From assembly GCF_000010725.1 (NCBI RefSeq), contig NC_013860.1:186001-250000 (forward strand): a stretch of DNA of 64,000 nt, given 5' to 3'. Shown piece by piece: positions 1-64,000 of this stretch. A model generated the notes under the pieces. It was given only the letters and a program-made list of their open reading frames with translations, made no database searches and was not told the DNA's origin. The position numbers were made by a program, and so were the translations under genes. The DNA is from Azospirillum sp. B510. Its GTDB lineage: Bacteria; Pseudomonadota; Alphaproteobacteria; Azospirillales; Azospirillaceae. How positions within the stretch are numbered: the first letter of the stretch is position 1; each line of letters starts with the position of its first letter.

Positions 1-2
1 AG

Positions 3-244
3 CTCGAATTCCAGTTGGAGGAGGCGCAGGCAAGCGTCGGCGAGGACGATCTGGCGGCGGAACAGGTGGCCGAGGCGACCGGCGCGGCCCGCATCACCCG
101 CAAGGCGCCGTCGCGCAAGCCGTTCCCGGCGCACCTGCCGCGCGAGCGCGTCGTGATCCCGGCGCCGGCGGTGTGCCCATGCTGCGGCTCGACCCGGCTG
201 TGCAAGCTGGGTGAAAGCGTGACCGAGACGGCCGAGCGCATTCC
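3..244 (+). pseudogene. tnpC: IS66 transposase TnpC, N-terminal part (disrupted)
   Basis: This is the N-terminal portion of an IS66-type DDE transposase. The frame is open to the window edge, so the true start lies upstream. It shows the Cys-rich zinc-binding motif CPCCGSTRLCKLGE followed by SVTETAERIP, which is the usual IS66 zinc finger and start of the next segment. The frame is then broken by the left end of the inserted IS21-type element; the 3' residues read into the insertion are not part of the protein. The continuation is at 2860-4049 on the same strand. The gene is inactive as it stands. Confidence 0.85.
239..244 (+). repeat. Target-site duplication, left copy
   Basis: CATTCC at 239-244 is repeated at 2854-2859, immediately outside the two ends of the IS21-type element. 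It marks a 6-bp staggered insertion into IS66 tnpC. Confidence 0.85.
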
Positions 245-396
245 TGCGTATTTCGGCGAATTCGCCCAGGCGTTTCGGTTGAAAGCGCCCACCGTTTCGG
301 CGAAAGCGCCCACCCGAATTGCAAGCTGGTGGGAGCCGGGGCCGAACCCTGGATTTACGTTATGAAGGTTGTGGGTTTGGTTGCCAAGCACCGGCC

Positions 397-1152
397 TTAG
401 GTGTCGGGGGTTTCGCTGGCGGCATCGGCCTTGGTGCGGCGCATGGAGTCGCCATGCAGGTCGATGCGGTAGGCCCGATGCACGAGGCGGTCGAGGATGG
501 CGTCGGCGTAGGTGGCATCGCCGATGAGCCGATGCCAGTTGGCCACGGGAACTTGGGTGGCCAGCATGGTTGCGGCCCGGTCGTGGCGGTCATCGATCAC
601 CTCCATCAGGTCCAGGCGCTGAGGCGCGGTCAGCTCGGTCATCGCCCAGTCATCCAGGATCAGCAGGTCGAGCCGGGCGATCCGTCGCAGCAGCCGGGCG
701 AGCGAACCGTCCAGGCGGGCGGTGGCCAGATCGTCCAGCAGGCGGGTCAGCCGGGTGTAGAGTACGCTGTGGCCTTCCCGCGCCGCCTGGTTGCCGAGTG
801 CACAGGCCAGCCAGGTCTTGCCGATCCCGGTCGGGCCGGTGATCAGAACCGGCCGGTTCTCCTTCACCCAGCGCCCGGTGGCCAGCTCGCGCACAACACC
901 GCGATCGAGCCCACGCGGGGTGCGCAGGTCGAGGTCCTCCAGGCAGGCCGTCTGGCGCAGCCGGGCACGTTTCAGTCGGCTGGCGAGTGCGGTGTTGGCG
1001 CGCTCTGCCGCTTCCCGCTCGATCAGCGTGCCCAACTGCTCGTCGAAGGCCAGTTGGCCGCGATCGGGCAGGCGTTCCAGCGCCTCCAACCCCTTGGCCA
1101 TGCCGTACAGCCGCAACTGGCGCAGCCGCTCGTGGTTGACGTGCTTCATCAT
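397..1152 (-). CDS. istB: IS21 helper ATPase IstB
   Basis: IstB is the AAA+ ATPase that helps the IstA transposase select and engage target DNA. The product is about 251 residues, the family's normal size. It has the IstB-type N-terminus (HERLRQLRLYGMAKGLEAL), a Walker A motif GPTGIGKT near residue 100 and a Walker B LLILDD followed by the usual sensor region. I chose the start at 1152 (tandem Met codons) because a GGAG ribosome-binding site precedes it; a longer frame exists upstream but would overlap istA. It begins 10 bases after the istA stop, so the two are co-transcribed. Confidence 0.92.
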   Translation of the reverse strand: MMKHVNHERLRQLRLYGMAKGLEALERLPDRGQLAFDEQLGTLIEREAAERANTALASRLKRARLRQTACLEDLDLRTPRGLDRGVVRELATGRWVKENRPVLITGPTGIGKTWLACALGNQAAREGHSVLYTRLTRLLDDLATARLDGSLARLLRRIARLDLLILDDWAMTELTAPQRLDLMEVIDDRHDRAATMLATQVPVANWHRLIGDATYADAILDRLVHRAYRIDLHGDSMRRTKADAASETPDT

Positions 1153-1162
1153 CGTATCTCCG

Positions 1163-2677
1163 TCAGTGATAGTAGGAAGGGCCGCGCAGATTGGTGTGCT
1201 CGCCGGCACCGGCCGCGTCCGCCGTTGTGGCCGGGGGAGCGGTCAACCAGCGCTGGACGTAGCGGTAGGATCCGACGTTGGCCTCCAGCGCCGCCTGGCA
1301 GGCTTGCTCCAGCCGGCTGGTGCCGTGGGTGGCCGCCAAGCGGATCAGGCCGATCCCGGCCCGCACCGCCTGTTCGGGGTGATCGGCGCCGGCCAGGATG
1401 CGTTCGAACAGCAGCGCGGCGGCCGGGCCGATGGCGGCCAGTTCGGTCTGGATGGCATCGGGGGTGAAGCGGGCGACGGCCCGGTGGTTGGCGGGGCGAT
1501 GGGCGTCCAGCGTCACGGTGGCGCCGTCCTGCCGGCGGACATGGCAGGCCATCCGCTTGCCGCGCAGGAAGACGCTGATCACGCCGGCGGTGCTGTGCAC
1601 GTCGACCGTCTTGCCGATCAGCGTGTGGGGCACCGAGTAGACGCCGCCGTCGAGAGCGAGATGATAGTCGGGCGGGACCTTGTGGCGCGCCCAGGTGCCC
1701 GGCACGAAGCGGTCCGGCGGCAAGGGGCGCAGGGTCGGCTGCTCCTCGGCGGCGAACAGGCCGGCGCGCGTGTCCTGCGGCCGGCGGCTCAAGGGAGCGG
1801 CATTGAGGGTGGCCAGCTTGTCGCGCAAGGCCGCGTTGGCGGCGTCCAGCGTGGCGAAGGGCGTATCGCGCAGCGGGGCCAGCACCCGCCGCTCGACCTG
1901 CTGCACGCCGTTCTCGGCGCTGGGCTTGTCGCGCGGGCGCCGCACCCGGGCCGGCAGGACGGCGGTGCGGTAGTGCCGGGCGAGATCGTGATAAGCCGGG
2001 TTGATCGCCGGATCGTAGAAGGAGGCGTGGCTGACGCCGACCTTGAGGTTATCCGGCACCAGCTTGCCCGGCACGCCGCCCAGATGTTCGAACAGCCGGG
2101 TGTGGGAGGCCAGCCACTCCTCCGCCTGCTGGGTCCAGGTCGCCTCGGCATAGACGTAGCCCGAATACGGCAGGCAGGCGACAAACACCTGGGCCTGCCG
2201 CGCCTCAGCGCCGAGCCCGACGGTCAGCGTCATCCCAGCGTAATCAACCTCGATCGCCGCCCCCGGCCGATGTTCCCGGCGCAGACGCGGCTCGGCATGA
2301 GCACCCTGCCATGCCCGGAAATGCTGGACGAATTGGGTGTAGCGATAGCCGCCGGGATGGACCTCCAGGTATTCCTCCCACAGCAGCCGCAGCGTTACGC
2401 CACGGCGGCCGAGTTCCCGGCTGATGTGCCGCCAGTCGGGCACCGGGCGCGCCGACGTGACCGGAGGCGGGAACAGCCGCTCCTCCAGCTCGACGTCCGT
2501 CCAGCCCAGCACATCCGCGTACTGCAGCCCGGAGGCCCGTAGCCGCTCCAGGTAATCGCGCACGGTGCTGCGCGGCAGCCGGCAGGCATCGGCAATCTGC
2601 CGTTGGCTGGCGCCAAACTCATCCCGCAGACGAAGGACTTCTCTGATCCGCCGCATGTCCGACCTCGCTCGGGGCAT
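1163..2677 (-). CDS. istA: IS21 transposase IstA
   Basis: IstA is the DDE transposase of IS21-type elements. The product is about 504 residues. It has an N-terminal helix-turn-helix (REVLRLRDEFGASQRQIADACRL region), then the integrase core. The core includes IEVDYAGMTL (first catalytic Asp), a second Asp in KLVPDNLKVGV and the Glu in DKPSAENGVQQVERR. The C-terminus is the IS21-type beta-rich domain. The start at 2677 is chosen because a perfect AAGGAGG Shine-Dalgarno lies 6 bases upstream. It is complete and presumably functional. Confidence 0.93.
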   Translation of the reverse strand: MPRARSDMRRIREVLRLRDEFGASQRQIADACRLPRSTVRDYLERLRASGLQYADVLGWTDVELEERLFPPPVTSARPVPDWRHISRELGRRGVTLRLLWEEYLEVHPGGYRYTQFVQHFRAWQGAHAEPRLRREHRPGAAIEVDYAGMTLTVGLGAEARQAQVFVACLPYSGYVYAEATWTQQAEEWLASHTRLFEHLGGVPGKLVPDNLKVGVSHASFYDPAINPAYHDLARHYRTAVLPARVRRPRDKPSAENGVQQVERRVLAPLRDTPFATLDAANAALRDKLATLNAAPLSRRPQDTRAGLFAAEEQPTLRPLPPDRFVPGTWARHKVPPDYHLALDGGVYSVPHTLIGKTVDVHSTAGVISVFLRGKRMACHVRRQDGATVTLDAHRPANHRAVARFTPDAIQTELAAIGPAAALLFERILAGADHPEQAVRAGIGLIRLAATHGTSRLEQACQAALEANVGSYRYVQRWLTAPPATTADAAGAGEHTNLRGPSYYH

Positions 2678-2853
2678 CCCGATCCTCCTTGGCCTGTGCC
2701 GTGGAAAGATCATGGGGATGCCAAAGGCTGGTTCGGACCCCGATACCACCACTCCTACGGGTGGGCGAATTCACCGAAACGGCTGGGCGCTTTCACCGTT
2801 CTGCCCGGGCGCTTTCCGCCGTTCCCGCTGGGTGCTTTCCGCCGAAATATGCA

Positions 2854-2859
2854 CATTCC
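2854..2859 (+). repeat. Target-site duplication, right copy
   Basis: The second copy of CATTCC, matching 239-244, directly abuts the right end of the IS21-type element. Confidence 0.85.
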
Positions 2860-4049
2860 CGCGCGGTGGAAAATCATCCAGACGGTGCGCGAGAAATTCT
2901 CCTGCCGGGACTGCGAGACGATCAGCCAGCCGCCGGCACCGTTCCACACCACGCCGCGCGGCTGGGCGGGGCCGAACCTGCTGGCCACGCTGCTGTTCGA
3001 GAAGTTCGGCCAGCATCAGCCGCTGAACCGCCAGTGCGAGCGCTTCGCCAAGGAGGGCATGGAGATCAGCCTGTCCACCGCGGCCGACCAGGTGGGGGCG
3101 GCCTGCGGCGTGCTGAAGCCGCTGCTCGACCGGCTCGCAGCGCATGTGCTGGCGGCGGAGCGGTTGCACGGCGAGCCCGAAGGGCCAGCGAAGCTACGAC
3201 ACGACCGTGCCGGTGCTGGCGAAGGGCAAGACCGACACCGGCCGCATCTGGGTCTATGTGCGCGACGATCGCCCCTTCGCGGGCGCGGCGGCACCGGCGG
3301 CGCTGTTCCACTACTCCCGCGACCGTGGCGGCGGGCATCCCGAGGCACATCTGGCCGGTTGGGCCGGAGTGCTGCAGGCCGACGCCTATGCCGGATACAA
3401 CCGCCTCTACGACGCGAGCCGCCAGCCGGAGCCCGTGGCCGAGGTCCTGTGTTGGGCGCACGCGCGTCGGAAATTCTTCGAACTCGCCGATATCGCCGCC
3501 AACAAGCGGCGCGGCAAGGGGGCGCCCCCGATTTCTCCGCTGGCGCTGGAGGCGGTGCGGCGCATCGACCCGCTGTTCGACATCGAGCGCGAAGCCCTCG
3601 GGCGCTCGGCAGCCGACCGTCTGGCGGTGCGCACAGAGCTGTCCAAGCCCCAGGTCGAGGAACTGGAAAACTGGATGCGAACGGCCCGGGCCGGGATGTC
3701 GAAGCACGCGCCGGTGGCCAAGGCGATGGACTACATGCTGACCCGCTGGGAAGGCTTCACCCGCTTCCTGCGTGACGGACGGGTCTGCCTGACCAACAAT
3801 GCTGCCGAACGAGCGTTGCGTGGAATCGCCCTTGGCAGGAAGGCATGGCTATTCTGCGGATCGGATCGAGGCGGGCAGCGCGCCGCCGCCATGTACAGCC
3901 TGATCGTGACGGCAAAGATGAACGACATCGATCCCCAGGCGTGGCTGGCCGACGTCCTGGCCCGCATCAACGATCTGCCGCAGACCAAGCTGCACGAACT
4001 GCTGCCCTGGGAATGGAAGCGGCTGCACGAGGCGACCACGGCGATCTGA
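2860..4049 (+). pseudogene. tnpC: IS66 transposase TnpC, C-terminal part with a second frameshift
   Basis: The IS66 frame resumes with RWKIIQTVREKFSCRDCE and runs to about 3174. A 22-base stretch at 3175-3196 then shifts the frame. Deleting those 22 bases restores RLHG-DDTTVPVLAKGK, the usual sequence around the first catalytic Asp. After the shift the frame carries LQADAYAGYNRLY (second Asp), CWAHARRKFFEL and NNAAERALRGIALGRKAWLF (Glu), and ends at 4049. The transposase is therefore dead twice over: once by the IS21-type insertion and once by the 22-base insertion. Confidence 0.85.
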
Positions 4050-4055
4050 GGAACC

Positions 4056-4268
4056 ATGGCCAGAACCCGCAACCTCGTGACCATGGAGCGCGTCGCCGAG
4101 ATCCTCGGCGAGGACGTCGAATGGCTGATCGACATTGCCATCGAGCTGGAGCCGGAGGACGGTTGCCTGGCCGTGTTCGGCCCAGGCGAGCAGTGGTTCC
4201 ATGCCCTGACCGAAGATGGCGTCGAAAGCCTTAAGGAACTCATCCAAATCCACCGAGCAGCACGCTGA
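4056..4268 (+). CDS. Small IS66-associated protein of unknown function
   Basis: This 70-residue acidic protein starts 6 bases after the tnpC stop, with a GAGG ribosome-binding site spanning that stop. It has no transmembrane segment and no catalytic motif I recognise. The tight spacing behind tnpC suggests it is an accessory gene carried by this IS66 element, possibly co-translated with the transposase. Its function is unknown. Confidence 0.6.
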   Translation: MARTRNLVTMERVAEILGEDVEWLIDIAIELEPEDGCLAVFGPGEQWFHALTEDGVESLKELIQIHRAAR

Positions 4269-4421
4269 ACGATTCGATCCGCACCCGCGTCACTCACCGG
4301 ATGCGTACCTCTGTTCCGCTTCAGGACATCGCCGTTCCGGACGAAGTCGTGCAAGTACTGGCGGATCTCCTCTTGGAAGCTGTGGGCGCCCATCTCGACA
4401 TGGAGAACAGGGAGGAGGCCC

Positions 4422-6512
4422 ATGAGCACCAAGATCACCGTTGATCATCTGGGCCGCGGTGCCGCGATCTATGTTCGCCAATCCACACCTGGTCAATTGA
4501 TCAACCACACGGAAAGCCGTCGCCGACAGTATGACTTGGCTGATGCCGCACGGGCGGCTGGGTTCGTCGATGTCATGATCATCGATGAGGACCTTGGCCG
4601 CTCCGGTTCCGGCCTCGAATGCCGTCCTGGCTTTCAGAAGCTGGTGGCGGCGGTCTGCGCCGGCACCGTCGGTGCCGTCTCTTGCATCGAGGCATCGCGG
4701 CTGGCCCGCAACGGCCGGGATTGGCACCACCTCATTGACCTTTGTGCTCTGGCTGGGGCGTTGGTCGTCGACCCAGATGGGGTCTATGATCCAAGGCTGC
4801 TGAACGACCGCCTTCTGCTCGGCCTGAAGGGAACAATGTCGGAGTACGAACTCAGCCTGCTGCGTCAACGCGGCATCGAAGCCCGAGACGGAAAAGCCCG
4901 TAGGGGCGAACTGCGGTTCACGCTACCGCCCGGCTACTGCTGGAACGAGGCCGGACGGATCGAAATCGATCCTGACGCGCGCGTTGCCGGCGCGATCCGG
5001 ATGCTGTTCAGCAAGTTCCGCGAACTGGGCAGCGCCCGCCAAGTTTTTCTCTGGGCGCGCGCCGCCGAGCTGTCACTCCCCGTCGTGCGGCGCAACCTCA
5101 TCGCCTGCAAAATCCTTTGGCAGCCGCCGGCCTACCACACGGTGATCCAGGTCCTGCAGAACCCGATCTATGCCGGCGCCTACGTGTTCGGCCGACGGGG
5201 TAATCGGACTCGCGTTGTCGAGGGTCGGGCTCGGAAGACGAGCGGGCATAAACGAGAGCGCACCGACTGGAATACCCTGCTGCGCGACAACCACGAGGGC
5301 TACATCACCTGGGCCGAGTTCGAGGAGCATCAGCGCATGCTCGAGGAAAATGCCCACATGCAGAAGCGTGCCGCCCGCAAAGCTGGCCGTGGTGGCCGTG
5401 CTCTGTTGACCGGGCTGGTCCGGTGCGGGCACTGCGGTCGCAAGATGCGGGTCTTCTACGGCATGCAGTCGGGGCATGCCCACCGGTACCAATGCCGAGG
5501 TGACGATGCCCATGTCGGTGTCGGTCTGTGCATCGGCATCGGCGGTATTCGTGTCGACCGGGCGGTCGTGGCGCAGATGCTGGAAGCCGTCTCTACCAGA
5601 GCGGTGGAGGCTGCCCTGCTTGCCGCCGACCAGGCGGCTGCGGCGGGGGCGGAAGAGCGGGCAGCGCTGGAGCGCGAGTTGGAGGCGGCCCGCTATGATG
5701 CCTCGTTGGCGGCTCGCCGGTACGACCTCGTGGAGCCGGAAAAGCGCCATGTTGTGAGAGAACTGGAAGCGCGCTGGAATACGGCTCTGGAACGGGTGGC
5801 GCAGATCGAACGTCGGATTGCCGAGGCCGAGGCGCGCTCATCGGCGCGCCCAAGGGTGAACAGGGCGGCTCTTCTGGGGTTGGCTCACGATCTGTCGGCG
5901 GCCTGGAATGCACCGACAGCGGACGCGCGAACTCGGCAACGTCTGACCCGGCTACTCGTGGAGGAGGTGGTGATCGACCTCGACGACACAGCGCACGAGG
6001 CGGTGCTGCGGATCCACTGGGTAGGTGGCCGACACACCGAACTGCGTGTCCCACGGGCCAGGACCGGGCGTCGAGCGAACAAAGCACATCCAGGAGCGGT
6101 GGAGGTCGTGCGCAAGCTGTCCGGGCATTGGCCGGATCATGAGATCTCCGTCACGTTGAACCGCATGAAGTGCCGAAGCGATAACGGAGAGACCTGGACG
6201 ACCGTGAAGGTTCGGTTGTTGCGGGAGCGACTTGGCCTTTCCGATTTCGACCCGACTGTACCCCGTCCCGAGACGCTGACGGCCGACAAGGCAGCGAAGC
6301 GGCTCGGCATCTCGATTCCCTCCGTACACCGCCTTATTCAGCGTGGGATCCTGCCGGCAACGCAGCTTGTCTCATCGGCCCCGTGGCACATTCCCGTGGC
6401 AGCCTTGGACACGGACGCCGTGCGAACGGGCGTGAACGAGATTAAGGCGCGGCGCCCCAAGAACCTCATTGATTATCAAAGAGATGAGACGATGCCGCTG
6501 CCAGGATTGTGA
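4422..6512 (+). CDS. Large serine recombinase
   Basis: This 696-residue site-specific recombinase would cut and rejoin DNA through a serine-phosphoprotein link. The N-terminal resolvase domain has AAIYVRQSTPGQL near residue 14, with the nucleophilic Ser in the RQS motif, then EASRLARNGRDWHHL. A recombinase domain follows (GYCWNEAGRIEIDPD to the VLQNPIYAGAYVFGRR segment). Next come a zinc beta-ribbon (CGHCGRKM...CRGD), a coiled-coil-rich stretch near residues 400-470 and a C-terminal helix-turn-helix-like segment (TADKAAKRLGISIPSVHRLI). It sits between two IS66 remnants of opposite orientation, so it probably belongs to its own integrated element; I could not define attachment sites. It appears intact. 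Confidence 0.9.
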   Translation: MSTKITVDHLGRGAAIYVRQSTPGQLINHTESRRRQYDLADAARAAGFVDVMIIDEDLGRSGSGLECRPGFQKLVAAVCAGTVGAVSCIEASRLARNGRDWHHLIDLCALAGALVVDPDGVYDPRLLNDRLLLGLKGTMSEYELSLLRQRGIEARDGKARRGELRFTLPPGYCWNEAGRIEIDPDARVAGAIRMLFSKFRELGSARQVFLWARAAELSLPVVRRNLIACKILWQPPAYHTVIQVLQNPIYAGAYVFGRRGNRTRVVEGRARKTSGHKRERTDWNTLLRDNHEGYITWAEFEEHQRMLEENAHMQKRAARKAGRGGRALLTGLVRCGHCGRKMRVFYGMQSGHAHRYQCRGDDAHVGVGLCIGIGGIRVDRAVVAQMLEAVSTRAVEAALLAADQAAAAGAEERAALERELEAARYDASLAARRYDLVEPEKRHVVRELEARWNTALERVAQIERRIAEAEARSSARPRVNRAALLGLAHDLSAAWNAPTADARTRQRLTRLLVEEVVIDLDDTAHEAVLRIHWVGGRHTELRVPRARTGRRANKAHPGAVEVVRKLSGHWPDHEISVTLNRMKCRSDNGETWTTVKVRLLRERLGLSDFDPTVPRPETLTADKAAKRLGISIPSVHRLIQRGILPATQLVSSAPWHIPVAALDTDAVRTGVNEIKARRPKNLIDYQRDETMPLPGL

Positions 6513-6525
6513 AAGGAGGGATGCA

Positions 6526-6693
6526 CTATGTCACGCGATTTGGTCGGCGGCCCCGGAACAGGAAGAGATGGCCGGAGTAGGGATCCTTCTTGAGAACCTC
6601 CTGGACCAACAGGGCGAGGCCGTCGAAGCCCTTGCGCATGTCGGTGGCGCCCATCGCCAGATAGACCCGCACCCCGGCGGGGACCGGGATCAT
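6526..6693 (-). pseudogene. tnpB: Truncated IS66 accessory protein TnpB
   Basis: The start [21 protein letters not shown] and the following segment [15 protein letters not shown] are classic IS66 TnpB (the Orf2 family). Only about 50 of the usual 115 or so residues remain before unrelated sequence ends the frame. The start overlaps the tnpA stop as ATGA, the normal IS66 arrangement. Confidence 0.8.
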
Positions 6694-7088
6694 CGGCGCT
6701 CCAGAACGGCGAGGACCCGACGCAGGGCGCCCGCATCGACATGGCGATCGACGCGCAGGCAATGGCCACTGGGCAGCACGATCTCGATGATGCCGGTTCC
6801 GGCAGGCGGAAGGGGCGCCATCTTGTCGTCCGGGATGGACGGCGGGGCGTCGGCGATCCGCACGGGCACGAAGTTCACCGCTGGTTCGGGCGACGGGCTC
6901 GCCTGCCCCTCCTCGATCTGCCGGCGCCAGCGGTACAGCAGGCTGACGTTGAGGCCGTGCCGGCGGGCCACCTCGGAGGCCACCACGCCGGGCCGGAACG
7001 CTTCCGCCACCAAGCCCGCCTTGTCCGCGGCGCTATAAACGCGGCGCTTCTCCGATCCCGTGATCACCTCAACGCGCTGGTAAGTCAT
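6690..7088 (-). CDS. tnpA: IS66 accessory protein TnpA
   Basis: This is a helix-turn-helix protein of IS66 elements (Orf1), needed with TnpB and TnpC for transposition. The product is about 132 residues. [24 protein letters not shown] is followed by the recognition helix region [19 protein letters not shown]. The C-terminal half, with [14 protein letters not shown], is typical of the family. The start at 7088 (MTYQRVEV) is chosen by family similarity; an in-frame ATG at 7100 is an alternative. The gene is intact, but its partners tnpB and tnpC are missing or truncated. Confidence 0.8.
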
Positions 7089-7258
7089 AAGTATAGCCAT
7101 GGGGCTGGACATAGGACCAAGCCGCGGCCATCCGCGGCGTCCCCACTCAGCCCGCTTCGTCCACTCCCCGCAAGGCGGCCATCGTCGGACGGTTACTCAT
7201 GTTGAACCCAGTCTCTCAAGAAACGGGGCCTCCAGCAAACCCGGTGCGGCTCACCATG

Positions 7259-7290
7259 CCCATCATCACGGAGATCACCGTGATGATGGG
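7259..7290. terminator. Hairpin directly after the flippase-like gene
   Basis: A perfect 13-bp inverted repeat (CCCATCATCACGG and its complement) with a 6-base loop lies 2 bases beyond the stop of the minus-strand gene. There is no clear U-run on either side, so it is a hairpin-type terminator or transcript-protecting stem rather than a textbook intrinsic terminator. Confidence 0.55.
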
Positions 7291-7291
7291 G

Positions 7292-8245
7292 TCAGGTCCG
7301 TCTTTCGCGCAGGACCAACAGGTCAATGGCAATGCCGAAGGCCGCGACCATGATCTGGAAGGCGAAGATGGCCATGGCCAGGGCAAGGGCGCGATCGGCG
7401 GGGACGCCGAAATGCCCGAGCATGCCGACCAGGGAAATCTCGCGCAAGCCAATGCCGCCAACCGTGAGCGGGGCCAGCAGAATCACGGTCAGCACGCCGA
7501 TGATCACGCACCAGATGGCATAGCCGAGATCGATGCCGAGGCCCAAACCGAACAGGACGCTGCCGGAGATGGTCAGGAGCTGCGACAGGATGCTGTAAGC
7601 CAGGCACAAGAACAGCGTGTGCGGTTGCATCGCCTGGGCCCGCCACATGGCGAGGAAATGCGCCAGATGGCACCCCACCCACCCTCGCCAGCCCCGACCA
7701 CCGGGAAACAGGCGCAGCAAGCCGTCTTGAGCGGGCTTCCAGGCCAGGCAGGCGATGGCGGCCGCCAGCCCCGCCAAGGCGGCGACCGTCGGCCACAAGA
7801 GCCCGCTCCCGCCAAGCCGCGCCGGGTCGGCCAGGACACCCGCCAGCATCAAGAGGAGAATGGCGAGCCCGCCAATCAGCTTGTCCAGGAGCACGACGGA
7901 GACGACTCCTCCCGCCTGGCGTCCCTCGCCTTGGCTCAGACGGTAGGCTTTGACCGCCTCGCCGGCGATCTGGCCGGGCAGCAGCAGGGCATAGGCCTGG
8001 GCGATCAATGTATAGGCCAGCAAGGTGCCGACCCGACGGTCCGGCAGCAGGACTCGCAGCTTCACGGCATTCACGCCGTGGGTTGCCGCCAGCAGCGCCA
8101 TGGCCACCAGCGCGTGGGTGGGACGCATGGAGGAGAATTCCTGCAGAACCTCCGCGAGATCGACCCGGCTCAGCAGGAACAGGAGAATGAGGACACTGAC
8201 CACAAGCTTCAGAGGATAGCCCAGAAGGGCCGTGCGCTGCGCCAT
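7292..8245 (-). CDS. Flippase-like / LPG-synthase-type integral membrane protein
   Basis: This 317-residue polytopic membrane protein resembles the lysylphosphatidylglycerol-synthase transmembrane family (YbhN/AglD-type, flippase-like). It has about eight hydrophobic segments, starting LKLVVSVLILLFLLSRVDL. The region LLPGQIAGEAVKAYRLSQ followed by VSVVLLDKLIGGL is characteristic of this family. No catalytic synthetase domain is attached. The start at 8245 is chosen because it overlaps the upstream stop as TGATG, implying translational coupling. In this context it may move a lipid-linked sugar across the membrane, but that is inferred from neighbours. Confidence 0.8.
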   Translation of the reverse strand: MAQRTALLGYPLKLVVSVLILLFLLSRVDLAEVLQEFSSMRPTHALVAMALLAATHGVNAVKLRVLLPDRRVGTLLAYTLIAQAYALLLPGQIAGEAVKAYRLSQGEGRQAGGVVSVVLLDKLIGGLAILLLMLAGVLADPARLGGSGLLWPTVAALAGLAAAIACLAWKPAQDGLLRLFPGGRGWRGWVGCHLAHFLAMWRAQAMQPHTLFLCLAYSILSQLLTISGSVLFGLGLGIDLGYAIWCVIIGVLTVILLAPLTVGGIGLREISLVGMLGHFGVPADRALALAMAIFAFQIMVAAFGIAIDLLVLRERRT

Positions 8246-10635
8246 CACGGGACCGGCGCTTCCGCCGAGGCGGCGGCAACCGCCGCCCAGTCCACCAGCG
8301 GCGACAGCATGGCCGGCTCGGTGCGGGTGGAGTGGCCGGGAATGGAGGCCAGAATCCCGCGACCGCGGGCGGCCAGCTCGGCGAAGAGTTCGGAAGGCGC
8401 GATGGACGAGCCCGGCTCTGCGGCGAGGAGGAAGACATCCCTGTCCTGCCGCAGCGTGCCGACACGCACGGCGAAGGTCATGGTCAGGGAGTCGGTGAAT
8501 GCCCAATGGGAGGAAGGCGTGAGGAGAAGGCGCGCCGCCCTGATGCTCTCGGTGGTGCGCTCGGCTTCCCTCGCCCCTCCAGCCGCCGGCGCCGGGCGAT
8601 ATCGCCAGGGCGGGTCGTAGAGGCTGACGTAATCGGCATGCCCAAGCCCTTCGCGCAAAAGACACTCGGCGTTCGGCAGATGCAGATGGCCGTCCTCGAC
8701 GAAATAGACCAAATCCCCGTCCGGCCGCTCCAGGGCGAGATCCAGGGCCAGACGCCAGGAAGCCGCCTCATCCGCACCGCTCCGGTGGATATGAAGGGGG
8801 GCCGAATGGAAGGAGAGCCCGCTCAGCTCCCGCTCGATGCGCTCCCCCCTCCCGCTGTCGTCATCCCCAACCACCACAGCCAGACGCCCGGCCGGCGCCG
8901 CGAATGTCCCCACCAGATTGCGCAGGCAAGCGCGCATGCCGGCGAGCCGGTCGTTGGCGTGCGATCTGGTCCGATAGATGATCGTCAGCGGCGCATCCAT
9001 CCATTGTCCGGCATTGGGTGGGCTTTGCCGTTCCGCTGAGCCCTGGGCGGCGGCCTTGTCATCGGCATGAAGGATGGTTGGAGAGGCAACACTTTTCGGA
9101 TCCAATGCCGCCGCGCGCCGGAACAGCCGGAAGGCCTCGGGATGGTCGCCGTCACGCCGCAGCGTATCCCCCAAATCCACATAGCCATCCACATCCTTTG
9201 GTTGCAGTGCGATGACGGACCGGCCGAGCGTGAGCGCCGCCGCCGACCGGCCCTGGGCCTGCAGGACCCGGACAAGCCCGCTGCGGGCGGCGAGCAGGTC
9301 CGGACGCACGGCCAGGACGCGGCGATAGATGTCCTCGGCCTCCGCCGGCCGCCCGGCCTCATGATGATGCCGGGCGAGAATGAGGGCGTCCTGGATGCGG
9401 ACGGTCTGGGGTGGGGAGGCGGGAGCGGAGGATGGAACCGTGGGGGGGGGGGTGGGAGCGACGCCTGCCCCCTCTTCGATCGCCGCGACAAAGGATTGGG
9501 CGAAGATGCTCCAGGTCCGCTCGCCCCGGATAAAGCGCTGCGCCCGGTCCGCGCGGGCGCGGGCGCCGCTGCGGTCGGTGTACAGGGCTTCCAACCGTTC
9601 GACCAACTCATCGACCGAGGATTCGCCCCAGCCGATGCGGCTGCCGTTGCGATCAGGCACCGGTTTCTGGTGGTCAAGCGTCAGGCAGACGTCACCCACG
9701 ACCAAATCCATATGGCCGGTGTTGGCCGACAGGATGGTGGGCACGCCGCAGGCCATCGCCTCCATGGCGACGAGGTTGGTGGCCCCTTCGCAGCGGTTGG
9801 GGAAGACGGCGGCGTCACAGTCGGCGAGAATGCCGGCGATCTGGTGGCGGCCAAGGAAGCCGAGATCGAGGAAATTGCTCTCGTCCGCGCCATTCTCAAA
9901 CGCCCAGTGCCGGATGTCGATACGGTTGTCGCGCACCCGCGGCGGATGGGCGGCCAACGGCGATTCCGCCATGGTCATGCCGACTTCGGTCCAGGCGTTC
10001 TGCCATGCGGTGACCAGCAAGGCATTGGGATGGCGGGCATGGAAGCGTAGGAAGGCGGCCAGCACGATGTCCTGGCCTTTGCGGAATTCCAGTTTCCCGC
10101 CCGAAAAGATCACGAAACGGTCGCCAAAGCGCTTGGAGGGCGGCGGAACCTTCAGTTCGCTCTCATCGATGCCCTGCAAGGCGAAACCAATGTTGGTAAA
10201 GCCCTGGGCTTCCAGGATCTGCCGGTTGTAGGTGGAGTGAACGATGATCCGCTCATAGCGGCGGGCGCGCTCCAGGACAGCGGCATCGAAGCGCGTGTCC
10301 TCGTAGGCGATGACACCGATGTTGCGCCGGCCCTGAAACCGTTCGCTGGGCGGGCCGGCTTGGAAGCCATTGCCCAAGGCATGCAACACGTCGAATTCCC
10401 GCAACCGCAACAGGCGTCCCGGATGTTGCGCGGCGAGCGCGAGCGTCTGTTCGCAGGGCCCGACAAGAGACTGCAGCTTCTCCCGGTTCTCGGGCCGCAG
10501 GCTGTTCATCAGGGGCCGCTCCAGCAGCAGCGGCGGACGGCCTTGCTCGAGCAGATGCAAGGCGGTGTGGACCCCGACCAGCCCCCAGCCATGGATTTCG
10601 GTCAGCTGCCAGGTGAACGCCAGATGAGGATGCAT
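8245..10635 (-). CDS. GT4-type glycosyltransferase fused to TPRs and a C-terminal GT-A-like domain
   Basis: The product is 796 residues. Residues 1 to about 410 form a GT-B glycosyltransferase of the GT4 type: FSGGKLEFRKGQDIVL near residue 180, and CEGATNLVAMEAMACGVPTILS with the nucleotide-sugar-binding Glu near residue 300. A Pro-rich linker leads to two or three TPR units (about 435-540). The last 240 residues start LTIIYRTRSHANDRLAG and include YFVEDGHLHL; they look like a GT-A domain, but I cannot assign a family. The start at 10635 was chosen because the GT4 domain begins directly there; an open frame extends upstream without similarity. It is coupled to the flippase-like gene. Confidence 0.8.
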   Translation of the reverse strand: MHPHLAFTWQLTEIHGWGLVGVHTALHLLEQGRPPLLLERPLMNSLRPENREKLQSLVGPCEQTLALAAQHPGRLLRLREFDVLHALGNGFQAGPPSERFQGRRNIGVIAYEDTRFDAAVLERARRYERIIVHSTYNRQILEAQGFTNIGFALQGIDESELKVPPPSKRFGDRFVIFSGGKLEFRKGQDIVLAAFLRFHARHPNALLVTAWQNAWTEVGMTMAESPLAAHPPRVRDNRIDIRHWAFENGADESNFLDLGFLGRHQIAGILADCDAAVFPNRCEGATNLVAMEAMACGVPTILSANTGHMDLVVGDVCLTLDHQKPVPDRNGSRIGWGESSVDELVERLEALYTDRSGARARADRAQRFIRGERTWSIFAQSFVAAIEEGAGVAPTPPPTVPSSAPASPPQTVRIQDALILARHHHEAGRPAEAEDIYRRVLAVRPDLLAARSGLVRVLQAQGRSAAALTLGRSVIALQPKDVDGYVDLGDTLRRDGDHPEAFRLFRRAAALDPKSVASPTILHADDKAAAQGSAERQSPPNAGQWMDAPLTIIYRTRSHANDRLAGMRACLRNLVGTFAAPAGRLAVVVGDDDSGRGERIERELSGLSFHSAPLHIHRSGADEAASWRLALDLALERPDGDLVYFVEDGHLHLPNAECLLREGLGHADYVSLYDPPWRYRPAPAAGGAREAERTTESIRAARLLLTPSSHWAFTDSLTMTFAVRVGTLRQDRDVFLLAAEPGSSIAPSELFAELAARGRGILASIPGHSTRTEPAMLSPLVDWAAVAAASAEAPVP

Positions 10636-10770
10636 GTGAACGGCCTTTGATGTGCCAGCAATGGCAAAGCTGCGCGTGCCGCATGAAAGGACCCGCACAC
10701 CGCGCGGCAGACCATTCCGTCCTTGGTCCTTTCTTGTCAAGCCGTGTGGCGCAGGGGCGGAAGACAGGGG

Positions 10771-10801
10771 CAAAAGAAAAGGGGCGCCCGAAGGCGCCCC
10801 T
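10771..10801 (-). terminator. Intrinsic terminator of the giant repeat gene
   Basis: A 9-bp GC stem (AGGGGCGCC and its complement, loop CGAA on the plus strand) is followed on the minus strand by TTTCTTTTG. It lies 28 bases beyond the stop of the giant gene and ends its transcript before the downstream GT4-TPR gene. Confidence 0.88.
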
Positions 10802-10828
10802 CTCCCAGTCGTCGATTGATCTGATCGA

Positions 10829-13800
10829 TCAACCGGCGGTGACGTTGCCGGTGCCGAGCAGGACACCGTTGAAGCGCGCCAGCAGGCGGGCTTCGGTACC
10901 AGTGACCGTGCCGTCCCCGTTCCAGTCGGTGACCAGATAGAGGCCGGTATTCGTCCCGTCATTAGCCAGGACCAGGGTGTTGGCGCCCACCGACGAGTTG
11001 GTCAGCGTGCCCAGAGCCGAGCGGAAGCTGGCCAGATCGGTGTCGGCGAGGTTCGACACCGCCGTGGACAGGGCAACCACCTCGTCCGTGCGCATGTCGA
11101 CCGTGCCCGTGGCGCGGGTCGAGCTTTCCAGAACGCCGGTGCCGTTGCGGTCGACGAAGGAGCGCAGCGCCCCCGTGATGACCACCTGGTCCGAAGTCTG
11201 GAAGTTGTTGACCACGTCGAAGCCGGTGGTCGCCCCGGCCGCCGCGCCATCACCACCCGTCTGGAAGACGATCTGGTCGTTGTTGGCGTTGGCCTGCAGG
11301 GTGATCGTGTCGGCTCCCGCACCACCGGTGAAGCGGATCGCTCCGCTGGTCACGGTCACCACGTCGGCGTTGGCGCCGCCGGTCAGAGCTTCCACGCCGC
11401 TCACCGAGACGGTGTTGGCGGTGTCGCCCAGGATGACCACGTCGGTGTTGCTGTTACCGATCAACGTCTCGACGCCACGGGTGATCAGCGTGTTGCCGCT
11501 GGCGTTGCTCAGGGTGACCACATCGGTGCCGTTGCCGCCGATCAGGATGGAGACGCCCGAGACGTTCACCGTGTTGCCGGTGTCACCCAGGAAGACCACA
11601 TCGCTGCTCGAGGTGCCGGACAGCGTCTCGATGTCGCGCAGCGCGATCGTGCTGCCCGCCGTACCCAGAGTAACCGCATCGTTGCCGGCGCCGCCGACCA
11701 ACACCTCGACGCCGCTGACGAGCGAGGTGTTGCCGCTGGAGCCGAGGAAGACGATGTCGGTGCCACGGCCACCGGCCAGGGTTTCAAGAGCAGACACCGT
11801 CATGGTGTTGCCCGTGTCACCCAGGATGACCGCGTCGGTGCCCGTACCGCCGATCAGCGTCTCGACACCACGGGTGATCAGCGTGTTGCCGCTGTTGCCC
11901 AGGGTGACGATGTCGGTCGATGCGCCACCGATCAGGATGTCGATCTGCGAAACCGTCAGGGTGTTGGCGGTATCGCCCAGGAAGATCACCTCGGTGCCCG
12001 AACCGCCGATCAGCGTTTCGATGCCGCGCAGGGCGATCGTGCTGCCCGCCGAGCCGATGGTGACAACGTCGGTACCGACGCCACCAACCAGCACCTCGAG
12101 CCCGCTGACGGTGAGGCTGTTGCCGCTGGAGCCGAGGAAGACGATGTCGGTACCGGCACCGCCGATCAGGGTTTCCAGACCCGACACCGTCATGAGGTTG
12201 CCGGAGTCGCCCAGGATGACCGCGTCATTGTTGACGCTGCCGATCAGGGTCTCGACCGCGCGGGTGATCAGCGTGTTGCCCGCCGTACCGGCCAGGGTAA
12301 CGACGTCGGTCGCCGTGCCGCCGATCAGGATCGACAGGCCGGAGACGGTCACCGTGTTGATCACATCGGCCAGGAAGACGACTTCGGTGCCAACACCACC
12401 GATGAGCGTTTCGACCGCGCGAACCGCGAGCGTCGCACCGGCCGAGGCCAGCGTGATCGCGTCGGTGCCCGTGCCGCCGACCAGCACTTCCACCGCGCCG
12501 ACCTGCATGGTGTTGCCAGCGGAGCCGAGGAAGACGATGTCGGTGCCAGCACCGCCCGTGAGGGTCTCGATCGCCGAAACCAGCAGGTTGCTGCCGGCCG
12601 AGCCGAGGGTGACGACGTCGGTGCCGCTGTTGCCGACCAGCGTCTCGATGGCCGACACCAGCAGCGTGTTGCCGGAGGTGCCACCCAGCGTGACGGCGTC
12701 CGTGCCCGCGCCACCGGTCAGGGCCTCGATGGCCGAAACCAGGATGGTGCTGCCGGTGTCACCGAGGACGATGGTGTCGGAGGCACTGCCGCCGGTCAGC
12801 GTCTCGATGCCGCGGACGATCAGCGTGTTGGCCGTCGTCGTGGTGATGGTCACCACATCCGTGCCGGCACCGCCGACCAGGATTTCCAGGGCGCTGATGT
12901 TCATCGTGCTGCCGGCACTGCCGGTGAACACGATGTCGGTGCCCGCACCGCCGGTGATGGTCTCGATCGCCGAAACCAGCAGGGCGTTGCCGGCCGAGCC
13001 GAGGGTGACGATGTCGGTGCCGCTGTTGCCGGTCAGCGTCTCCAGAGCCGACACCAGCAGGGTGCTGCCGATGGTGCCCAGGGTGACGGCGTCGGTGCCG
13101 CTGCTGCCGGTCAGCGTCTCCAGCAAGGACACCAGCACGGTGTTGCCGGCCGTACCGCCCAGCGTGATGGCGTCGGTGCCGCCGCTGCCGGTCAGCGTCT
13201 CGAGGTCGCGAACGATCAGCGTGCTGTTGGCATTCAGCGTGACGACATCCGTGCCGACGCCACCGGCCAGGATTTCGAGCGCGGAGACCAGCAGGGTGTT
13301 GCCGGTGTTGCCCAGCGTGACGACGTCGGTGCCGCTGTTGCCGGTCAGCGTCTCGATGTCGCGAACGATGATCGAGTTGCCGGAAGTGCCCAGCGTGACG
13401 GCATCGGTGCCGGTGTTGCCGATCAGGAGCTCAAGGCCGCTGACCAGAACGGTGTTGCCGACGGTGCCGAGGAAGACCAGGTCGGTGGCGATACCGCCGG
13501 TGATGGTCTCCAGCAGCGACGCGAACAGCGTGTTGCCGGCCGAACCCAGGGTAACGGCGTCGGTGCCGCTGTTGCCGGTCAGCGTCTCCAGAGCCGACAC
13601 CAGCAACGTGTTGCCGGAGGTGCCACCCAGCGTGACGGCGTCCGTGCCCGCGCCACCGGTCAGGGCCTCGATGGCCGAAACCAGGATGGTGCTGCCGGTG
13701 TCACCGAGGACGATGGTGTCGGAGGCACTGCCGCCGGTCAGCGTCTCGATGCCGCGGACGATCAGCGTGTTGGCCGTCGTCGTGGTGATGGTCACCACAT

Positions 13801-16800
13801 CCGTGCCGGCATCGCCGACCAGGATTTCCAGGGCGCTGATGTTCATCGTGCTGCCGGCACTGCCGGTGAACACGATGTCGGTGCCCGCACCGCCGGTGAT
13901 GGTCTCGATCGCCGAAACCAGCAGGGCGTTGCCGGCCGAGCCGAGGGTAATGATGTCGGTGCCGCTGTTGCCGGTCAGCGTCTCCAGAGCCGACACCAGC
14001 AGGGTGCTGCCGATGGTGCCCAGGGTGACGGCGTCGGTGCCGCTGCTGCCGGTCAGCGTCTCCAGCAAGGACACCAGCACGGTGTTGCCGGCCGTACCGC
14101 CCAGCGTGATGACGTCGGTGCCGCCGCTGCCGGTCAGCGTCTCGAGGTCGCGAACGATCAGCGTGCTGTTGGCATTCAGCGTGACGACATCCGTGCCGGT
14201 GCCACCGGCCAGGATTTCGAGCGCGGAGACCAGCAGGGTGTTGCCGGTGTTGGCCAGCGTGACGACGTCGGTGCCGCTGTTGCCGGTCAGCGTCTCGATG
14301 TCGCGAACGATGATCGAGTTGCCGGAAGTGCCCAGCGTGACGGCATCGGTGCCGGTGTTGCCGATCAGGAGCTCAAGGCCGCTGACCAGAACGGTGTTGC
14401 CGACGGTGCCGAGGAAGACCAGGTCGGTGGCGATACCGCCGGTGATGGTCTCCAGCAGCGACGCGAACAGCGTGTTGCCGGCCGAACCCAGGGTAACGGC
14501 GTCGGTGCCGCTGTTGCCGGTCAGCGTCTCCAGAGCCGACACCAGCAGGGTGCTGCCGATGGTGCCCAGGGTGACGGCGTCGGTGCCGCTGCTGCCGGTG
14601 ATGGTTTCCAGCAGGGACGCCAGCAGGGTGTTGCCAGCCGTGCCGCCCAGCGTGACGACGTCGGTGCCGCTGTTGCCGGTCAGCGTCTCGATGTCGCGAA
14701 CGATGATCGAGTTGCCGGCGGTGCCCAGCGTGATGGCATCCGTGCCGCTGTTGCCGATCAGGAGCTCAAGGCCGCTGACCAGAACGGTGTTGCCGGCACT
14801 GCCGGTGAACACGATGTCGGTGCCCGCACCGCCGGTGATGGTCTCGATCGCCGAAACCAGCAGGGCGTTGCCGGCCGAGCCGAGGGTAATGATGTCGGTG
14901 CCGCTGTTGCCGGTCAGCGTCTCCAGAGCCGACACCAGCAGGGTGCTGCCGATGGTGCCCAGGGTGACGGCGTCGGTGCCGCTGCTGCCGGTCAGCGTCT
15001 CCAGCAAGGACACCAGCACGGTGTTGCCGGCCGTACCGCCCAGCGTGATGACGTCGGTGCCGCCGCTGCCGGTCAGCGTCTCGAGGTCGCGAACGATCAG
15101 CGTGCTGTTGGCATTCAGCGTGACGACATCCGTGCCGGTGCCACCGGCCAGGATTTCGAGCGCGGAGACCAGCAGGGTGTTGCCGGTGTTGGCCAGCGTG
15201 ACGACGTCGGTGCCGCTGTTGCCGGTCAGCGTCTCGATGTCGCGAACGATGATCGAGTTGCCGGCGGTGCCCAGCGTGACGGCATCGGTGCCGGTGTTGC
15301 CGATCAGGAGCTCAAGGCCGCTGACCAGGACGGTGTTGCCGACGGTGCCGAGGAAGACCAGGTCGGTGGCGACACCGCCGGTGATGGTCTCCAGCAGCGA
15401 GGCCAGCAGCGTGTTGCCAGCCGAACCCAGGGTAACGGCGTCGGTGCCGCTGTTGCCGGTCAGCGTCTCCAGAGCCGACACCAGCAGGGTGCTGCCGATG
15501 GTGCCCAGGGTGACGGCGTCGGTGCCGCTGCTGCCGGTGATGGTTTCCAGCAGGGACGCCAGCAGGGTGTTGCCAGCCGTGCCGCCCAGCGTGACGACGT
15601 CGGTGCCGCTGTTGCCGGTCAGCGTCTCGATGTCGCGAACGATGATCGAGTTGCCGGCGGTGCCCAGCGTGATGGCATCGGTGCCGGTGTTGCCGATCAG
15701 GAGCTCAAGGCCGCTGACCAGAACGGTGTTGCCGGCACTGCCGGTGAACACGATATCGGTGCCCGCACCGCCGGTGATGGTCTCCAGCAGCGAGGCCAGC
15801 AGCGTGTTGCCAGCCGAACCCAGCGTGACGACATCCGTGCCGCTGTTGCCGGTCAGCGTCTCCAGAGCCGACACCAGCAGGGTGCTGCCGATGGTGCCCA
15901 GGGTGACGGCGTCGGTGCCGCTGCTGCCGGTCAGCGTCTCCAGCAAGGACACCAGCACGGTGTTGCCGGCCGTACCGCCCAGCGTGATGGCGTCGGTGCC
16001 GCTGTTGCCGGTCAGCGTCTCGAGGTCGCGAACGATGATCGAGTTGCCGGCGGTGCCCAGCGTGACGACATCCGTGCCGGTGCTGCCGGCCAGGATTTCA
16101 AGCGCGGAGACCAGCAGGGTGTTGCCGATGATGCCGCCGAGGGTGACGACGTCGGTGCCGCTGTTGCCGATCAGCGTCTCGAGGTCGCGGACAATGATCG
16201 AGTTGCCGGCGGTGCCCAGCGTGACGGCATCGGTGCCGGTGTTGCCGATCAGGAGCTCAAGGCCGCTGACCAGAACGGTGTTGCCGACGGTGCCGAGGAA
16301 GACCAGGTCCGAGCCGCTGTTGCCGGTGATGGTCTCCAGCAGCGAGGCCAGCAGCGTGTTGCCGGCCGAACCCAGGGTAACGGTGTCGGTGCCGCTGTTG
16401 CCGGTCAGCGTCTCCAGAGCCGACACCAGCAGGGTGCTGCCGATGGTGCCCAGGGTGACGGCGTCGGTGCCGCTGCTGCCGGTGATGGTTTCCAGCAGCG
16501 ACGCCAGCAGGGTGTTGCCCGCCGTGCCGCCCAGCGTGACGGCGTCGGTGCCGCTGTTGCCGGTCAGTGTCTCGATGTCGCGAACGATGATCGAGTTGCC
16601 GGCGGTGCCCAGCGTGATGGCATCCGTGCCGGTGCTGCCGGCCAGGATTTCAAGCGCCGAGACCAGCAGGGTGTTGCCGATGGTGCCGCCGAGGGTGACG
16701 ACGTCGGTGCCGCTGTTGCCGGCGATGGTCTCCAGCAACGAGGCCAGCAGCGTGTTGCCGCCCGTACCCAGCGTGATGACATCGGTGCCAGCACCACCAG

Positions 16801-19228
16801 CCAGCGTCTCGATGGCCGAGATCAGCAGGGTGGTGCCCGTCGAAGCGAGGGTGACGATATCGGTGCCGCTGGTACCCGTCAGGGTCTCCAGGCCGGCGAC
16901 CAGAACCGTGCTGCCGACGCCGCCCAGCGTGACAACATCAATGCCAGTGGTCGTATCAGCAATGGTTTCGATCGCCGAAACCAGGACCGTGCTGCCATTG
17001 CTGTTGAAGGAGATGGCATCGTTGAACGCGCTGCCGATCAGAGTCTCGAGAGCGCCAACGAAAACCGTGCTGCCGGCGGTGCTGCTCAGCGTGACGATAT
17101 CGGTGCCGGTGCCGGTGCCGATCACGGTCTCGATGGACGAGACCAGCAGGGTGCTGCCGGCGGTGCCCAGCGTGACGGCGTCGAGGCCGCTGTTACCGAT
17201 CAGGGTCTCGATGGCCGAGATCAGCAGCGTGTTGCCGACCGTGCCACCGCCCAGCGTGACGACGTCGGTGCCGCTGTTGCCGGTCAGGGTCTCAAGCAGG
17301 GACACCAGCACCGTGGTGCCGGCGGTGCCGCTCAACGTGACGACGTCGGTGCCGCTGTTGCCGGTGATGGTCTCGATGCCCAAGGCCAGCAGGGTGCTGC
17401 CGACCGTGCCCAGCGTGACGGCGTCGGTGCCGCTGGTGCCGGTCAGGGTCTCCAGAGCCGACACGAGGATCGTCGAGCCGGCGGTGCCGCTCAACGTGAC
17501 GACGTCGGTGCCGCTGTTGCCGGTCAGCGTCTCGATGGCCGAGATCAGCAGGGTGCTGCCGATCGTACCGCCGCCCAGCGTGACGGCGTCGGTGCCGCTG
17601 TTGCCGGTCAGCGTCTCAATGGCCGAGACCAGCAGCGTGTTGCCGACAGTGCCGCCCAGCGTGACGATGTCGATGCCGCTGTTGCCGGTCAGCGTCTCGA
17701 TGGCCGAGACCAGCAGCGTGTTGCCGATCGTACCACCGTTCAGGGAGACGGCGTCGGTGCCGGCGCCACCGGTCAGGGTCTCGATGGCCGAGATCAGCAG
17801 GGTGTTGCCGACCGTGCCAGTCAGCGTGACGATGTCGATGCCGCTGGTGCCGGCCAGGGTCTCGAGCAAGGACACCTGAACCGTGCTGCCGGCCGTGCCG
17901 CTCAGCGTGACGACGTCGGTGCCGCTGTTGCCGGTCAGCGTCTCGATGGCCAAGACCAGCAGGGTGCTGCCGGCCGTGCCCAGCGTGACGGCGTCGGTGC
18001 CGCTGGTGCCGGTCAGGGTCTCCAGCAAGGACACCAGCACGGTGTTGCCAGCCGTGCCGTTCAGCGTGACGATGTCGATGCCGCTGTTGCCGGTCAGCGT
18101 CTCGATGGCCGAGACCAGCAGGGTGTTGCCGATCGTACCACCGTTCAGGGAGACGGCGTCGGTGCCGGCGCCACCGGTCAGGGTCTCAATGGCCGAGATC
18201 AGCAGGGTGTTGCCGACCGTGCCAGTCAGCGTGACGATGTCGATGCCGCTGGTGCCGGCCAGGGTCTCGAGCAAGGACACCTGAACCGTGCTGCCGGCCG
18301 TGCCGCTCAGCGTGACGACATCGGTGCCGCCGTTGCCGGTCAGCGTCTCGATGGCCAAGACCAGCAGGGTGCTGCCGGCCGTGCCCAGCGTGACGGCGTC
18401 GGTGCCGCTGGTGCCGGTCAGGGTCTCCAGAGCCGACACGAGGATCGTCGAGCCAGCCGTGCCGTTCAGCGTGACGATGTCGATGCCGCTGTTGCCGGTC
18501 AGCGTCTCGATGGCCGAGACCAGCAGGGTGTTGCCGATCGTACCACCGTTCAGGGAGACGGCGTCGGTGCCGGCGCCACCGGTCAGGGTCTCAATGGCCG
18601 AGATCAGCAGGGTGTTACCGACCGTGCCAGTCAGCGTGACGACGTCGATGCCGCTGGTGCCGGCCAGGGTCTCGAGCAAGGACACCTGAACCGTGCTGCC
18701 GGCCGTGCCGCTCAGCGTGACGACATCGGTGCCGCTGTTGCCGGTCAGCGTCTCAAGCGCCGAGACCAGCAAGGTGCTGCCGGCCGTGCCCAGCGTGACG
18801 ACGTCGGTGCCGCTGCTGCCGGTCAGGGTCTCCAGCAAGGACACCAGCACGGTGTTGCCGGACGTACCGCCCAGCGTGATGATGTCGGTGCCGCCGTTGC
18901 CGGTCAGGGTCTCCAGAGCCGACACGAGGATCGTCGAGCCAGCCGTGCCGCCGTCGATCGAGATGACATCCGTGCCCGCACCGCCGGTCAGCGTCTCAAT
19001 CAGGCTGACCAGGAGGGTGTTGCCGGAGCTCAGCGTGACAAGATCGTTGCCGATGTTGCCGATGAGGGTCTCCAACGCCGTCACCAGAATGGTGCTTCCA
19101 GACGTGGCGTTGAGCGTTACGACATCTGTGGAGTTCGAATCACCGATGAGGGTGTTGAACGAGCCGACGCTTAGGGTGGCCCCTCCAGTTACAAGCCATA
19201 TCGTGGTGCCGGACGTTGATTGTGGCAT
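10829..19228 (-). CDS. Giant Thr/Ser-rich tandem-repeat protein, candidate type I secretion substrate
   Basis: This 2,799-residue protein is almost entirely made of about 100 units of 26-28 residues. Each unit has a hydrophobic strand (like NTLLVSALETLTG) and a turn (like GNSGTDVVTL or GGAGTDAVTL). The turn fits the RTX-type Gly-Gly-x-Gly-x-Asp-x pattern, but occurs once per unit rather than in 9-residue arrays. There are no obvious cysteines and no N-terminal signal peptide. The last 170 or so residues are not repetitive and carry a perfect EF-hand loop, DWNGDGTVTGTE, 20 residues from the end. A C-terminal region without a signal peptide suits type I secretion, whose transporter and adaptor genes are at 22.9-26.4 kb. 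GGGGA lies about 9 bases before the start. The role is probably a secreted adhesin or surface-layer-like protein (inference). Confidence 0.85.
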   Translation of the reverse strand: MPQSTSGTTIWLVTGGATLSVGSFNTLIGDSNSTDVVTLNATSGSTILVTALETLIGNIGNDLVTLSSGNTLLVSLIETLTGGAGTDVISIDGGTAGSTILVSALETLTGNGGTDIITLGGTSGNTVLVSLLETLTGSSGTDVVTLGTAGSTLLVSALETLTGNSGTDVVTLSGTAGSTVQVSLLETLAGTSGIDVVTLTGTVGNTLLISAIETLTGGAGTDAVSLNGGTIGNTLLVSAIETLTGNSGIDIVTLNGTAGSTILVSALETLTGTSGTDAVTLGTAGSTLLVLAIETLTGNGGTDVVTLSGTAGSTVQVSLLETLAGTSGIDIVTLTGTVGNTLLISAIETLTGGAGTDAVSLNGGTIGNTLLVSAIETLTGNSGIDIVTLNGTAGNTVLVSLLETLTGTSGTDAVTLGTAGSTLLVLAIETLTGNSGTDVVTLSGTAGSTVQVSLLETLAGTSGIDIVTLTGTVGNTLLISAIETLTGGAGTDAVSLNGGTIGNTLLVSAIETLTGNSGIDIVTLGGTVGNTLLVSAIETLTGNSGTDAVTLGGGTIGSTLLISAIETLTGNSGTDVVTLSGTAGSTILVSALETLTGTSGTDAVTLGTVGSTLLALGIETITGNSGTDVVTLSGTAGTTVLVSLLETLTGNSGTDVVTLGGGTVGNTLLISAIETLIGNSGLDAVTLGTAGSTLLVSSIETVIGTGTGTDIVTLSSTAGSTVFVGALETLIGSAFNDAISFNSNGSTVLVSAIETIADTTTGIDVVTLGGVGSTVLVAGLETLTGTSGTDIVTLASTGTTLLISAIETLAGGAGTDVITLGTGGNTLLASLLETIAGNSGTDVVTLGGTIGNTLLVSALEILAGSTGTDAITLGTAGNSIIVRDIETLTGNSGTDAVTLGGTAGNTLLASLLETITGSSGTDAVTLGTIGSTLLVSALETLTGNSGTDTVTLGSAGNTLLASLLETITGNSGSDLVFLGTVGNTVLVSGLELLIGNTGTDAVTLGTAGNSIIVRDLETLIGNSGTDVVTLGGIIGNTLLVSALEILAGSTGTDVVTLGTAGNSIIVRDLETLTGNSGTDAITLGGTAGNTVLVSLLETLTGSSGTDAVTLGTIGSTLLVSALETLTGNSGTDVVTLGSAGNTLLASLLETITGGAGTDIVFTGSAGNTVLVSGLELLIGNTGTDAITLGTAGNSIIVRDIETLTGNSGTDVVTLGGTAGNTLLASLLETITGSSGTDAVTLGTIGSTLLVSALETLTGNSGTDAVTLGSAGNTLLASLLETITGGVATDLVFLGTVGNTVLVSGLELLIGNTGTDAVTLGTAGNSIIVRDIETLTGNSGTDVVTLANTGNTLLVSALEILAGGTGTDVVTLNANSTLIVRDLETLTGSGGTDVITLGGTAGNTVLVSLLETLTGSSGTDAVTLGTIGSTLLVSALETLTGNSGTDIITLGSAGNALLVSAIETITGGAGTDIVFTGSAGNTVLVSGLELLIGNSGTDAITLGTAGNSIIVRDIETLTGNSGTDVVTLGGTAGNTLLASLLETITGSSGTDAVTLGTIGSTLLVSALETLTGNSGTDAVTLGSAGNTLFASLLETITGGIATDLVFLGTVGNTVLVSGLELLIGNTGTDAVTLGTSGNSIIVRDIETLTGNSGTDVVTLANTGNTLLVSALEILAGGTGTDVVTLNANSTLIVRDLETLTGSGGTDVITLGGTAGNTVLVSLLETLTGSSGTDAVTLGTIGSTLLVSALETLTGNSGTDIITLGSAGNALLVSAIETITGGAGTDIVFTGSAGSTMNISALEILVGDAGTDVVTITTTTANTLIVRGIETLTGGSASDTIVLGDTGSTILVSAIEALTGGAGTDAVTLGGTSGNTLLVSALETLTGNSGTDAVTLGSAGNTLFASLLETITGGIATDLVFLGTVGNTVLVSGLELLIGNTGTDAVTLGTSGNSIIVRDIETLTGNSGTDVVTLGNTGNTLLVSALEILAGGVGTDVVTLNANSTLIVRDLETLTGSGGTDAITLGGTAGNTVLVSLLETLTGSSGTDAVTLGTIGSTLLVSALETLTGNSGTDIVTLGSAGNALLVSAIETITGGAGTDIVFTGSAGSTMNISALEILVGGAGTDVVTITTTTANTLIVRGIETLTGGSASDTIVLGDTGSTILVSAIEALTGGAGTDAVTLGGTSGNTLLVSAIETLVGNSGTDVVTLGSAGSNLLVSAIETLTGGAGTDIVFLGSAGNTMQVGAVEVLVGGTGTDAITLASAGATLAVRAVETLIGGVGTEVVFLADVINTVTVSGLSILIGGTATDVVTLAGTAGNTLITRAVETLIGSVNNDAVILGDSGNLMTVSGLETLIGGAGTDIVFLGSSGNSLTVSGLEVLVGGVGTDVVTIGSAGSTIALRGIETLIGGSGTEVIFLGDTANTLTVSQIDILIGGASTDIVTLGNSGNTLITRGVETLIGGTGTDAVILGDTGNTMTVSALETLAGGRGTDIVFLGSSGNTSLVSGVEVLVGGAGNDAVTLGTAGSTIALRDIETLSGTSSSDVVFLGDTGNTVNVSGVSILIGGNGTDVVTLSNASGNTLITRGVETLIGNSNTDVVILGDTANTVSVSGVEALTGGANADVVTVTSGAIRFTGGAGADTITLQANANNDQIVFQTGGDGAAAGATTGFDVVNNFQTSDQVVITGALRSFVDRNGTGVLESSTRATGTVDMRTDEVVALSTAVSNLADTDLASFRSALGTLTNSSVGANTLVLANDGTNTGLYLVTDWNGDGTVTGTEARLLARFNGVLLGTGNVTAG
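12961..14900. repeat. Higher-order ~940-bp DNA repeats inside the giant gene
   Basis: Beyond the ~78-bp unit repeat, larger blocks recur. The segment TCTCGATCGCCGAAACCAGC followed by AGGGCGTTGCC begins at 12961, 13903 and 14842, spacings of 942 and 939 bp, which is about 12 units. Flanking unit order is largely the same in the copies. This points to block duplication or gene conversion rather than slow divergence of single units. Confidence 0.8.
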
Positions 19229-19701
19229 TTACTTGATCCCCATATCGTTCTGACCCCATAGCAAAAACTTGTCGATCCGCGATCCACATGTCTTGCAGGC
19301 GGCATTCAGGCATGATTCGGCCTTATGCAGCGTCATTTTCCTATCCGAAGAGGTACACCCGTGCAATCGAATTTACGGTGACTGCGCTTCGGGAGGATGC
19401 GCCGAGGTTATCTCGTCAGGATCACTTGGCGCGCTCGCCCTTGAGCCCCAACTTAATCATTTGATTTAAAACGATAAATTTCGTATGGATTTTCGGTCAC
19501 AGATGAGAAAAATCCGCGCGCCGGCATGCGATCCCGCCACTCCCACCGCACGGGAAATGAGGTGTCCGAGGGCGAAAAGACAAAATACTCCTGTTCATAG
19601 CTCTTGATCGATATTCAATCAGCCGAGTATGCAAGGTCGTTCTCCAGGGATCTGAAGACAGTCAGCAATAGAATGACAAGCTTGGGGCGGCGGGCATCTG
19701 T
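19229..19701. promoter_or_regulatory. Divergent intergenic region (473 bp)
   Basis: This lies between the giant repeat gene (minus) and the TPR-GT9-like gene (plus). It is clearly more AT-rich than its neighbours, especially around 19450-19500 (for example TTGATTTAAAACG and ATAAATTTCG). It must hold the promoters of both genes. I see no convincing sigma70 pair, operator or RNA gene, and no ORF worth calling. Confidence 0.5.
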
Positions 19702-21468
19702 ATGACGACCATTCAAGAGGCTCTCACCATCGCGGTCCGCCATCACCAGGGCGGGCGCCTGGAGATGGCGGCCGACATCTACCGGCAAATCCTGCGGGTG
19801 GCGCCCCGGCATCCCGACGCCCTGCACCTCATGGGGATCGCGCTGCGCCGCCGCCAGCCGCTGGAGGCGGCCCGTTTGATTCGGGAGGCGTTGACGCAGA
19901 ACCCGGAATTGACCGAGGCCCACCTCAATCTTGGCAACGTCCTGCAGGATCTGGGGCGTATCGGCGACGCGGCCGCCTGTTACCGCCGGGCCATCGCCCT
20001 GCGCCCCGATTTCGACCTGGCGCTGCCAGGGCTGGCCTTCTGTCTGCGCCTGCTCGGCCGGCTGGGCGAGGCTGCGACGATTTATCGCCGGGCGGTCGCC
20101 CTTGGGCCGGAGGTGGCGGAAACCCGCAACGGCCTTGCCAACTGCCTGCAGGACGACAAGCGCTATGATGAGGCGGTGAGCGGCTACCGGGCCGCCCTGG
20201 CGCTCGATCCCTTCCACGCCTCGGCCGGCAACAATCTCAGCATCGCCCTGCGCGAACTCGGGCGGATCGCCGAGGCCGAGCGGTGGCAGCGGCGCGCCAT
20301 CGCCCGCGATCCCACCTTCGCCGCCGCCCACAGCAGCCTCGGCATCACCCTGCAGGAGGCCGGACGGCTGGAGGAGGCCGTGGCTTGCCAGGCCCACGCC
20401 CTTGTCTGCGATCCGGGCTTCACCGCCGCCTACAACAATCTCGGCAACAGCCGCCAGGCCCAGAACCGCCTTGCCGAGGCGATCCTCCAGTACCGGCGGG
20501 CGCTGCGGCTGGACCCCGCCAGCCCCGACGCCCACCGCAATCTCGGCATCGGACTGCTGCTGGACGGCCAGTTCAGCGAGGGGTGGCGCGAATATGAGGG
20601 CCGGCTGCGCTGCAAGGATGCGCCGGTGCTTGCCGATCTGCCCAAGCCGCGCTGGACCGGGGAGCCGCTCGCCGGCAAACGCGTCCTGCTGCACAGCGAG
20701 CAGGGACTCGGCGACAGCATCCAGTTCTGCCGCTACGCCCCGATGATAGCGGCGCGCGGCGGTCGGGTGGTGCTCGGCGTCCAGCCGGCGCTTCAGCGCC
20801 TGATGAAGGGGGTGGTGCGGCCGGACGCCATCCTCTCCGGCTCGGTTCCGCTCGACGCCTTCGACCTCCATGTCCAACTTCTCAGCCTGCCGCTGCTGTT
20901 CGGCACGACGCTCGAGTCGATCCCGGCCCGCGTGCCCTATCTTTTTCCGGAACCGGAACTGGCAGCCCAGTGGGCCGAGCGGCTCAGCCCGCATCAGGGC
21001 TTGCGGGTCGGGCTGGTCTGGGCCGGGTCGCCCGGCCATGGCAATGACCGCAACCGCTCCTTGCGGCTGGAGGCCTTCGCCGCCCTGTCCCGTCTGCCCA
21101 ACCTTACCCTCTTCTCCATCCAGAAGGGGCCGAGCGAGGGGCTGGCGGCCACGCCGCCGGCGGGCATGCGCCTGATTTCCCTGTCCGCCGAGATCAGGGA
21201 TTTCGCCGACACCGCGGCGATCGCCGCCAACCTGGACGTGATCGTCTGCGTCGATACCTCGGTCGCCCATCTGTGCGGGGCGCTCGGCCGCCCCACCTGG
21301 GTGCTGCTGCCCTTCGCCCCCGACTGGCGGTGGCTGCTCGGGCGCGACGACACGCCCTGGTATCCCACCATGCGTCTGTTCCGGCAGAACCGCCCCGGCG
21401 ATTGGGAGGAGGTGCTGGAACGGGTCGAGGAAGCGCTGCGGGCGAAGGCAGCCGCCCTGCCGCGCTGA
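19702..21468 (+). CDS. TPR protein with a GT9 (heptosyltransferase-like) domain
   Basis: The product is 588 residues. About eight TPR units cover residues 1-290 (repeats such as AEAHLNLGNVLQDLGRI). A GT-B domain resembling ADP-heptose:LPS heptosyltransferases follows: SEQGLGDSIQFCRYAP near residue 333, GLVWAGSPGHGNDRNRS near 434 and CVDTSVAHLCGALGRPTW near 515, the last being the GT9-type donor-site region. TPR-GT9 proteins are candidates for sugar transfer to proteins, because TPRs usually hold a peptide. The gene diverges from the giant repeat gene, which makes that protein a possible acceptor (inference). gmhA at 30.3 kb could supply a heptose precursor. The same architecture occurs at 53.4 kb. 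Confidence 0.8.
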   Translation: MTTIQEALTIAVRHHQGGRLEMAADIYRQILRVAPRHPDALHLMGIALRRRQPLEAARLIREALTQNPELTEAHLNLGNVLQDLGRIGDAAACYRRAIALRPDFDLALPGLAFCLRLLGRLGEAATIYRRAVALGPEVAETRNGLANCLQDDKRYDEAVSGYRAALALDPFHASAGNNLSIALRELGRIAEAERWQRRAIARDPTFAAAHSSLGITLQEAGRLEEAVACQAHALVCDPGFTAAYNNLGNSRQAQNRLAEAILQYRRALRLDPASPDAHRNLGIGLLLDGQFSEGWREYEGRLRCKDAPVLADLPKPRWTGEPLAGKRVLLHSEQGLGDSIQFCRYAPMIAARGGRVVLGVQPALQRLMKGVVRPDAILSGSVPLDAFDLHVQLLSLPLLFGTTLESIPARVPYLFPEPELAAQWAERLSPHQGLRVGLVWAGSPGHGNDRNRSLRLEAFAALSRLPNLTLFSIQKGPSEGLAATPPAGMRLISLSAEIRDFADTAAIAANLDVIVCVDTSVAHLCGALGRPTWVLLPFAPDWRWLLGRDDTPWYPTMRLFRQNRPGDWEEVLERVEEALRAKAAALPR

Positions 21469-21478
21469 TCCCGCGCGC

Positions 21479-21520
21479 GCCGGGACTGCCTTCCCCGCTT
21501 CGGAGAGGGGCAGCCCCGGC
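21479..21520. terminator. Bidirectional hairpin between convergent genes
   Basis: Twelve-base arms, GCCGGGACTGCC (21479-21490) and GGCAGCCCCGGC (21509-21520), pair with one mismatch. They lie between the stops of the TPR-GT9-like gene (plus) and the Sel1 gene (minus). There is no strong U-run. Confidence 0.45.
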
Positions 21521-21527
21521 CGCAGGA

Positions 21528-22886
21528 TCAGTGCGCGGCCGCCGGCGGCAGGCTCTTGCGCCACTCCTCGAGAAGCGTGTCCGTCTTCTGCCGCTCCTCG
21601 GCATTCATGGCGTTGTGCAGGGCGTCGACCTTCGCCTGGAGCGTCGCCCGGTCACTCTCCGGGGCCACCGATGCCGCCACCCGATACCACATGCAGGCCT
21701 GCGGCGGATTGACCGCGCCACCCTGCCCCGTCTCGTATAGCGAGGCGAGGTTGAGCATGGCGGCGAAATGGCCCTGGGCGGCCGCCCGGCGCAGCCAGTC
21801 AACCGCTTCCAGAACCTCCGGCCGCCCGCCGGTTCCCTTGAGAAGCAGCAGGCCGAGATTGACCTGGGCGTTGACGTTGCCCTGGACGGCGGCCTTGCGG
21901 TACCAGGTGGCCGCCTCTCCGAAATCGGCCGCGCCCGCCAGCCCCCTGGCATGGAGCAACCCCAGATTGAACTGGGCGCTGGAATTGCCCTTCTCAGCCG
22001 AAAGCCGGCACCATTTCAGGGTTTCGCGATAGTCCTGCGGCACGCCGCGGCCGGAGGCGTAGAGCAGGCCGAGATGGAGCTGGGCCACCGGATGGTCCTG
22101 TTCGGCGGCGCGACGGTACCAATGGGCGGCCTTCTCCGCATCCGGCTCCACCCCTTGCCCATGCTCCCAGGCGAGCCCCAGGCTGAATTGCGCACCGGCA
22201 TTGCCGTTCTCGGCCGATTTCTCGTACCAGGACAGGGCCTCGGCCATGTCCTGGGCCACGCCGTTGCCCTGGGCGTACAAGGAGCCGAGCTTCATCTGCG
22301 CCGTGGCGTGGCCCAGTTCCGCCGCCTTGCGGAACCATGGGACCGCCGCCGCATAGTCCTGCGGCACACCCTGGCCGAAGGTGTGGAACAGGCCAAGATG
22401 GTAGATCGCTTCGGCGTGGTTCTGTGCCGCGGCCTTCTCGTACCAGGACAGCGCCTCGGCCATGTCGGGGGCCGCGCCAAGACCATGGGGAAACAGCAGG
22501 GCCAGGTTGGCCTCGGCGGCGGCCCGATTGTGCTGGGCCGCGCTGCGCTGCCAGCGGACCGGGGGAGCGTTGTCCTGCGGGGCGCCCTCGCCGTTGGCCA
22601 GGAACAGGCCAAGGGTGAATTGCGCCTCGACATGCCCCTGGGCGGCGGCCTTGCGCAGCCAATGGGCGGCATCGCCGAAATTACGGACCACCCCCTCGCC
22701 GCGGATATAGGATTGGCCGACGCGGAACTGGGCCTCGGCATCGCCCTGCTCGGCCAGCGGCAGCCAATGGCGCAAGGCGGCGAGATGGTCGCCGGCCTCA
22801 TGGGCCTCCAGGCCCTTGCGCAAATCCGGCCGGGCGGCGGCCATCGGCGCCGCCGGCTTGCTGAACAGGCGGGAGATCAGACTCAT
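21528..22886 (-). CDS. Sel1-like repeat protein
   Basis: This 452-residue protein is built of about ten Sel1-type repeats of 36 residues. Examples are GDAEAQFRVGQSYIRGEGVVRNFGDAAHW and NAQVNLGLLLLKGTGG. Sel1 repeats form alpha-solenoids that hold protein partners. No signal peptide or transmembrane segment is evident, so it is probably cytoplasmic. Its start overlaps the HlyD stop as ATGA, so it is the third gene of the type I secretion operon and is translationally coupled. A role as an adaptor or chaperone for the secretion apparatus or its substrate is a reasonable inference, with no direct proof. Confidence 0.88.
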   Translation of the reverse strand: MSLISRLFSKPAAPMAAARPDLRKGLEAHEAGDHLAALRHWLPLAEQGDAEAQFRVGQSYIRGEGVVRNFGDAAHWLRKAAAQGHVEAQFTLGLFLANGEGAPQDNAPPVRWQRSAAQHNRAAAEANLALLFPHGLGAAPDMAEALSWYEKAAAQNHAEAIYHLGLFHTFGQGVPQDYAAAVPWFRKAAELGHATAQMKLGSLYAQGNGVAQDMAEALSWYEKSAENGNAGAQFSLGLAWEHGQGVEPDAEKAAHWYRRAAEQDHPVAQLHLGLLYASGRGVPQDYRETLKWCRLSAEKGNSSAQFNLGLLHARGLAGAADFGEAATWYRKAAVQGNVNAQVNLGLLLLKGTGGRPEVLEAVDWLRRAAAQGHFAAMLNLASLYETGQGGAVNPPQACMWYRVAASVAPESDRATLQAKVDALHNAMNAEERQKTDTLLEEWRKSLPPAAAH

Positions 22887-24280
22887 GGCTCGCGCATGCT
22901 TTCGTTGAGACCGCGCAGGATCGGCCGCAGGAAGTAGGAGATCACCCGCCGCTCGCCCACCTTGATGTCCGCCTTCAGCGGCATGCCGGGGATCAGGCGG
23001 AAGTGGGCAGGTACGTTGCGCAGCTCGGTTTTGGTCAGGCGGACCCGGGCCCGGTAGAAGGGCTGGGTGCCGGTCTGCGGGTTGTTGCGGTCGGTGAAGG
23101 CGTCCTGGCTGATCGTCTCCACCACCCCTTCCAGGGCCCCATGATCGGTGAAGGGATAGGCGTCGAGCTTGATCTGCACCGTATCGCCGACCTGGACGAA
23201 GGCGAGGTCGCGGGCGTCGATGGTGATCTCGGTCTCAAGACCGCCGCCCAGCGGAAACAGCTTGAACAGAGCCTCGCCCGGCTGGGCCATCGAGCCGACC
23301 GAGGTCTTGGGCGACACCTCCAGCACCACCGCGTCGGTCGGCGCCTCCAGCTTGACCAGATCCTCGCGCTTGCGCGCCTTGCTGAGCTGTTCACGCAGCG
23401 AATCGCTTTCGGTGCGCTGCTTGACCAACTCCTCGATCGCCGAACTCTTCCAGTTCTGGACGTAGACATCCTGGTCGGCATAGAGCGACTTGAGTTCGTG
23501 CTGGTTGGCCGCCAGCTCATTCTCGTTGTAGACTAGGGTACGCTCGATATCGATGCGGTCGTTGGTGGCGTACAGCATGTTCAGCTTGCTGCCGGTCTGC
23601 GACGCCGCCAGCGAACTGCGCATGCCCTCGATCTCCCGGACCACCTTCAGCCGCTCGGCCAGATGGGACCGGTCGGTCTCGTTCTTCACGATGGAGGCCT
23701 TCACCCGCGCGATCTTCTCGGCATAGCTCTGCAACTGCGCCCGAAACTGCGCCTGGCGTTCCCGCCACAGGCCGAACTGCAGGGCCGCGTTGCGGTCCTT
23801 GGCGTCGGCGGGAGTGTAGGGACGGTCGTTGTATTCGGCCTCCAGCCGCGCCACCTGGGCATCGACGCTGGCCAGCCGCGCCTCCAGCTGCCCGACATCG
23901 GCCTGGGCGAAGGTGGGATCCAGCGTGGCCAGGATGTCGCCCGGCTTGACGATGTCGCCGGCCCGGACATTGACCGACTTGATCATCACCGTGTCCAGGG
24001 GCTGGACGAAGACCGTGGCCTCCTGCGAGGTGATCTTGCCCGGCGCCACCACGATGCGGTCCAGCTTCACGACGATCGCCCAGACGACCGCCAAGACGAC
24101 CGCGAGCGCCAGCATATGCAGGACGATGCGGGCCAGCAGCGGATCGGGGGCGGCGTCGATCGCCGCGGTGTCCCGCTGGAACTGGCTGATGATCGCTTCC
24201 GGCGCGGCCTTCGCCGCACCCTTGCTCTGTTTCGCCGGCACCTTGGCCAGCGGGATGGAGCCGATTTGATGGGTCGTCAC
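22883..24280 (-). CDS. Type I secretion membrane-fusion (HlyD-family) adaptor
   Basis: This 465-residue periplasmic adaptor would link an inner-membrane ABC exporter to a TolC-type outer-membrane channel. It has a cytoplasmic N-terminus, one transmembrane segment near residues 50-75 (IVLHMLALAVVLAVVWAIVV), then a biotinyl-lipoyl half (VVAPGKITSQEATVFVQPLD). A long coiled-coil hairpin covers roughly 120-310, followed by the second lipoyl half (LEAPTDAVVLEVSPKTSVGS) and the C-terminal beta-barrel ending in VGERRVISYFLRPI. The start is GTG at 24280, with AGGAG 8 bases upstream. It lies 10 bases after the ABC gene. No tolC gene is in the window. Confidence 0.93.
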   Translation of the reverse strand: MTTHQIGSIPLAKVPAKQSKGAAKAAPEAIISQFQRDTAAIDAAPDPLLARIVLHMLALAVVLAVVWAIVVKLDRIVVAPGKITSQEATVFVQPLDTVMIKSVNVRAGDIVKPGDILATLDPTFAQADVGQLEARLASVDAQVARLEAEYNDRPYTPADAKDRNAALQFGLWRERQAQFRAQLQSYAEKIARVKASIVKNETDRSHLAERLKVVREIEGMRSSLAASQTGSKLNMLYATNDRIDIERTLVYNENELAANQHELKSLYADQDVYVQNWKSSAIEELVKQRTESDSLREQLSKARKREDLVKLEAPTDAVVLEVSPKTSVGSMAQPGEALFKLFPLGGGLETEITIDARDLAFVQVGDTVQIKLDAYPFTDHGALEGVVETISQDAFTDRNNPQTGTQPFYRARVRLTKTELRNVPAHFRLIPGMPLKADIKVGERRVISYFLRPILRGLNESMREP

Positions 24281-24290
24281 CGTCGGTCTC

Positions 24291-26447
24291 CTAGATATGC
24301 CGGTTCTGCTGGTGCCAGAGATGCTGGTAGATGCCGCAGCGCTCCAGGAGCTGGCCGTGCTTGCCCTGATCGACCGCCTTGCCGCGGTCCATCACCAGGA
24401 TGGCGTCGCAAGGAACCAGACTCGACAGCCGGTGGGAGATGATGATGACGGTGCGGCCGCGGGCGATGCTCATCAGGTTGGCCTGGACGATCGCCTCGCT
24501 TTCGGCATCGAGCGCCGAGGTCGCCTCGTCAAGGATCAGCACGCGGGGATCGATCAGCAAGGCCCGCGCGATGGCCAGACGCTGGCGCTGACCACCCGAC
24601 AGGTTGGCCGAGCCCTCCTCCAGCTTGGTGTCCAGCCCCTTGGGCAGCCGCTCGACGAACTCGTCGGCGCCGGCCATGCGGACGGCGCGCATCACCTCGT
24701 CGGTGGTGGCGCCCGGCTTGGCGGCGGCGACATTCTCCCGGATGGTGCCGGTGAACAGGAAATTCTCCTGCAACACCACGCCGATGTTGGACCGCAGGTG
24801 GTCGATGTCGAATTCGCGCAGGTCGTGGCCGTCGACGCGGATCAGGCCTTCCTCGGCGAAATGCAGACCCTGGAGCAGGCGGGTGACGGTGGTCTTGCCC
24901 GATCCGCTGCGGCCCATGATGCCGAAGATGGCGCCCTCGGGAATGGTGAAGGACACGCCATCCAGGGCCGGCGACGCGGTCGGGCTGTAGCGGAAGCGGA
25001 TGTCCTGGAACTCCACCTTGCCGCGCAGGGGCACCCGCAGTCCGCGCCCGGCCCGGCCCTGTTCGCTCGGGTGGTTCATGATGCTGGCCAGCATCTTGAC
25101 CGACAGCGAGACCTCCTGGAACTGCTGGACGAGCTGGGCGACCTGGAGCAGCGGCTGCACGACACGGCCGGCCAGCATGTAGAAGGCGATCAGCGCCCCC
25201 ATCTGCATCTCGCCTTCGAGCGCCAGATAGCTGCCAAGGCCAAGCAGGGTGGCCATCATCAGCTTCTCCAGCGGGCCGGAGATCGTCTGGCTGATGGTCA
25301 TCACCTTGGCGACGTTGAAGCGCAGTTCGGCCGAACGCGCCACCCGGTGGTCCCATTCCAGCTTTTGGCGGGCGTCGAGCGCCAGGGACTTGACCGTCCG
25401 CATGCCATGGATGTTTTCGATCAGGAAGGACTGCTGGCTGATCTCGGCGTCATACAGGGCCTTCAGCCGGTGGCGGAGCAGCGGAATGACGATGCCGATG
25501 TTGAGCGCCATCAGCAGCGTGAAGCCCAGGACCAGCATCGCCATCGGCACGCTGTAGGCCAGCATGACCGGCAGGAAGATGATCAGGGACACCATGTCCA
25601 GCAGGGACATGAACAGCTGCCCGGTCAGGAAGTTGCGGATGCGCTCCGCCTGCATCATGTTCTTGATGATCTCGCCCGATGGACGGCGCTCGAAGAAATC
25701 CATCGGCAGATTGACGACCTTGTTGAAGACCTGCACGTTCATGCGCGTGTCGATCTTGCGGGTCGCGTGCATCACCATGTACTGGCGCAGGTAGGAGAAG
25801 CAGGTCTCGAACGCGATCACACCGATCATGCCGACCATCAGCGCATAGAGCGTGCCCAGGCTCTGGTGGACCAGGACGCGGTCGATGATCAACTGGAAGA
25901 AGATCGGCAGAGCCAGCCCCATCATGCTGAGCAGGATGGCGGCGACGGCGATGTCGCGGAAGATGCGCTTTTGCCGGAGGATTTCGCGCAGAACCCACCG
26001 CAGCCCGAAGGATTGCTCCTCGTCGCCCAGCCCATACTGCCGCTTCAGCAGGAAGACCTCGCCGGTCCAGGCGTCGGTGAAGCGCTTGCGGTCCAACGGC
26101 AGCAGAACGCCCTGGTCGGCCAGCGGATCCTGGACGATGACGACCGGAACCTCTCCTTGGGTGCCGAAGCCGGCAACGATCAAGGCGTTGCCGTTGCGCA
26201 GGCGCACCATGACCGGAAAGGCATCGCCGAGCCCCTCAAGATGCTCCCAGGTCAGGGTCGTCGCGGAGAATTTGAGGCCAAGCTGCTTGGCCATCCGCTC
26301 CATCAGCGCGCCGTCGATTTCTTCATTGCCGACGACGAAATCATGCTGAAGGCGTTCGGCCGAGATGTCGACCCCGCGCTGACGGGCGATGTTGGCAAAA
26401 CAGCGCAGAACCGTGTGCGCGCAGGAAGCTTCTGAAATCAGGGTCAT
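24291..26447 (-). CDS. Type I secretion ABC transporter with degenerate C39 peptidase domain (HlyB type)
   Basis: The product is 718 residues, close to HlyB. Residues 1-130 resemble a C39 peptidase, but the catalytic His motif is replaced by NGNALIVAGF. It is therefore a C39-like domain that probably binds rather than cleaves the substrate. The transmembrane domain covers about 160-440. The nucleotide-binding domain has Walker A GRSGSGKT (near 514), the signature LSGGQRQR, Walker B VLILDEATSALD and the H-loop ISHRLS. The start at 26447 (MTLISEAS) has AAGG about 10 bases upstream; longer frames lack support. It probably exports an uncleaved RTX-like substrate with a C-terminal signal, for which the giant protein is the best local candidate. 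Confidence 0.93.
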   Translation of the reverse strand: MTLISEASCAHTVLRCFANIARQRGVDISAERLQHDFVVGNEEIDGALMERMAKQLGLKFSATTLTWEHLEGLGDAFPVMVRLRNGNALIVAGFGTQGEVPVVIVQDPLADQGVLLPLDRKRFTDAWTGEVFLLKRQYGLGDEEQSFGLRWVLREILRQKRIFRDIAVAAILLSMMGLALPIFFQLIIDRVLVHQSLGTLYALMVGMIGVIAFETCFSYLRQYMVMHATRKIDTRMNVQVFNKVVNLPMDFFERRPSGEIIKNMMQAERIRNFLTGQLFMSLLDMVSLIIFLPVMLAYSVPMAMLVLGFTLLMALNIGIVIPLLRHRLKALYDAEISQQSFLIENIHGMRTVKSLALDARQKLEWDHRVARSAELRFNVAKVMTISQTISGPLEKLMMATLLGLGSYLALEGEMQMGALIAFYMLAGRVVQPLLQVAQLVQQFQEVSLSVKMLASIMNHPSEQGRAGRGLRVPLRGKVEFQDIRFRYSPTASPALDGVSFTIPEGAIFGIMGRSGSGKTTVTRLLQGLHFAEEGLIRVDGHDLREFDIDHLRSNIGVVLQENFLFTGTIRENVAAAKPGATTDEVMRAVRMAGADEFVERLPKGLDTKLEEGSANLSGGQRQRLAIARALLIDPRVLILDEATSALDAESEAIVQANLMSIARGRTVIIISHRLSSLVPCDAILVMDRGKAVDQGKHGQLLERCGIYQHLWHQQNRHI

Positions 26448-26836
26448 AGGTCGCCTTGGCAGCGAAAGCCGGTTCCAGACGCGGGCAGACGCGGGCATCG
26501 TTGCCAGACGCTTCTCCCTGCGGCGGATTGGCGGCCACACTATGCCAAGCGGACTGAGGCGTTCAACTCCTAAGCATGGGCGCTTCGGGGTGTCCCTCAA
26601 AATGATTCGGCCCCCTGCTGCGGCGCTTTCAACCGGAAGGTCGCCGGCATGGCGCTTGTACGGGGCCGGTTTGTCACAAGGGGGGTGGACGCAAGCCTTT
26701 GAAAGAGACAATGGTGGCGCTTTGTTCAGCCACTGTCCCGCCGCCATTGTTGTTGGCACCCTTCCCAGGCGAAGGCGGAACGGATAATGCCGCGGGACCA
26801 AGGCGCCCGGGCTTGGGCATTCAAAGGTTGAAAGAC
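26448..26836. promoter_or_regulatory. Divergent intergenic region (389 bp)
   Basis: This separates the type I secretion operon (minus) from the acyltransferase gene (plus). Promoters for both must be here. I see no clear -35/-10 pair or operator. Open frames run into it from both sides but show no protein similarity. Confidence 0.45.
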
Positions 26837-28042
26837 ATGGTTTTTGAGTATCTCAGGATGATCTTCAGCCGGCGGGACAGGGTGGATGGTGCGGACGAGC
26901 TGATGGCGCTGACGAGCCTGAGGTTTGTTGCATGCTTCATGGTGGTGATGTTTCACTATGAAGGCGCCTTGTTCGGAAGCTTTTCATTGATTCCGGCCGC
27001 ATCGATAGGGTTTCTTGGTGTAACTTTTTTCTTCATTTTATCTGGGTTTATTTTGTGTTATCGGTATTCCAGTGTCGACTTCTCCCGGAATGATCTTTAT
27101 CAATTTTATGCGGTGCGCTTTGCCAGAGTGTATCCCGCTTACATCATTTCGGTTGTCCTCAGTCTTCCATTCCTGATCAATGCCGTTTTGTACTTTCAAG
27201 AAACAGGCCAGAAAGCCGTTGCGACGCTGCTGACGGCAGGACCGGTTCTGGCGGTGGCTGGGCTACAGGCGTGGCTTCCCGGGGCGGCGTGTTCGGTCAA
27301 TTGCCCGACATGGTCGATTTCGAACGAAGTGTTTTTCTATCTATGCTTCCCCTTCCTTCTTCAAATGCTGCGCAACAGCGCGGTGCGCTTGGCCGGTGCG
27401 GCGCTCCTTTGCTGGCTGGCAAGCACAGTCGTCTTTGTCGCGGTTTGGCAGGTGTTTGGCGGAAGCCATCAGCTGATGGCGACCCAGGTGACCATCGACA
27501 TGGCCAGTGATCTGGCTGCCCAATTCATCAAATTCGTCCCCATTGGCCACCTGCATGAATTCATCGCCGGGATGCTGGCTTATCATCTGTGGAGGCGCCC
27601 CCGCGCCTGGTACGGCTGGAGGTTGATCTGTTTTTCGGCTGTTGCGTTTTACGCCCTCTGGAGATTTCACGCAGACATACCGGAGATTGTCTTTCATAAC
27701 GGGATGAGCATCGCCGTGTGGCTGCCCTTGATCCTGGGTTGCGCAGGGATCCGGCGGGGCGTTCTCACCTGGCCGGTCGCAACTTTCCTCGGCCGGATTT
27801 CGTTTTCCGTATATCTGTTCCACATCCCGGTTCTGGCTGTTGTCCTCGGCTATGGCAGCGCCGTGTTGGGAGAGGGAGCGATGCAGAACCGCCTGGGGCT
27901 TTTGCTTCTGTGCTGGGCTCTCACGCTGGCCCTGTCGGCCTTGGTCCACCTGTTCATTGAGGAGCCGGCGCGACGGGTGATTGTCCGGCAGGCAAAACAG
28001 CGCTTTTCCTCAAGGACGGAGCGTGCGCTGGAGGCGGCATAA
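26837..28042 (+). CDS. Acyltransferase 3 family membrane protein
   Basis: This 401-residue, roughly ten-segment membrane protein belongs to the acyltransferase-3 family (OafA/NodX type), which transfers acetyl or other acyl groups to sugars of polysaccharides. The signature opening LTSLRFVACFMVVMFHY contains the conserved R and H. GVTFFFILSGFILCYRY follows, then the late segments FLGRISFSVYLFHIPVL and HLFIEEPARR. The start at 26837 (MVFEYLRMIF) fits the family; the open frame upstream has no similarity. Its first half is markedly richer in A/T (for example around 27000-27130) than any neighbour, a sign of separate acquisition. It may decorate the glycan made by this locus. Confidence 0.88.
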   Translation: MVFEYLRMIFSRRDRVDGADELMALTSLRFVACFMVVMFHYEGALFGSFSLIPAASIGFLGVTFFFILSGFILCYRYSSVDFSRNDLYQFYAVRFARVYPAYIISVVLSLPFLINAVLYFQETGQKAVATLLTAGPVLAVAGLQAWLPGAACSVNCPTWSISNEVFFYLCFPFLLQMLRNSAVRLAGAALLCWLASTVVFVAVWQVFGGSHQLMATQVTIDMASDLAAQFIKFVPIGHLHEFIAGMLAYHLWRRPRAWYGWRLICFSAVAFYALWRFHADIPEIVFHNGMSIAVWLPLILGCAGIRRGVLTWPVATFLGRISFSVYLFHIPVLAVVLGYGSAVLGEGAMQNRLGLLLLCWALTLALSALVHLFIEEPARRVIVRQAKQRFSSRTERALEAA

Positions 28043-28095
28043 GCCGGCGCATTCCCTTGCCTCCGGGTTAGTCCCACCTCGGGGCATTCCCCACC

Positions 28096-28119
28096 CCGGC
28101 GCCACCGCTGCGGCGCCGG
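28096..28119. terminator. Hairpin between convergent genes
   Basis: CCGGCGCC and GGCGCCGG form an 8-bp stem with an 8-base loop between the acyltransferase stop (28042) and the stop of the minus-strand GT41 gene (28170). It has no U-run. Confidence 0.35.
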
Positions 28120-28169
28120 TCCTGCTCGCCACTAAGGAACGGCGAGGCATGGCCCGGCCGAAGACCCGC

Positions 28170-30179
28170 TCAATCCGGGCTGTGGGTCGCACGAAGGGCG
28201 AAGCTCCGGGGGGGATGTCCGCCGGCGTGGAGCTGCCACATGATGTCATAGGCCCGTTCAAGGTGATGGACGAAACGCTTGGCATCGAACAGCGGCGAGT
28301 GCAAGCGATTGTCTTCCAGGTGCCGGCGCAGGGCCGCCAGAGCGGTGGCGTCTTCGGCAAGCCGCACCGCCAGGGTCTCGTACTCCTCCAGAGTGTGCGT
28401 GATGAGTTCGGGCAGACCGGCGGCGGTGAGCAGGCTGGCGGCGACCCGGGAGGCGAAGGTCCCGCCCAGGCAGGTGACCACCGGACAGCCCATCCACAAG
28501 GCATCGCTGGTGGTCGTGTGTCCGGTGTAGGGCAGAGTGTCGAGGCACAGGTCGGCAACCCGGTAGCGGGCCAGATGATCGGCCAGCGGCAGCTTGGAGG
28601 CGAAGAGCAGACGGTCCGGGGCCACGCCTCTGGCGGCGGCTTCCCGCCTCAGGTTGCGTTCGCCATCCGGAGCGCCGCCATAAAGCCACAGTACGCTGCC
28701 GGGCACCCGCGCCAGCAGGCGCATCCACAGCGCGAAGATGGCCGGGGAGAGTTTCTGAAGGGCGTTGAAGCTGCAAAAGACGAAGCTGTTCTCCGGCAAA
28801 CCGTACGCGGCCCGGACCGGCGTCCGTTCCGGCAGCGGGCGATCCCGGCCGTTGATCTGATAGCTGTCCGGCAACAGCAGCAGCTGTTCGGTGTAATGGG
28901 GCTGGTGGTCCGGCGGCGTGACGATCGCATCGCCCACGATATAGTCCATGTGCGGCAGGCCGCTGGTTCCCGGATATCCCAGATAGGCGACCTGGACGGG
29001 TGCCAGGCGGCGGGTGATCAGGTCGAACCGTGTGTTCTTGGTGTGTCCCTTGAGATCCACCAGAATATCCACCCCAATCTCCGCCATATGGCGCGCCACC
29101 TCGTCGGCGCCGGCCGCCCGGATGTCATAGAATTTGGCGAAGGCCGTCTCCAGGCGGCGGCGCATCGGGCTGCCATCGTCCGGGCCGTAGGAATAGGCCA
29201 GCGGGACCACCCGGCTGCGGTCATGGCGCTCGAACAGTTCGGCGGCCAGATAGGCGGTGGCGTGTTCGTAGAAGTCGGCGGAGAGATAGGCAACCCGCAA
29301 CGGCCGGGCACCGCGCGGGGCGGCTGCCGGACGGGACGGGAGAGGGGCCGGAGCCTGAGGTTCCAACAGACGCCGGTAGAACTGTTCGACCGCGAGACGC
29401 TGCTGTCCCGGCGTGGTCGGGATGGTCAGAACCGCGAGCGGGATGACCGTCCCTCCATCCTGGTCGATGGTGTCGAGCACGGCCTGGCACAGCGCCTCAT
29501 GATCCTGCCAGTCGCACAGGTTCTGCTTGCAGTAGAGATGATAATTCAGAATGTCGCTTCGTCCCGGAGCAAGCCGCCTGGCCCGCCCATAGGACACCAT
29601 CGCATCGGCAAGGCGGCCGAGCTCGCGCAGGCCATGGGCGTGCTGCAGATGGGCCTCGGCCGCCGCGGGATCGCAGGCGATGGCTTTACCCAGGGTCGTG
29701 GTGGAGCCTTTGACCTCCCGGAGTTCGCGCAAGGCGACCCCCAGGCTGATCCGGATGGACGCATCGTCGGGGGCCAAGAGCGCCGCGCGCACAAAGTTGA
29801 GGCGGGCGAGAGCGAGAAGGCCGGTGTTGCGGTAAAGAGTACCGAATTTGCCATACAGGCCCGCCGCGTCCGGAGCGATGGCGGCGGCACGCTTCAGGCT
29901 GCCGCTGGCCGCCTCATGCCGGCCGTCGCCCTCCAGCGCGACCGTAAGGTTGTACCAGGCGTCGATCCATTCGGGCGAAATCGCAAGGATTCGCCGGTAC
30001 AGCACAAGCCCCTCCGCGGTCCGGTTCTGGCGCACCCGGATGGTGGCGAGGAATTGCAGGAAGCCGGCATGGTCGGGGTGATGGGCAAGAACGATGCGAC
30101 AGGCGGCGTCCGCCTCGTCGAAACGGTTCTGCTGATAGAGGCGAAAGGCGTGTTCAGCCAAATCACGCAGCACGATCAT
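28170..30179 (-). CDS. TPR-GT41 glycosyltransferase (OGT/SPINDLY-like)
   Basis: The product is 669 residues. TPRs cover about 1-215, followed by a GT41 domain: LRVAYLSADFYEHATAY near 290, DLKGHTKNTRF, RLAPVQVAYLGYPGTSGLP, FCSFNALQKLSP and LCLDTLPYTGHTTTSDALWMGCPVV. The Lys in FNALQKLSP aligns with the UDP-contacting Lys of human OGT (FNQLYKIDP). GT41 enzymes transfer a single sugar, often GlcNAc, to Ser/Thr of proteins held by the TPRs. The acceptor here is unknown. It lies downstream of gmhA, separated by a strong hairpin. Confidence 0.9.
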   Translation of the reverse strand: MIVLRDLAEHAFRLYQQNRFDEADAACRIVLAHHPDHAGFLQFLATIRVRQNRTAEGLVLYRRILAISPEWIDAWYNLTVALEGDGRHEAASGSLKRAAAIAPDAAGLYGKFGTLYRNTGLLALARLNFVRAALLAPDDASIRISLGVALRELREVKGSTTTLGKAIACDPAAAEAHLQHAHGLRELGRLADAMVSYGRARRLAPGRSDILNYHLYCKQNLCDWQDHEALCQAVLDTIDQDGGTVIPLAVLTIPTTPGQQRLAVEQFYRRLLEPQAPAPLPSRPAAAPRGARPLRVAYLSADFYEHATAYLAAELFERHDRSRVVPLAYSYGPDDGSPMRRRLETAFAKFYDIRAAGADEVARHMAEIGVDILVDLKGHTKNTRFDLITRRLAPVQVAYLGYPGTSGLPHMDYIVGDAIVTPPDHQPHYTEQLLLLPDSYQINGRDRPLPERTPVRAAYGLPENSFVFCSFNALQKLSPAIFALWMRLLARVPGSVLWLYGGAPDGERNLRREAAARGVAPDRLLFASKLPLADHLARYRVADLCLDTLPYTGHTTTSDALWMGCPVVTCLGGTFASRVAASLLTAAGLPELITHTLEEYETLAVRLAEDATALAALRRHLEDNRLHSPLFDAKRFVHHLERAYDIMWQLHAGGHPPRSFALRATHSPD

Positions 30180-30219
30180 GGACCCGCTCGCTGCCTCGTC
30201 TCGCCGAAGATGGAGGAAG

Positions 30220-30257
30220 CCGCCTCGGGCCGGCGCCGTGGTGCCGGCCCGAGGCGG
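30220..30257. terminator. GC-rich hairpin after gmhA
   Basis: A perfect 15-bp inverted repeat (CCGCCTCGGGCCGGC and its complement, 8-base loop) lies between the gmhA stop and the start of the next minus-strand GT41 gene. On the minus strand it is followed only by CTTCCTCC. It probably attenuates transcription or protects mRNA ends. Confidence 0.6.
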
Positions 30258-30278
30258 TTCTCTTCAGGCGGTTGGTTA

Positions 30279-30866
30279 TCAGATGAGCTGCGCTTCGACA
30301 CGCTCGCACAGATGGTGGTACAGGCAGATGTGGGCCTGCTGGATCAGGGGGGTCGAGCGTGACGGCACGTCGAGCAGGATGTCGCTCAGGGCCGCCAGCT
30401 TGCCTCCCCCCTCTCCCGTCATGGCGATGGTGGTCATCCCCATGGTCCGCGCCACCTCGAAAGCCGCGACGACATTCTTGGAGTTTCCGCTGGTGCTGAG
30501 GCCGAGCAGGACCCCGCCGGGCTCGCCGTAGGCCTCGACCTGACGAGCGAAGACCGTGTCGTAGGAATAGTCGTTGGCCCAGGCGGTCAGCACCGCGGCG
30601 TTGGAACTCAGGCAGATTGCCTTCAGTCCGCGGCGCTCCTTCAGGAAGCGGCCGACCAGTTCCCCGGTGATGTGCTGCGCGTCCGAGGCCGAGCCCCCAT
30701 TGCCGCACACCAGGAGCGCCCGGTTCTGCCCGAGCGCCCGCGTAACGGCGGTGATCGCCTCGTCAAGCCGTCCGCTCCCCAGATGGTCAGCGGTGCGCTG
30801 CAGGACATCGACACTGGCGTTGATGTAGTCGGCGAAGCACACGGGAGAGGAAAGATCAGTCGCCAT
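30279..30866 (-). CDS. gmhA: Sedoheptulose-7-phosphate isomerase (GmhA-type SIS protein)
   Basis: This enzyme converts sedoheptulose 7-phosphate to glycero-manno-heptose 7-phosphate, the first step toward ADP- or GDP-activated heptoses. The product is 195 residues, the normal size. SIS-domain motifs are present: LLVCGNGGSASDAQHITGEL (near 50), LSSNAAVLTAWANDY, LLGLSTSGNSKNVVAAFE and the C-terminal HICLYHHLCERVE, with the His typical of GmhA. The start at 30866 fits the family length. The rest of the heptose pathway (HldE, GmhB, HldD) is not in the window. A dedicated copy among TPR-glycosyltransferases suggests a heptose-containing product. Confidence 0.88.
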   Translation of the reverse strand: MATDLSSPVCFADYINASVDVLQRTADHLGSGRLDEAITAVTRALGQNRALLVCGNGGSASDAQHITGELVGRFLKERRGLKAICLSSNAAVLTAWANDYSYDTVFARQVEAYGEPGGVLLGLSTSGNSKNVVAAFEVARTMGMTTIAMTGEGGGKLAALSDILLDVPSRSTPLIQQAHICLYHHLCERVEAQLI

Positions 30867-30967
30867 GGAACTCGCAACCTCAAGGTCAGGGGCTTGGAAA
30901 GGAGGATTCCGCGGGCGGGGCCGGCGGAGGCGGACATGCGTTGGGAAGTCGGGCGGCTTGGGCGGGT

Positions 30968-32932
30968 TCAGCCGCCACGCTCGGCCCAGCTCCGCCACAT
31001 TGCCCGCAACGCCGCCTCGAGGGAGCGGGTGAAGCCCTTGTGGTCGGTCAGCGGCGATGCCTCCAGGCGGGCACGCATCCCCGCCCGCAAGCCGGCCAAA
31101 GCCGCGGGATCACCGGCCAGGGCGACCGCCTTTGCGATATACTCGGCTTCGTCGCTGGCGATCAGCTCCTCCAGCCCGACATTGGTCAGCAAGCTGGCGC
31201 CGACCCGCGCGACATGGCTGCGTCCGGCCAGCGTCACCACCGGCACCCCCATCCACAAGGCTTCGCAGGTCGTGGTGGTGCCGTTGTAGGGGAAGGGATC
31301 GAGCGCGATGTCGAGACGGTCATAGGCGCGCAGATGACCATCGGCTGCCGGGATACGGGCCAGCAGTTCGACCCGGTCGGGGTCGATTCCATGGGTGATG
31401 AAGCTGTTGCGGTAGCGGGCACGCGTCTCGTCATCGCCCATCTGCCGGCTCTTCAGAAGCAACCGGGCATTCGGCACGCGTTTGAGGATCTCGGCCCACA
31501 CCCGCACCACCTCGGCCGTCACCTTGGAGGTGTTGTTGAAGGAGCCGAAGGTGACGACACCGCTGTCCAGCACCGGCGGGCGCGGCTGGAGCGCCACCAC
31601 CGGCGGCTGGTAGCAGTGGAAACCGTGCGGCAACCGCACCAGACGTTCGGCACTGAGCTGGTCCGCCAGGCCGACCGGGTCGGCGACCCCGTCGGTCAGG
31701 CGGTAATCGATGGCCGGCATACCGGTGGTGTTGGGGTAGCCAAGCCATGTCACCTGCACCGGCGCCGGCTTGCGGGCGAACAGCAGCAGGCGGTTTTCCG
31801 CGGTGTGACCGGCGAGATCGATCAGGATGTCGATGCCATCCGCCTCGATGCGCGCGGCGGCCGCCTCATCCGACAGCCCGACGATCGGGACCCATCGGTC
31901 GGCAGCGGCCCGCAACCGCTCGGTCACCGCATCCGACCGGCCGGAGCAGGGATAGCAGATCACCTCGAAGGCGGCGCGGTCATGCTCGCGGATCACCGGC
32001 TCAACGAAGAAGCTGACGGAGTGGGCGCAGAAATCGGGGGAGACATAGCCGATGCGCAGCTTGCGATCGGGCCTGGGGTCATTGGCGTGGGCGCGCCCTG
32101 CCGGCAGGAGGGGATCGGCATGCCGCTCTGCCCAATGACGATGCACGCGATAGATCATCTCCACCGGGACGTCCGCCGTGTAATTCAGCGCGAACGCAAG
32201 GTTGGAGTGCATGATGGCGTGGGTGGGATGGACGCCCAGCCCCTTTTGGAACACGGTCACCGCCTCGGTGATGCGCCCCTGCTCCTTCAGGGTCTCGCCC
32301 AGGTTGTTGCAGGGCTCCGGCATCTGAGGGGCGGCGCGCAGGGCCGCCATGAAGTATTCCACGGCGCGGCTCAGCTCCGCCCGCCCCTTCAGCAGGTCGC
32401 CCATGTTGCTGAGGGCCGCAGCCATATCCGGCTTCAACCTCAAAGCCTCGGTGTAGCAGGCAAGCGCCCCGTCCAGGTCATTGGCACCGCGCAGGGCGTT
32501 GCCCAGATTGAAATGGGCTTCCGCATAGTCGGGTTGCAGCTCGATTGCCCGGCGCAGGGCGGCCTGCGCCTCGGCGGCCTGCCCCATATCCACCAGCAGG
32601 CAACCGAAGTTGCTGTGCAGATGGGGGTCGTCCGGTGTGCGTTTGACCGCCCGGCGGTAACAGGCGAGTGCCTCGGCATGCCCACCGCGGCCACGCAGGA
32701 TCAAAGCCAGGTTGTTGTTGGCGTGGGGATGATCGGGGTCGAGGTGCAACACCGCCCGATAGCCGGCCTCGGCCTCGGCGATCCGCCCGGCCTGATGATG
32801 CCCCAACGCAACGCCGAAGGCCGCGGCGCAGGACGCCGGCGCGGTGGCCGAACGGCGCCCGCCTCCGGTCGCTGCCGAAGCCTGGGGGTGCTTTGCCTTG
32901 GCGACTGGCTTGCGGGAGTTCTTCTTCATCAC
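30968..32932 (-). CDS. TPR-GT41 glycosyltransferase (OGT/SPINDLY-like)
   Basis: The product is 654 residues. Six or seven regular TPRs lie at about 30-260 (PDYAEAHFNLGNALRGANDL and similar). The GT41 catalytic half has LRIGYVSPDFCAHSVSFF near 290, IDLAGHTAENRLLLFARKPAPVQVTWLGYPNTTG, FGSFNNTSKVTAEV with the conserved Lys, and DIALDPFPYNGTTTTCEALWMGVPVVTLAG. It is the most typical SPINDLY-like enzyme of the set, predicted to be a cytoplasmic protein O-glycosyltransferase. It lies 59 bases after the GDP-fucose synthase gene and about 100 bases before gmhA, apparently in one operon. Since some plant SPINDLY enzymes use GDP-fucose, a fucosyl donor is possible here (inference). Confidence 0.92.
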   Translation of the reverse strand: MMKKNSRKPVAKAKHPQASAATGGGRRSATAPASCAAAFGVALGHHQAGRIAEAEAGYRAVLHLDPDHPHANNNLALILRGRGGHAEALACYRRAVKRTPDDPHLHSNFGCLLVDMGQAAEAQAALRRAIELQPDYAEAHFNLGNALRGANDLDGALACYTEALRLKPDMAAALSNMGDLLKGRAELSRAVEYFMAALRAAPQMPEPCNNLGETLKEQGRITEAVTVFQKGLGVHPTHAIMHSNLAFALNYTADVPVEMIYRVHRHWAERHADPLLPAGRAHANDPRPDRKLRIGYVSPDFCAHSVSFFVEPVIREHDRAAFEVICYPCSGRSDAVTERLRAAADRWVPIVGLSDEAAAARIEADGIDILIDLAGHTAENRLLLFARKPAPVQVTWLGYPNTTGMPAIDYRLTDGVADPVGLADQLSAERLVRLPHGFHCYQPPVVALQPRPPVLDSGVVTFGSFNNTSKVTAEVVRVWAEILKRVPNARLLLKSRQMGDDETRARYRNSFITHGIDPDRVELLARIPAADGHLRAYDRLDIALDPFPYNGTTTTCEALWMGVPVVTLAGRSHVARVGASLLTNVGLEELIASDEAEYIAKAVALAGDPAALAGLRAGMRARLEASPLTDHKGFTRSLEAALRAMWRSWAERGG

Positions 32933-32991
32933 ATCATCCGGGAGGCGGCAGGGTGGACATGATCGGGAGCCTCCGAGGCCGTGGCGGCGGC

Positions 32992-33978
32992 TCAGGACAG
33001 CATGGCAGGCTGACCGCGCAGGGCGACACCGCTGCCAAGATGCTCAAGGTACCAGCGGTAGGTCGCGGCGAAGCCGTCATGCAGGGAGGTGGGGGCGCTC
33101 CAGCCGAGCGCGGTCAGCCGGCTGACATCCAGCAGCTTGCGCGGGCTGCCGTCCGGCTTGCTGGTGTCGTGGAAAAAGCCGCCGCGGTAGCCGACGACGG
33201 CGGCCACCAACTCCGCCAGCTCACGGATGGAGATCTCCTGGCCGGTTCCGACATTGATGTGCGGCTCGTCCGAATAATGCTTGGCAAGATAGACCAGGGC
33301 ATCGGCCAGATCGTCGGCGAACAGGAACTCCCGCTTGGGCGTGCCGGTCCCCCAGATTTCCACGTTGTCGCGTCCCTCGATCTTGGCGCGGTGGATCTTC
33401 GCCAGCATCGCGGCCGCCACATGCCCGCTCTGCAGGTCGAAATTGTCACCGATGCCATAAAGGTTGGTCGGCATGGCGGCAATGAAGTCGCAGCCATATT
33501 GGCGCCGATAGGCCTGGCACAGCTTGATGCCGGCGATCTTGGCCACGGCATACCACTGGTTGGTCGGCTCCAGCGGGCCGGCCAGCAGTTCCTCCTCCAC
33601 CATCGGCTGGGCCGCCAGCCTGGGATAGATGCAGGAGGAGCCGAGGAAGACCAGCTTCTTCACACCGGTCCGGTAGGCGGCCTGGATGATGTTGGTCTCG
33701 ATGACGAGATTGTCATAGAGGAACTCGGCGGGCCGGGTGGAGTTGGCGAGAATGCCGCCAACGGTGGCGGCGGCGACGAACACCAGATCGGGCCGCTCCC
33801 GGGCCACCCACTGCTCAACCGCCTCCTGGCGGCGCAGGTCAAGCGTGGCGCGATCGGCCGTCAGCACCTCGCAGCCCTCATGGGCGAGCCGGCGCACGAC
33901 GGCTGATCCCGCCATGCCGCGATGCCCAGCCACCCAAACACGCTTGCCGTCCAAAGAGAATTCCGCCGTCTTGTTCAC
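32992..33978 (-). CDS. fcl: GDP-L-fucose synthase
   Basis: This NADP-dependent epimerase/reductase turns GDP-4-keto-6-deoxymannose into GDP-L-fucose. The product is about 328 residues. It has the Rossmann motif GHRGMAGSAVV, SSCIYPRLAAQPMVEEELL, the catalytic YAVAK (in NQWYAVAKIAG) and NVGTGQEISIRELAELV. I chose the GTG start at 33978 because AAGGA lies 10 bases upstream and the length fits; an ATG at 34023 is an alternative. The preceding step, GDP-mannose 4,6-dehydratase (Gmd), is not in the window. It heads the operon with the GT41 gene and gmhA. The fucosyltransferase-like gene at 47.1 kb could use the product. Confidence 0.92.
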   Translation of the reverse strand: MNKTAEFSLDGKRVWVAGHRGMAGSAVVRRLAHEGCEVLTADRATLDLRRQEAVEQWVARERPDLVFVAAATVGGILANSTRPAEFLYDNLVIETNIIQAAYRTGVKKLVFLGSSCIYPRLAAQPMVEEELLAGPLEPTNQWYAVAKIAGIKLCQAYRRQYGCDFIAAMPTNLYGIGDNFDLQSGHVAAAMLAKIHRAKIEGRDNVEIWGTGTPKREFLFADDLADALVYLAKHYSDEPHINVGTGQEISIRELAELVAAVVGYRGGFFHDTSKPDGSPRKLLDVSRLTALGWSAPTSLHDGFAATYRWYLEHLGSGVALRGQPAMLS

Positions 33979-34165
33979 CGGCACCAATCCTTGCCAATCG
34001 GGAAACCGGCGAATTCCTAGCATTGCACCGGCATCGGGTCCAGGCATGGTTGCGCGCGCCATAGCGCCGGGGTCGGGCGGCACGCCGCGCAACGGGCCGT
34101 TTGATCAATGGAGGATCACGGGTATAAGAGCCCCATCCACCGTTCCTGCCGATTGCTCCTTATCC

Positions 34166-35353
34166 ATGGTCTCGTCCTCGCAGGCGCTCGCGATCGCCAT
34201 CCAGCACCACAAGGCCGGACGCCTGCCCGAGGCCGAGGGGGTCTATGGCGCGATTCTGAGGCAGGTGCCCCAGGCCGCCGATGCGCTCTACCTGTGGGGG
34301 GTGCTGCGGGGGCAGCGGGGCGACCGGCTGATGGCCGAGCTCTTGTCGAGCCAGGCCTGCGCCCAGGATCCCAAAGTGCGGCTGTTCGACGCCGAACTGG
34401 GCGGCGCCCTGCGGGGGCGCGGCGAGTTCGATCATCTGGCCCGGCTGTTCGCCGCCGACGTGGCGATCCGCCCCGGTTGCCGGCTGCTGGTGCGCCCCGG
34501 AACGCGCGCGCCTGATCCGGCACTCCGCCTACAGCTTCCCGGTGTCACCCTGTGCTGCATCGACACCTTCTACCATGACTATGCGCTGGTCGCCTTGAAG
34601 AACTGCCTGGCCCAATGTCAGTTCGAGGATGTGCTGTTCCTGAGCGACCGCGATTTTCCCCTGCCGACCATCCGCACCCGGCTGATCGACCGCTTGCCCA
34701 GTTCGGAGGCCTACAGCCGCTTCGTCCTTAAGGAACTTCACCGCCATATCGAAACCCCCTACGTGCTTCTGGTTCAATGGGACGGGTTCATCCAGGACGC
34801 GCGCCTGTGGTCCGAGGAGTTCCGCGCCTTCGACTATATCGGGGCGCGCTGGACCATGTTCACCGACGAGGCGAATGTGGGCAATGGCGGGTTCTCCTTG
34901 CGGTCCCGCCGGCTTCTCCAGGCGACGGCCGATCCTGATGTGGTCGAGTGCCATCCGGAAGACTACCACATGTGCCGGACCTATCGGAGATTGCTGCAGG
35001 AGCGCTACGGCATCACCTATGCCCCGGCAGGGCTGGCTGATCGTTTCTCCATCGAGCACGGTGCCGAGCTGACACAGCCAGTGGAGACCTTCGGCTTCCA
35101 CAGCCTCTTCCGCATGCACACCCTGCTTGATGCCGATCAGCTGGAGAATTTCCTCGATGATGTGCCGCGCTCAAGCCTGATCGGGAGGAGCATGATCCTG
35201 CTGGCCGTGTCATACCTGAACACCGGTCGTCCGATCCAGGCCCAGATCATCGCGTCACGCATTCTCGGGCTGGAGCCAGAGCATAAGGACAGGGGCGTGC
35301 TCGAGCAAATCCTGGCCGCGGCCGAAACCTTGCAGCAACAAAACGGCTCCTGA
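34166..35353 (+). CDS. TPR protein with DUF5672 domain (putative glycosyltransferase)
   Basis: The product is 395 residues. A short TPR-like region (about 1-90) is followed by a DUF5672-type domain. This contains LVALKNCLAQCQFEDVLFLS, ETPYVLLVQWDGFIQDARLW, FDYIGARWTMF and VGNGGFSLRSRRLLQ. DUF5672 is usually found in polysaccharide loci and has a GT-A-like look (the QWDG motif could serve as a DxD equivalent), but its reaction is not known to me. The start at 34166 is chosen as the first Met before the TPR; the open frame upstream overlaps the divergent fucose gene. It is transcribed on its own. Confidence 0.82.
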   Translation: MVSSSQALAIAIQHHKAGRLPEAEGVYGAILRQVPQAADALYLWGVLRGQRGDRLMAELLSSQACAQDPKVRLFDAELGGALRGRGEFDHLARLFAADVAIRPGCRLLVRPGTRAPDPALRLQLPGVTLCCIDTFYHDYALVALKNCLAQCQFEDVLFLSDRDFPLPTIRTRLIDRLPSSEAYSRFVLKELHRHIETPYVLLVQWDGFIQDARLWSEEFRAFDYIGARWTMFTDEANVGNGGFSLRSRRLLQATADPDVVECHPEDYHMCRTYRRLLQERYGITYAPAGLADRFSIEHGAELTQPVETFGFHSLFRMHTLLDADQLENFLDDVPRSSLIGRSMILLAVSYLNTGRPIQAQIIASRILGLEPEHKDRGVLEQILAAAETLQQQNGS

Positions 35354-35415
35354 AGGCTTCGACACCCGTCAAGACTTCCGATGGTCAGCCCCCAGGCCAT
35401 GCTCCCATCGAGCGC

Positions 35416-35433
35416 GCGGAATGATCGTTCCGC
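35416..35433. terminator. Short hairpin between convergent genes
   Basis: GCGGAA and TTCCGC form a 6-bp stem with a 6-base loop between the DUF5672 gene stop and the stop of the minus-strand 1,246-residue gene. The pyrimidine-rich run after it on the plus strand is weak. Confidence 0.35.
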
Positions 35434-35490
35434 CTTACCCTTCCGACGTCCGGTGTCCGGGATTATCCATTCCTTTCCCTTCACAGGGGG

Positions 35491-38400
35491 TCATGAGGGT
35501 TCGCCGAGTGGCGTGGACTTGCAATAGGATTGGAACTGGGGCGATGTGATCTGCTGTGCACTGGTCGGCAGGCTGGCATGGACCGACCAGAAGAAGGCGT
35601 CGTCGCCTCCCCGGATCGAACCGTCGCTGAGAACGACCATTTCCATCTTGTGGATGGAACTGGGCAGGATGTGGATCTCTGCCCGCTTCTCGTCAGGCTG
35701 TTGGCGGTGGCGGGCGACGAACAGGGCGATCTGATCGAGAAACCAGCGGGAGCGGCCGGTGACCAGGAAATGGAGCATGTATCGGGCGGCGAAGTCGAAG
35801 AAATCGACCGATCGCCTGCCCGGCTGTATGTAGACGACATCCGCCCACATCTCGTTCCAAATCTCCATCATGCTGCCGCCAACCGCAGCGAAATCGGCCT
35901 TGCCCACCATGTCCCGGAGGGGGGAGGGATCGCGCAGCAAAAGCAGGTCCATGTCGAGCATCAGGATCGGCTTGTCGTACATCTGAAGAAGACACGGCAG
36001 AATCAAAAAGCGGGCGCAGGCAAAATAGGTTTTTTTCTCGTCACCGAATGGTTCGATATCCGTCTTCTCGAAACTGTAAACGATCTGGATTCTAGGAAAG
36101 CCATTCTTTATCCTTGCGATCTCTGCGTCGGACCGCGCATCCGGATTGATCGCATGGATGTGAAGGACGGCGGGGTGGGGGTGGTTCTGGTTGATGGAAT
36201 TGACAAGCGAGAACGCGAATTTCGTGATGTAGGCGGCGTCGCCACTTGAAAACAGAATATGGTCGATCCCGTCCGGAATGGGGGTATCGCGCATCTCGAC
36301 AGTACCGGGATGGGAAACCCCAGCCCCGTCAAGACGCTCAAGGAATGCCGGCGACAGTCGGATCGCCTCCTCGCGCGTCGGAGATCCGATGTGGCCAACC
36401 CGTTCGAAGCAGCGGTCGGCCTCTTCATGGCGGCCGGTGACGGCATAAAGGCAGCCAAGGCGCGTATAGGTGAAAGGATAGGACGGGCACAGGCAGGCTG
36501 CCATGCGGTAGGCTGCCTGTGCCTCGTCCGCCCGACCGGCTTGGCGCAAAGCGTTGCCGACGCCGATCTGGGCGGCGTAGCTCCACTGCCGGGCCAGATC
36601 GGCCGACAGCTCCTCCAGCGAGGAGAAATCGCTGCCGATCTTGTTCATCAGCTGCCAGGCGCCGCTGTAAATGACGGCATTGCCGGGTTCCAGTTCCCAA
36701 GCCCTCAGGCTGTGCCGCGCTGCGGCATAGGGTCGCTCCTTGACCTCCAGCCCGGCCATCGCGGCGTGCAGTTCGGCGATCGCGGGATCAATCTGCAGAG
36801 CCGCACCATAATGATGGCGCCCGGTGCCGAGGTCGCCGGCCTGGATCGCCTGTTGGCCGAGCATATGGTGGCACGCGCACAAGGCCTTTTTCAGCTGGGC
36901 GAGGTCAGGAGCCGCCTGTCCGACCATTTCCAACGCAGCGAGAGCCGTTCGGGCATCCCCCCGCCGATAAAGCGCCACCGCGGCGTTGAACACCGCGACA
37001 AGGGCGTCGCGATCCCACAGCAGAAGCTCCGGGCAGCGCCGCATGGCGGCATGGGCCGCCTCGACCGCCGCAGAATGCTGTCCGGCCTCGGCCAAGACAC
37101 GCAACAGCGCCGCCTGCGCTTGCCAAACGGCCGGGTCGAGCGCCACTACGCGGCGCAACCACAGGGCCGCTTCCACCGGACGCTGCCCTTGCATCAGCAG
37201 GGTGCCCTGATTGATCATGGCCGCCAGATGCTGCGGGGCACAGGCGAGAGCCGCCCGACCACAGGACAAGGCCGCCGTCGACTGACCGTTCTGTAGATGG
37301 GTGCGTGTCCGCTCCAGCAGGGCCATGCAGGCCTGGTCGGGGGCCATTGCCGCAAGCCGGAGGGCTGAGGCCCGCGCTTCAGACCGGGCACAGCGGTCCT
37401 GCCACAGCATGCGATAGGTCGCCTCCACCCGACCGATCATGCCGGCGCTGTCGCACAAGGGGGAAGCGGCCATCCGGGGACGCAGGCCGGTGCGCAGTGC
37501 CAGAAGCCGCTCCGAGTCAGAGGCGAGCGCCGCGGCGATGCGGACATACTCGTCCTCGTCGCGGGCGATCAGCCCGTTCAAGCCCAGAATATCCAGCAAG
37601 CCGGCCGTTTGCCGCGACACCGGCCGCTCGCCCGGCATCGTCACGATCGGCAGCCCCATCCACAGGGCCTCACAGCTCGTGATCCCCCCGGTGAAGGGGA
37701 AGGGGTCGAGAGCGATGTCGACATCGCCATATTCCTCGAACATTGCCGCGTGGCTGCTGGGACCACGCAGCTCCAGACGGTCCCGGCCGATGCCATGGAC
37801 CGCGAAGGCCTCCTCCAGACGATGGCAGACCACCGGGTCGCTCAAGTTGATCGACTTCAGCAAAAGCCGGGAGGCCGGAACCGCCTGGAGCACCCGGCTC
37901 CAGACCCGGATAACCCGGGGATTGAGCTTGGCAATCAGGTTGAAGCTGCCGAACGTGACGGCGCCGCGCCGGACGGATGGGGGCGGGGCGACAGCCCCGG
38001 CACAGTCGGGGGCCTTGTAGCAGAATCGGCTGTATGGCAGCCGGATGACCCGCTCGACGAACCGCCCCTCCTCCCCAGGACGAACCATCGCAGCGTCCAT
38101 GAAAATGGCATCCATCGCCGGCAGGCCGGTGGTATGGAAATAGCCGATCCAGCTCACCTGCACTGGGGCCGGCTTCAGGGCAAAGGCCCGCAAACGGTTG
38201 CCGTTGCTGTGGCCGTCCAGATCGACCAGGATGTCGATCTCATCGGCACGGATGAGGGCAACCAGCGCCTCGTCGCTCAGCCCCGCCGTCGTGCGCCATT
38301 GCTCCGCCGCGTCGCGGAGCGGTGGTGGCGGAGAGGCCTCCGCAGGATCGGCGGAGTAGCAGATGGTCTCGAATGCCTCGCGGTCGCGATGCTCAAGCAG

Positions 38401-39231
38401 ATGAGTCAGGAACAGGCGCCGCGGACCACCGGCAAAATTCAGCGCCACATACCCAATCCGCAACCGGCGTCCGGGAATGCGGGAGATGCCGGGGGGCGGC
38501 AGGCGGCCGGCCGCCTGCGCCTGATAAAGCCTGCCCCAGGCGGCATGGGCCTCGAACAGGGCCGTCTCCGACAAATCCGGCTGATGCTCCAGTGTCTGCA
38601 ACAGGTTGACATGCGTGCTGTCGTTCAACGGGTCCAGTGCCAGGGAGTGGCGACAGGCCCGCTCCGCATCATCCAGCAATCCTTGTACCTTGAGGCTTGC
38701 CGCCAAATTGCCCCAGATGCGGGTGTCCCCGGGGCTGAGGGCCAAGGCACGACGCATCCAGCACATCGCCCGATGCAGTTGCCCCCGCAAATGCCAGAGC
38801 GCGCCCATGTCGGCCAGAGCGCTAGCCAGGGGCCCGGTTGCCGTCTCTGGAATAGCGGCGACATCCAGAGCCCTCACCGCCCGCTCCGCCTCCCCGGGCC
38901 TCCCCTCCTGGCAAAGCCGCGTTGTCACGGTGACGAGCCGGATCACCGCATCACCACAACCGGTCCGCAGGGCGACCGCCAAGCTTGTGACGGCTTTGTC
39001 GGTCATGCCCTCGTCGAGCGCCATCTGCCCCAGCGCCAGATGCGACCAGCCGAAGTCGGGAACGAGAGCGGCCAAACTGCGGAAAAGGGCGCGGGCTTTC
39101 TCCCGCTGACCATTCTGCAGCAGTGCCACTCCCTTGTTGAAGAGGTCGATGGCGGTTGGTGCCGGAACGGGTAACGGCTGGTGTACGGCGTGCGGGGGAG
39201 GGAGCTGGGTCATAAGCGGCTGCCAAGGCAT
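35491..39231 (-). CDS. TPR-GT41-TPR-GT-A fusion glycosyltransferase
   Basis: The product is 1,246 residues in four blocks. TPRs span about 25-220. A GT41 domain spans about 255-620 (LRIGYVALNFAGGPRR, DLDGHSNGNRLRAFALKPAPVQVSWIGY, FGSFNLIAKLNP with the conserved Lys, DIALDPFPFTGGITSCEALWMGLP). More TPRs span about 630-930. A C-terminal GT-A-like domain spans about 980-1246, starting IDHILFSSGDAAYITKFAFSLV, with a DMD motif in ILMLDMDLLLL near 1094. The two catalytic folds in one chain could add two sugars in turn. It follows the 1,587-residue gene by 40 bases, so the two probably form an operon. An in-frame ATG six codons inside (MTQLPPP) is an alternative start. Confidence 0.88.
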   Translation of the reverse strand: MPWQPLMTQLPPPHAVHQPLPVPAPTAIDLFNKGVALLQNGQREKARALFRSLAALVPDFGWSHLALGQMALDEGMTDKAVTSLAVALRTGCGDAVIRLVTVTTRLCQEGRPGEAERAVRALDVAAIPETATGPLASALADMGALWHLRGQLHRAMCWMRRALALSPGDTRIWGNLAASLKVQGLLDDAERACRHSLALDPLNDSTHVNLLQTLEHQPDLSETALFEAHAAWGRLYQAQAAGRLPPPGISRIPGRRLRIGYVALNFAGGPRRLFLTHLLEHRDREAFETICYSADPAEASPPPPLRDAAEQWRTTAGLSDEALVALIRADEIDILVDLDGHSNGNRLRAFALKPAPVQVSWIGYFHTTGLPAMDAIFMDAAMVRPGEEGRFVERVIRLPYSRFCYKAPDCAGAVAPPPSVRRGAVTFGSFNLIAKLNPRVIRVWSRVLQAVPASRLLLKSINLSDPVVCHRLEEAFAVHGIGRDRLELRGPSSHAAMFEEYGDVDIALDPFPFTGGITSCEALWMGLPIVTMPGERPVSRQTAGLLDILGLNGLIARDEDEYVRIAAALASDSERLLALRTGLRPRMAASPLCDSAGMIGRVEATYRMLWQDRCARSEARASALRLAAMAPDQACMALLERTRTHLQNGQSTAALSCGRAALACAPQHLAAMINQGTLLMQGQRPVEAALWLRRVVALDPAVWQAQAALLRVLAEAGQHSAAVEAAHAAMRRCPELLLWDRDALVAVFNAAVALYRRGDARTALAALEMVGQAAPDLAQLKKALCACHHMLGQQAIQAGDLGTGRHHYGAALQIDPAIAELHAAMAGLEVKERPYAAARHSLRAWELEPGNAVIYSGAWQLMNKIGSDFSSLEELSADLARQWSYAAQIGVGNALRQAGRADEAQAAYRMAACLCPSYPFTYTRLGCLYAVTGRHEEADRCFERVGHIGSPTREEAIRLSPAFLERLDGAGVSHPGTVEMRDTPIPDGIDHILFSSGDAAYITKFAFSLVNSINQNHPHPAVLHIHAINPDARSDAEIARIKNGFPRIQIVYSFEKTDIEPFGDEKKTYFACARFLILPCLLQMYDKPILMLDMDLLLLRDPSPLRDMVGKADFAAVGGSMMEIWNEMWADVVYIQPGRRSVDFFDFAARYMLHFLVTGRSRWFLDQIALFVARHRQQPDEKRAEIHILPSSIHKMEMVVLSDGSIRGGDDAFFWSVHASLPTSAQQITSPQFQSYCKSTPLGEPS

Positions 39232-39271
39232 GAAAGGCGGTCAGGGATGGGGGAGCGGCGGCTTTTCCCAC

Positions 39272-42200
39272 TCACTCGATCAGTTCCGGCGATGTCCCGA
39301 CCATCATCGTCATGGCCTGGTACATGGCGGCCGCATAGCCTGCGGCGTCCTTGAAACGGGGCGGGCGGACGAAGCCGGCACCGACCTGGGCCGCCGCCGC
39401 GCGCCGCGCCGCCCGATCGCTGGCGAGCCGAACGGCCTTTTCGATGTAATCGGTGTCGGAACCGGCGACCAGTTCCGGGCAGCCCAGATCCGTCAGCATG
39501 GCCGCTCCCATCTGGCCCCTGAAGGTGGCGCCGGCGCGGCAGATGATCGGCAGCCCCGCCTCCATCGGTTCGATCAGCGAGGTCGAGCCTGAGAAGGGGA
39601 AGGAGTCCAGATAGATGTCGGCCGCGCCCAGCGCCCGCCGGACATCATGGCGGTCCCACCCGCGCTCGGACAGGATGACCAGACGATCCTCCGCCACCCC
39701 GGCAGCGCGCAGCCGCTGGCGGAAGCTGTCGTGGAACAGGGCCTCCGGATAGGAGTGGTTCCAATGCGGGCCATAGGGCATCAGGAGGAGCACCGAGCCA
39801 GGAACCCGTGCCAGGATGGCAGCCCACACCTCTTGCAGGTCGGGGATGATCTTGTTGACGTTGGCGGTGGAGCCGAACACCACCACATCCGCCGGCAGGC
39901 CGAGACGCATGCGGATGGCCGCCTGGTCGAGCGGCTCATGTTCCTCCACAGGGTCGAGGAAGCAATGGGCCAGGCCGGGCAGACGGATGAGGGTCTCGCT
40001 GTACTGGGACTCGGCGTCCGGTGCGGTCTCGTTCAGGGCGCCGGAGACATAGTAATCCACACAAGGAGAGCCGCTCGTCACCACCGAGGCGACGCTGGAC
40101 ACCTGGACGCGGGCGACGCGGCAGCAGGCAAGCGCCGAACTGCTGTTCAAGACGGCGGCGATGTTGGAGGCGAAGAACAGGATGTCCAGATCATCCGCCC
40201 GCAAAACGTCCAGCTGCTGGTTGAGGGCTTCGGGGAGGACCGAGAGGCGGGCGCCCGTGTCCGTGACCGCCTGCTCCAGGGGATGCCCTGTTCGCCCCAG
40301 GGCATAGACAATCAGCTCGACACCGGGGGGCGGATGCAGGATCAGCGGCAGAACGGCGAAGCTTTCCGGCCGCGGCACCAGCGCCGACGCCAGGATGCCG
40401 ACGCGCAGAGGGCGGTCGGGACGGGACGGCGGTGTCCAGTCCGGCTCAAGCCCATGCATCCTCAGGAAGGCCCTGTACAGGGCCGAGCGCGCCCGCAAGG
40501 CCGGGAGCAGGTTGCAATCATTGAAATAGAGTGGAACGAGACTGACGGCGGTGGCCCCCCGCAGAGTGGCGTTCCTGCGCGCCTCGTCACCCTCGGCCTC
40601 CACCGCCTGGGCAAGGGCCGGAAACGCCGCCACCATATGGTCGGCATAGCGCCGGGCCTCCCCGACCTCCTGAAACAGTCTGGGAGCGGCCAGCAGTGTG
40701 GCGGCATAACGCTCGCAGGCGAAGACCGGCATATCCGCCAGCGGGGCGAGCCCGGTCCAGGCATAGGGAGGGGCCAGCAGCAGGGCCGCCAGGCTGCGCG
40801 CCGCCCGATCGCTGGAGGAGGGGGAGGGGGCGTCAAGCGCCGCGCGCACCGCCGCCTCCGCCTGCGGGTGCGGCCGCCATGTCCAACGCCCGTTGTCGAG
40901 CCGCTCCACCGCCTGGGCAAGCGCCCGCGGGTCACAGCCTTCGGTCAGCAGAGCCGTCATCAGCTCGGCGTCCTCGCACAAGCCGGTCAGGTCCGGCGCG
41001 GCCCGCAGCACCTGCCCCCGGCTGCCGCGCCGGGCCAGCAGTTCGGTGAAGACCGCCTCGATGCGGTCGACGCTGCGCCCCACCGTGAAGGCGAAGGCAC
41101 GGGTCCGCCCGGCCTGGGCCAGCCGGGCCCAACCGGCGCGGTCGTCCAGCAGGCCGCGCAGTTTGGCGGCCAGATCGGCCGGATCCTCCGACGTGAACCG
41201 CAGACCATCCACCCCATGGCGGACGATCTCGCCGCTGCCGCCGGTGGCGCTGGTCACCACCGTCAGTCCGGCCGCCATCGCCTCCACCTGCGAGATGCCG
41301 AACGGCTCCTGGAAGACGCTGGGGAACACCAGCACATTGGAGCGGGCGAACAGATCGAACAGGCCGCGGCGGTCGAGGAAGCCCTGGAAACGCACCTTGT
41401 CGGCAAGGCCATGCTTTTGACAAAAGGCCTGCGAGCGTTCCAGCAGTTCCGCATCCGCCCCCTCCCCCGCCATCACGCACTCAAAGTCGATGCCGGCCTG
41501 ATGCAGCAGGGCCAAGGCGTTCAGCAGGATCTGGGGTCCCTTATAGGCGACATAGAGGCCGGCGAACACGATGCGCAGCCGGTCGAGCTCCGGCAGGACC
41601 GGCCGGTAGAAATAATCGACCCGCGCCCCGGGGTAGAGCAGCGACGTCTCGGGGAAATCATACCCCACCTCCGCCAGCCGGGCCTCGACCCATCGGCTGG
41701 CGGGGCCGGGGCGGTAGAGGGGAGAACGCGGCGCCTCCGCGACGCCATAGCCCGGATGCTGGTTGCCCAGGCAATGCACCACCGGGATGCCCTGCTGGGT
41801 CAGCGGGGTCAGGCAATGGGCGCCGATCAGGTCGAGGTTGCCGATCAGGCAGACCTCGCTGCCATGACGGCGGACCGCCTCCAGCACGCAGGCGACATTC
41901 GCGCGCAGGATGGCGATGCAGCGTTCGCGGTCGTCGAAATTGAACGCCCTCCCCTCCCGCCAGTAACCATGGAGGGTCAGGCCGCGCTCGACCCGCTCCT
42001 CCAGATCCTCCGTGCCCGCCATGCCGGGACGGATGAGGTCGGGAACGTCGGCGGTCAGGATGCGGACATCGTGGCCGCGGCGTAGAAGGTCGGCCGAGAA
42101 TTCCCAAAGCTTGCGGCCGTAGCCGCCGAACTCCTGTGGCGGAAACAGGTTGGTCACCACCAGGATCCGGCGCGGCGTCTTGGTCGGTTCCACTGTCGGC

Positions 42201-44035
42201 GTGATCAGGGCGCGGTACTGGGCGATGCGGGCGTCACCGGCCGCCTTCCGGTCCAGCAGGGCAAGGTCGGGCGCGCCCGGCAGCGCGACCGCCGCATCCA
42301 CCGGCAGCCCGCGGGCGCGCAGCCGCTCGGCGGTCAGAAGCCAGGCATCGGCCGGCCGGCCATTCGCCTCGGCCAGGGTCGCCAGCACCCGCAGCCCGTC
42401 ATCATGGTTGCGGTCAAGGGCGACGCAGCGCTGGACCGCGCGCTCCAGCAGCCCGGCGTCGCCCAGCAGCTGCGCCAACCGTGCCGCCGCCATCGCCTGG
42501 TCGGTGCCGGTGGCGTCTGCCACCAGGGCCGTGAGGCGCGCGCCGGCCAGCGGAGAGGGCTGGCCGCTCCTTGCCAGGCGGATGGAGCGTTCGGTGAAGC
42601 GGATCCGGTCGGTGCAGCGGTACAGGCCGGCGGCCCCCTTGTCCGGAGTAAAGCCCCATTCGGCCAGCCGGAGCGCCGCGGCATTCCGTGCCGCCCAGCC
42701 CGGTCCGGCGACAACCGCAAACTCGGCGGCGGCATTGGCCAGCCGCCCATCGACCAACTCCTCGACACCGCCCTGTCCGGTCGACCAGGATAGAATCACC
42801 ACGCGCCGTTCGCCCAGGCGGTCGTCCCCCCCGGCCTGGGGCAGAGGCAGGGCGTCGGACGGCGGGACATCCGGGGTCGGCACCACCACGCGCGGCAGGC
42901 CGAGGACGGCCGAGGCCATACCCAGCGGGTCGTCCGGCCCGGCCAGGAGCGTCAGACGGGTGGCGTGCAGGTGCAGATGCTGGACCGCCTCATAGGCGGC
43001 GATGCGGTGGCCCAACATCTGGCCGCGGGCGGGCAGTGGCGCCGCAGCCGGCCGGGCCTCCAGCTGGAGCGCCGGATCGATCGGTCCCCCTCCCAGCAGG
43101 CCATAGAGCTGGGCCCGCTTGATCGCGGGGCTTTGGGTGTCCAGCAGATGCGCCTGCCCGGCTTGGCGGATCGCCAGGGCCTCTTCCGGGTGGGAGAGGT
43201 AATGACGGATCATCTCGACCAGTTCACCGGGCGAGCGGTAGGTCACAAGATGGCGTCCAGGGGTGAACAGGCGTTCCAGCCCGGAGTCCGGGGAAAGGGC
43301 ATCGGTGATCAGGAAACCGCCAGCCCCCAGGACCTCGAACACCCGCAGATTCAGATCGCCGTTCAGGCTACAGTTCAGCGTGACGGCCGAAGCGGCGTAG
43401 AGATCGGCCGCCTCCTCCGGCGTGCCGCGCAGAGTCCGCAGCGGCAGCCCGGCCCGGATCACCTCGCTCAGTACATGGCGGCGATAGGGGTGGAAGCCCC
43501 CGATCTGTCCGACGAAGGTGAGGTCATGGTGGAAGCTTGACGCAAGGACGCGGTGACGCAACGCGTAATCGAGCGCCGGGATCCAGCAGACCCGATCGAA
43601 GCCGGCCTCGATGAAGAAATGACCGTGGTGACGGGTATGGTCGAGAATGATGGCGTCAAAGCACTCGTTGGTGGCATAGCGGATCAAATTGCCGATCGGG
43701 GCTGCCAGATGGTGGGTGTCGCCGATCAGCAGCAGCTTCGGACAGGGGATGGAATCAAGGTTGCGGGCCAGGTTGCGCCGGGTGGCATCGGCCTTGATGA
43801 CGATGAGGTCGGGCTTCTGATGGGCCGGCAGCCGGGCAACCAGTGCTGCCATGTCGAAATCGCCGGGGGGCGTCGCGATGGTGAGGACGCTGTCCCCCTC
43901 GATGGTGGTCTGGCAATCAGGACCGCAGAACACCTCGCGCCCGGACAGGAACGGACGCGGATAATGGGCGGGGCTCGCCAGTGCGCAGAACAGAACCTGC
44001 AGGTTGGGCAGACCATCCATGGTCAGCGGCGGCAT
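39272..44035 (-). CDS. Three-module glycosyltransferase (CgeB-like, GT4, GT41-like)
   Basis: The product is 1,587 residues. Residues 1 to about 330 resemble CgeB-type glycosyltransferases (DLTFVGQIGGFHPYRRHVL; LNLRVFEVLGAGGFLITD). A linker of about 290 residues follows. Residues 617-1002 form a GT4 enzyme (LVVTNLFPPQEFGGYGRKLW; VFAGLYVAYKGPQILL; FPSVFQEPFGISQVEAMAAGL). The last 370 residues are GT41-like: RPLRVGILASAL, VFGSTANVNKIIPDL with a Lys at the OGT position, and DIYLDSFPFSGSTSLIEPMEAGLP. No TPRs are obvious in this one. Such a chain could build a short oligosaccharide on one carrier. It is the first gene of an operon with the 1,246-residue fusion. Confidence 0.87.
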   Translation of the reverse strand: MPPLTMDGLPNLQVLFCALASPAHYPRPFLSGREVFCGPDCQTTIEGDSVLTIATPPGDFDMAALVARLPAHQKPDLIVIKADATRRNLARNLDSIPCPKLLLIGDTHHLAAPIGNLIRYATNECFDAIILDHTRHHGHFFIEAGFDRVCWIPALDYALRHRVLASSFHHDLTFVGQIGGFHPYRRHVLSEVIRAGLPLRTLRGTPEEAADLYAASAVTLNCSLNGDLNLRVFEVLGAGGFLITDALSPDSGLERLFTPGRHLVTYRSPGELVEMIRHYLSHPEEALAIRQAGQAHLLDTQSPAIKRAQLYGLLGGGPIDPALQLEARPAAAPLPARGQMLGHRIAAYEAVQHLHLHATRLTLLAGPDDPLGMASAVLGLPRVVVPTPDVPPSDALPLPQAGGDDRLGERRVVILSWSTGQGGVEELVDGRLANAAAEFAVVAGPGWAARNAAALRLAEWGFTPDKGAAGLYRCTDRIRFTERSIRLARSGQPSPLAGARLTALVADATGTDQAMAAARLAQLLGDAGLLERAVQRCVALDRNHDDGLRVLATLAEANGRPADAWLLTAERLRARGLPVDAAVALPGAPDLALLDRKAAGDARIAQYRALITPTVEPTKTPRRILVVTNLFPPQEFGGYGRKLWEFSADLLRRGHDVRILTADVPDLIRPGMAGTEDLEERVERGLTLHGYWREGRAFNFDDRERCIAILRANVACVLEAVRRHGSEVCLIGNLDLIGAHCLTPLTQQGIPVVHCLGNQHPGYGVAEAPRSPLYRPGPASRWVEARLAEVGYDFPETSLLYPGARVDYFYRPVLPELDRLRIVFAGLYVAYKGPQILLNALALLHQAGIDFECVMAGEGADAELLERSQAFCQKHGLADKVRFQGFLDRRGLFDLFARSNVLVFPSVFQEPFGISQVEAMAAGLTVVTSATGGSGEIVRHGVDGLRFTSEDPADLAAKLRGLLDDRAGWARLAQAGRTRAFAFTVGRSVDRIEAVFTELLARRGSRGQVLRAAPDLTGLCEDAELMTALLTEGCDPRALAQAVERLDNGRWTWRPHPQAEAAVRAALDAPSPSSSDRAARSLAALLLAPPYAWTGLAPLADMPVFACERYAATLLAAPRLFQEVGEARRYADHMVAAFPALAQAVEAEGDEARRNATLRGATAVSLVPLYFNDCNLLPALRARSALYRAFLRMHGLEPDWTPPSRPDRPLRVGILASALVPRPESFAVLPLILHPPPGVELIVYALGRTGHPLEQAVTDTGARLSVLPEALNQQLDVLRADDLDILFFASNIAAVLNSSSALACCRVARVQVSSVASVVTSGSPCVDYYVSGALNETAPDAESQYSETLIRLPGLAHCFLDPVEEHEPLDQAAIRMRLGLPADVVVFGSTANVNKIIPDLQEVWAAILARVPGSVLLLMPYGPHWNHSYPEALFHDSFRQRLRAAGVAEDRLVILSERGWDRHDVRRALGAADIYLDSFPFSGSTSLIEPMEAGLPIICRAGATFRGQMGAAMLTDLGCPELVAGSDTDYIEKAVRLASDRAARRAAAAQVGAGFVRPPRFKDAAGYAAAMYQAMTMMVGTSPELIE

Positions 44036-44264
44036 GCGGTTCTCCGGTCATAAGCAAAATGGTCAGGGCGGGCGCACTCTAGTCGAAAGCAAGCGGCCTT
44101 GCCTATGGGCCGCTAACCCTGGTTCCCGTCCAGTCCCGAAGACGGAGGATCGCCCATCCCCGCAAATAGGCTCCTGATATGAGGTCATGTTACCATAAAA
44201 TCATGGTTTTATATCATGATAATACTCCTTCTTATGATTTGATGCCATGCTGGTGGGGGCCGGC
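44036..44264. promoter_or_regulatory. AT-rich intergenic island with ATCATGAT palindrome
   Basis: About 229 bases lie between the stop of the TPR-methyltransferase gene and the start of the 1,587-residue gene, both minus strand. Bases 44180-44245 are strongly AT-rich in a GC-rich setting. They contain ATAAAA/TTTTAT arms around TCATGG and the self-complementary ATCATGAT at 44213-44220. It probably holds the promoter of the downstream operon. The motif recurs at 49.7 kb. Confidence 0.5.
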
Positions 44265-46865
44265 TCATCTGCGTCGGGTGACCCAGAACTGGTAGAGCCG
44301 GCCGAAAAGGGTCGGGTGCGCCTCTTCCAACCGGGTCCAGCGGGCCAGAGACGTCATCGCCGGATCGTCCGGGAACCGCTGGCGGTACAACGAATAGGGG
44401 GCCGGATCCTCAAATTCGAACCCCAGCAGGGTGAGGTCGAGGCCGTCCAGCGCCTGCTCCAGCCATGGCAGGCTGGTCGACAGCTCATGGACATGCAGCA
44501 TCAGGTCGCGGCAGCCGCTGGCCGTGAAGAAATCGGGCGAGGCGGTCACGGCGCGGGCGGGGTGGTCGGCGGGCAGGTCCAAGATGTCCTGTCGCAGCCG
44601 GCGCACCCCCTCCAGCGTCGCGGCGATCCCGCGTTCCGCGGCGAATGAGCGCAGCGCCGCGATCGGCCGGCGCGCGATGGTGCTGTAGAAGCCCAGCTTC
44701 ATCACGCCGCCCGGAGCCAACAAACCGGTCAGCACGCGCAGCCCGGCAAGCGGGTCGGCCATGTGATGCAGAACGCCGACACAATGGATGAGGTCAAAGC
44801 GTCGCTCCAGGCGGCCGAGTTCCAGCAGGTCGGCCTGGGCGAAGGACAGGGTGTCCAGTCCCAGCCGTTGCGCCTGACGCAGCCCATAAGCGAGGCTGCG
44901 GCGGCTGAGGTCGACCGCAAGCACCCGCGCCCCTGCGACATGGCGGGCGACCTGCACCGCCTCACGCCCGGTGCCGCAGCCGGCGACCAGCACCTCTGGC
45001 GCCTCCCAGTTTGGCCAGTTGTCCGTCGGCAAGCCTCCCGCCGGGAAGGCCGGCGGCCGCGCCCGGGGGAACAGCGCTTGCAGCATGGCCCTCAGACCAA
45101 TCGGCTTGGCGCGCAGTCCGGTGGAAACCCAGCGTGGATAGGGATGCTCCTCATACTGGGCGCGAACCCGGACCGACACGCTGTTGTTCACCGGTGTCAG
45201 ACACGGCAACTGGGCGGCGATGCCCGCCTCCGCCGCCACCTCGCTCACCTGGAGCGCCAGCAGGTCGCGCAGCTCCGCCGGCCAGGCATGCCCCATCAGG
45301 GCCGGCGGCAGGCGGTCGAGCGGGCGATAAGCCCCCAGCAGCGCGATCCAGTGGTTCGGCACCGCCACCCCATTCTCCAGCCGGTGGCGAACCTCCGCCT
45401 CCAGCCGGTCAAGGGCAATGGTCTCCTCGGCGCTTTGCGCCAGCACATAGTCGCCGAGGAAGGCTTGGCGGGCCAGCCTGACGCACAGCGTCAGCCAGGG
45501 ATGCCCCCAGGAGGAGACGTCGAGCGGCTGGCCGGCCGCGGCGGTGACGGCCAGCAGCGCCCGGCGCAAGGCGATGACGATCCGTTCCAAGGCAAGGTCG
45601 GTGACGGGGGTGACGGCCAGCAGCGCATGCAGCAGCGGGTCGCCGGCCAACCCGGTCAAGCTGCCGGCGCACAGCAGCGCCTCGGCGGCGGCCGGGTCGC
45701 CGGCAACGGCGCCGAGTTGGCCGGCGGCCGGGTCGGCCAGGATCAGGCTCGCCGCCGCGGTCGCCAGATCGGCCGGATCGACCTCGGTCCGGGCGAAGGC
45801 CGCCAGCAGGTCGGTGCGCAGCGCCGCCGCCACCGGCGCCTGCGTTCCGGCCAGATGGATGCCACGCAACGACAGCGCGAAGCTGCTCCACCAGTGCCCG
45901 ACATCCGGCTGCCCCGGCTTGGCCTGCTGGATGGCGCGCCGCAACAGGGAGATGGCCAGATCACGTCGGCCATGGCGCAGAAAGAGCGCACCGAGCTGGA
46001 AGGCGACCTCTCCGCTTTCCGGCGCTTCGGGCGGGATGAGGGCGAGCACCTCCTGCACCAGGCCAAGCATCTCGGCAGCCCAGTCGCCAGTGGCAAGCCC
46101 CAGCTCGGCCCAAAGGGCGATCAGCGCCATGCGGGCATCGAGATGATGCGCATCCGCAGCGATGGCCGCCTTGAAATGACGGCTGGCCGGATCGGTCCGG
46201 CCGGCCTGTCGATGCAGCGTGCCGAGCAGATGATGGGCACTGGCCAACCGCGGACGCAGCGCGACCGCGCGTTCCGCCCGTTCAAGCGCCTCCGCATCGC
46301 GGCCCAGCCGGGCGAGCAGAGCGGCATGGTTGCCGAATGCCTCCGCCGGCGCCATCGGCAGGGCTGTCGCCTGCCGGAACAGGACATCGGCCTCCTCCGC
46401 CCTGCCCTCGGCCATGCGGATCAGGGCCAGGGTGGCAAGGGCGTCGGCATAGCCGGGCTGTATGGCAAGGGCCTCGCCGCAGCGGGCCGCGGCCTCCGGC
46501 AACCGGTTCATGCGCAACATCGCCACCGCCGCCGCCCGCAAGGCTGGTGCCGAGCGCGGCGCGATCATCAGCGCCCGCCCGACAGCGGCCGTGCCGGCCT
46601 CGACCCGGTGCTGGGCGATCAGGGCGAGGGCATACAGGGTCCAGGCGTCGGCCTGATCCGGCCGCAGCCGGACGGCGCGACCGGCCCATGCCAACGCCTC
46701 CGCCGTCAACCCCAGGCAACGGGCCAGTTCGGCAAGCGGGACCATCGCGTCGGTGCTGAAGCTGCCCCGGGACAAAAAGCCACGGTACTGCCGCTCCGCT
46801 TCTGCGGCTTGGCCGCTGCGGCACTGGTCGAGGGTCTGTTGGACATCCTGGGGACTGAGTGTCAT
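44265..46865 (-). CDS. TPR protein with C-terminal SAM methyltransferase
   Basis: The product is 866 residues. TPRs lie at about 5-250, followed by a helical stretch of unknown nature (about 250-540). A class I S-adenosylmethionine methyltransferase covers about 560-866. The segment VRAQYEEHPYPRW precedes the SAM-binding motif VLVAGCGTGREAVQVAR near 627. VDLSRRSLAYGLRQAQ and FDLIHCVGVLHHMADPLAGLRVL follow. The architecture matches TPR-methyltransferases found beside protein-glycosylation genes. It could methylate a sugar or a peptide held by the TPRs. The start at 46865 has AAGG about 10 bases upstream. Confidence 0.86.
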   Translation of the reverse strand: MTLSPQDVQQTLDQCRSGQAAEAERQYRGFLSRGSFSTDAMVPLAELARCLGLTAEALAWAGRAVRLRPDQADAWTLYALALIAQHRVEAGTAAVGRALMIAPRSAPALRAAAVAMLRMNRLPEAAARCGEALAIQPGYADALATLALIRMAEGRAEEADVLFRQATALPMAPAEAFGNHAALLARLGRDAEALERAERAVALRPRLASAHHLLGTLHRQAGRTDPASRHFKAAIAADAHHLDARMALIALWAELGLATGDWAAEMLGLVQEVLALIPPEAPESGEVAFQLGALFLRHGRRDLAISLLRRAIQQAKPGQPDVGHWWSSFALSLRGIHLAGTQAPVAAALRTDLLAAFARTEVDPADLATAAASLILADPAAGQLGAVAGDPAAAEALLCAGSLTGLAGDPLLHALLAVTPVTDLALERIVIALRRALLAVTAAAGQPLDVSSWGHPWLTLCVRLARQAFLGDYVLAQSAEETIALDRLEAEVRHRLENGVAVPNHWIALLGAYRPLDRLPPALMGHAWPAELRDLLALQVSEVAAEAGIAAQLPCLTPVNNSVSVRVRAQYEEHPYPRWVSTGLRAKPIGLRAMLQALFPRARPPAFPAGGLPTDNWPNWEAPEVLVAGCGTGREAVQVARHVAGARVLAVDLSRRSLAYGLRQAQRLGLDTLSFAQADLLELGRLERRFDLIHCVGVLHHMADPLAGLRVLTGLLAPGGVMKLGFYSTIARRPIAALRSFAAERGIAATLEGVRRLRQDILDLPADHPARAVTASPDFFTASGCRDLMLHVHELSTSLPWLEQALDGLDLTLLGFEFEDPAPYSLYRQRFPDDPAMTSLARWTRLEEAHPTLFGRLYQFWVTRRR

Positions 46866-47118
46866 GACGGGGACCTTAGCGGAGCGGAAGCCGGTTGCGA
46901 TCGCCCTCTTCTCCCCGATCCGTCCGGGTGGTGCAAGATGGCTGCATGCCGGGGCGCCGTCTGGTCGCGGATGGCCGCCAGCCCGCCAATTCCGATGGCA
47001 GAGGCTTCGCGTCGCTTGCTAGGTAATGGGCATGCGATGCCGTCCTGTCTCTCGACCGTCCTGTCCTTGGGTCGCCCTGCCATCGGGCCGTCCCGTCCCC
47101 GTATGAGCGATCAGCCCG

Positions 47119-48198
47119 ATGACCCTTGATGATCTTGTGCAGCGTGCGCTCGACGCGCAGCGATCCGGCGATACCGACCGCGCCGACCGGCTCTACCGCA
47201 CCCTTCTGGCCCTGGTGCCGGGGCATCTGCCGGTGATGCTGCATCGCGCCGCCCTGCTGGAGCGGTCGGGGGACTGGGCCTCGGCCTTGCCGGTCTATGG
47301 CCGGGCGGCCCGGCTGCAACCGGGGCTGGCGCTTCCCGCCACCCGGCGCGCCGTGCTGCTGCTGCGCAGCCGGCTGGGACCGCCGCCGCCACCCCGGCCC
47401 TTCGATCCGGTCCCGCCCGGCGGACGGGTGGCGATGACCACCCTCGGAACGAATGGACGCTTCGGCAATCAGCTTCTCCAATATGGCATCCTGCGGCTCT
47501 ATGGGGATCTCCACGGGCTGCGGGTCGAAGCCCCCGATTGGATCGGGCGTGACCTGTTCGGGTTCGACGATCCGCTTCCCCGGCCGGGGCTGCGTCTTGT
47601 GCGGGAGGATGAGACGGATGTGGTCGCCGGGCTGACGGGGACCGCCGGCACGGTGGAACGGGACGTGGATCTGTGGGGCTATTTTTGCGGACCGACCGGG
47701 CGCTGGGCGATGCATGGCGAGCGCTTCCGCGCTCTGTTCCAATGGCACGGACCGGCCGCCGCCCTCGCACGCTCCGTGCAAGCCCGCCTGGATGGGCTGG
47801 GCGGCGAACTCGTGGCCATCCATCTGCGGCGCGGTGACTTCGTCAGCGACGGGCTGTGGATCCCGCCCAACCGCTGGTACCGCGACTGGCTGGAAACGGT
47901 GTGGCCGACCCTGGAGCGCCCCCGCCTTTATGTTGCGACCGATGATCCGGCTGCCGTCGCCGACTTCGCCGATTTCGCTCCGCTGACCGCCGCCGACCTC
48001 GGGGCCGCTCCGGCGGGAGCGGAATTCCTTCCCGACTTCCTGACCCTGACCCTGGCCAGCAGGCTGGCCTTGTCCAACAGCAGCTTTTCCTTCACCGCAG
48101 CCCTGCTGAACCGCCGGGTCCGCAGCGTCCTGCGCCCCGACCCGAAACGCGGCGGCCTCGTCGCCGTCGATCCCTGGGATGCGCCGGTGCTGCTGTGA
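47119..48198 (+). CDS. TPR-fused GT11/alpha-1,2-fucosyltransferase-like protein
   Basis: The product is 359 residues. Two TPR-like units at 1-75 are followed by a Pro-rich hinge and a domain with GRFGNQLLQYGILRLYGDLHGL (near 112), typical of GT11 alpha-1,2-fucosyltransferases. The hallmark VAIHLRRGDFV is near 232 (family consensus H-x-R-R-G-D-Y/F), and LSNSSFSFTAALL near 320. The donor in this family is GDP-fucose, and a GDP-fucose synthase is encoded at 33 kb. The gene diverges from the TPR-methyltransferase gene. The TPR fusion is unusual for GT11 and suggests a protein partner. Confidence 0.8.
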   Translation: MTLDDLVQRALDAQRSGDTDRADRLYRTLLALVPGHLPVMLHRAALLERSGDWASALPVYGRAARLQPGLALPATRRAVLLLRSRLGPPPPPRPFDPVPPGGRVAMTTLGTNGRFGNQLLQYGILRLYGDLHGLRVEAPDWIGRDLFGFDDPLPRPGLRLVREDETDVVAGLTGTAGTVERDVDLWGYFCGPTGRWAMHGERFRALFQWHGPAAALARSVQARLDGLGGELVAIHLRRGDFVSDGLWIPPNRWYRDWLETVWPTLERPRLYVATDDPAAVADFADFAPLTAADLGAAPAGAEFLPDFLTLTLASRLALSNSSFSFTAALLNRRVRSVLRPDPKRGGLVAVDPWDAPVLL

Positions 48199-48220
48199 GG
48201 GGGGCGGCCTCATACCAACG

Positions 48221-48252
48221 GCTTTTGATCCCGACCTGTCAGGATCAAAAGC
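48221..48252. terminator. Bidirectional terminator-like hairpin
   Basis: A perfect 11-bp inverted repeat, GCTTTTGATCC (48221-48231) and GGATCAAAAGC (48242-48252), has further pairing GAC/GTC in the loop. It lies between the stops of two convergent genes. The A/T run lies inside the outer stem, so it could act in both directions. Confidence 0.7.
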
Positions 48253-48259
48253 TTCGGTG

Positions 48260-48754
48260 TCAATGGGCCGGCAGGGCCGAGGCCCGGTCGACGATGCGCA
48301 ACAGTCCCTGCGCCAAGCGGATGATGGCGGGCGAGGCGACGAACAGCTCACGCAGGGCGGTACCGGCACCGAAGCGCAGCAGAAAGCCATTCGGGTTGAA
48401 GATCAGCGCGATCTTGGCGCTGTCGGACAGAACATGTTGGGTGTGACCCTGGAAGACGCCATTCATGATGGCGCGCGCCAAATCCCGCGCATCCTCCACC
48501 GCAAGGGCGGCGATGTCCGGCGGCAGGCGGGAATCGTTGAACAGGAACACCCCATCCAGCCGCACCAGGCCATCCTCTTCATAGAGGGAGATATGGGAGA
48601 GAAACTTGCCGTCGGGAAACAACACCGATCGCTCGTCCATCTCCACATTGATGACCGTCCGGGGTTTGTGAAGCGCAGCCGACATGCTGGATCGTGCCTG
48701 GCGAAAGACGAAACTGACGGCACTCTGCCACATCACGGCAGGGGGGTCGATCAT
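48260..48754 (-). CDS. Hypothetical protein
   Basis: This 164-residue protein (start MIDPPAVMWQSAVSF) is not recognised. It has a beta-rich middle (TVINVEMDERSVLFPDGKFLSHISLY) and a helical C-terminus; no transmembrane segment or cysteine motif is seen. The start at 48754 is chosen because the frame upstream overlaps the neighbouring gene and looks unlike protein. It lies 94 bases after the HEPN-like gene on the same strand, so they may be co-transcribed. Confidence 0.6.
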   Translation of the reverse strand: MIDPPAVMWQSAVSFVFRQARSSMSAALHKPRTVINVEMDERSVLFPDGKFLSHISLYEEDGLVRLDGVFLFNDSRLPPDIAALAVEDARDLARAIMNGVFQGHTQHVLSDSAKIALIFNPNGFLLRFGAGTALRELFVASPAIIRLAQGLLRIVDRASALPAH

Positions 48755-48848
48755 GCAAGCCGGGGAGAATGCGCCTGCACGGAATGGAAAGGCCCACCCG
48801 GCTTTGCCGGCCGACCTGAAAAAACCTATCCCGGCGGAGACCGGCCGC

Positions 48849-49394
48849 TTATGACGCGACCGACACCGGGGTTTCGGCCACGGCAACCGGGGACGGGGTT
48901 TTCATCGGAGCCTTGGGATCGAAGAGGCCGAGCTGCTGCAGGCTGAGCATCAGCCGCGCTCCGAGCTCGTTCATCGAGGTGGCGACGATGGCGATCTCCT
49001 TGGCCGACATGGCCGGGCTGTCGTAGGTGACACGGCCATGGGCCCGGTATGTCAGCCGAACGCCGAAATCGGGAGTTTCCCCCTGCAACCAGGAGCCGTG
49101 CAGGATGCGGTTGCGCTCCTTGCTGAGTTGGCTGGCCTGCTCGCAAAGCTCGATGATTTGCGCCGCCGCCTTGCTCGACAGCTTCTGTCCGGCAAGCGCC
49201 TTGATGGAATCAAGCCGCGCCTTGACCGGCATGTTGGCGCTGATGGTCAGGAATTCAACATGCTCCACCCCCAGCAGGCGGGACAGGCACAGCGCCACGA
49301 CCTCCTCCAAATGAGCCCAGGAGACGGCGACCATGCCGATGGCACAATACATCTGGGTACTGAGCGGCCCCTGCCGGACGGTGAGCTTGGACAT
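48849..49394 (-). CDS. Small alpha-helical protein with a HEPN-like Rx4H motif
   Basis: This 181-residue, mostly helical protein is of unknown function. The stretch LSKERNRILHGSW near residues 91-103 holds an R-x4-H pattern (RNRILH) of the kind found in HEPN domains, some of which are RNases of toxin-antitoxin or defence systems. The N-terminal WAHLEEVVALCLSRLLG helix also resembles these proteins. The evidence is a short motif only. No obvious nucleotidyltransferase antitoxin gene is adjacent; the neighbour at 48260 is unrecognised. Confidence 0.6.
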   Translation of the reverse strand: MSKLTVRQGPLSTQMYCAIGMVAVSWAHLEEVVALCLSRLLGVEHVEFLTISANMPVKARLDSIKALAGQKLSSKAAAQIIELCEQASQLSKERNRILHGSWLQGETPDFGVRLTYRAHGRVTYDSPAMSAKEIAIVATSMNELGARLMLSLQQLGLFDPKAPMKTPSPVAVAETPVSVAS

Positions 49395-49768
49395 GAACCA
49401 TCATTCCTGGGCTTCGGGTGCAAGCGGCATGTCTGCAACGGATCTTCACTGAACCATGAACCAGCAGAAAACTTTACATATGCGCTTTGACACCCAGAAC
49501 AAGGATCATGGCACTGGCTCGACCATGGGGTTGGATGCCACGGTCCTGCCAAAACGCACGCATGCTCAGGTCATGTCAAAATTGATTACACCACTAACAA
49601 TTAATCCTAGGCCAAACTGTGGCCAGCGGCCAGAGAATTCCGGCCGCTCTTTTCCACAGGGGCTGGGAAACGGAAGATATCAATCTATTATTACATGATA
49701 TACAATCATGATATCATCATCATAAATTATATAATTATGATGATTGATAATTATGTTGCGCGGTGGCC
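49395..49768. promoter_or_regulatory. Divergent AT-rich region with nested palindromes (374 bp)
   Basis: No gene is seen here. Bases 49680-49755 are extremely AT-rich, with ATCATGAT (49705-49712) and ATGATATCAT (overlapping, near 49709-49718). A larger palindrome has 10-base arms ATCATCATAA (716-725 of this kilobase, i.e. 49716-49725) and TTATGATGAT (49735-49744) around a TTATATAA-containing spacer. It lies before the GT41 gene at 49.77 kb and could be a promoter/operator or a DNA-binding site of the nearby ParA-type system. Confidence 0.6.
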
Positions 49769-51748
49769 ATGCGAGGAGGCTGGCGGGCGGTGGGCTGCTG
49801 CGGCATCATGCGCCGGCTTTCCCCCCCTGCCTATGGCTGGCTTCCCTTGATCGTCTCGCCTCACGATGCCCTGAACCAAGCACTCCAGCTCTACGCGGCC
49901 GGACAGTTTGACCAAGCAGCGGTCCTGGCCCGCACGGTGCTGGGCACCCTGCCCGACCAGCCAGTGGCGCGTCACACGCTCGGTATCGCGCTGTGTGCAT
50001 CCGGCAAGGCCGAAGCCGGATTGGACCAGATCGCCATGGCCATCGCCCTCGATCCGGGACAGCCGGTTTACGCGGTCAACCGGGCCGTGCTGCTGCTGGG
50101 CTGTGGCCACCGCGCGGAAGCGGTTACAGCCCATCGCAGGGCCTTGCGGCTGCGCCCGGCGGACGCCCGGCTGCTGGATGGGCTCGGCACGACGCTCGGT
50201 GACCTGGGACGCGCCGAGGAGGCGCTCCGCCCATTGCGCCATCGTGCCGCCTTGGAACCGGAACTGGCGGAGGTCTACCGCAAGCTGGCGATTGTGGAAC
50301 AGCGTGCCGGACGGCTACTCCAGGCAAGGCAGGCCTACCGCCGGGCTTGGCGACTGGGTGGCGGCGACGGGCTTCTGGTCCGCGAGGCCTTGACCTTGCC
50401 GATCATCCCGCGCTCGGTCGAGGAGATCGATGAAAGCCGCCGGCATTGTGCCGGCGTCATCGAAGAGGCATGTGCGCCTGGACTGCGCCTGGATGATCCG
50501 CTACGCGAAGTCGGCATAACCTCTTTTTATCTTTCCTATCATGGGCTGGACAATCGGCCCCTGAACACACGCCTGGCCGACCTGTATGCCAGTGCCTGCC
50601 CGTCCTTGCTCGAGACCGCCCCCCATTGCCGCGAGCCGGCGGCCACCGCCGCGGGCGACGGCCGCCTGCGGATCGGCTTCGTTTCCGACTATTTCCATGG
50701 CCACACCATTGGCATGCTGAACGAGGGGCTGATCGAGCAGTTGTCGCGCCGGGACTTCGAGGTGACCCTGTTCCTGATGGCGGGACCGGAGGATGATCTG
50801 CGGCGCCATCTGCGGGCGATGGCCGATCGGGTGGTCGATCTGCCGGCCGATCTGGGGGCTGCCCGTCACGCGATCGCCGAGCAGCGGTTGGATATTCTAT
50901 ATTACACCGACATCGGCATGTCCCCCTTCACCTATTTCCTGGCCTTCGCCCGGTTGGCTCCCGTGCAATGCCTGACCTGGGGGCATCCGGACACCACGGG
51001 CATCCCGACGCTGGACCTGTTCCTGAGCTGCGGCGCGATGGAGCCGGAGGAGGGAGAGAGCCAGTATAGCGAGCGTCTGGTCCGCCTGCCCGGCCCGACC
51101 ATCTATTACCGCCGACCAAGCCTGCCGGAACCGCGCCGGACGCGCGTGGATTTCGGCCTGCCGGCGGACCGCACGCTGTATCTTTGCCCGCAAAGCCTGT
51201 TCAAGATCCATCCGGACTATGATGAGGCGCTGATCGCGATCTTGCGCCGCGACCCCAATGGCCTGCTCGTCTTCGTCGATCCGCGCGGGCAGGGCGGCGC
51301 GCTGCTTGCGCGGATGCGGCCGAAAGGGCCGGATGTGGCGGGGCGCATCCGCATGCTGCCGGGACTGAAGGCGATGGACTTCATCGCCCTGACCGCCGAT
51401 GCCGACGTCATGCTCGACCCCTTCCATTACAGCGGCGGCAAGACGACGCTGGAGGCCCTTGCCTTCGGCACCCCCGTCGTGACATGGCCCGGCGCCTTCA
51501 TGCGCGGGCGCCATACGCTTGGATTCTATCGTCTGATGGGATTTGAGGACACCATCGCCCGCGATCAGACGGAGTATGTCGAGCTTGCGGTGCGGCTCGG
51601 CACCGACTCCGGCCTGCGGGCGTTGGTGCGGGCGCGCATTCTTGAGCGCTGCGGGGTTCTGTTCGAGGACACGGGGTCGGTGCGGGCGATCGAGGGCGTG
51701 TTGTCGCAAGCGGTGCGGCAGCGGCGTCAGGCGCCCGACATCGCCTGA
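49769..51748 (+). CDS. TPR-GT41 glycosyltransferase (OGT/SPINDLY-like)
   Basis: The product is about 659 residues. TPRs lie at about 30-210, followed by a divergent GT41 domain: LRIGFVSDYFHGHTIGM near 305, DILYYTDIGMSPFTYFLAFARLAPVQCLTWGHPDTTG near 375, LYLCPQSLFKIHP with a Lys at the OGT position, and DVMLDPFHYSGGKTTLEALAFGTPVVTWPG. The motif LDPFHYSGG differs from the DPFPYNG form of its neighbours, so the acceptor may differ. The start is uncertain: GTG at 49763 and ATG at 49808 are alternatives. It lies just downstream of the AT-rich palindromic region and upstream of the ParA-like gene. Confidence 0.88.
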   Translation: MRGGWRAVGCCGIMRRLSPPAYGWLPLIVSPHDALNQALQLYAAGQFDQAAVLARTVLGTLPDQPVARHTLGIALCASGKAEAGLDQIAMAIALDPGQPVYAVNRAVLLLGCGHRAEAVTAHRRALRLRPADARLLDGLGTTLGDLGRAEEALRPLRHRAALEPELAEVYRKLAIVEQRAGRLLQARQAYRRAWRLGGGDGLLVREALTLPIIPRSVEEIDESRRHCAGVIEEACAPGLRLDDPLREVGITSFYLSYHGLDNRPLNTRLADLYASACPSLLETAPHCREPAATAAGDGRLRIGFVSDYFHGHTIGMLNEGLIEQLSRRDFEVTLFLMAGPEDDLRRHLRAMADRVVDLPADLGAARHAIAEQRLDILYYTDIGMSPFTYFLAFARLAPVQCLTWGHPDTTGIPTLDLFLSCGAMEPEEGESQYSERLVRLPGPTIYYRRPSLPEPRRTRVDFGLPADRTLYLCPQSLFKIHPDYDEALIAILRRDPNGLLVFVDPRGQGGALLARMRPKGPDVAGRIRMLPGLKAMDFIALTADADVMLDPFHYSGGKTTLEALAFGTPVVTWPGAFMRGRHTLGFYRLMGFEDTIARDQTEYVELAVRLGTDSGLRALVRARILERCGVLFEDTGSVRAIEGVLSQAVRQRRQAPDIA

Positions 51749-51900
51749 CGCCCCACAAGGATTGGGATGCTCAAGATAGAAAATCAACATTACATATCAT
51801 GAAATAGTGTGATGCCTTCATAGGCTGAAATCTCTTCCCCAACTCCTTTGATGCGGCGTATGGTGCGGCCCGAACCGCCAACCACAGCAATGGATTGTCG

Positions 51901-52581
51901 ATGACCCGCATAACCAGCTTCGCCTCGACCAAGGGCGGTGTCGGCAAGACCAGCCTCGTCATGGCCTTGACCACCGAACTGCGCCGGCGCGGCCAGAGTG
52001 TCCTGCTGCTGGACTGCGATCCCAACCGGCATCTGGCGGAATGGGCGCGTCGGCGGCGTGACGCGGGCGTCACGGTGATCGACGAGATCACGGAAGCCAA
52101 CGTGCGCCAGATGGTCCAGGAGCATGCCGGCCGTCATGACCACACGCTCATCGATCTCGCGGGCTTTGGCAATCTGACGATGCTTTACGCCTTCTCGGTC
52201 AGCGACGGGGTGGTGATCCCGACCCAACAGTCTTTCATGGACATCAAGGAGGCGGTGCGCACCTTCAAGGTGGTGGCCGACTCCATCGGCGTGCTGAAGC
52301 ACACGCCGGTCTCCAGCGTCGTGATCGTCCGCACCCAAGCCGCCATCGAATCCCGTGTCGACCGGCATGCCCGCGAGCTGCTGTCCGAGCATGGCGTGCC
52401 GACCTTCCGCACGGAACTGATCGAACGCTCGCTGATCAAGGAAATGAGCTACACCGGTCAGGGTCCCGGTGAAGTCAACCCGTCCAGCAATGCCGACCAC
52501 AATGTGCGTGCGATGACCGACGAGTTCCTATCCTTCCTGGCGGCGGCGCCCGAAAACCCGATGGTCGGCCGGGCGGCCTGA
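51901..52581 (+). CDS. ParA/VirC1-like ATPase
   Basis: This 226-residue protein belongs to the ParA/MinD-type P-loop ATPases. It has a deviant Walker A, KGGVGKT, at 11-17 (MTRITSFASTKGGVGKTSL). LLLDCDPNRHLAEWARRR follows, then the Walker B region TLIDLAGFGNLTML near 83. The size and the WARRR segment resemble VirC1-type ParA proteins of plasmids. Such proteins position DNA or protein assemblies in the cell. It is followed by a hairpin at 52588-52604, a 65-bp palindrome and a small gene that could encode its partner. Start is ATG at 51901; a TTG two codons earlier is possible. It is unusual to find one inside a glycosylation locus. Confidence 0.87.
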   Translation: MTRITSFASTKGGVGKTSLVMALTTELRRRGQSVLLLDCDPNRHLAEWARRRRDAGVTVIDEITEANVRQMVQEHAGRHDHTLIDLAGFGNLTMLYAFSVSDGVVIPTQQSFMDIKEAVRTFKVVADSIGVLKHTPVSSVVIVRTQAAIESRVDRHARELLSEHGVPTFRTELIERSLIKEMSYTGQGPGEVNPSSNADHNVRAMTDEFLSFLAAAPENPMVGRAA

Positions 52582-52587
52582 TGGCCG

Positions 52588-52604
52588 CCCCGGTTTCGCC
52601 GGGG
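52588..52604. terminator. Short GC hairpin after the ParA-like gene
   Basis: CCCCGG and CCGGGG with a TTTCG loop lie 6 bases after the stop. There is no U-run. Confidence 0.4.
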
Positions 52605-52638
52605 AACCGGCGCCGATGCCGGAAAGCGAGAGGCTCGG

Positions 52639-52703
52639 CTCACATCATTATTCCTGTATAGTATTTCATTTCATGAAATACTATACAGGAATAATGATGT
52701 GAG
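52639..52703. repeat. 65-bp near-perfect AT-rich palindrome
   Basis: Two perfectly complementary 31-base arms (52639-52669 and 52673-52703) flank a 3-base centre TTC. The arms begin CTCACATCATTATTCC and end GTATTTCAT at the centre. It sits in the gap between the ParA-like gene and a small downstream gene. The 10-mer TCATGAAATA within it (52671-52680) also occurs before the ParA gene at 51797-51806. Possible roles are a centromere-like site, an operator, or a strong RNA hairpin; no U-run follows. Confidence 0.9.
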
Positions 52704-52822
52704 ATGCTGTTTCCAGGGGCGATGCCTTGCCGACAGACGACTGCCAAGAGGCTTGACCGCCAGCTTTCCATGGCTTTATTTCATGACCTTACTTTCTGCC
52801 ACCAAGCATCGAGACTCCCGGC

Positions 52823-53179
52823 ATGCCGCCCAAAGTCACCCGTCCGCCGCTTGGCGGCATCGACGTCAGCGCCGACATTGATCCAATTCGGGAATATGGG
52901 CTGAAGAAGGGCTTCCTGCCAACTGATCCGGTCGAGCCGACGGGCCCGCGGCAACCGCAGAGCCAACCCGCTCCGGTGTTGGCACAAGAGCCCCCGCGCG
53001 TGATCCGCCCGGCGGCGACCCGCCCCTGGCAGGCGATGCTACCCGATTATCTGATCGAGGAATTGCGCCAGGCGGCGGCCCGCGAAGGCACCGCGCAGAA
53101 GGTGATCGTGTTGCGCGCCCTGCGGAATGCCGGCTTTCGCGTCGATGATATCGATTTGCAGGACTTGCGCCGTCGTTGA
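52823..53179 (+). CDS. Small protein, possible partner of the ParA-like ATPase
   Basis: The product is 118 residues. The N-terminal two thirds are Pro/Gln-rich and probably disordered. The last 50 residues read MLPDYLIEELRQAAAREGTAQKVIVLRALRNAGF, which looks like a small DNA-binding fold of ribbon-helix-helix type (a strand, then two helices). ParA ATPases often have such a small partner encoded next door. I recognise no specific family. A palindrome lies between the two genes. The function is inferred from position. Confidence 0.65.
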   Translation: MPPKVTRPPLGGIDVSADIDPIREYGLKKGFLPTDPVEPTGPRQPQSQPAPVLAQEPPRVIRPAATRPWQAMLPDYLIEELRQAAAREGTAQKVIVLRALRNAGFRVDDIDLQDLRRR

Positions 53180-53382
53180 CTGACTTCTCAAGCGATTTCC
53201 GCCTTAAAAGGGCGATATTGGCCAAAGCTGGCGGCGGCTTCGTTGCGCCGCCGCACCACCTGTTCCGCCGATCCGGAACCTGCGCTCAGAATGCGGGCGT
53301 CCCGGTTTGACTTCGCTGACCGCTCCGTCTATGCCCTGCTTCCAGTTTTCTGCTCCATCGCCCATCTTCGGGGTTTGATCTC

Positions 53383-54747
53383 ATGTTGACCGACACCGCG
53401 GTTGCGCCAAAGGCGGCGTCCTCCACGGCCCCCCAGGCGGCTCAGGGCCTGACCATTCCGATGCTGGAGCGCATGCTCGCCGACCAGCCACGCGATCCGA
53501 ATGTGTGGAGCGCGCTTGGCGCGCTGCTGCGCCAGCAGGGTAAAACCCAGCAGGCGATCGCCTGCCAGCACCGGGCGCTGGAGTTCGACCCCAATCATGC
53601 CGGCGCCTGGACCAATCTCGGCAATGTGCTCGGCGACCAGGACCGCTACACGGAGGCGATCGCGGCGCATGAGAAGGCGGTGGCATTGTCGCGTGGCGCC
53701 CTGTCCTATGTCATCAACTACATCGTCGCCCTGCGCCACGGCTGCCAATTCACACGGGCGCTCCAGGTGCTTGACGAGACGCTCAAGGTCGACCCCGGCA
53801 ATGTCCAGCTCCGTTGGGACCGGGTGCTGACCCTGCTGCAGATCGGGCGTTATGCCGAGGGGTTCCGTGACTATGATTGCCGGTTGGCGCTGCCGAGCTA
53901 TCAGAACCGCAAGCCGCCGGGGGCGATGTGGGACGGCAGCCCGCTGAACGGCCGTACCATCCTCATCAACACCGAGCAGGGCTTCGGCGACGCCCTGCTG
54001 ACCGCCCGCTATGTACCGCTGGTCAAGGCGCAGGGCGGCCGTGTCATCCTGGAATGCCATCCCGAACTCGGCCGCGTGCTTGACGGCCTGCCCGGCGTCG
54101 ATGCCGTCATGCCGGCCGGGACGCCATGGCCGGACTATGATGTCTATTGCCCGCTGATGAGCCTGCCGGAACGGCTCGGCACCACACCCGACATGGTTCC
54201 CGCCCCTACGCGGATCAATATTCCGGCCGATGCCCAAGCCAAGGCGGAAAGCCTGGTGCCGATGGATGCCGACACGCTGAATGTCGGCATCATCTGGTCG
54301 GGACGGGTAACCTTCAAGGACAACACCCGCCGGGCCACCAACCTGACGCGCTTCCTGCGCTTCCTGGAGGTTCCGTCGGTCCGGCTGTTCAGCCTGCAGA
54401 AGGGCCCACCCGAGGCGGAGCTCGACACGCTCGGCACCAGCCTGCTGGTCACCCCGCTGGGGCCGCATTTCAACGATTTCGCCGACACCGCAGCGGTGTT
54501 GGAGCGGCTCGACCTCATCATCATGACCGACAGTTCGGTGGCGCATCTCGCCGGCTCCTTGGGCCGACCGGTGTGGAACCTGCTGCAATACATGCCCTAC
54601 TGGATTTACGGTCACGATACCGACCGAACGCCCTGGTATCCGTCAATGCGGCTGTTCCGGCAAAAGACCCCCGGAGACTGGGACCAGGTCTTTGCCGAGG
54701 TGGAACGGGCGCTGCGCGACCTGGTGGCCAGACGCCGCCAGACGTGA
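53383..54747 (+). CDS. TPR protein with a GT9 (heptosyltransferase-like) domain
   Basis: The product is 454 residues. TPRs cover about 20-170 (PNVWSALGALLRQQGKTQQAIACQ; NHAGAWTNLGNVLGDQDRY). The GT9-like half has LINTEQGFGDALLTARYVPLV near 200, VGIIWSGRVTFKDNTRRA near 302 and IMTDSSVAHLAGSLGRPVWN near 383. The same fold and motifs are in the 588-residue protein at 19.7 kb, but with fewer TPRs. The donor is probably a heptose or related sugar nucleotide (family inference). It follows the ParA-like pair on the same strand after about 200 bases. Confidence 0.82.
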   Translation: MLTDTAVAPKAASSTAPQAAQGLTIPMLERMLADQPRDPNVWSALGALLRQQGKTQQAIACQHRALEFDPNHAGAWTNLGNVLGDQDRYTEAIAAHEKAVALSRGALSYVINYIVALRHGCQFTRALQVLDETLKVDPGNVQLRWDRVLTLLQIGRYAEGFRDYDCRLALPSYQNRKPPGAMWDGSPLNGRTILINTEQGFGDALLTARYVPLVKAQGGRVILECHPELGRVLDGLPGVDAVMPAGTPWPDYDVYCPLMSLPERLGTTPDMVPAPTRINIPADAQAKAESLVPMDADTLNVGIIWSGRVTFKDNTRRATNLTRFLRFLEVPSVRLFSLQKGPPEAELDTLGTSLLVTPLGPHFNDFADTAAVLERLDLIIMTDSSVAHLAGSLGRPVWNLLQYMPYWIYGHDTDRTPWYPSMRLFRQKTPGDWDQVFAEVERALRDLVARRRQT

Positions 54748-55009
54748 ACGCGTCAGGCTCGCCCTTCTATCCGCTGCCGCCTTTGTCAGGCGACCTGTGT
54801 GGACGGCCCCTCCGGCGCAAGAGGGAAATCCGCGCTGACTGGCCGAGAAGGATGCATCCATGTGTCCGGCCTGTTGTCGCAGCCGCTGGTTGACCTTCCC
54901 CCGGCAGAAAGGACACCGGGTTAAGCGGCACGAAGCTCGGCCTGTGAACCGCAGTTCACTTGCCACCGATCCCAGATGGTCGAAGGGCCGTCCACCACAT
55001 CGCCTCACG

Positions 55010-55026
55010 CCGGCGGGTCCCGCCGG
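55010..55026 (-). terminator. Hairpin directly after the methyltransferase gene
   Basis: CCGGCG and CGCCGG pair around GGTCC immediately beyond the methyltransferase stop codon (minus strand). There is no U-run. Confidence 0.35.
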
Positions 55027-55794
55027 TTACTCCGGGAGTTCATCAGGGCGGTTGCTCTGCAACAGGGCCTGCGACCAGTCCGCGCCGGCCGGCATGACGG
55101 TGCTGCGCCCGGGAACCGCCTCCACCAGGAACTGGTAGATCAGCGCATCGGGAGCGGCCAGCAGGCCATCACGCACGGCCGGTGCCAGCCGCTCCAGAAC
55201 ATCCCCGAATTCGCTCTCATGGACCGGCTTGACGATGCCGCCGAAATCCACCACGGCAAAGCCGTTCATCGTCAAGGTGTCGGTCAGTTCGGTACGCGTG
55301 AAGAAACGCAGATGGGTACGGTCGAGCAGCCCGCTCGGCCGATAGCGGAAACGCCCGGTTAACAGCCCGGCCACAATCCCCGCATAACCGACATGGGGCA
55401 GGGAAATGAACAGCCGCCCTCCCGGGGTCAAGATGCGGCGGATCTGGCGCAGCATCCGGCCGGGGGCCTCCAGATGCTCCAGGACATCGGCGCAGATCAC
55501 GATGTCGTAACGCCGTCCGGGCAGCAGTTCCGCAAGCTCGCTGTTGCCGAGATCGGCAACCCGCACATCCCGATAGTAGCGCCGTGCCTCTTGGGCGGCC
55601 TCGGGGTCGATCTCGATGCCATCCAGAATGCAGGGCTTCAGCGCCGTCGCCAGCCGGCCCAGCACGCCCGGTCCGCACCCGATGTCGAGAACGGTGGCGT
55701 TGGGCGGGAGCCGCCGTGCGAAATGAGGCACCGGATCGCCTATGGTGTCGACCTCCAAAGGACGGTCGTAACGAATGGCTCCTTCCAGACTCAT
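55027..55794 (-). CDS. Class I SAM-dependent methyltransferase
   Basis: This 255-residue methyltransferase has motif I TVLDIGCGPGVLGRLA near 35, the acidic residue of the next strand in LDGIEIDPEAAQEA, and DIVICADVLEHLEAPGRMLRQI near 100. The C-terminal part LPHVGYAGIVAGLLTGRFRYRPSGLLDRTHLRFFT resembles methyltransferases of sugar and polysaccharide loci. The substrate is unknown; a glycan or its lipid carrier is plausible from context. No TPRs are attached, unlike the one at 44.3 kb. It lies about 80 bases after the stop of the giant 36-residue-repeat gene on the same strand. Confidence 0.88.
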   Translation of the reverse strand: MSLEGAIRYDRPLEVDTIGDPVPHFARRLPPNATVLDIGCGPGVLGRLATALKPCILDGIEIDPEAAQEARRYYRDVRVADLGNSELAELLPGRRYDIVICADVLEHLEAPGRMLRQIRRILTPGGRLFISLPHVGYAGIVAGLLTGRFRYRPSGLLDRTHLRFFTRTELTDTLTMNGFAVVDFGGIVKPVHESEFGDVLERLAPAVRDGLLAAPDALIYQFLVEAVPGRSTVMPAGADWSQALLQSNRPDELPE

Positions 55795-55873
55795 GTGACG
55801 GGGCCTTTGTGCTGTGCCGATAACACTTTAAGCTGGCGCGTACGGGGACGCGCCAGACTTGAGCGGACCCCCG

Positions 55874-58800
55874 TCAAGCGCGTGCCTTCCCACCCAACAT
55901 AGGCTGGAGATAGGCCTGCGGGTAGTGGGCGGCGGGCGATGCCCTGTGTCCGGGCGCCGGCAGCGGCGCGCTGCCAGTCCGGAAATGCCGGGTCCGCCAT
56001 GTCAGGAAATATTCAAGCCACAGGTCAGGCAGCGTGTCGGCAGGCTGGAGCCAGCTCCATTCCCGTCCGGCGAGATGCTCCGGCAAGGCCCCGATCGCGC
56101 TCGCGGCAATCGGCAGTCCGGCCTGGAGCGCGGCGGCCAACCGATAGCCATAGGTATCGGGCACCTGGTCGGGGAACCAAGCTATGTGCGCCTTCAGATC
56201 CTCCAGCAGACGGGGCAGACGGCTATCCTGATAGGGGCCATGCTCACGCAGAGCCGTATCAGGATAGCTCTTCAGCCGCGGTGCGCTGACGCCCAGCAGA
56301 TGAAAGGCGAGGGGAAGCTGATGCTCCATGGCGAGTGCCGCCGCCATACCGAGGATGCGGCTGCCACGCTCCGGTGTCAGCGGGCCGATCACCACCACGC
56401 GCAAGGCTTCCTCCGCCTCCAAGGGCGGCGGGGTCACCGAACGGCGACCGGATTCCTCGAAAGTCGGGATGGGATCGATCGCCAGCACGGTGGGCGCATC
56501 CGGATGGACCGCCTTGAGCCGGCTTTCGCTGTCCAGGCTGGGCACCAGGATCCGCTCGGCCCGGCCGATCACCCACCGGCCCGCCATCCCGTCATCGCCA
56601 GCCATGACTCCGGCTTCAGGCAGGAGCCCCTGGCCGCTACGGATCGTGAGATCGAAGGGCAGTTGGAGCGCATCGACCAGGGTCCGCAGCCAAGGCTGGG
56701 CCGGATCGACATCATGCACATGCAGCCGATCCACCCTGATCTCACGCAGCACCGCGACCAGCTGATCAAGATGGCGCTCATGGTCAAAGACCAGACGGAC
56801 CAATGCGGTTCCCAGAGGAGCCAGACGCAAAGCCAGACGCCGCTTGTCGAGCGCCGTCAGCACCAGCAGATGCGCCAGCCCGTCCAACCGCGCGGCCATG
56901 TCGTCGATGTGACGCTGCTCGTCATGGCCACCGCCCAGCACCGCCAGCACCACCGGCCGACCATCGGTGAGCCGCTGCCGGAGATGGTCCAGCCGCTGCC
57001 GGTCCAGCAGGGGATCGAACAGCGGGGAGGGACGCCGGCCCGCCGAGCGGCCGGTCAGCAGATAATGCTCCAGCGGATTGCCGATCCGCTCCGGCTCGGC
57101 GGAGCCGGCACGGTAATAGGCCTGATCGAAGTCAGGGTGGGGATCATGCCCCTCGTCGGCCCCGGTCTCCAGATAATGGACCAGCGGATCGCTCGGCCGA
57201 ACCGGCAATTGCGCGGTGTAGAAGACCGGATCGAAGCAGGGGTTGGGAGCCAGATTCCGCCGGGCTCCGCGCATCACATAATCGGCCAGCGGGTTAGACC
57301 GCGCCCGGCCCCGCAAGGTGGTGGGTACCGGACGCTGCTCCTGGCCGTGCTCCTGGTAAAAGCGGGTCGAGAAGAGAGGGCTCGGATCCAAGCCGCGCCC
57401 GGCGCCCTCCACAAGATAATGCACCAGGGCATTGGCGGGAGTGAGCGGCCCGGCGCTCTGCTGGCGATAGAACAGCGGATCGAACAGCGGGTGGGGCTTG
57501 CGACCTTCGTTCTCACCCACAATCAGATAGTGAACAAGCAGATCGCCGGGATACCCCTGGAGATCGACATAAACGCGCCGATAATAGGCCGGATCGAACA
57601 GCGGATGGGGCGACAGTCCGGACCCCGCCGGCCTTTCGGCATAATGAACCAGCAAGGGGCGCGTACTCTCCGCCGCCTCGGGATCGACGCCGCGCAGATA
57701 GGCGCTGTCGAACAGAGGGTGCGGATCGAGACCGGCCGCCGCCCCGACGGTCAAGTAATGCGAGAGCGGGTCGGCTGGCGCCGGTCCGTCCCATTGCTCC
57801 ACATAGAAAGCCGGGTCGAACAGCAGGCAGGGCGAGCTGCCGACAGCGGCACCCACCGTCACATAATGCAGCAGGGCCGGCGACTTGCGCCGGAGCACTT
57901 CCGGATGTTGAACGGCATAACGGTCGAGATCGAACAGGGGGTGCGGCTGCCGGCCTTCGCTGCCGCCGGAGCGCACATAATGGACCAACAATGGCAGACC
58001 GCTGCCAAGAACATCGGGATAGCGGCTGCGGTAATAGCCGGCATCGAACAGCGGATGGGGAGACGGAGCCACGGAGGGCGGGGCTGTGACATAGTGCAGC
58101 AGCGGATTGGCACGCGCCGCCTCGCCCGCCGCCGCCACATAACAGGCCGGGTCGAACAGAGGGTGCGGCGACAGGCCCTGGGCCGCACCGCTTGCGACAT
58201 AGTGCAGCAGCGGATTGGCCCACGCCGCCTCACCCGCCGCCGCCATATAGCAGGCCGGGTCGAACAAAAGATGCGGCGACAGGCCCCGGGCGGCGCCGCT
58301 TGCGACATAGTGCAGCAGCGGATTGGCACGCGCGGTCTCGCCGGCCTGGGTGAGGTAATGCGCCGGGTCGAACAGGGGATGCGGCGACAGGCCCGCACCG
58401 ATCTCGGCCGTCAGGTAATGGAGCAGAGGATTGACGCGCGCGGCCTCGCCGGCCTGGACGAGGTAATGCGCCGGGTCGAACAGGGGATGCGGCGACAGGC
58501 CCACAGCGATACCGGCCGTCAGGTAATGGAGCAGCGGATTGGCGCGCGCGGCATCGCCGGCCTGGGCAAGGTAATGCCCCGGGTCGAACAGGGGATGCGG
58601 CGACAGGCCCGCACCGATCTCGGCCGTCAGGTAATGGAGCAGCGGATTGACGCGCGCGGCATCGCCGACCTGGGCGAGGTAATGCGCCGGGTCGAACAGG
58701 GGATGCGGCGACAGGCCCGCACCGATCTCGGCCGTCAGATAGTGGAGCAGCGGATTGGCGCGCGCGGCATCGCCGGCCTGAGCGATGTAATGCGCCGGAT

Positions 58801-60970
58801 CGAACAGGGGGTACGGCTGCCGGCCTTCGCTGCCGCCGGAGCGCACATAATGGACCAACAATGGCAGACCGCTGCCAAGAACATCGGCATAGCGGCTGCG
58901 GTAATAGCCGGCATCGAACAGCGGATGGGGAGACGGAGCCACGGAGGGCGGGGCTGTGACATAGTGCAGCAGCGGGTTGGCACGCGCCGCCTCGCCCGCC
59001 GCCGCCACATAACAGACCGGGTCGAACAGAGGGTGCGGCGACAGGCCCCGGGCGGCACCGCTTGCCAGATAGTGGAGCAGCGGATTGGCGCGCGCGGCAT
59101 CGCCAGCCTGGGCGATGTAGTGCGCCGGGTCGAACAGGGGATGCGGCGACAGGCCCGCACCGATCTCGGCCGTCAGGTAATGGCGCAGCGGGTTGGCACG
59201 CGCGGTCTCGCCGGCCTGGGCGACGTAATGCACCGGGTCGAACAGGGGATGCGGCGACAGACCAGCACCAGCCGTCAGGTAATGGAGCAGCGGATTGACG
59301 CGCGCGGCATCGCCGGCCTGGACGAGGTAATGCGCCGGGTCGAACAGAGGATGCGGCGACAGGCCCGCAGCGATGCCGGCCGTCAGGTAATGGCGCAGCG
59401 GATCGACGCGCGCGGCATCGCCGGCCTGGACGAGGTAATGCGCCGGGTCGAACAGGGGATGCGGCGACAGGCCCGCAGCGATGCCGGCCGTCAGGTAATG
59501 GAGCAGCGGATTGACGCGCGCGGCATCGCCAGCCTGGGCGACGTAATGCGCCGGGTCGAACAGGGGATGCGGCGACAGGCCCGCACCGATCTCGGCCGTC
59601 AGGTAATGGAGCAGCGGATTGGCGCGCGCGGCATCACCAGCCTGGGCGAGGTAATGCGCCGGGTTGAACAGGGGATGCGGCGACAGGCCCGCAGCGATGC
59701 CGGCCGTCAGGTAATGGCGCAGCGGATTGGCGCGCGCGGCATCATCAGCCTGGGCGATGTAGTACGCCGGATCGAACAGGGGATGCGGCGACAGGCCCGC
59801 ACCGATCTCGGTCGTCAGGTAATGGAGCAGCGGGTTGGCGCGCGCGGCCTCGCCAGCCTGGGCGATGTAGTGCGCCGGATCGAACAGGGGATGCGGCGAC
59901 AGGCCCGCACCGATCTCGGTCGTCAGGTAATGGAGCAGCGGGTTGGCGTGAGCGGCCTCGCCAGCCTGGGCGATGTAATGCGCCGGATCGAACAGGGGAT
60001 GCGGAACGCGCCCTTCGGCAGCGCCCGAGGACAGGAAATGCTGCAATGAGCCGAAATGCGCCTCATCCTCGGCCTGCAGTTGGTAATGGACAGGGTCGAA
60101 CAGGGGATGCGGCGACAACCCGGCACCAATGCCGGTCGTCAGGTAATGGAGCAGCGGGTTCGCCCGTGCGGCATCGCCAGCCTGGGAGATGTAATAGGTC
60201 GGGTCGAACAGAGGGTGCGGCGACAGACCAGCACCGGCACCAGCCGTCAGGTAATGGAGCAGCGGGTTGGCGTGAGCGGCCTCGCCAGCCTGGGCGATGT
60301 AGTGCGCCGGGTCGAACAAAGGGTGCGGCGACAGACCAGCACCGGCACCAGCCGTCAGGTAATGGAGCAGCGGGTTGGCATGAGCGGCATCCCCGGCCTG
60401 GGCGATGTAGTGCGCCGGGTTGAACAGAGGGTGCGGAGCGCGCCCTTCAATGGCGCCGGAAGACAGGAAATGCTGGAGTGGGCCGAAACGCGCCTCATCC
60501 CCGGCCTGCAGTTGGTAATGGGCCGGGTCGAACAGAGGATGCGGCGACAGCCCGGCACCAATGCCGGTCGTCAGGTAATGGAGCAGCGGGTTTGCCCGTG
60601 CGGCATCGCCAGCCTGGGAGATGTAATAGGTCGGGTCGAACAGAGGGTGCGGAGCACGCCCTTCGGCGGCGCCGGAGGACAGGAAATGCAGCAGCGGCAG
60701 CAATCCGCTCGCGACCATGTCCGGATTGCAGCTGCGGTAATAGGCCGCATCGAACAACGGGTGCGGTGACAATCCTTCGGCGTCGCCACCCGTAATGTAG
60801 TCACGGATGGCATCGCTCAGATTGGTGAAGGATGTTCCCCGCTCCCGGCTGTAGTGGGCAAGGTTGAACAAACCCGAATTGGCGATCGTCGTCACGATGG
60901 TGTCGAGGGGGTCCTGCCCGGAACCGCCGGCAACCGCGGAAGAGGGGGCCCGGGAAAGCTTCTTGCTCAT
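55874..60970 (-). CDS. Giant 36-residue-repeat protein with C-terminal GT4-like domain
   Basis: The product is 1,698 residues. After a short Ser/Gly-rich N-terminus, residues about 67-1320 hold roughly 35 tandem units, mostly of 36 residues. A typical unit reads HPLFDPAHYIAQAGDAAR and then NPLLHYLTAGIGAGLSP. Units at the C-terminal side of the array are divergent; those in the middle are almost identical. Residues 1330-1698 look like a GT-B domain of GT4 type: LAVLGGGHDEQRHIDDMAARL, ERILVPSLDSESRL and LRVVVIGPLTPERGSRILGMA, ending YGYRLAAALQAGLPIAASAIGALPEHLAG. Similar HPLFD-x-x-Y repeats occur singly or in small numbers in other glycosyltransferases (recalled), but an array this long is exceptional. 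The start at 60970 (MSKKLSRAP) is chosen over upstream Mets by composition; this is uncertain. Confidence 0.85.
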   Translation of the reverse strand: MSKKLSRAPSSAVAGGSGQDPLDTIVTTIANSGLFNLAHYSRERGTSFTNLSDAIRDYITGGDAEGLSPHPLFDAAYYRSCNPDMVASGLLPLLHFLSSGAAEGRAPHPLFDPTYYISQAGDAARANPLLHYLTTGIGAGLSPHPLFDPAHYQLQAGDEARFGPLQHFLSSGAIEGRAPHPLFNPAHYIAQAGDAAHANPLLHYLTAGAGAGLSPHPLFDPAHYIAQAGEAAHANPLLHYLTAGAGAGLSPHPLFDPTYYISQAGDAARANPLLHYLTTGIGAGLSPHPLFDPVHYQLQAEDEAHFGSLQHFLSSGAAEGRVPHPLFDPAHYIAQAGEAAHANPLLHYLTTEIGAGLSPHPLFDPAHYIAQAGEAARANPLLHYLTTEIGAGLSPHPLFDPAYYIAQADDAARANPLRHYLTAGIAAGLSPHPLFNPAHYLAQAGDAARANPLLHYLTAEIGAGLSPHPLFDPAHYVAQAGDAARVNPLLHYLTAGIAAGLSPHPLFDPAHYLVQAGDAARVDPLRHYLTAGIAAGLSPHPLFDPAHYLVQAGDAARVNPLLHYLTAGAGLSPHPLFDPVHYVAQAGETARANPLRHYLTAEIGAGLSPHPLFDPAHYIAQAGDAARANPLLHYLASGAARGLSPHPLFDPVCYVAAAGEAARANPLLHYVTAPPSVAPSPHPLFDAGYYRSRYADVLGSGLPLLVHYVRSGGSEGRQPYPLFDPAHYIAQAGDAARANPLLHYLTAEIGAGLSPHPLFDPAHYLAQVGDAARVNPLLHYLTAEIGAGLSPHPLFDPGHYLAQAGDAARANPLLHYLTAGIAVGLSPHPLFDPAHYLVQAGEAARVNPLLHYLTAEIGAGLSPHPLFDPAHYLTQAGETARANPLLHYVASGAARGLSPHLLFDPACYMAAAGEAAWANPLLHYVASGAAQGLSPHPLFDPACYVAAAGEAARANPLLHYVTAPPSVAPSPHPLFDAGYYRSRYPDVLGSGLPLLVHYVRSGGSEGRQPHPLFDLDRYAVQHPEVLRRKSPALLHYVTVGAAVGSSPCLLFDPAFYVEQWDGPAPADPLSHYLTVGAAAGLDPHPLFDSAYLRGVDPEAAESTRPLLVHYAERPAGSGLSPHPLFDPAYYRRVYVDLQGYPGDLLVHYLIVGENEGRKPHPLFDPLFYRQQSAGPLTPANALVHYLVEGAGRGLDPSPLFSTRFYQEHGQEQRPVPTTLRGRARSNPLADYVMRGARRNLAPNPCFDPVFYTAQLPVRPSDPLVHYLETGADEGHDPHPDFDQAYYRAGSAEPERIGNPLEHYLLTGRSAGRRPSPLFDPLLDRQRLDHLRQRLTDGRPVVLAVLGGGHDEQRHIDDMAARLDGLAHLLVLTALDKRRLALRLAPLGTALVRLVFDHERHLDQLVAVLREIRVDRLHVHDVDPAQPWLRTLVDALQLPFDLTIRSGQGLLPEAGVMAGDDGMAGRWVIGRAERILVPSLDSESRLKAVHPDAPTVLAIDPIPTFEESGRRSVTPPPLEAEEALRVVVIGPLTPERGSRILGMAAALAMEHQLPLAFHLLGVSAPRLKSYPDTALREHGPYQDSRLPRLLEDLKAHIAWFPDQVPDTYGYRLAAALQAGLPIAASAIGALPEHLAGREWSWLQPADTLPDLWLEYFLTWRTRHFRTGSAPLPAPGHRASPAAHYPQAYLQPMLGGKARA
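57010..60770. repeat. 108-bp tandem repeat array
   Basis: The DNA encoding the 36-residue units is repeated about 35 times, with near-identical copies between about 58380 and 60650. A larger duplication is visible: the segment starting ATGGCAGACCGCTGCCAAGA at 57991 recurs at 58861, 870 bp away, which is eight units. This shows recent expansion by block duplication. Confidence 0.88.
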
Positions 60971-61071
60971 CCAATGTCCGATCACGTTTGCCGCCTCGGT
61001 GTTTGCGATGGCCGGATAATCGCCGGCCATTCTTGCACAACCACACGCCAACGGTCTGTTGGCGACAGACT

Positions 61072-63768
61072 TTATTTTACGCGGCGAAGATAGGCGAGCC
61101 GCTCGACCACCAAACGCCCGGTCACCTCCGGTGCCAAGCAGGAGCGAACCCGCAGGCGCCCCTGCTCGCCGATGTGCCGGGCAAAGGCGGCGTCATCGGC
61201 AAGGCGGCGGATATAGCGGGCCGCGGCCTCCACATCGGGATCGGCCCAGACCTGCCCCTCCCAATGCGGATAACCATTCTCGGGCACCGGCACCAGGCGG
61301 TAGTCGACGAGACAGGCGCTGTCGACCGTCATGAAGTCCATATTGCCCGAATAGGCCGTCGCAACCACCGGCTTCCCAAGCGTCATCGACTCCGCCAGAT
61401 GCAGACCGAAGCCTTCGGAGCGGTGCAAGGAGATGTAGGCATCGGTGCTGCACTGCAACGTCACCATGTCGGCCGCCGAGAGGGTCCCCTCGACCAGGAC
61501 CACCCGCGGATCGGAAGTTGCCAAGGCTCGCAGTTCCTCCAGCCCCTCGCTCACGACATCCCCGCCATGGACCTTGATAACGAGCGTGATGTCGCGACGT
61601 TCGGGAGCGAAGGCGGCGCGGAAGGCCTCCACCGCAGCCTGGGGGTTCTTGCGGCCGATGAAGGATTTAAGATCGAAACTGACGAGGAAGGCGAAGCTGT
61701 CGGCGGGAATGCCAAACTTCGCCCGATTGGCCGGCACCGGCGACAGATCCACGGCGATGGGCATATAGACCACCGGCTTGGACGATTTCAGCGCCACCGA
61801 ACGCTGGATGAAGCTGCTCGGCGCCCAGATCTCGTCCACCAGGTCAAAGGCGGCCTCGTGGCAATCCGGGAATTTCTCCAGCTCCCAGAACCAGCAGGCG
61901 ATGCGATAGCGGCCATAGAGCTTGTCCTGCTCCAGCTCGCTCAACAGGTGGGGAGTCTGATCGGCATTCACATGGTACAGATTGACGTCGAACGGCATCG
62001 ACCGGTCGATCCGGTCGGCCAGACTGTCATCCTGGTTCAACGCCGTCGGCACCCGCAGCTCACGGCAGGCGAAGGGAACGCCCGCCGCATCGAGCCCTTT
62101 GGCCATGCAACGTAGCGCCTGGGCCACACCAAACTCACCGCGGACATAGCCCACCAGATTGATGCCAGGCTTGAGCGCGACTTCCTGACGCACCGTCTCC
62201 GGCGGCGGAGGCGGCAGCTGGGCGGCGATGACGGGGGCCGCCGCGGTGGCCGGGGCATAGGCCTGACGCAGCAGCCGCGTCCGCAAAGCGGAGCGAACAC
62301 CGGCCGGCAGGTGCCGGTAGAGCGGGCGGAGATAGCCGATCGACTCCAGGGCCCAGGCGGCGGCGCTGCTGCTTAGCGGGCGGGGCGGCATCTCGACGAC
62401 GGCCAGCCCGCCGCCGCCAGCCAGGGCCGGGGTCAGATCGGGTCCGTCCGCCGTGGCACACACGGCCTCCCCGGCCGGCGCCGGAGCATGGCCAGGGGAT
62501 TGGGCTGGGGTTTGGACTGCGGGCTGGGAAGCGGAAGCGGCGGCGGACCCGGAGGCCAGCGGCAGCACGTAGGCCGGATCGAACTTCAGCTCATTGAGGC
62601 CGGCATGCAGATACCAGCCGTAAAATCCCTGACGGCCCTCGGCGGTGACCAGGTTGAAGGCTGCCTGCAGGTCCGGACGCAAGGTCCAGACATGGTGCAT
62701 CAGCCGCGTCACCGGCACAGGCGATTGCGATACCTCCGGCGCCGGCGCCATGCAGAAGGCGTAGATCGCCTCCGACGGCCCCTTGCCCGCGGAGGAGGAG
62801 CCGAACGACTCCGGCTTCATCTGTTTGCGGCACAGGCGCCGGATCATCGTGTGGATCGCACGGCCCCGCTCGTCGAACCCATAGGCATAGGGCAGCTTCG
62901 ACAGCTCCGCCCGGCCGTTGGCCACCACCTGCTCCCTGTAATAGGTCAACAGCCGTCCGGCATCGCCCGCGCTGCGCAGGGTGAAGCGGTTCTGATGCTT
63001 GGAGAACAAATCCGGGCTGTTGCCCTCGGCACCGGAAAAATGGAAGAACTGCAACGGCCTGCCATTGGCGGTCCAGTTTCCGTCACGCTCCTCGATCCGG
63101 CGGTGCATCAGGTTCCAGTAAGCGGCGTTGTAGCCCGGATCCCGGAAGACCTTCACCTTGTCAATGAAGGTCGGCAGCAGATCGACCCATTTCTGGTCGA
63201 CATGCAGCCCCTCTTCAAGATCGACCCGGCAGTCATACCGCAGCCGGCGCTCCCACCAGCCCAGGAACGCCCGGGTTTCCGGGGTATCGGCCAGACCAAG
63301 GAAGCCCAGATTGTAGACGCCGACACGCAGGAAGGTCAGGTCATCGGGCAGCTTGCCATCCTCGATGCCGGCACAGGCATGCGGGGTCAGGATGGCATCC
63401 CAGCCCTCGGCGAACAGCCGGTCGAGGTCCGGCATCGCGCCCGTGACCAGGATGTCAGGATCAAGATAGACCACCGGCCGGCCGGGATCGCGCTCGAACA
63501 AATACTTGATGCAGGATGGCTTGACCGCGGTGTTGAATTCGGTGATGTCATAACGAAGCGCCATGGCGTCGAAATCTTCGATTCCGACGTCCTTCGCTTC
63601 AATCACTTCAAATTTCTCGGATTTCGGATCAAGACTGCCATCGATCCGATCGGCCAGAAAGAGCGTGAACTCTGCGTCGGGCCGGAACTCCTTCAAAGAC
63701 TCAAACAATGTCCGCGCAAACGCCAAGTAGTTTTTTGCGCAGATGGAGATAAAATGAGGGGATCGCAT
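61072..63768 (-). CDS. Two-domain glycosyltransferase (GT-A-like plus GT4)
   Basis: The product is 898 residues. Residues 1-330 form a GT-A-type domain (FISICAKNYLAFARTLFESL; a D-P-D motif in VVYLDPDILVTGAM near 99; GLHVDQKWVDLLPTF). A Pro/Ala-rich linker covers about 420-560. Residues 565-898 form a GT4 enzyme (LVGYVRGEFGVAQALRCMAKGL; the donor site in ISLHRSEGFGLHLAESMTLGKPVVAT near 786, with the Glu pair). The start at 63768 (MRSPHFISI) has AGGA about 13 bases upstream. The gene precedes the 36-residue-repeat protein by about 100 bases on the same strand, so they may form an operon. Confidence 0.88.
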   Translation of the reverse strand: MRSPHFISICAKNYLAFARTLFESLKEFRPDAEFTLFLADRIDGSLDPKSEKFEVIEAKDVGIEDFDAMALRYDITEFNTAVKPSCIKYLFERDPGRPVVYLDPDILVTGAMPDLDRLFAEGWDAILTPHACAGIEDGKLPDDLTFLRVGVYNLGFLGLADTPETRAFLGWWERRLRYDCRVDLEEGLHVDQKWVDLLPTFIDKVKVFRDPGYNAAYWNLMHRRIEERDGNWTANGRPLQFFHFSGAEGNSPDLFSKHQNRFTLRSAGDAGRLLTYYREQVVANGRAELSKLPYAYGFDERGRAIHTMIRRLCRKQMKPESFGSSSAGKGPSEAIYAFCMAPAPEVSQSPVPVTRLMHHVWTLRPDLQAAFNLVTAEGRQGFYGWYLHAGLNELKFDPAYVLPLASGSAAASASQPAVQTPAQSPGHAPAPAGEAVCATADGPDLTPALAGGGGLAVVEMPPRPLSSSAAAWALESIGYLRPLYRHLPAGVRSALRTRLLRQAYAPATAAAPVIAAQLPPPPPETVRQEVALKPGINLVGYVRGEFGVAQALRCMAKGLDAAGVPFACRELRVPTALNQDDSLADRIDRSMPFDVNLYHVNADQTPHLLSELEQDKLYGRYRIACWFWELEKFPDCHEAAFDLVDEIWAPSSFIQRSVALKSSKPVVYMPIAVDLSPVPANRAKFGIPADSFAFLVSFDLKSFIGRKNPQAAVEAFRAAFAPERRDITLVIKVHGGDVVSEGLEELRALATSDPRVVLVEGTLSAADMVTLQCSTDAYISLHRSEGFGLHLAESMTLGKPVVATAYSGNMDFMTVDSACLVDYRLVPVPENGYPHWEGQVWADPDVEAAARYIRRLADDAAFARHIGEQGRLRVRSCLAPEVTGRLVVERLAYLRRVK

Positions 63769-64000
63769 GTGGATGCATCCTGTTGTCTTCTGCTGTGGAT
63801 TGCAGTCAAAATCCAAACAGAAGGAAGATAAGGTAGAATTTCAAGAGGCGGTCATACAAAAACATTCTGATCACGTCAACCCCCCTTCCAGGCGCCCGCT
63901 GACTGCGCCAACAATATCAAGTTGATAACCTCCTCGCCGCCGCCGTCCTGCATCGCGGCGACCCCGCTTACTCCCCATGCGGGAGACCGGCGCGATGGGG
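63769..64000. other. Intergenic region at the window edge
   Basis: These 232 bases lie upstream of the last minus-strand gene. A moderately AT-rich stretch (63775-63870) probably contains its promoter. A small palindrome TATCAA-G-TTGATA lies near 63915. No gene is supported. Confidence 0.4.

Follow-up and report, generated by a model that had tools for sequence, protein, structure and literature searches.

A probable type Ib-like partition module with short TCATGA boxes on plasmid p6 of Azospirillum sp. B510

The locus described here is very probably the partition (par) module of plasmid p6 in Azospirillum sp. B510, a rice endophyte whose source was rice stems. It combines a ParA ATPase, a small adaptor with a ribbon-helix-helix (RHH)-like C-terminus, and a centromere made of short boxes, and we use type Ib-like as a working term because of this gene content, the kinship of the ATPase to TP228 ParF/ParA, and the arrangement of the boxes. 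On this reading it is a living plasmid's own maintenance module and not former plasmid DNA. The locus belongs to a kind of system that is already known; what we point out is an unannotated adaptor family together with its likely boxes, and the literature searched, mainly titles and abstract openings, yielded no description of this module, and TCATGA is absent from the two listed papers in which it was looked for.

The window, meaning the whole stretch of 64,000 nucleotides that was analysed, corresponds to C7:186001-250000 in a genome of seven contigs and 7,599,738 bp. An earlier note on this DNA, made from the letters alone, had proposed a partition cassette of ATPase, adaptor and repeated sites inside a glycosylation locus; that proposal is supported by what follows, and the ParA gene lies where the note had put it (Table 1).

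Table 1. Features of the par locus and the outlying box pairs (window coordinates)
Feature	Position	Strand	Description
TCATGG / TCATGA pair	44201..44219	.	13 nt apart; 7.7 kb before parA; one mismatch
ACATGA / TCATGA pair	49693..49711	.	13 nt apart; AT-rich DNA just before the GT41-type gene (49763-51748)
Box 1, TCATGAAATA	51797..51806	+	~95 nt before parA; model rank 1 on the replicon
parA	51901..52581	+	226-aa ParA-type ATPase from ATG 51901; alternative TTG 51895 gives 228 aa
Perfect palindrome	52639..52703	.	arms 52639-52669 and 52673-52703, 31/31 complementary, 3-nt loop; surrounds box 2; between parA and adaptor gene
Box 2, TCATGAAATA	52671..52680	+	within palindrome; model rank 3; overlaps symmetrical TTTCATGAAA at 52669-52678
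Box 3, TCATGAAATA inverted	52777..52786	-	36 nt before adaptor gene; model rank 5
Adaptor gene (presumed centromere-binding protein)	52823..53179	+	118 aa

A plasmid with its own RepA and a recurring ParA/adaptor pair

The C7 replicon is p6 and measures 261,596 bp, the size also given in its description, whose available text terms p6 'a typical plasmid', calls it dispensable, and states that the non-chromosomal replicons of B510 have repABC/parAB-type systems, with the system of p6 not detailed there (PMC3899980). A RepA_C-type RepA is encoded on p6 at C7:733-1674 (locus L042), so the suggestion that the par locus marks former plasmid DNA gives way to an existing plasmid. When the ends of C7 are joined, a mannose-1-phosphate guanylyltransferase-like gene (a likeness judged by reading the sequences) comes to stand back to back with repA; a gene of this kind is found near repA on AZO_p6 of A. 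lipoferum 4B and on one contig of a further genome (G026), and this restored arrangement suggests that C7 is circular. The par locus would then lie ~24 kb from repA on C7, against ~59 kb on AZO_p6. The RepA proteins of C7 and AZO_p6 are identical in 314/314 residues, and RepA at 100% identity (rounded) occurs in at least 14 of the 45 genus genomes, the own genome included, among the matches listed. The two repA genes nonetheless differ at 74 nucleotides, 71 of them in third positions, which rules out a recent exchange and indicates that RepA is under unusually strong protein conservation.

Upstream of parA lies the GT41-type glycosyltransferase gene, itself preceded by an AT-rich imperfect palindrome (49680-49755, seen by eye) that overlaps an outlying box cluster. 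Downstream on the minus strand, a 1,725-aa open reading frame (55874-61051) contains many HPLFDPAHY-type repeat units and has a C-terminal part that looks glycosyltransferase-like by eye. Rfam RNA elements gave no match at gathering scores within the window.

ParA and the adaptor travel together. Of the 82 family genomes, 35 encode a relative of the adaptor, and these belong to 2 of the 13 genera; within Azospirillum, ParA is present at ≥76% identity in 21/45 genomes and the adaptor in every one of these 21, the two genes lying on different contigs in one of them (G017). Seen from the adaptor, ParA accompanies it in 28 of the 30 neighbourhoods fetched, a count that includes one genome twice on two contigs (L077 duplicates L071). 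A GTDB pattern scan, which catches close relatives only, returned 16 loci, all from Azospirillum and two of them from one genome. Carrier genomes hold a single copy, except for G033 with two near-identical contigs, and several carriers are draft assemblies, so that a plasmid location is visible for part of them. Five named plasmids of 290-352 kb carry the pair in one place each, three of them (AZO_p6, TSA2s p2 and TSH100 p1) being circular records; some of the named plasmids are the same replicons as contigs of the genome set, and the plasmid and genome counts therefore overlap. All five annotate the adaptor only as 'hypothetical protein'. For AZO_p6, the whole PLSDB gene table, which describes itself as incomplete, lists one ParA, no ParB, and one RepA.

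The distance from the end of parA to the point where the adaptor match begins ranges from 126 to 3,258 nt in relatives, and the par locus is broken up in some of them with neither gene lost. On AZO_p6 (L110, 20848-23617) a hypothetical gene and a TPR gene sit between the two, and in another locus (L062, ~8.3-9.0 kb) the intervening open reading frame is methyltransferase-like by reading. TSA2s p2 (L111) also carries, at 28200-33945 and ~7-13 kb from the pair, a second RepA with a parA and a ParB/RepB/Spo0J-type parB, beyond which relaxase and T4SS genes follow; this may be a cointegrate plasmid.

Type Ib systems are encoded on low-copy plasmids, usually beside rep, and part of the wider family has this adjacency to rep. 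Divergent ParA/small-protein pairs, with ParA at 33-36% identity, directly adjoin repA in three genomes (G016, G036 and G007), the genes for ParA, a hypothetical protein, and RepA being consecutive on TSH58_p07 (G036:C6), and a pair of the same group as that of B510 (ParA 76%) adjoins the RepA gene in G029. With one RepA query and among the matches listed, rep adjacency thus holds for 3/10 divergent pairs and for G029; RepA lies ~12 kb off in G012 and ~39 kb off in G040:C59, and the other divergent contigs have none among the matches listed. Because one contig of G012 carries a divergent pair together with the same RepA (95%), par modules look as though they have been exchanged.

ParA, the adaptor and the TCATGA boxes

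ParA has a deviant Walker A motif, KGGVGKT, at residues 11-17 and lacks an N-terminal extension; it is thus a small Walker ATPase without an N-terminal DNA-binding extension, as type Ib partition ATPases are. Its best solved relatives, both by sequence and by fold, are the ParA/ParF proteins of TP228 (predicted model with pLDDT 66.7 and pTM 0.71), and the score against the NCBIfam partition equivalog NF041546 (ParA_partition) is 119.2 bits, under a cut-off of 180. A profile search with AAA_31 gave 21 matches genome-wide, the only one on C7 being this parA, and ParB_N, which rises above the cut-off on C1, C2, C3, C4 and C6, has no match on C7 or C5 at E 0.01, which places p6 outside the class of ParAB systems with a ParB_N protein. 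A search for ParM/StbA gave no match in any control genome and carries no weight for the own genome. On p6 there is no other recognised ParA and no ParB_N protein, and the par locus is the sole recognised partition module of the plasmid. Replicon C5 has ParA-type AAA_31 matches and lacks a ParB_N match, and may for this reason also use another kind of adaptor. A search of the plus strand found no sigma-70-like promoter before parA or before the adaptor gene.

The small protein that the earlier note had placed beyond the ATPase gene is there, and the RHH-like C-terminus ascribed to it is plausible, though unproven, since it is based on weak profile matches for the protein itself and on matches for some of its relatives. 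Type Ib centromere-binding proteins are small, with a C-terminal RHH fold and a flexible N-terminal tail whose conserved arginine activates ParA, a pattern that the B510 adaptor may follow. The sequence has a conserved N-terminal motif, IRxYGLxKGFLPT, a variable Pro/Ala-rich linker, and the RHH-like C-terminus at approximately residues 66-104; Arg23, inside IRxYGLxKGF, is invariant in 15/15 sequences. Against Pfam the adaptor reaches RHH_5 at E 0.085, below the cut-off, and among 13 members of its family Antitox_RHH is matched in three, RHH_5 in three, FitA-like_RHH in one and RHH_1 in one, with best E values of 0.007-0.08. A profile search of solved chains in the PDB gave a best E of 0.019, with no match to ParG. 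The AlphaFold model is poor (pLDDT 63.6, pTM 0.35, with low pLDDT in the tail); it places helices at residues 75-86 and 91-102 and renders the predicted strand as a helix, and a fold search that started from it returned no match.

The earlier note had seen TCATGAAATA before the ATPase gene and within the palindrome, and both copies are confirmed; a third, inverted match before the adaptor gene had been overlooked. Dinucleotide shuffling (100 rounds) gave a mean of 0.00 against these three exact matches in the window, and the whole 261,596-bp replicon holds the same three and no others. These boxes are few, all are exact and non-coding, and each is more than 30 nt from its nearest neighbour. 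A weight matrix built from 142 sites in 19 loci, this locus left out, and scanned over C7 places all three among its five best sites (ranks in Table 1), and a matrix from the two most divergent loci only (nine sites) ranks them 1, 2 and 6. Of 100 column-shuffled matrices, none places three of its top five sites in the par region and 12 place at least one there.

In relatives TCATGA boxes recur. TCATGA is the most enriched hexamer of par DNA, with 146 sites against ~24 expected under an order-2 model (29,276 nt next to and between the genes, 20 loci), compared with 62 sites, or 0.24 per kb, over the whole C7 replicon. Among the 44 distances of up to 40 nt between neighbouring boxes, taken from 19 loci without this one, 21 nt occurs 13 times, 8 nt ten times, and 7 nt and 13 nt five times each. 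The box counts leave out L066, with parA on another contig, and L085, which has no ParA; the duplicate L077 is inside the 22-locus upstream count given below and outside the 20-locus counts of boxes and inverted repeats; and 'non-coding' is approximate, because the segments between the genes take in some inserted genes along with a few codons of the adaptor. The shorter CATG was tried as the box and rejected, as it occurs at 4.5 per kb on C7 without a peak at par; on AZO_p6 it does peak there.

When the DNA upstream of parA is compared between adaptor groups, group A, to which B510 belongs, has 52 TCATGA boxes in 7,700 nt, in 21/22 loci. Group B has TTGCCC in 3/3 loci, TTGACC in 2/3 and TCATGA in 0/3, and group C has TTGACC in 7/7, TTGCCC in 4/7 and TCATGA in 2/7. 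The predicted adaptor strand reads PWQAM in group A, EFKVTV in group B and IKVEV in group C. This is suggestive of a box that prevails in each adaptor group alongside a group-specific predicted DNA-reading strand, although each group has few members and the boxes overlap between groups. Judged from sequence, the short repeated boxes near the par genes, with three separated boxes in B510, agree with the type Ib arrangement.

Further boxes lie away from the par genes. Besides the two outlying pairs of Table 1, C7 has another pair at box spacing (C7:69502/69510), and its model matches form seven clusters, against 0.39 neighbouring pairs expected at random (maximum 3 in 1,000 trials); some clusters have other spacings (3, 16 and 23), and none of the seven falls at the three par boxes. 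Most of the clusters are intergenic and some adjoin glycosylation genes. Across the genus, 16/21 carrier genomes contain the close pair TCATGA-N1-2-TCATGA, at 36 places in all, and 7/24 non-carriers contain it at seven places, against none in a backwards control, and 25 of the 36 carrier places share a contig with parA or a close RepA (one of these being the 7.5-Mb contig of G033). Of the 16 other carriers with a long enough contig, seven have an exact close pair at a distance of 7.2-9.8 kb upstream of parA, and AZO_p6 has one at 7.6 kb; nine carriers have at least 8 kb upstream and no exact pair there (G003, G013, G021, G029, G030, G031, G034, G041 and G045), and the contigs of G017, G022, G023 and G035 fall outside this count. 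The nine genomes compared closely were hand-picked: seven have the exact pair, C7 has it with a single mismatch, and G041 is the exception. Such outlying pairs may serve as additional centromere sites or as operators, and some may be due to chance. A bolder proposal, in which p6-type plasmids have a dispersed centromere and regulon built of TCATGA boxes and the same RHH protein both partitions the plasmid and sits at the outlying pairs, some of them next to surface-glycosylation genes, strikes us as unlikely.

The palindrome and rival readings of the locus

The 65-bp palindrome with 31-bp arms described in the earlier note is confirmed in full. No other perfect inverted repeat on the replicon (loops up to 10) is as long, the next having 24-bp arms, and the folding energy of the palindrome as single-stranded DNA is -32 kcal/mol (z -13). 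It occurs at one place in its own genome, and a search of the other 44 Azospirillum genomes gave no match over its full length (1/45 with its own); the objection foreseen in the earlier note, that it might be a dispersed repeat, does not arise, since its genomic place is single and the other 44 genomes lack a full-length match. The same search disposes of the palindrome as a conserved centromere, and the note's choice of it as the main binding site yields to the TCATGA boxes, which recur in relatives: a structure found in 1/45 genomes, and surrounding one ancestral box, is not the conserved site. Partial matches elsewhere are short, none exceeding 20 nt apart from a single 34-nt stretch at 76%, and in two genomes (G022 and G033) 15-17 nt of the core recur ~75-105 nt after parA. 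Most likely the palindrome is a recent, strain-specific inverted duplication around the ancestral box; a hairpin or cruciform role is possible. That it is itself functional, either as a cruciform or RNA-hairpin partition site or as a transcription terminator between the two genes, we regard as improbable. Perfect pairing of 31/31 positions within fast-changing intergenic DNA speaks for such a function, as do an 18-bp-arm palindrome with a box before the adaptor gene of AZO_p6 and a roughly threefold higher density of inverted repeats with arms of at least 10 (par DNA has nine over 28.7 kb, whereas the flanks, which are mostly coding and an unmatched control, have 31 over 270.5 kb). Seven of those nine contain TCATG or CATGA; they are spread over only 7/20 par loci and differ in sequence, which, with the lack of a full-length match in the genus, tells against such a function, and a search for intrinsic terminators found none, with no terminator-like T run at the palindrome.

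Other readings concern the proteins. ParA-like proteins position carboxysomes and chemotaxis arrays, and ParA with its adaptor might likewise position a surface-glycosylation or secretion complex, the boxes being operators only. The pair does stand among TPR and glycosyltransferase genes on AZO_p6, TSA2s p2 and TSH100 p1, and two outlying box pairs adjoin glycosylation genes. Yet there is one copy per carrier genome (except G033), on a plasmid wherever the location is visible; the divergent pair of TSH58_p07 adjoins RepA, and none of the 21 features listed around it is annotated as a glycosyltransferase; and p6 would be left without a recognised ParA or ParB. We found no evidence for the positioning role that the earlier note had also entertained, some divergent pairs adjoin repA, and we judge this reading very unlikely. 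Since RHH antitoxins are repressors, ParA and the RHH protein might instead be mainly a transcriptional unit for surface genes, in which ParA modulates the regulator and inheritance plays no part. RHH antitoxins are indeed among the weak profile matches of the adaptor, and box clusters are mostly intergenic and in some cases beside glycosylation genes; a ParF-like ParA partner, linkage to rep in some relatives, and the clustering of boxes around parA make it highly improbable that this is the main role. There is, finally, the VirC1/VirC2 system, whose VirC1 is ParA-like and is the best Pfam match of the B510 ATPase (54.4 bits against a cut-off of 24). The score against the VirC1 equivalog (NF010423) is far too low, however, at 55.7 bits against 313 and under the 119 bits of the partition model, and the best solved relatives are partition ATPases, so that a VirC1-type accessory of DNA transfer in place of partition can be given almost no credence.

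A proposed partition mechanism for p6 and what it would mean

Under the reading as a par module, we expect that the 118-aa protein would bind the TCATGA boxes as an RHH dimer, its fold, dimerisation and DNA binding being predicted; the sites occupied would be those before parA, just after parA and before the adaptor gene, and perhaps a few outlying places. Boxes and bound adaptor together would make up the centromere complex, and adaptor bound beside the par genes may also repress both. ATP-bound ParA would coat the nucleoid, and the N-terminal motif of the adaptor, with its invariant R23, would touch ParA and trigger ATP hydrolysis. The plasmid would follow the retreating ParA, such that a copy reaches both daughter cells and p6 is stabilised.

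Known systems offer two points of comparison. TP228 parFGH supplies the closest relative of the B510 ParA by sequence and fold, but there parF and parG form one operon with the centromere upstream, whereas in the relatives of the present locus the two genes stand apart, sometimes with genes between them. The delta/omega system of pSM19035 resembles the present locus in pairing a ParA with a small RHH-type protein encoded by separately transcribed genes, and in a parS whose short boxes sit at a number of promoters, the two par gene promoters among them (PMC9499535, PMC5016525). It differs in its contiguous, non-palindromic heptads (WATCACW), in place of a palindromic hexamer at 7, 8, 13 or 21 nt, and the B510 adaptor has a Pro/Ala-rich linker and an N-terminal motif of its own; delta is also a more distant fold match to the B510 ParA than TP228 ParA is. 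At least four contiguous heptads are needed for full ParA activation in vitro, as reported for pSM19035 (PMC9499535); compared with four contiguous repeats, the three exact boxes near the genes of B510 are fewer and more scattered.

In Azospirillum more than half of the DNA lies outside the chromosome, and one paper identifies the coordination of segregation in multipartite genomes as a topic that needs more study (PMC13342612). Our analysis bears on this question in the following ways:

(i) A prevailing box and a predicted strand for each adaptor group would make replicon-specific segregation directly testable.

(ii) Were the dispersed centromere and regulon to prove true, segregation would be coupled to the expression or organisation of the surface-polysaccharide region.

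(iii) The surface-glycan genes ride on a plasmid that would depend on this par locus.
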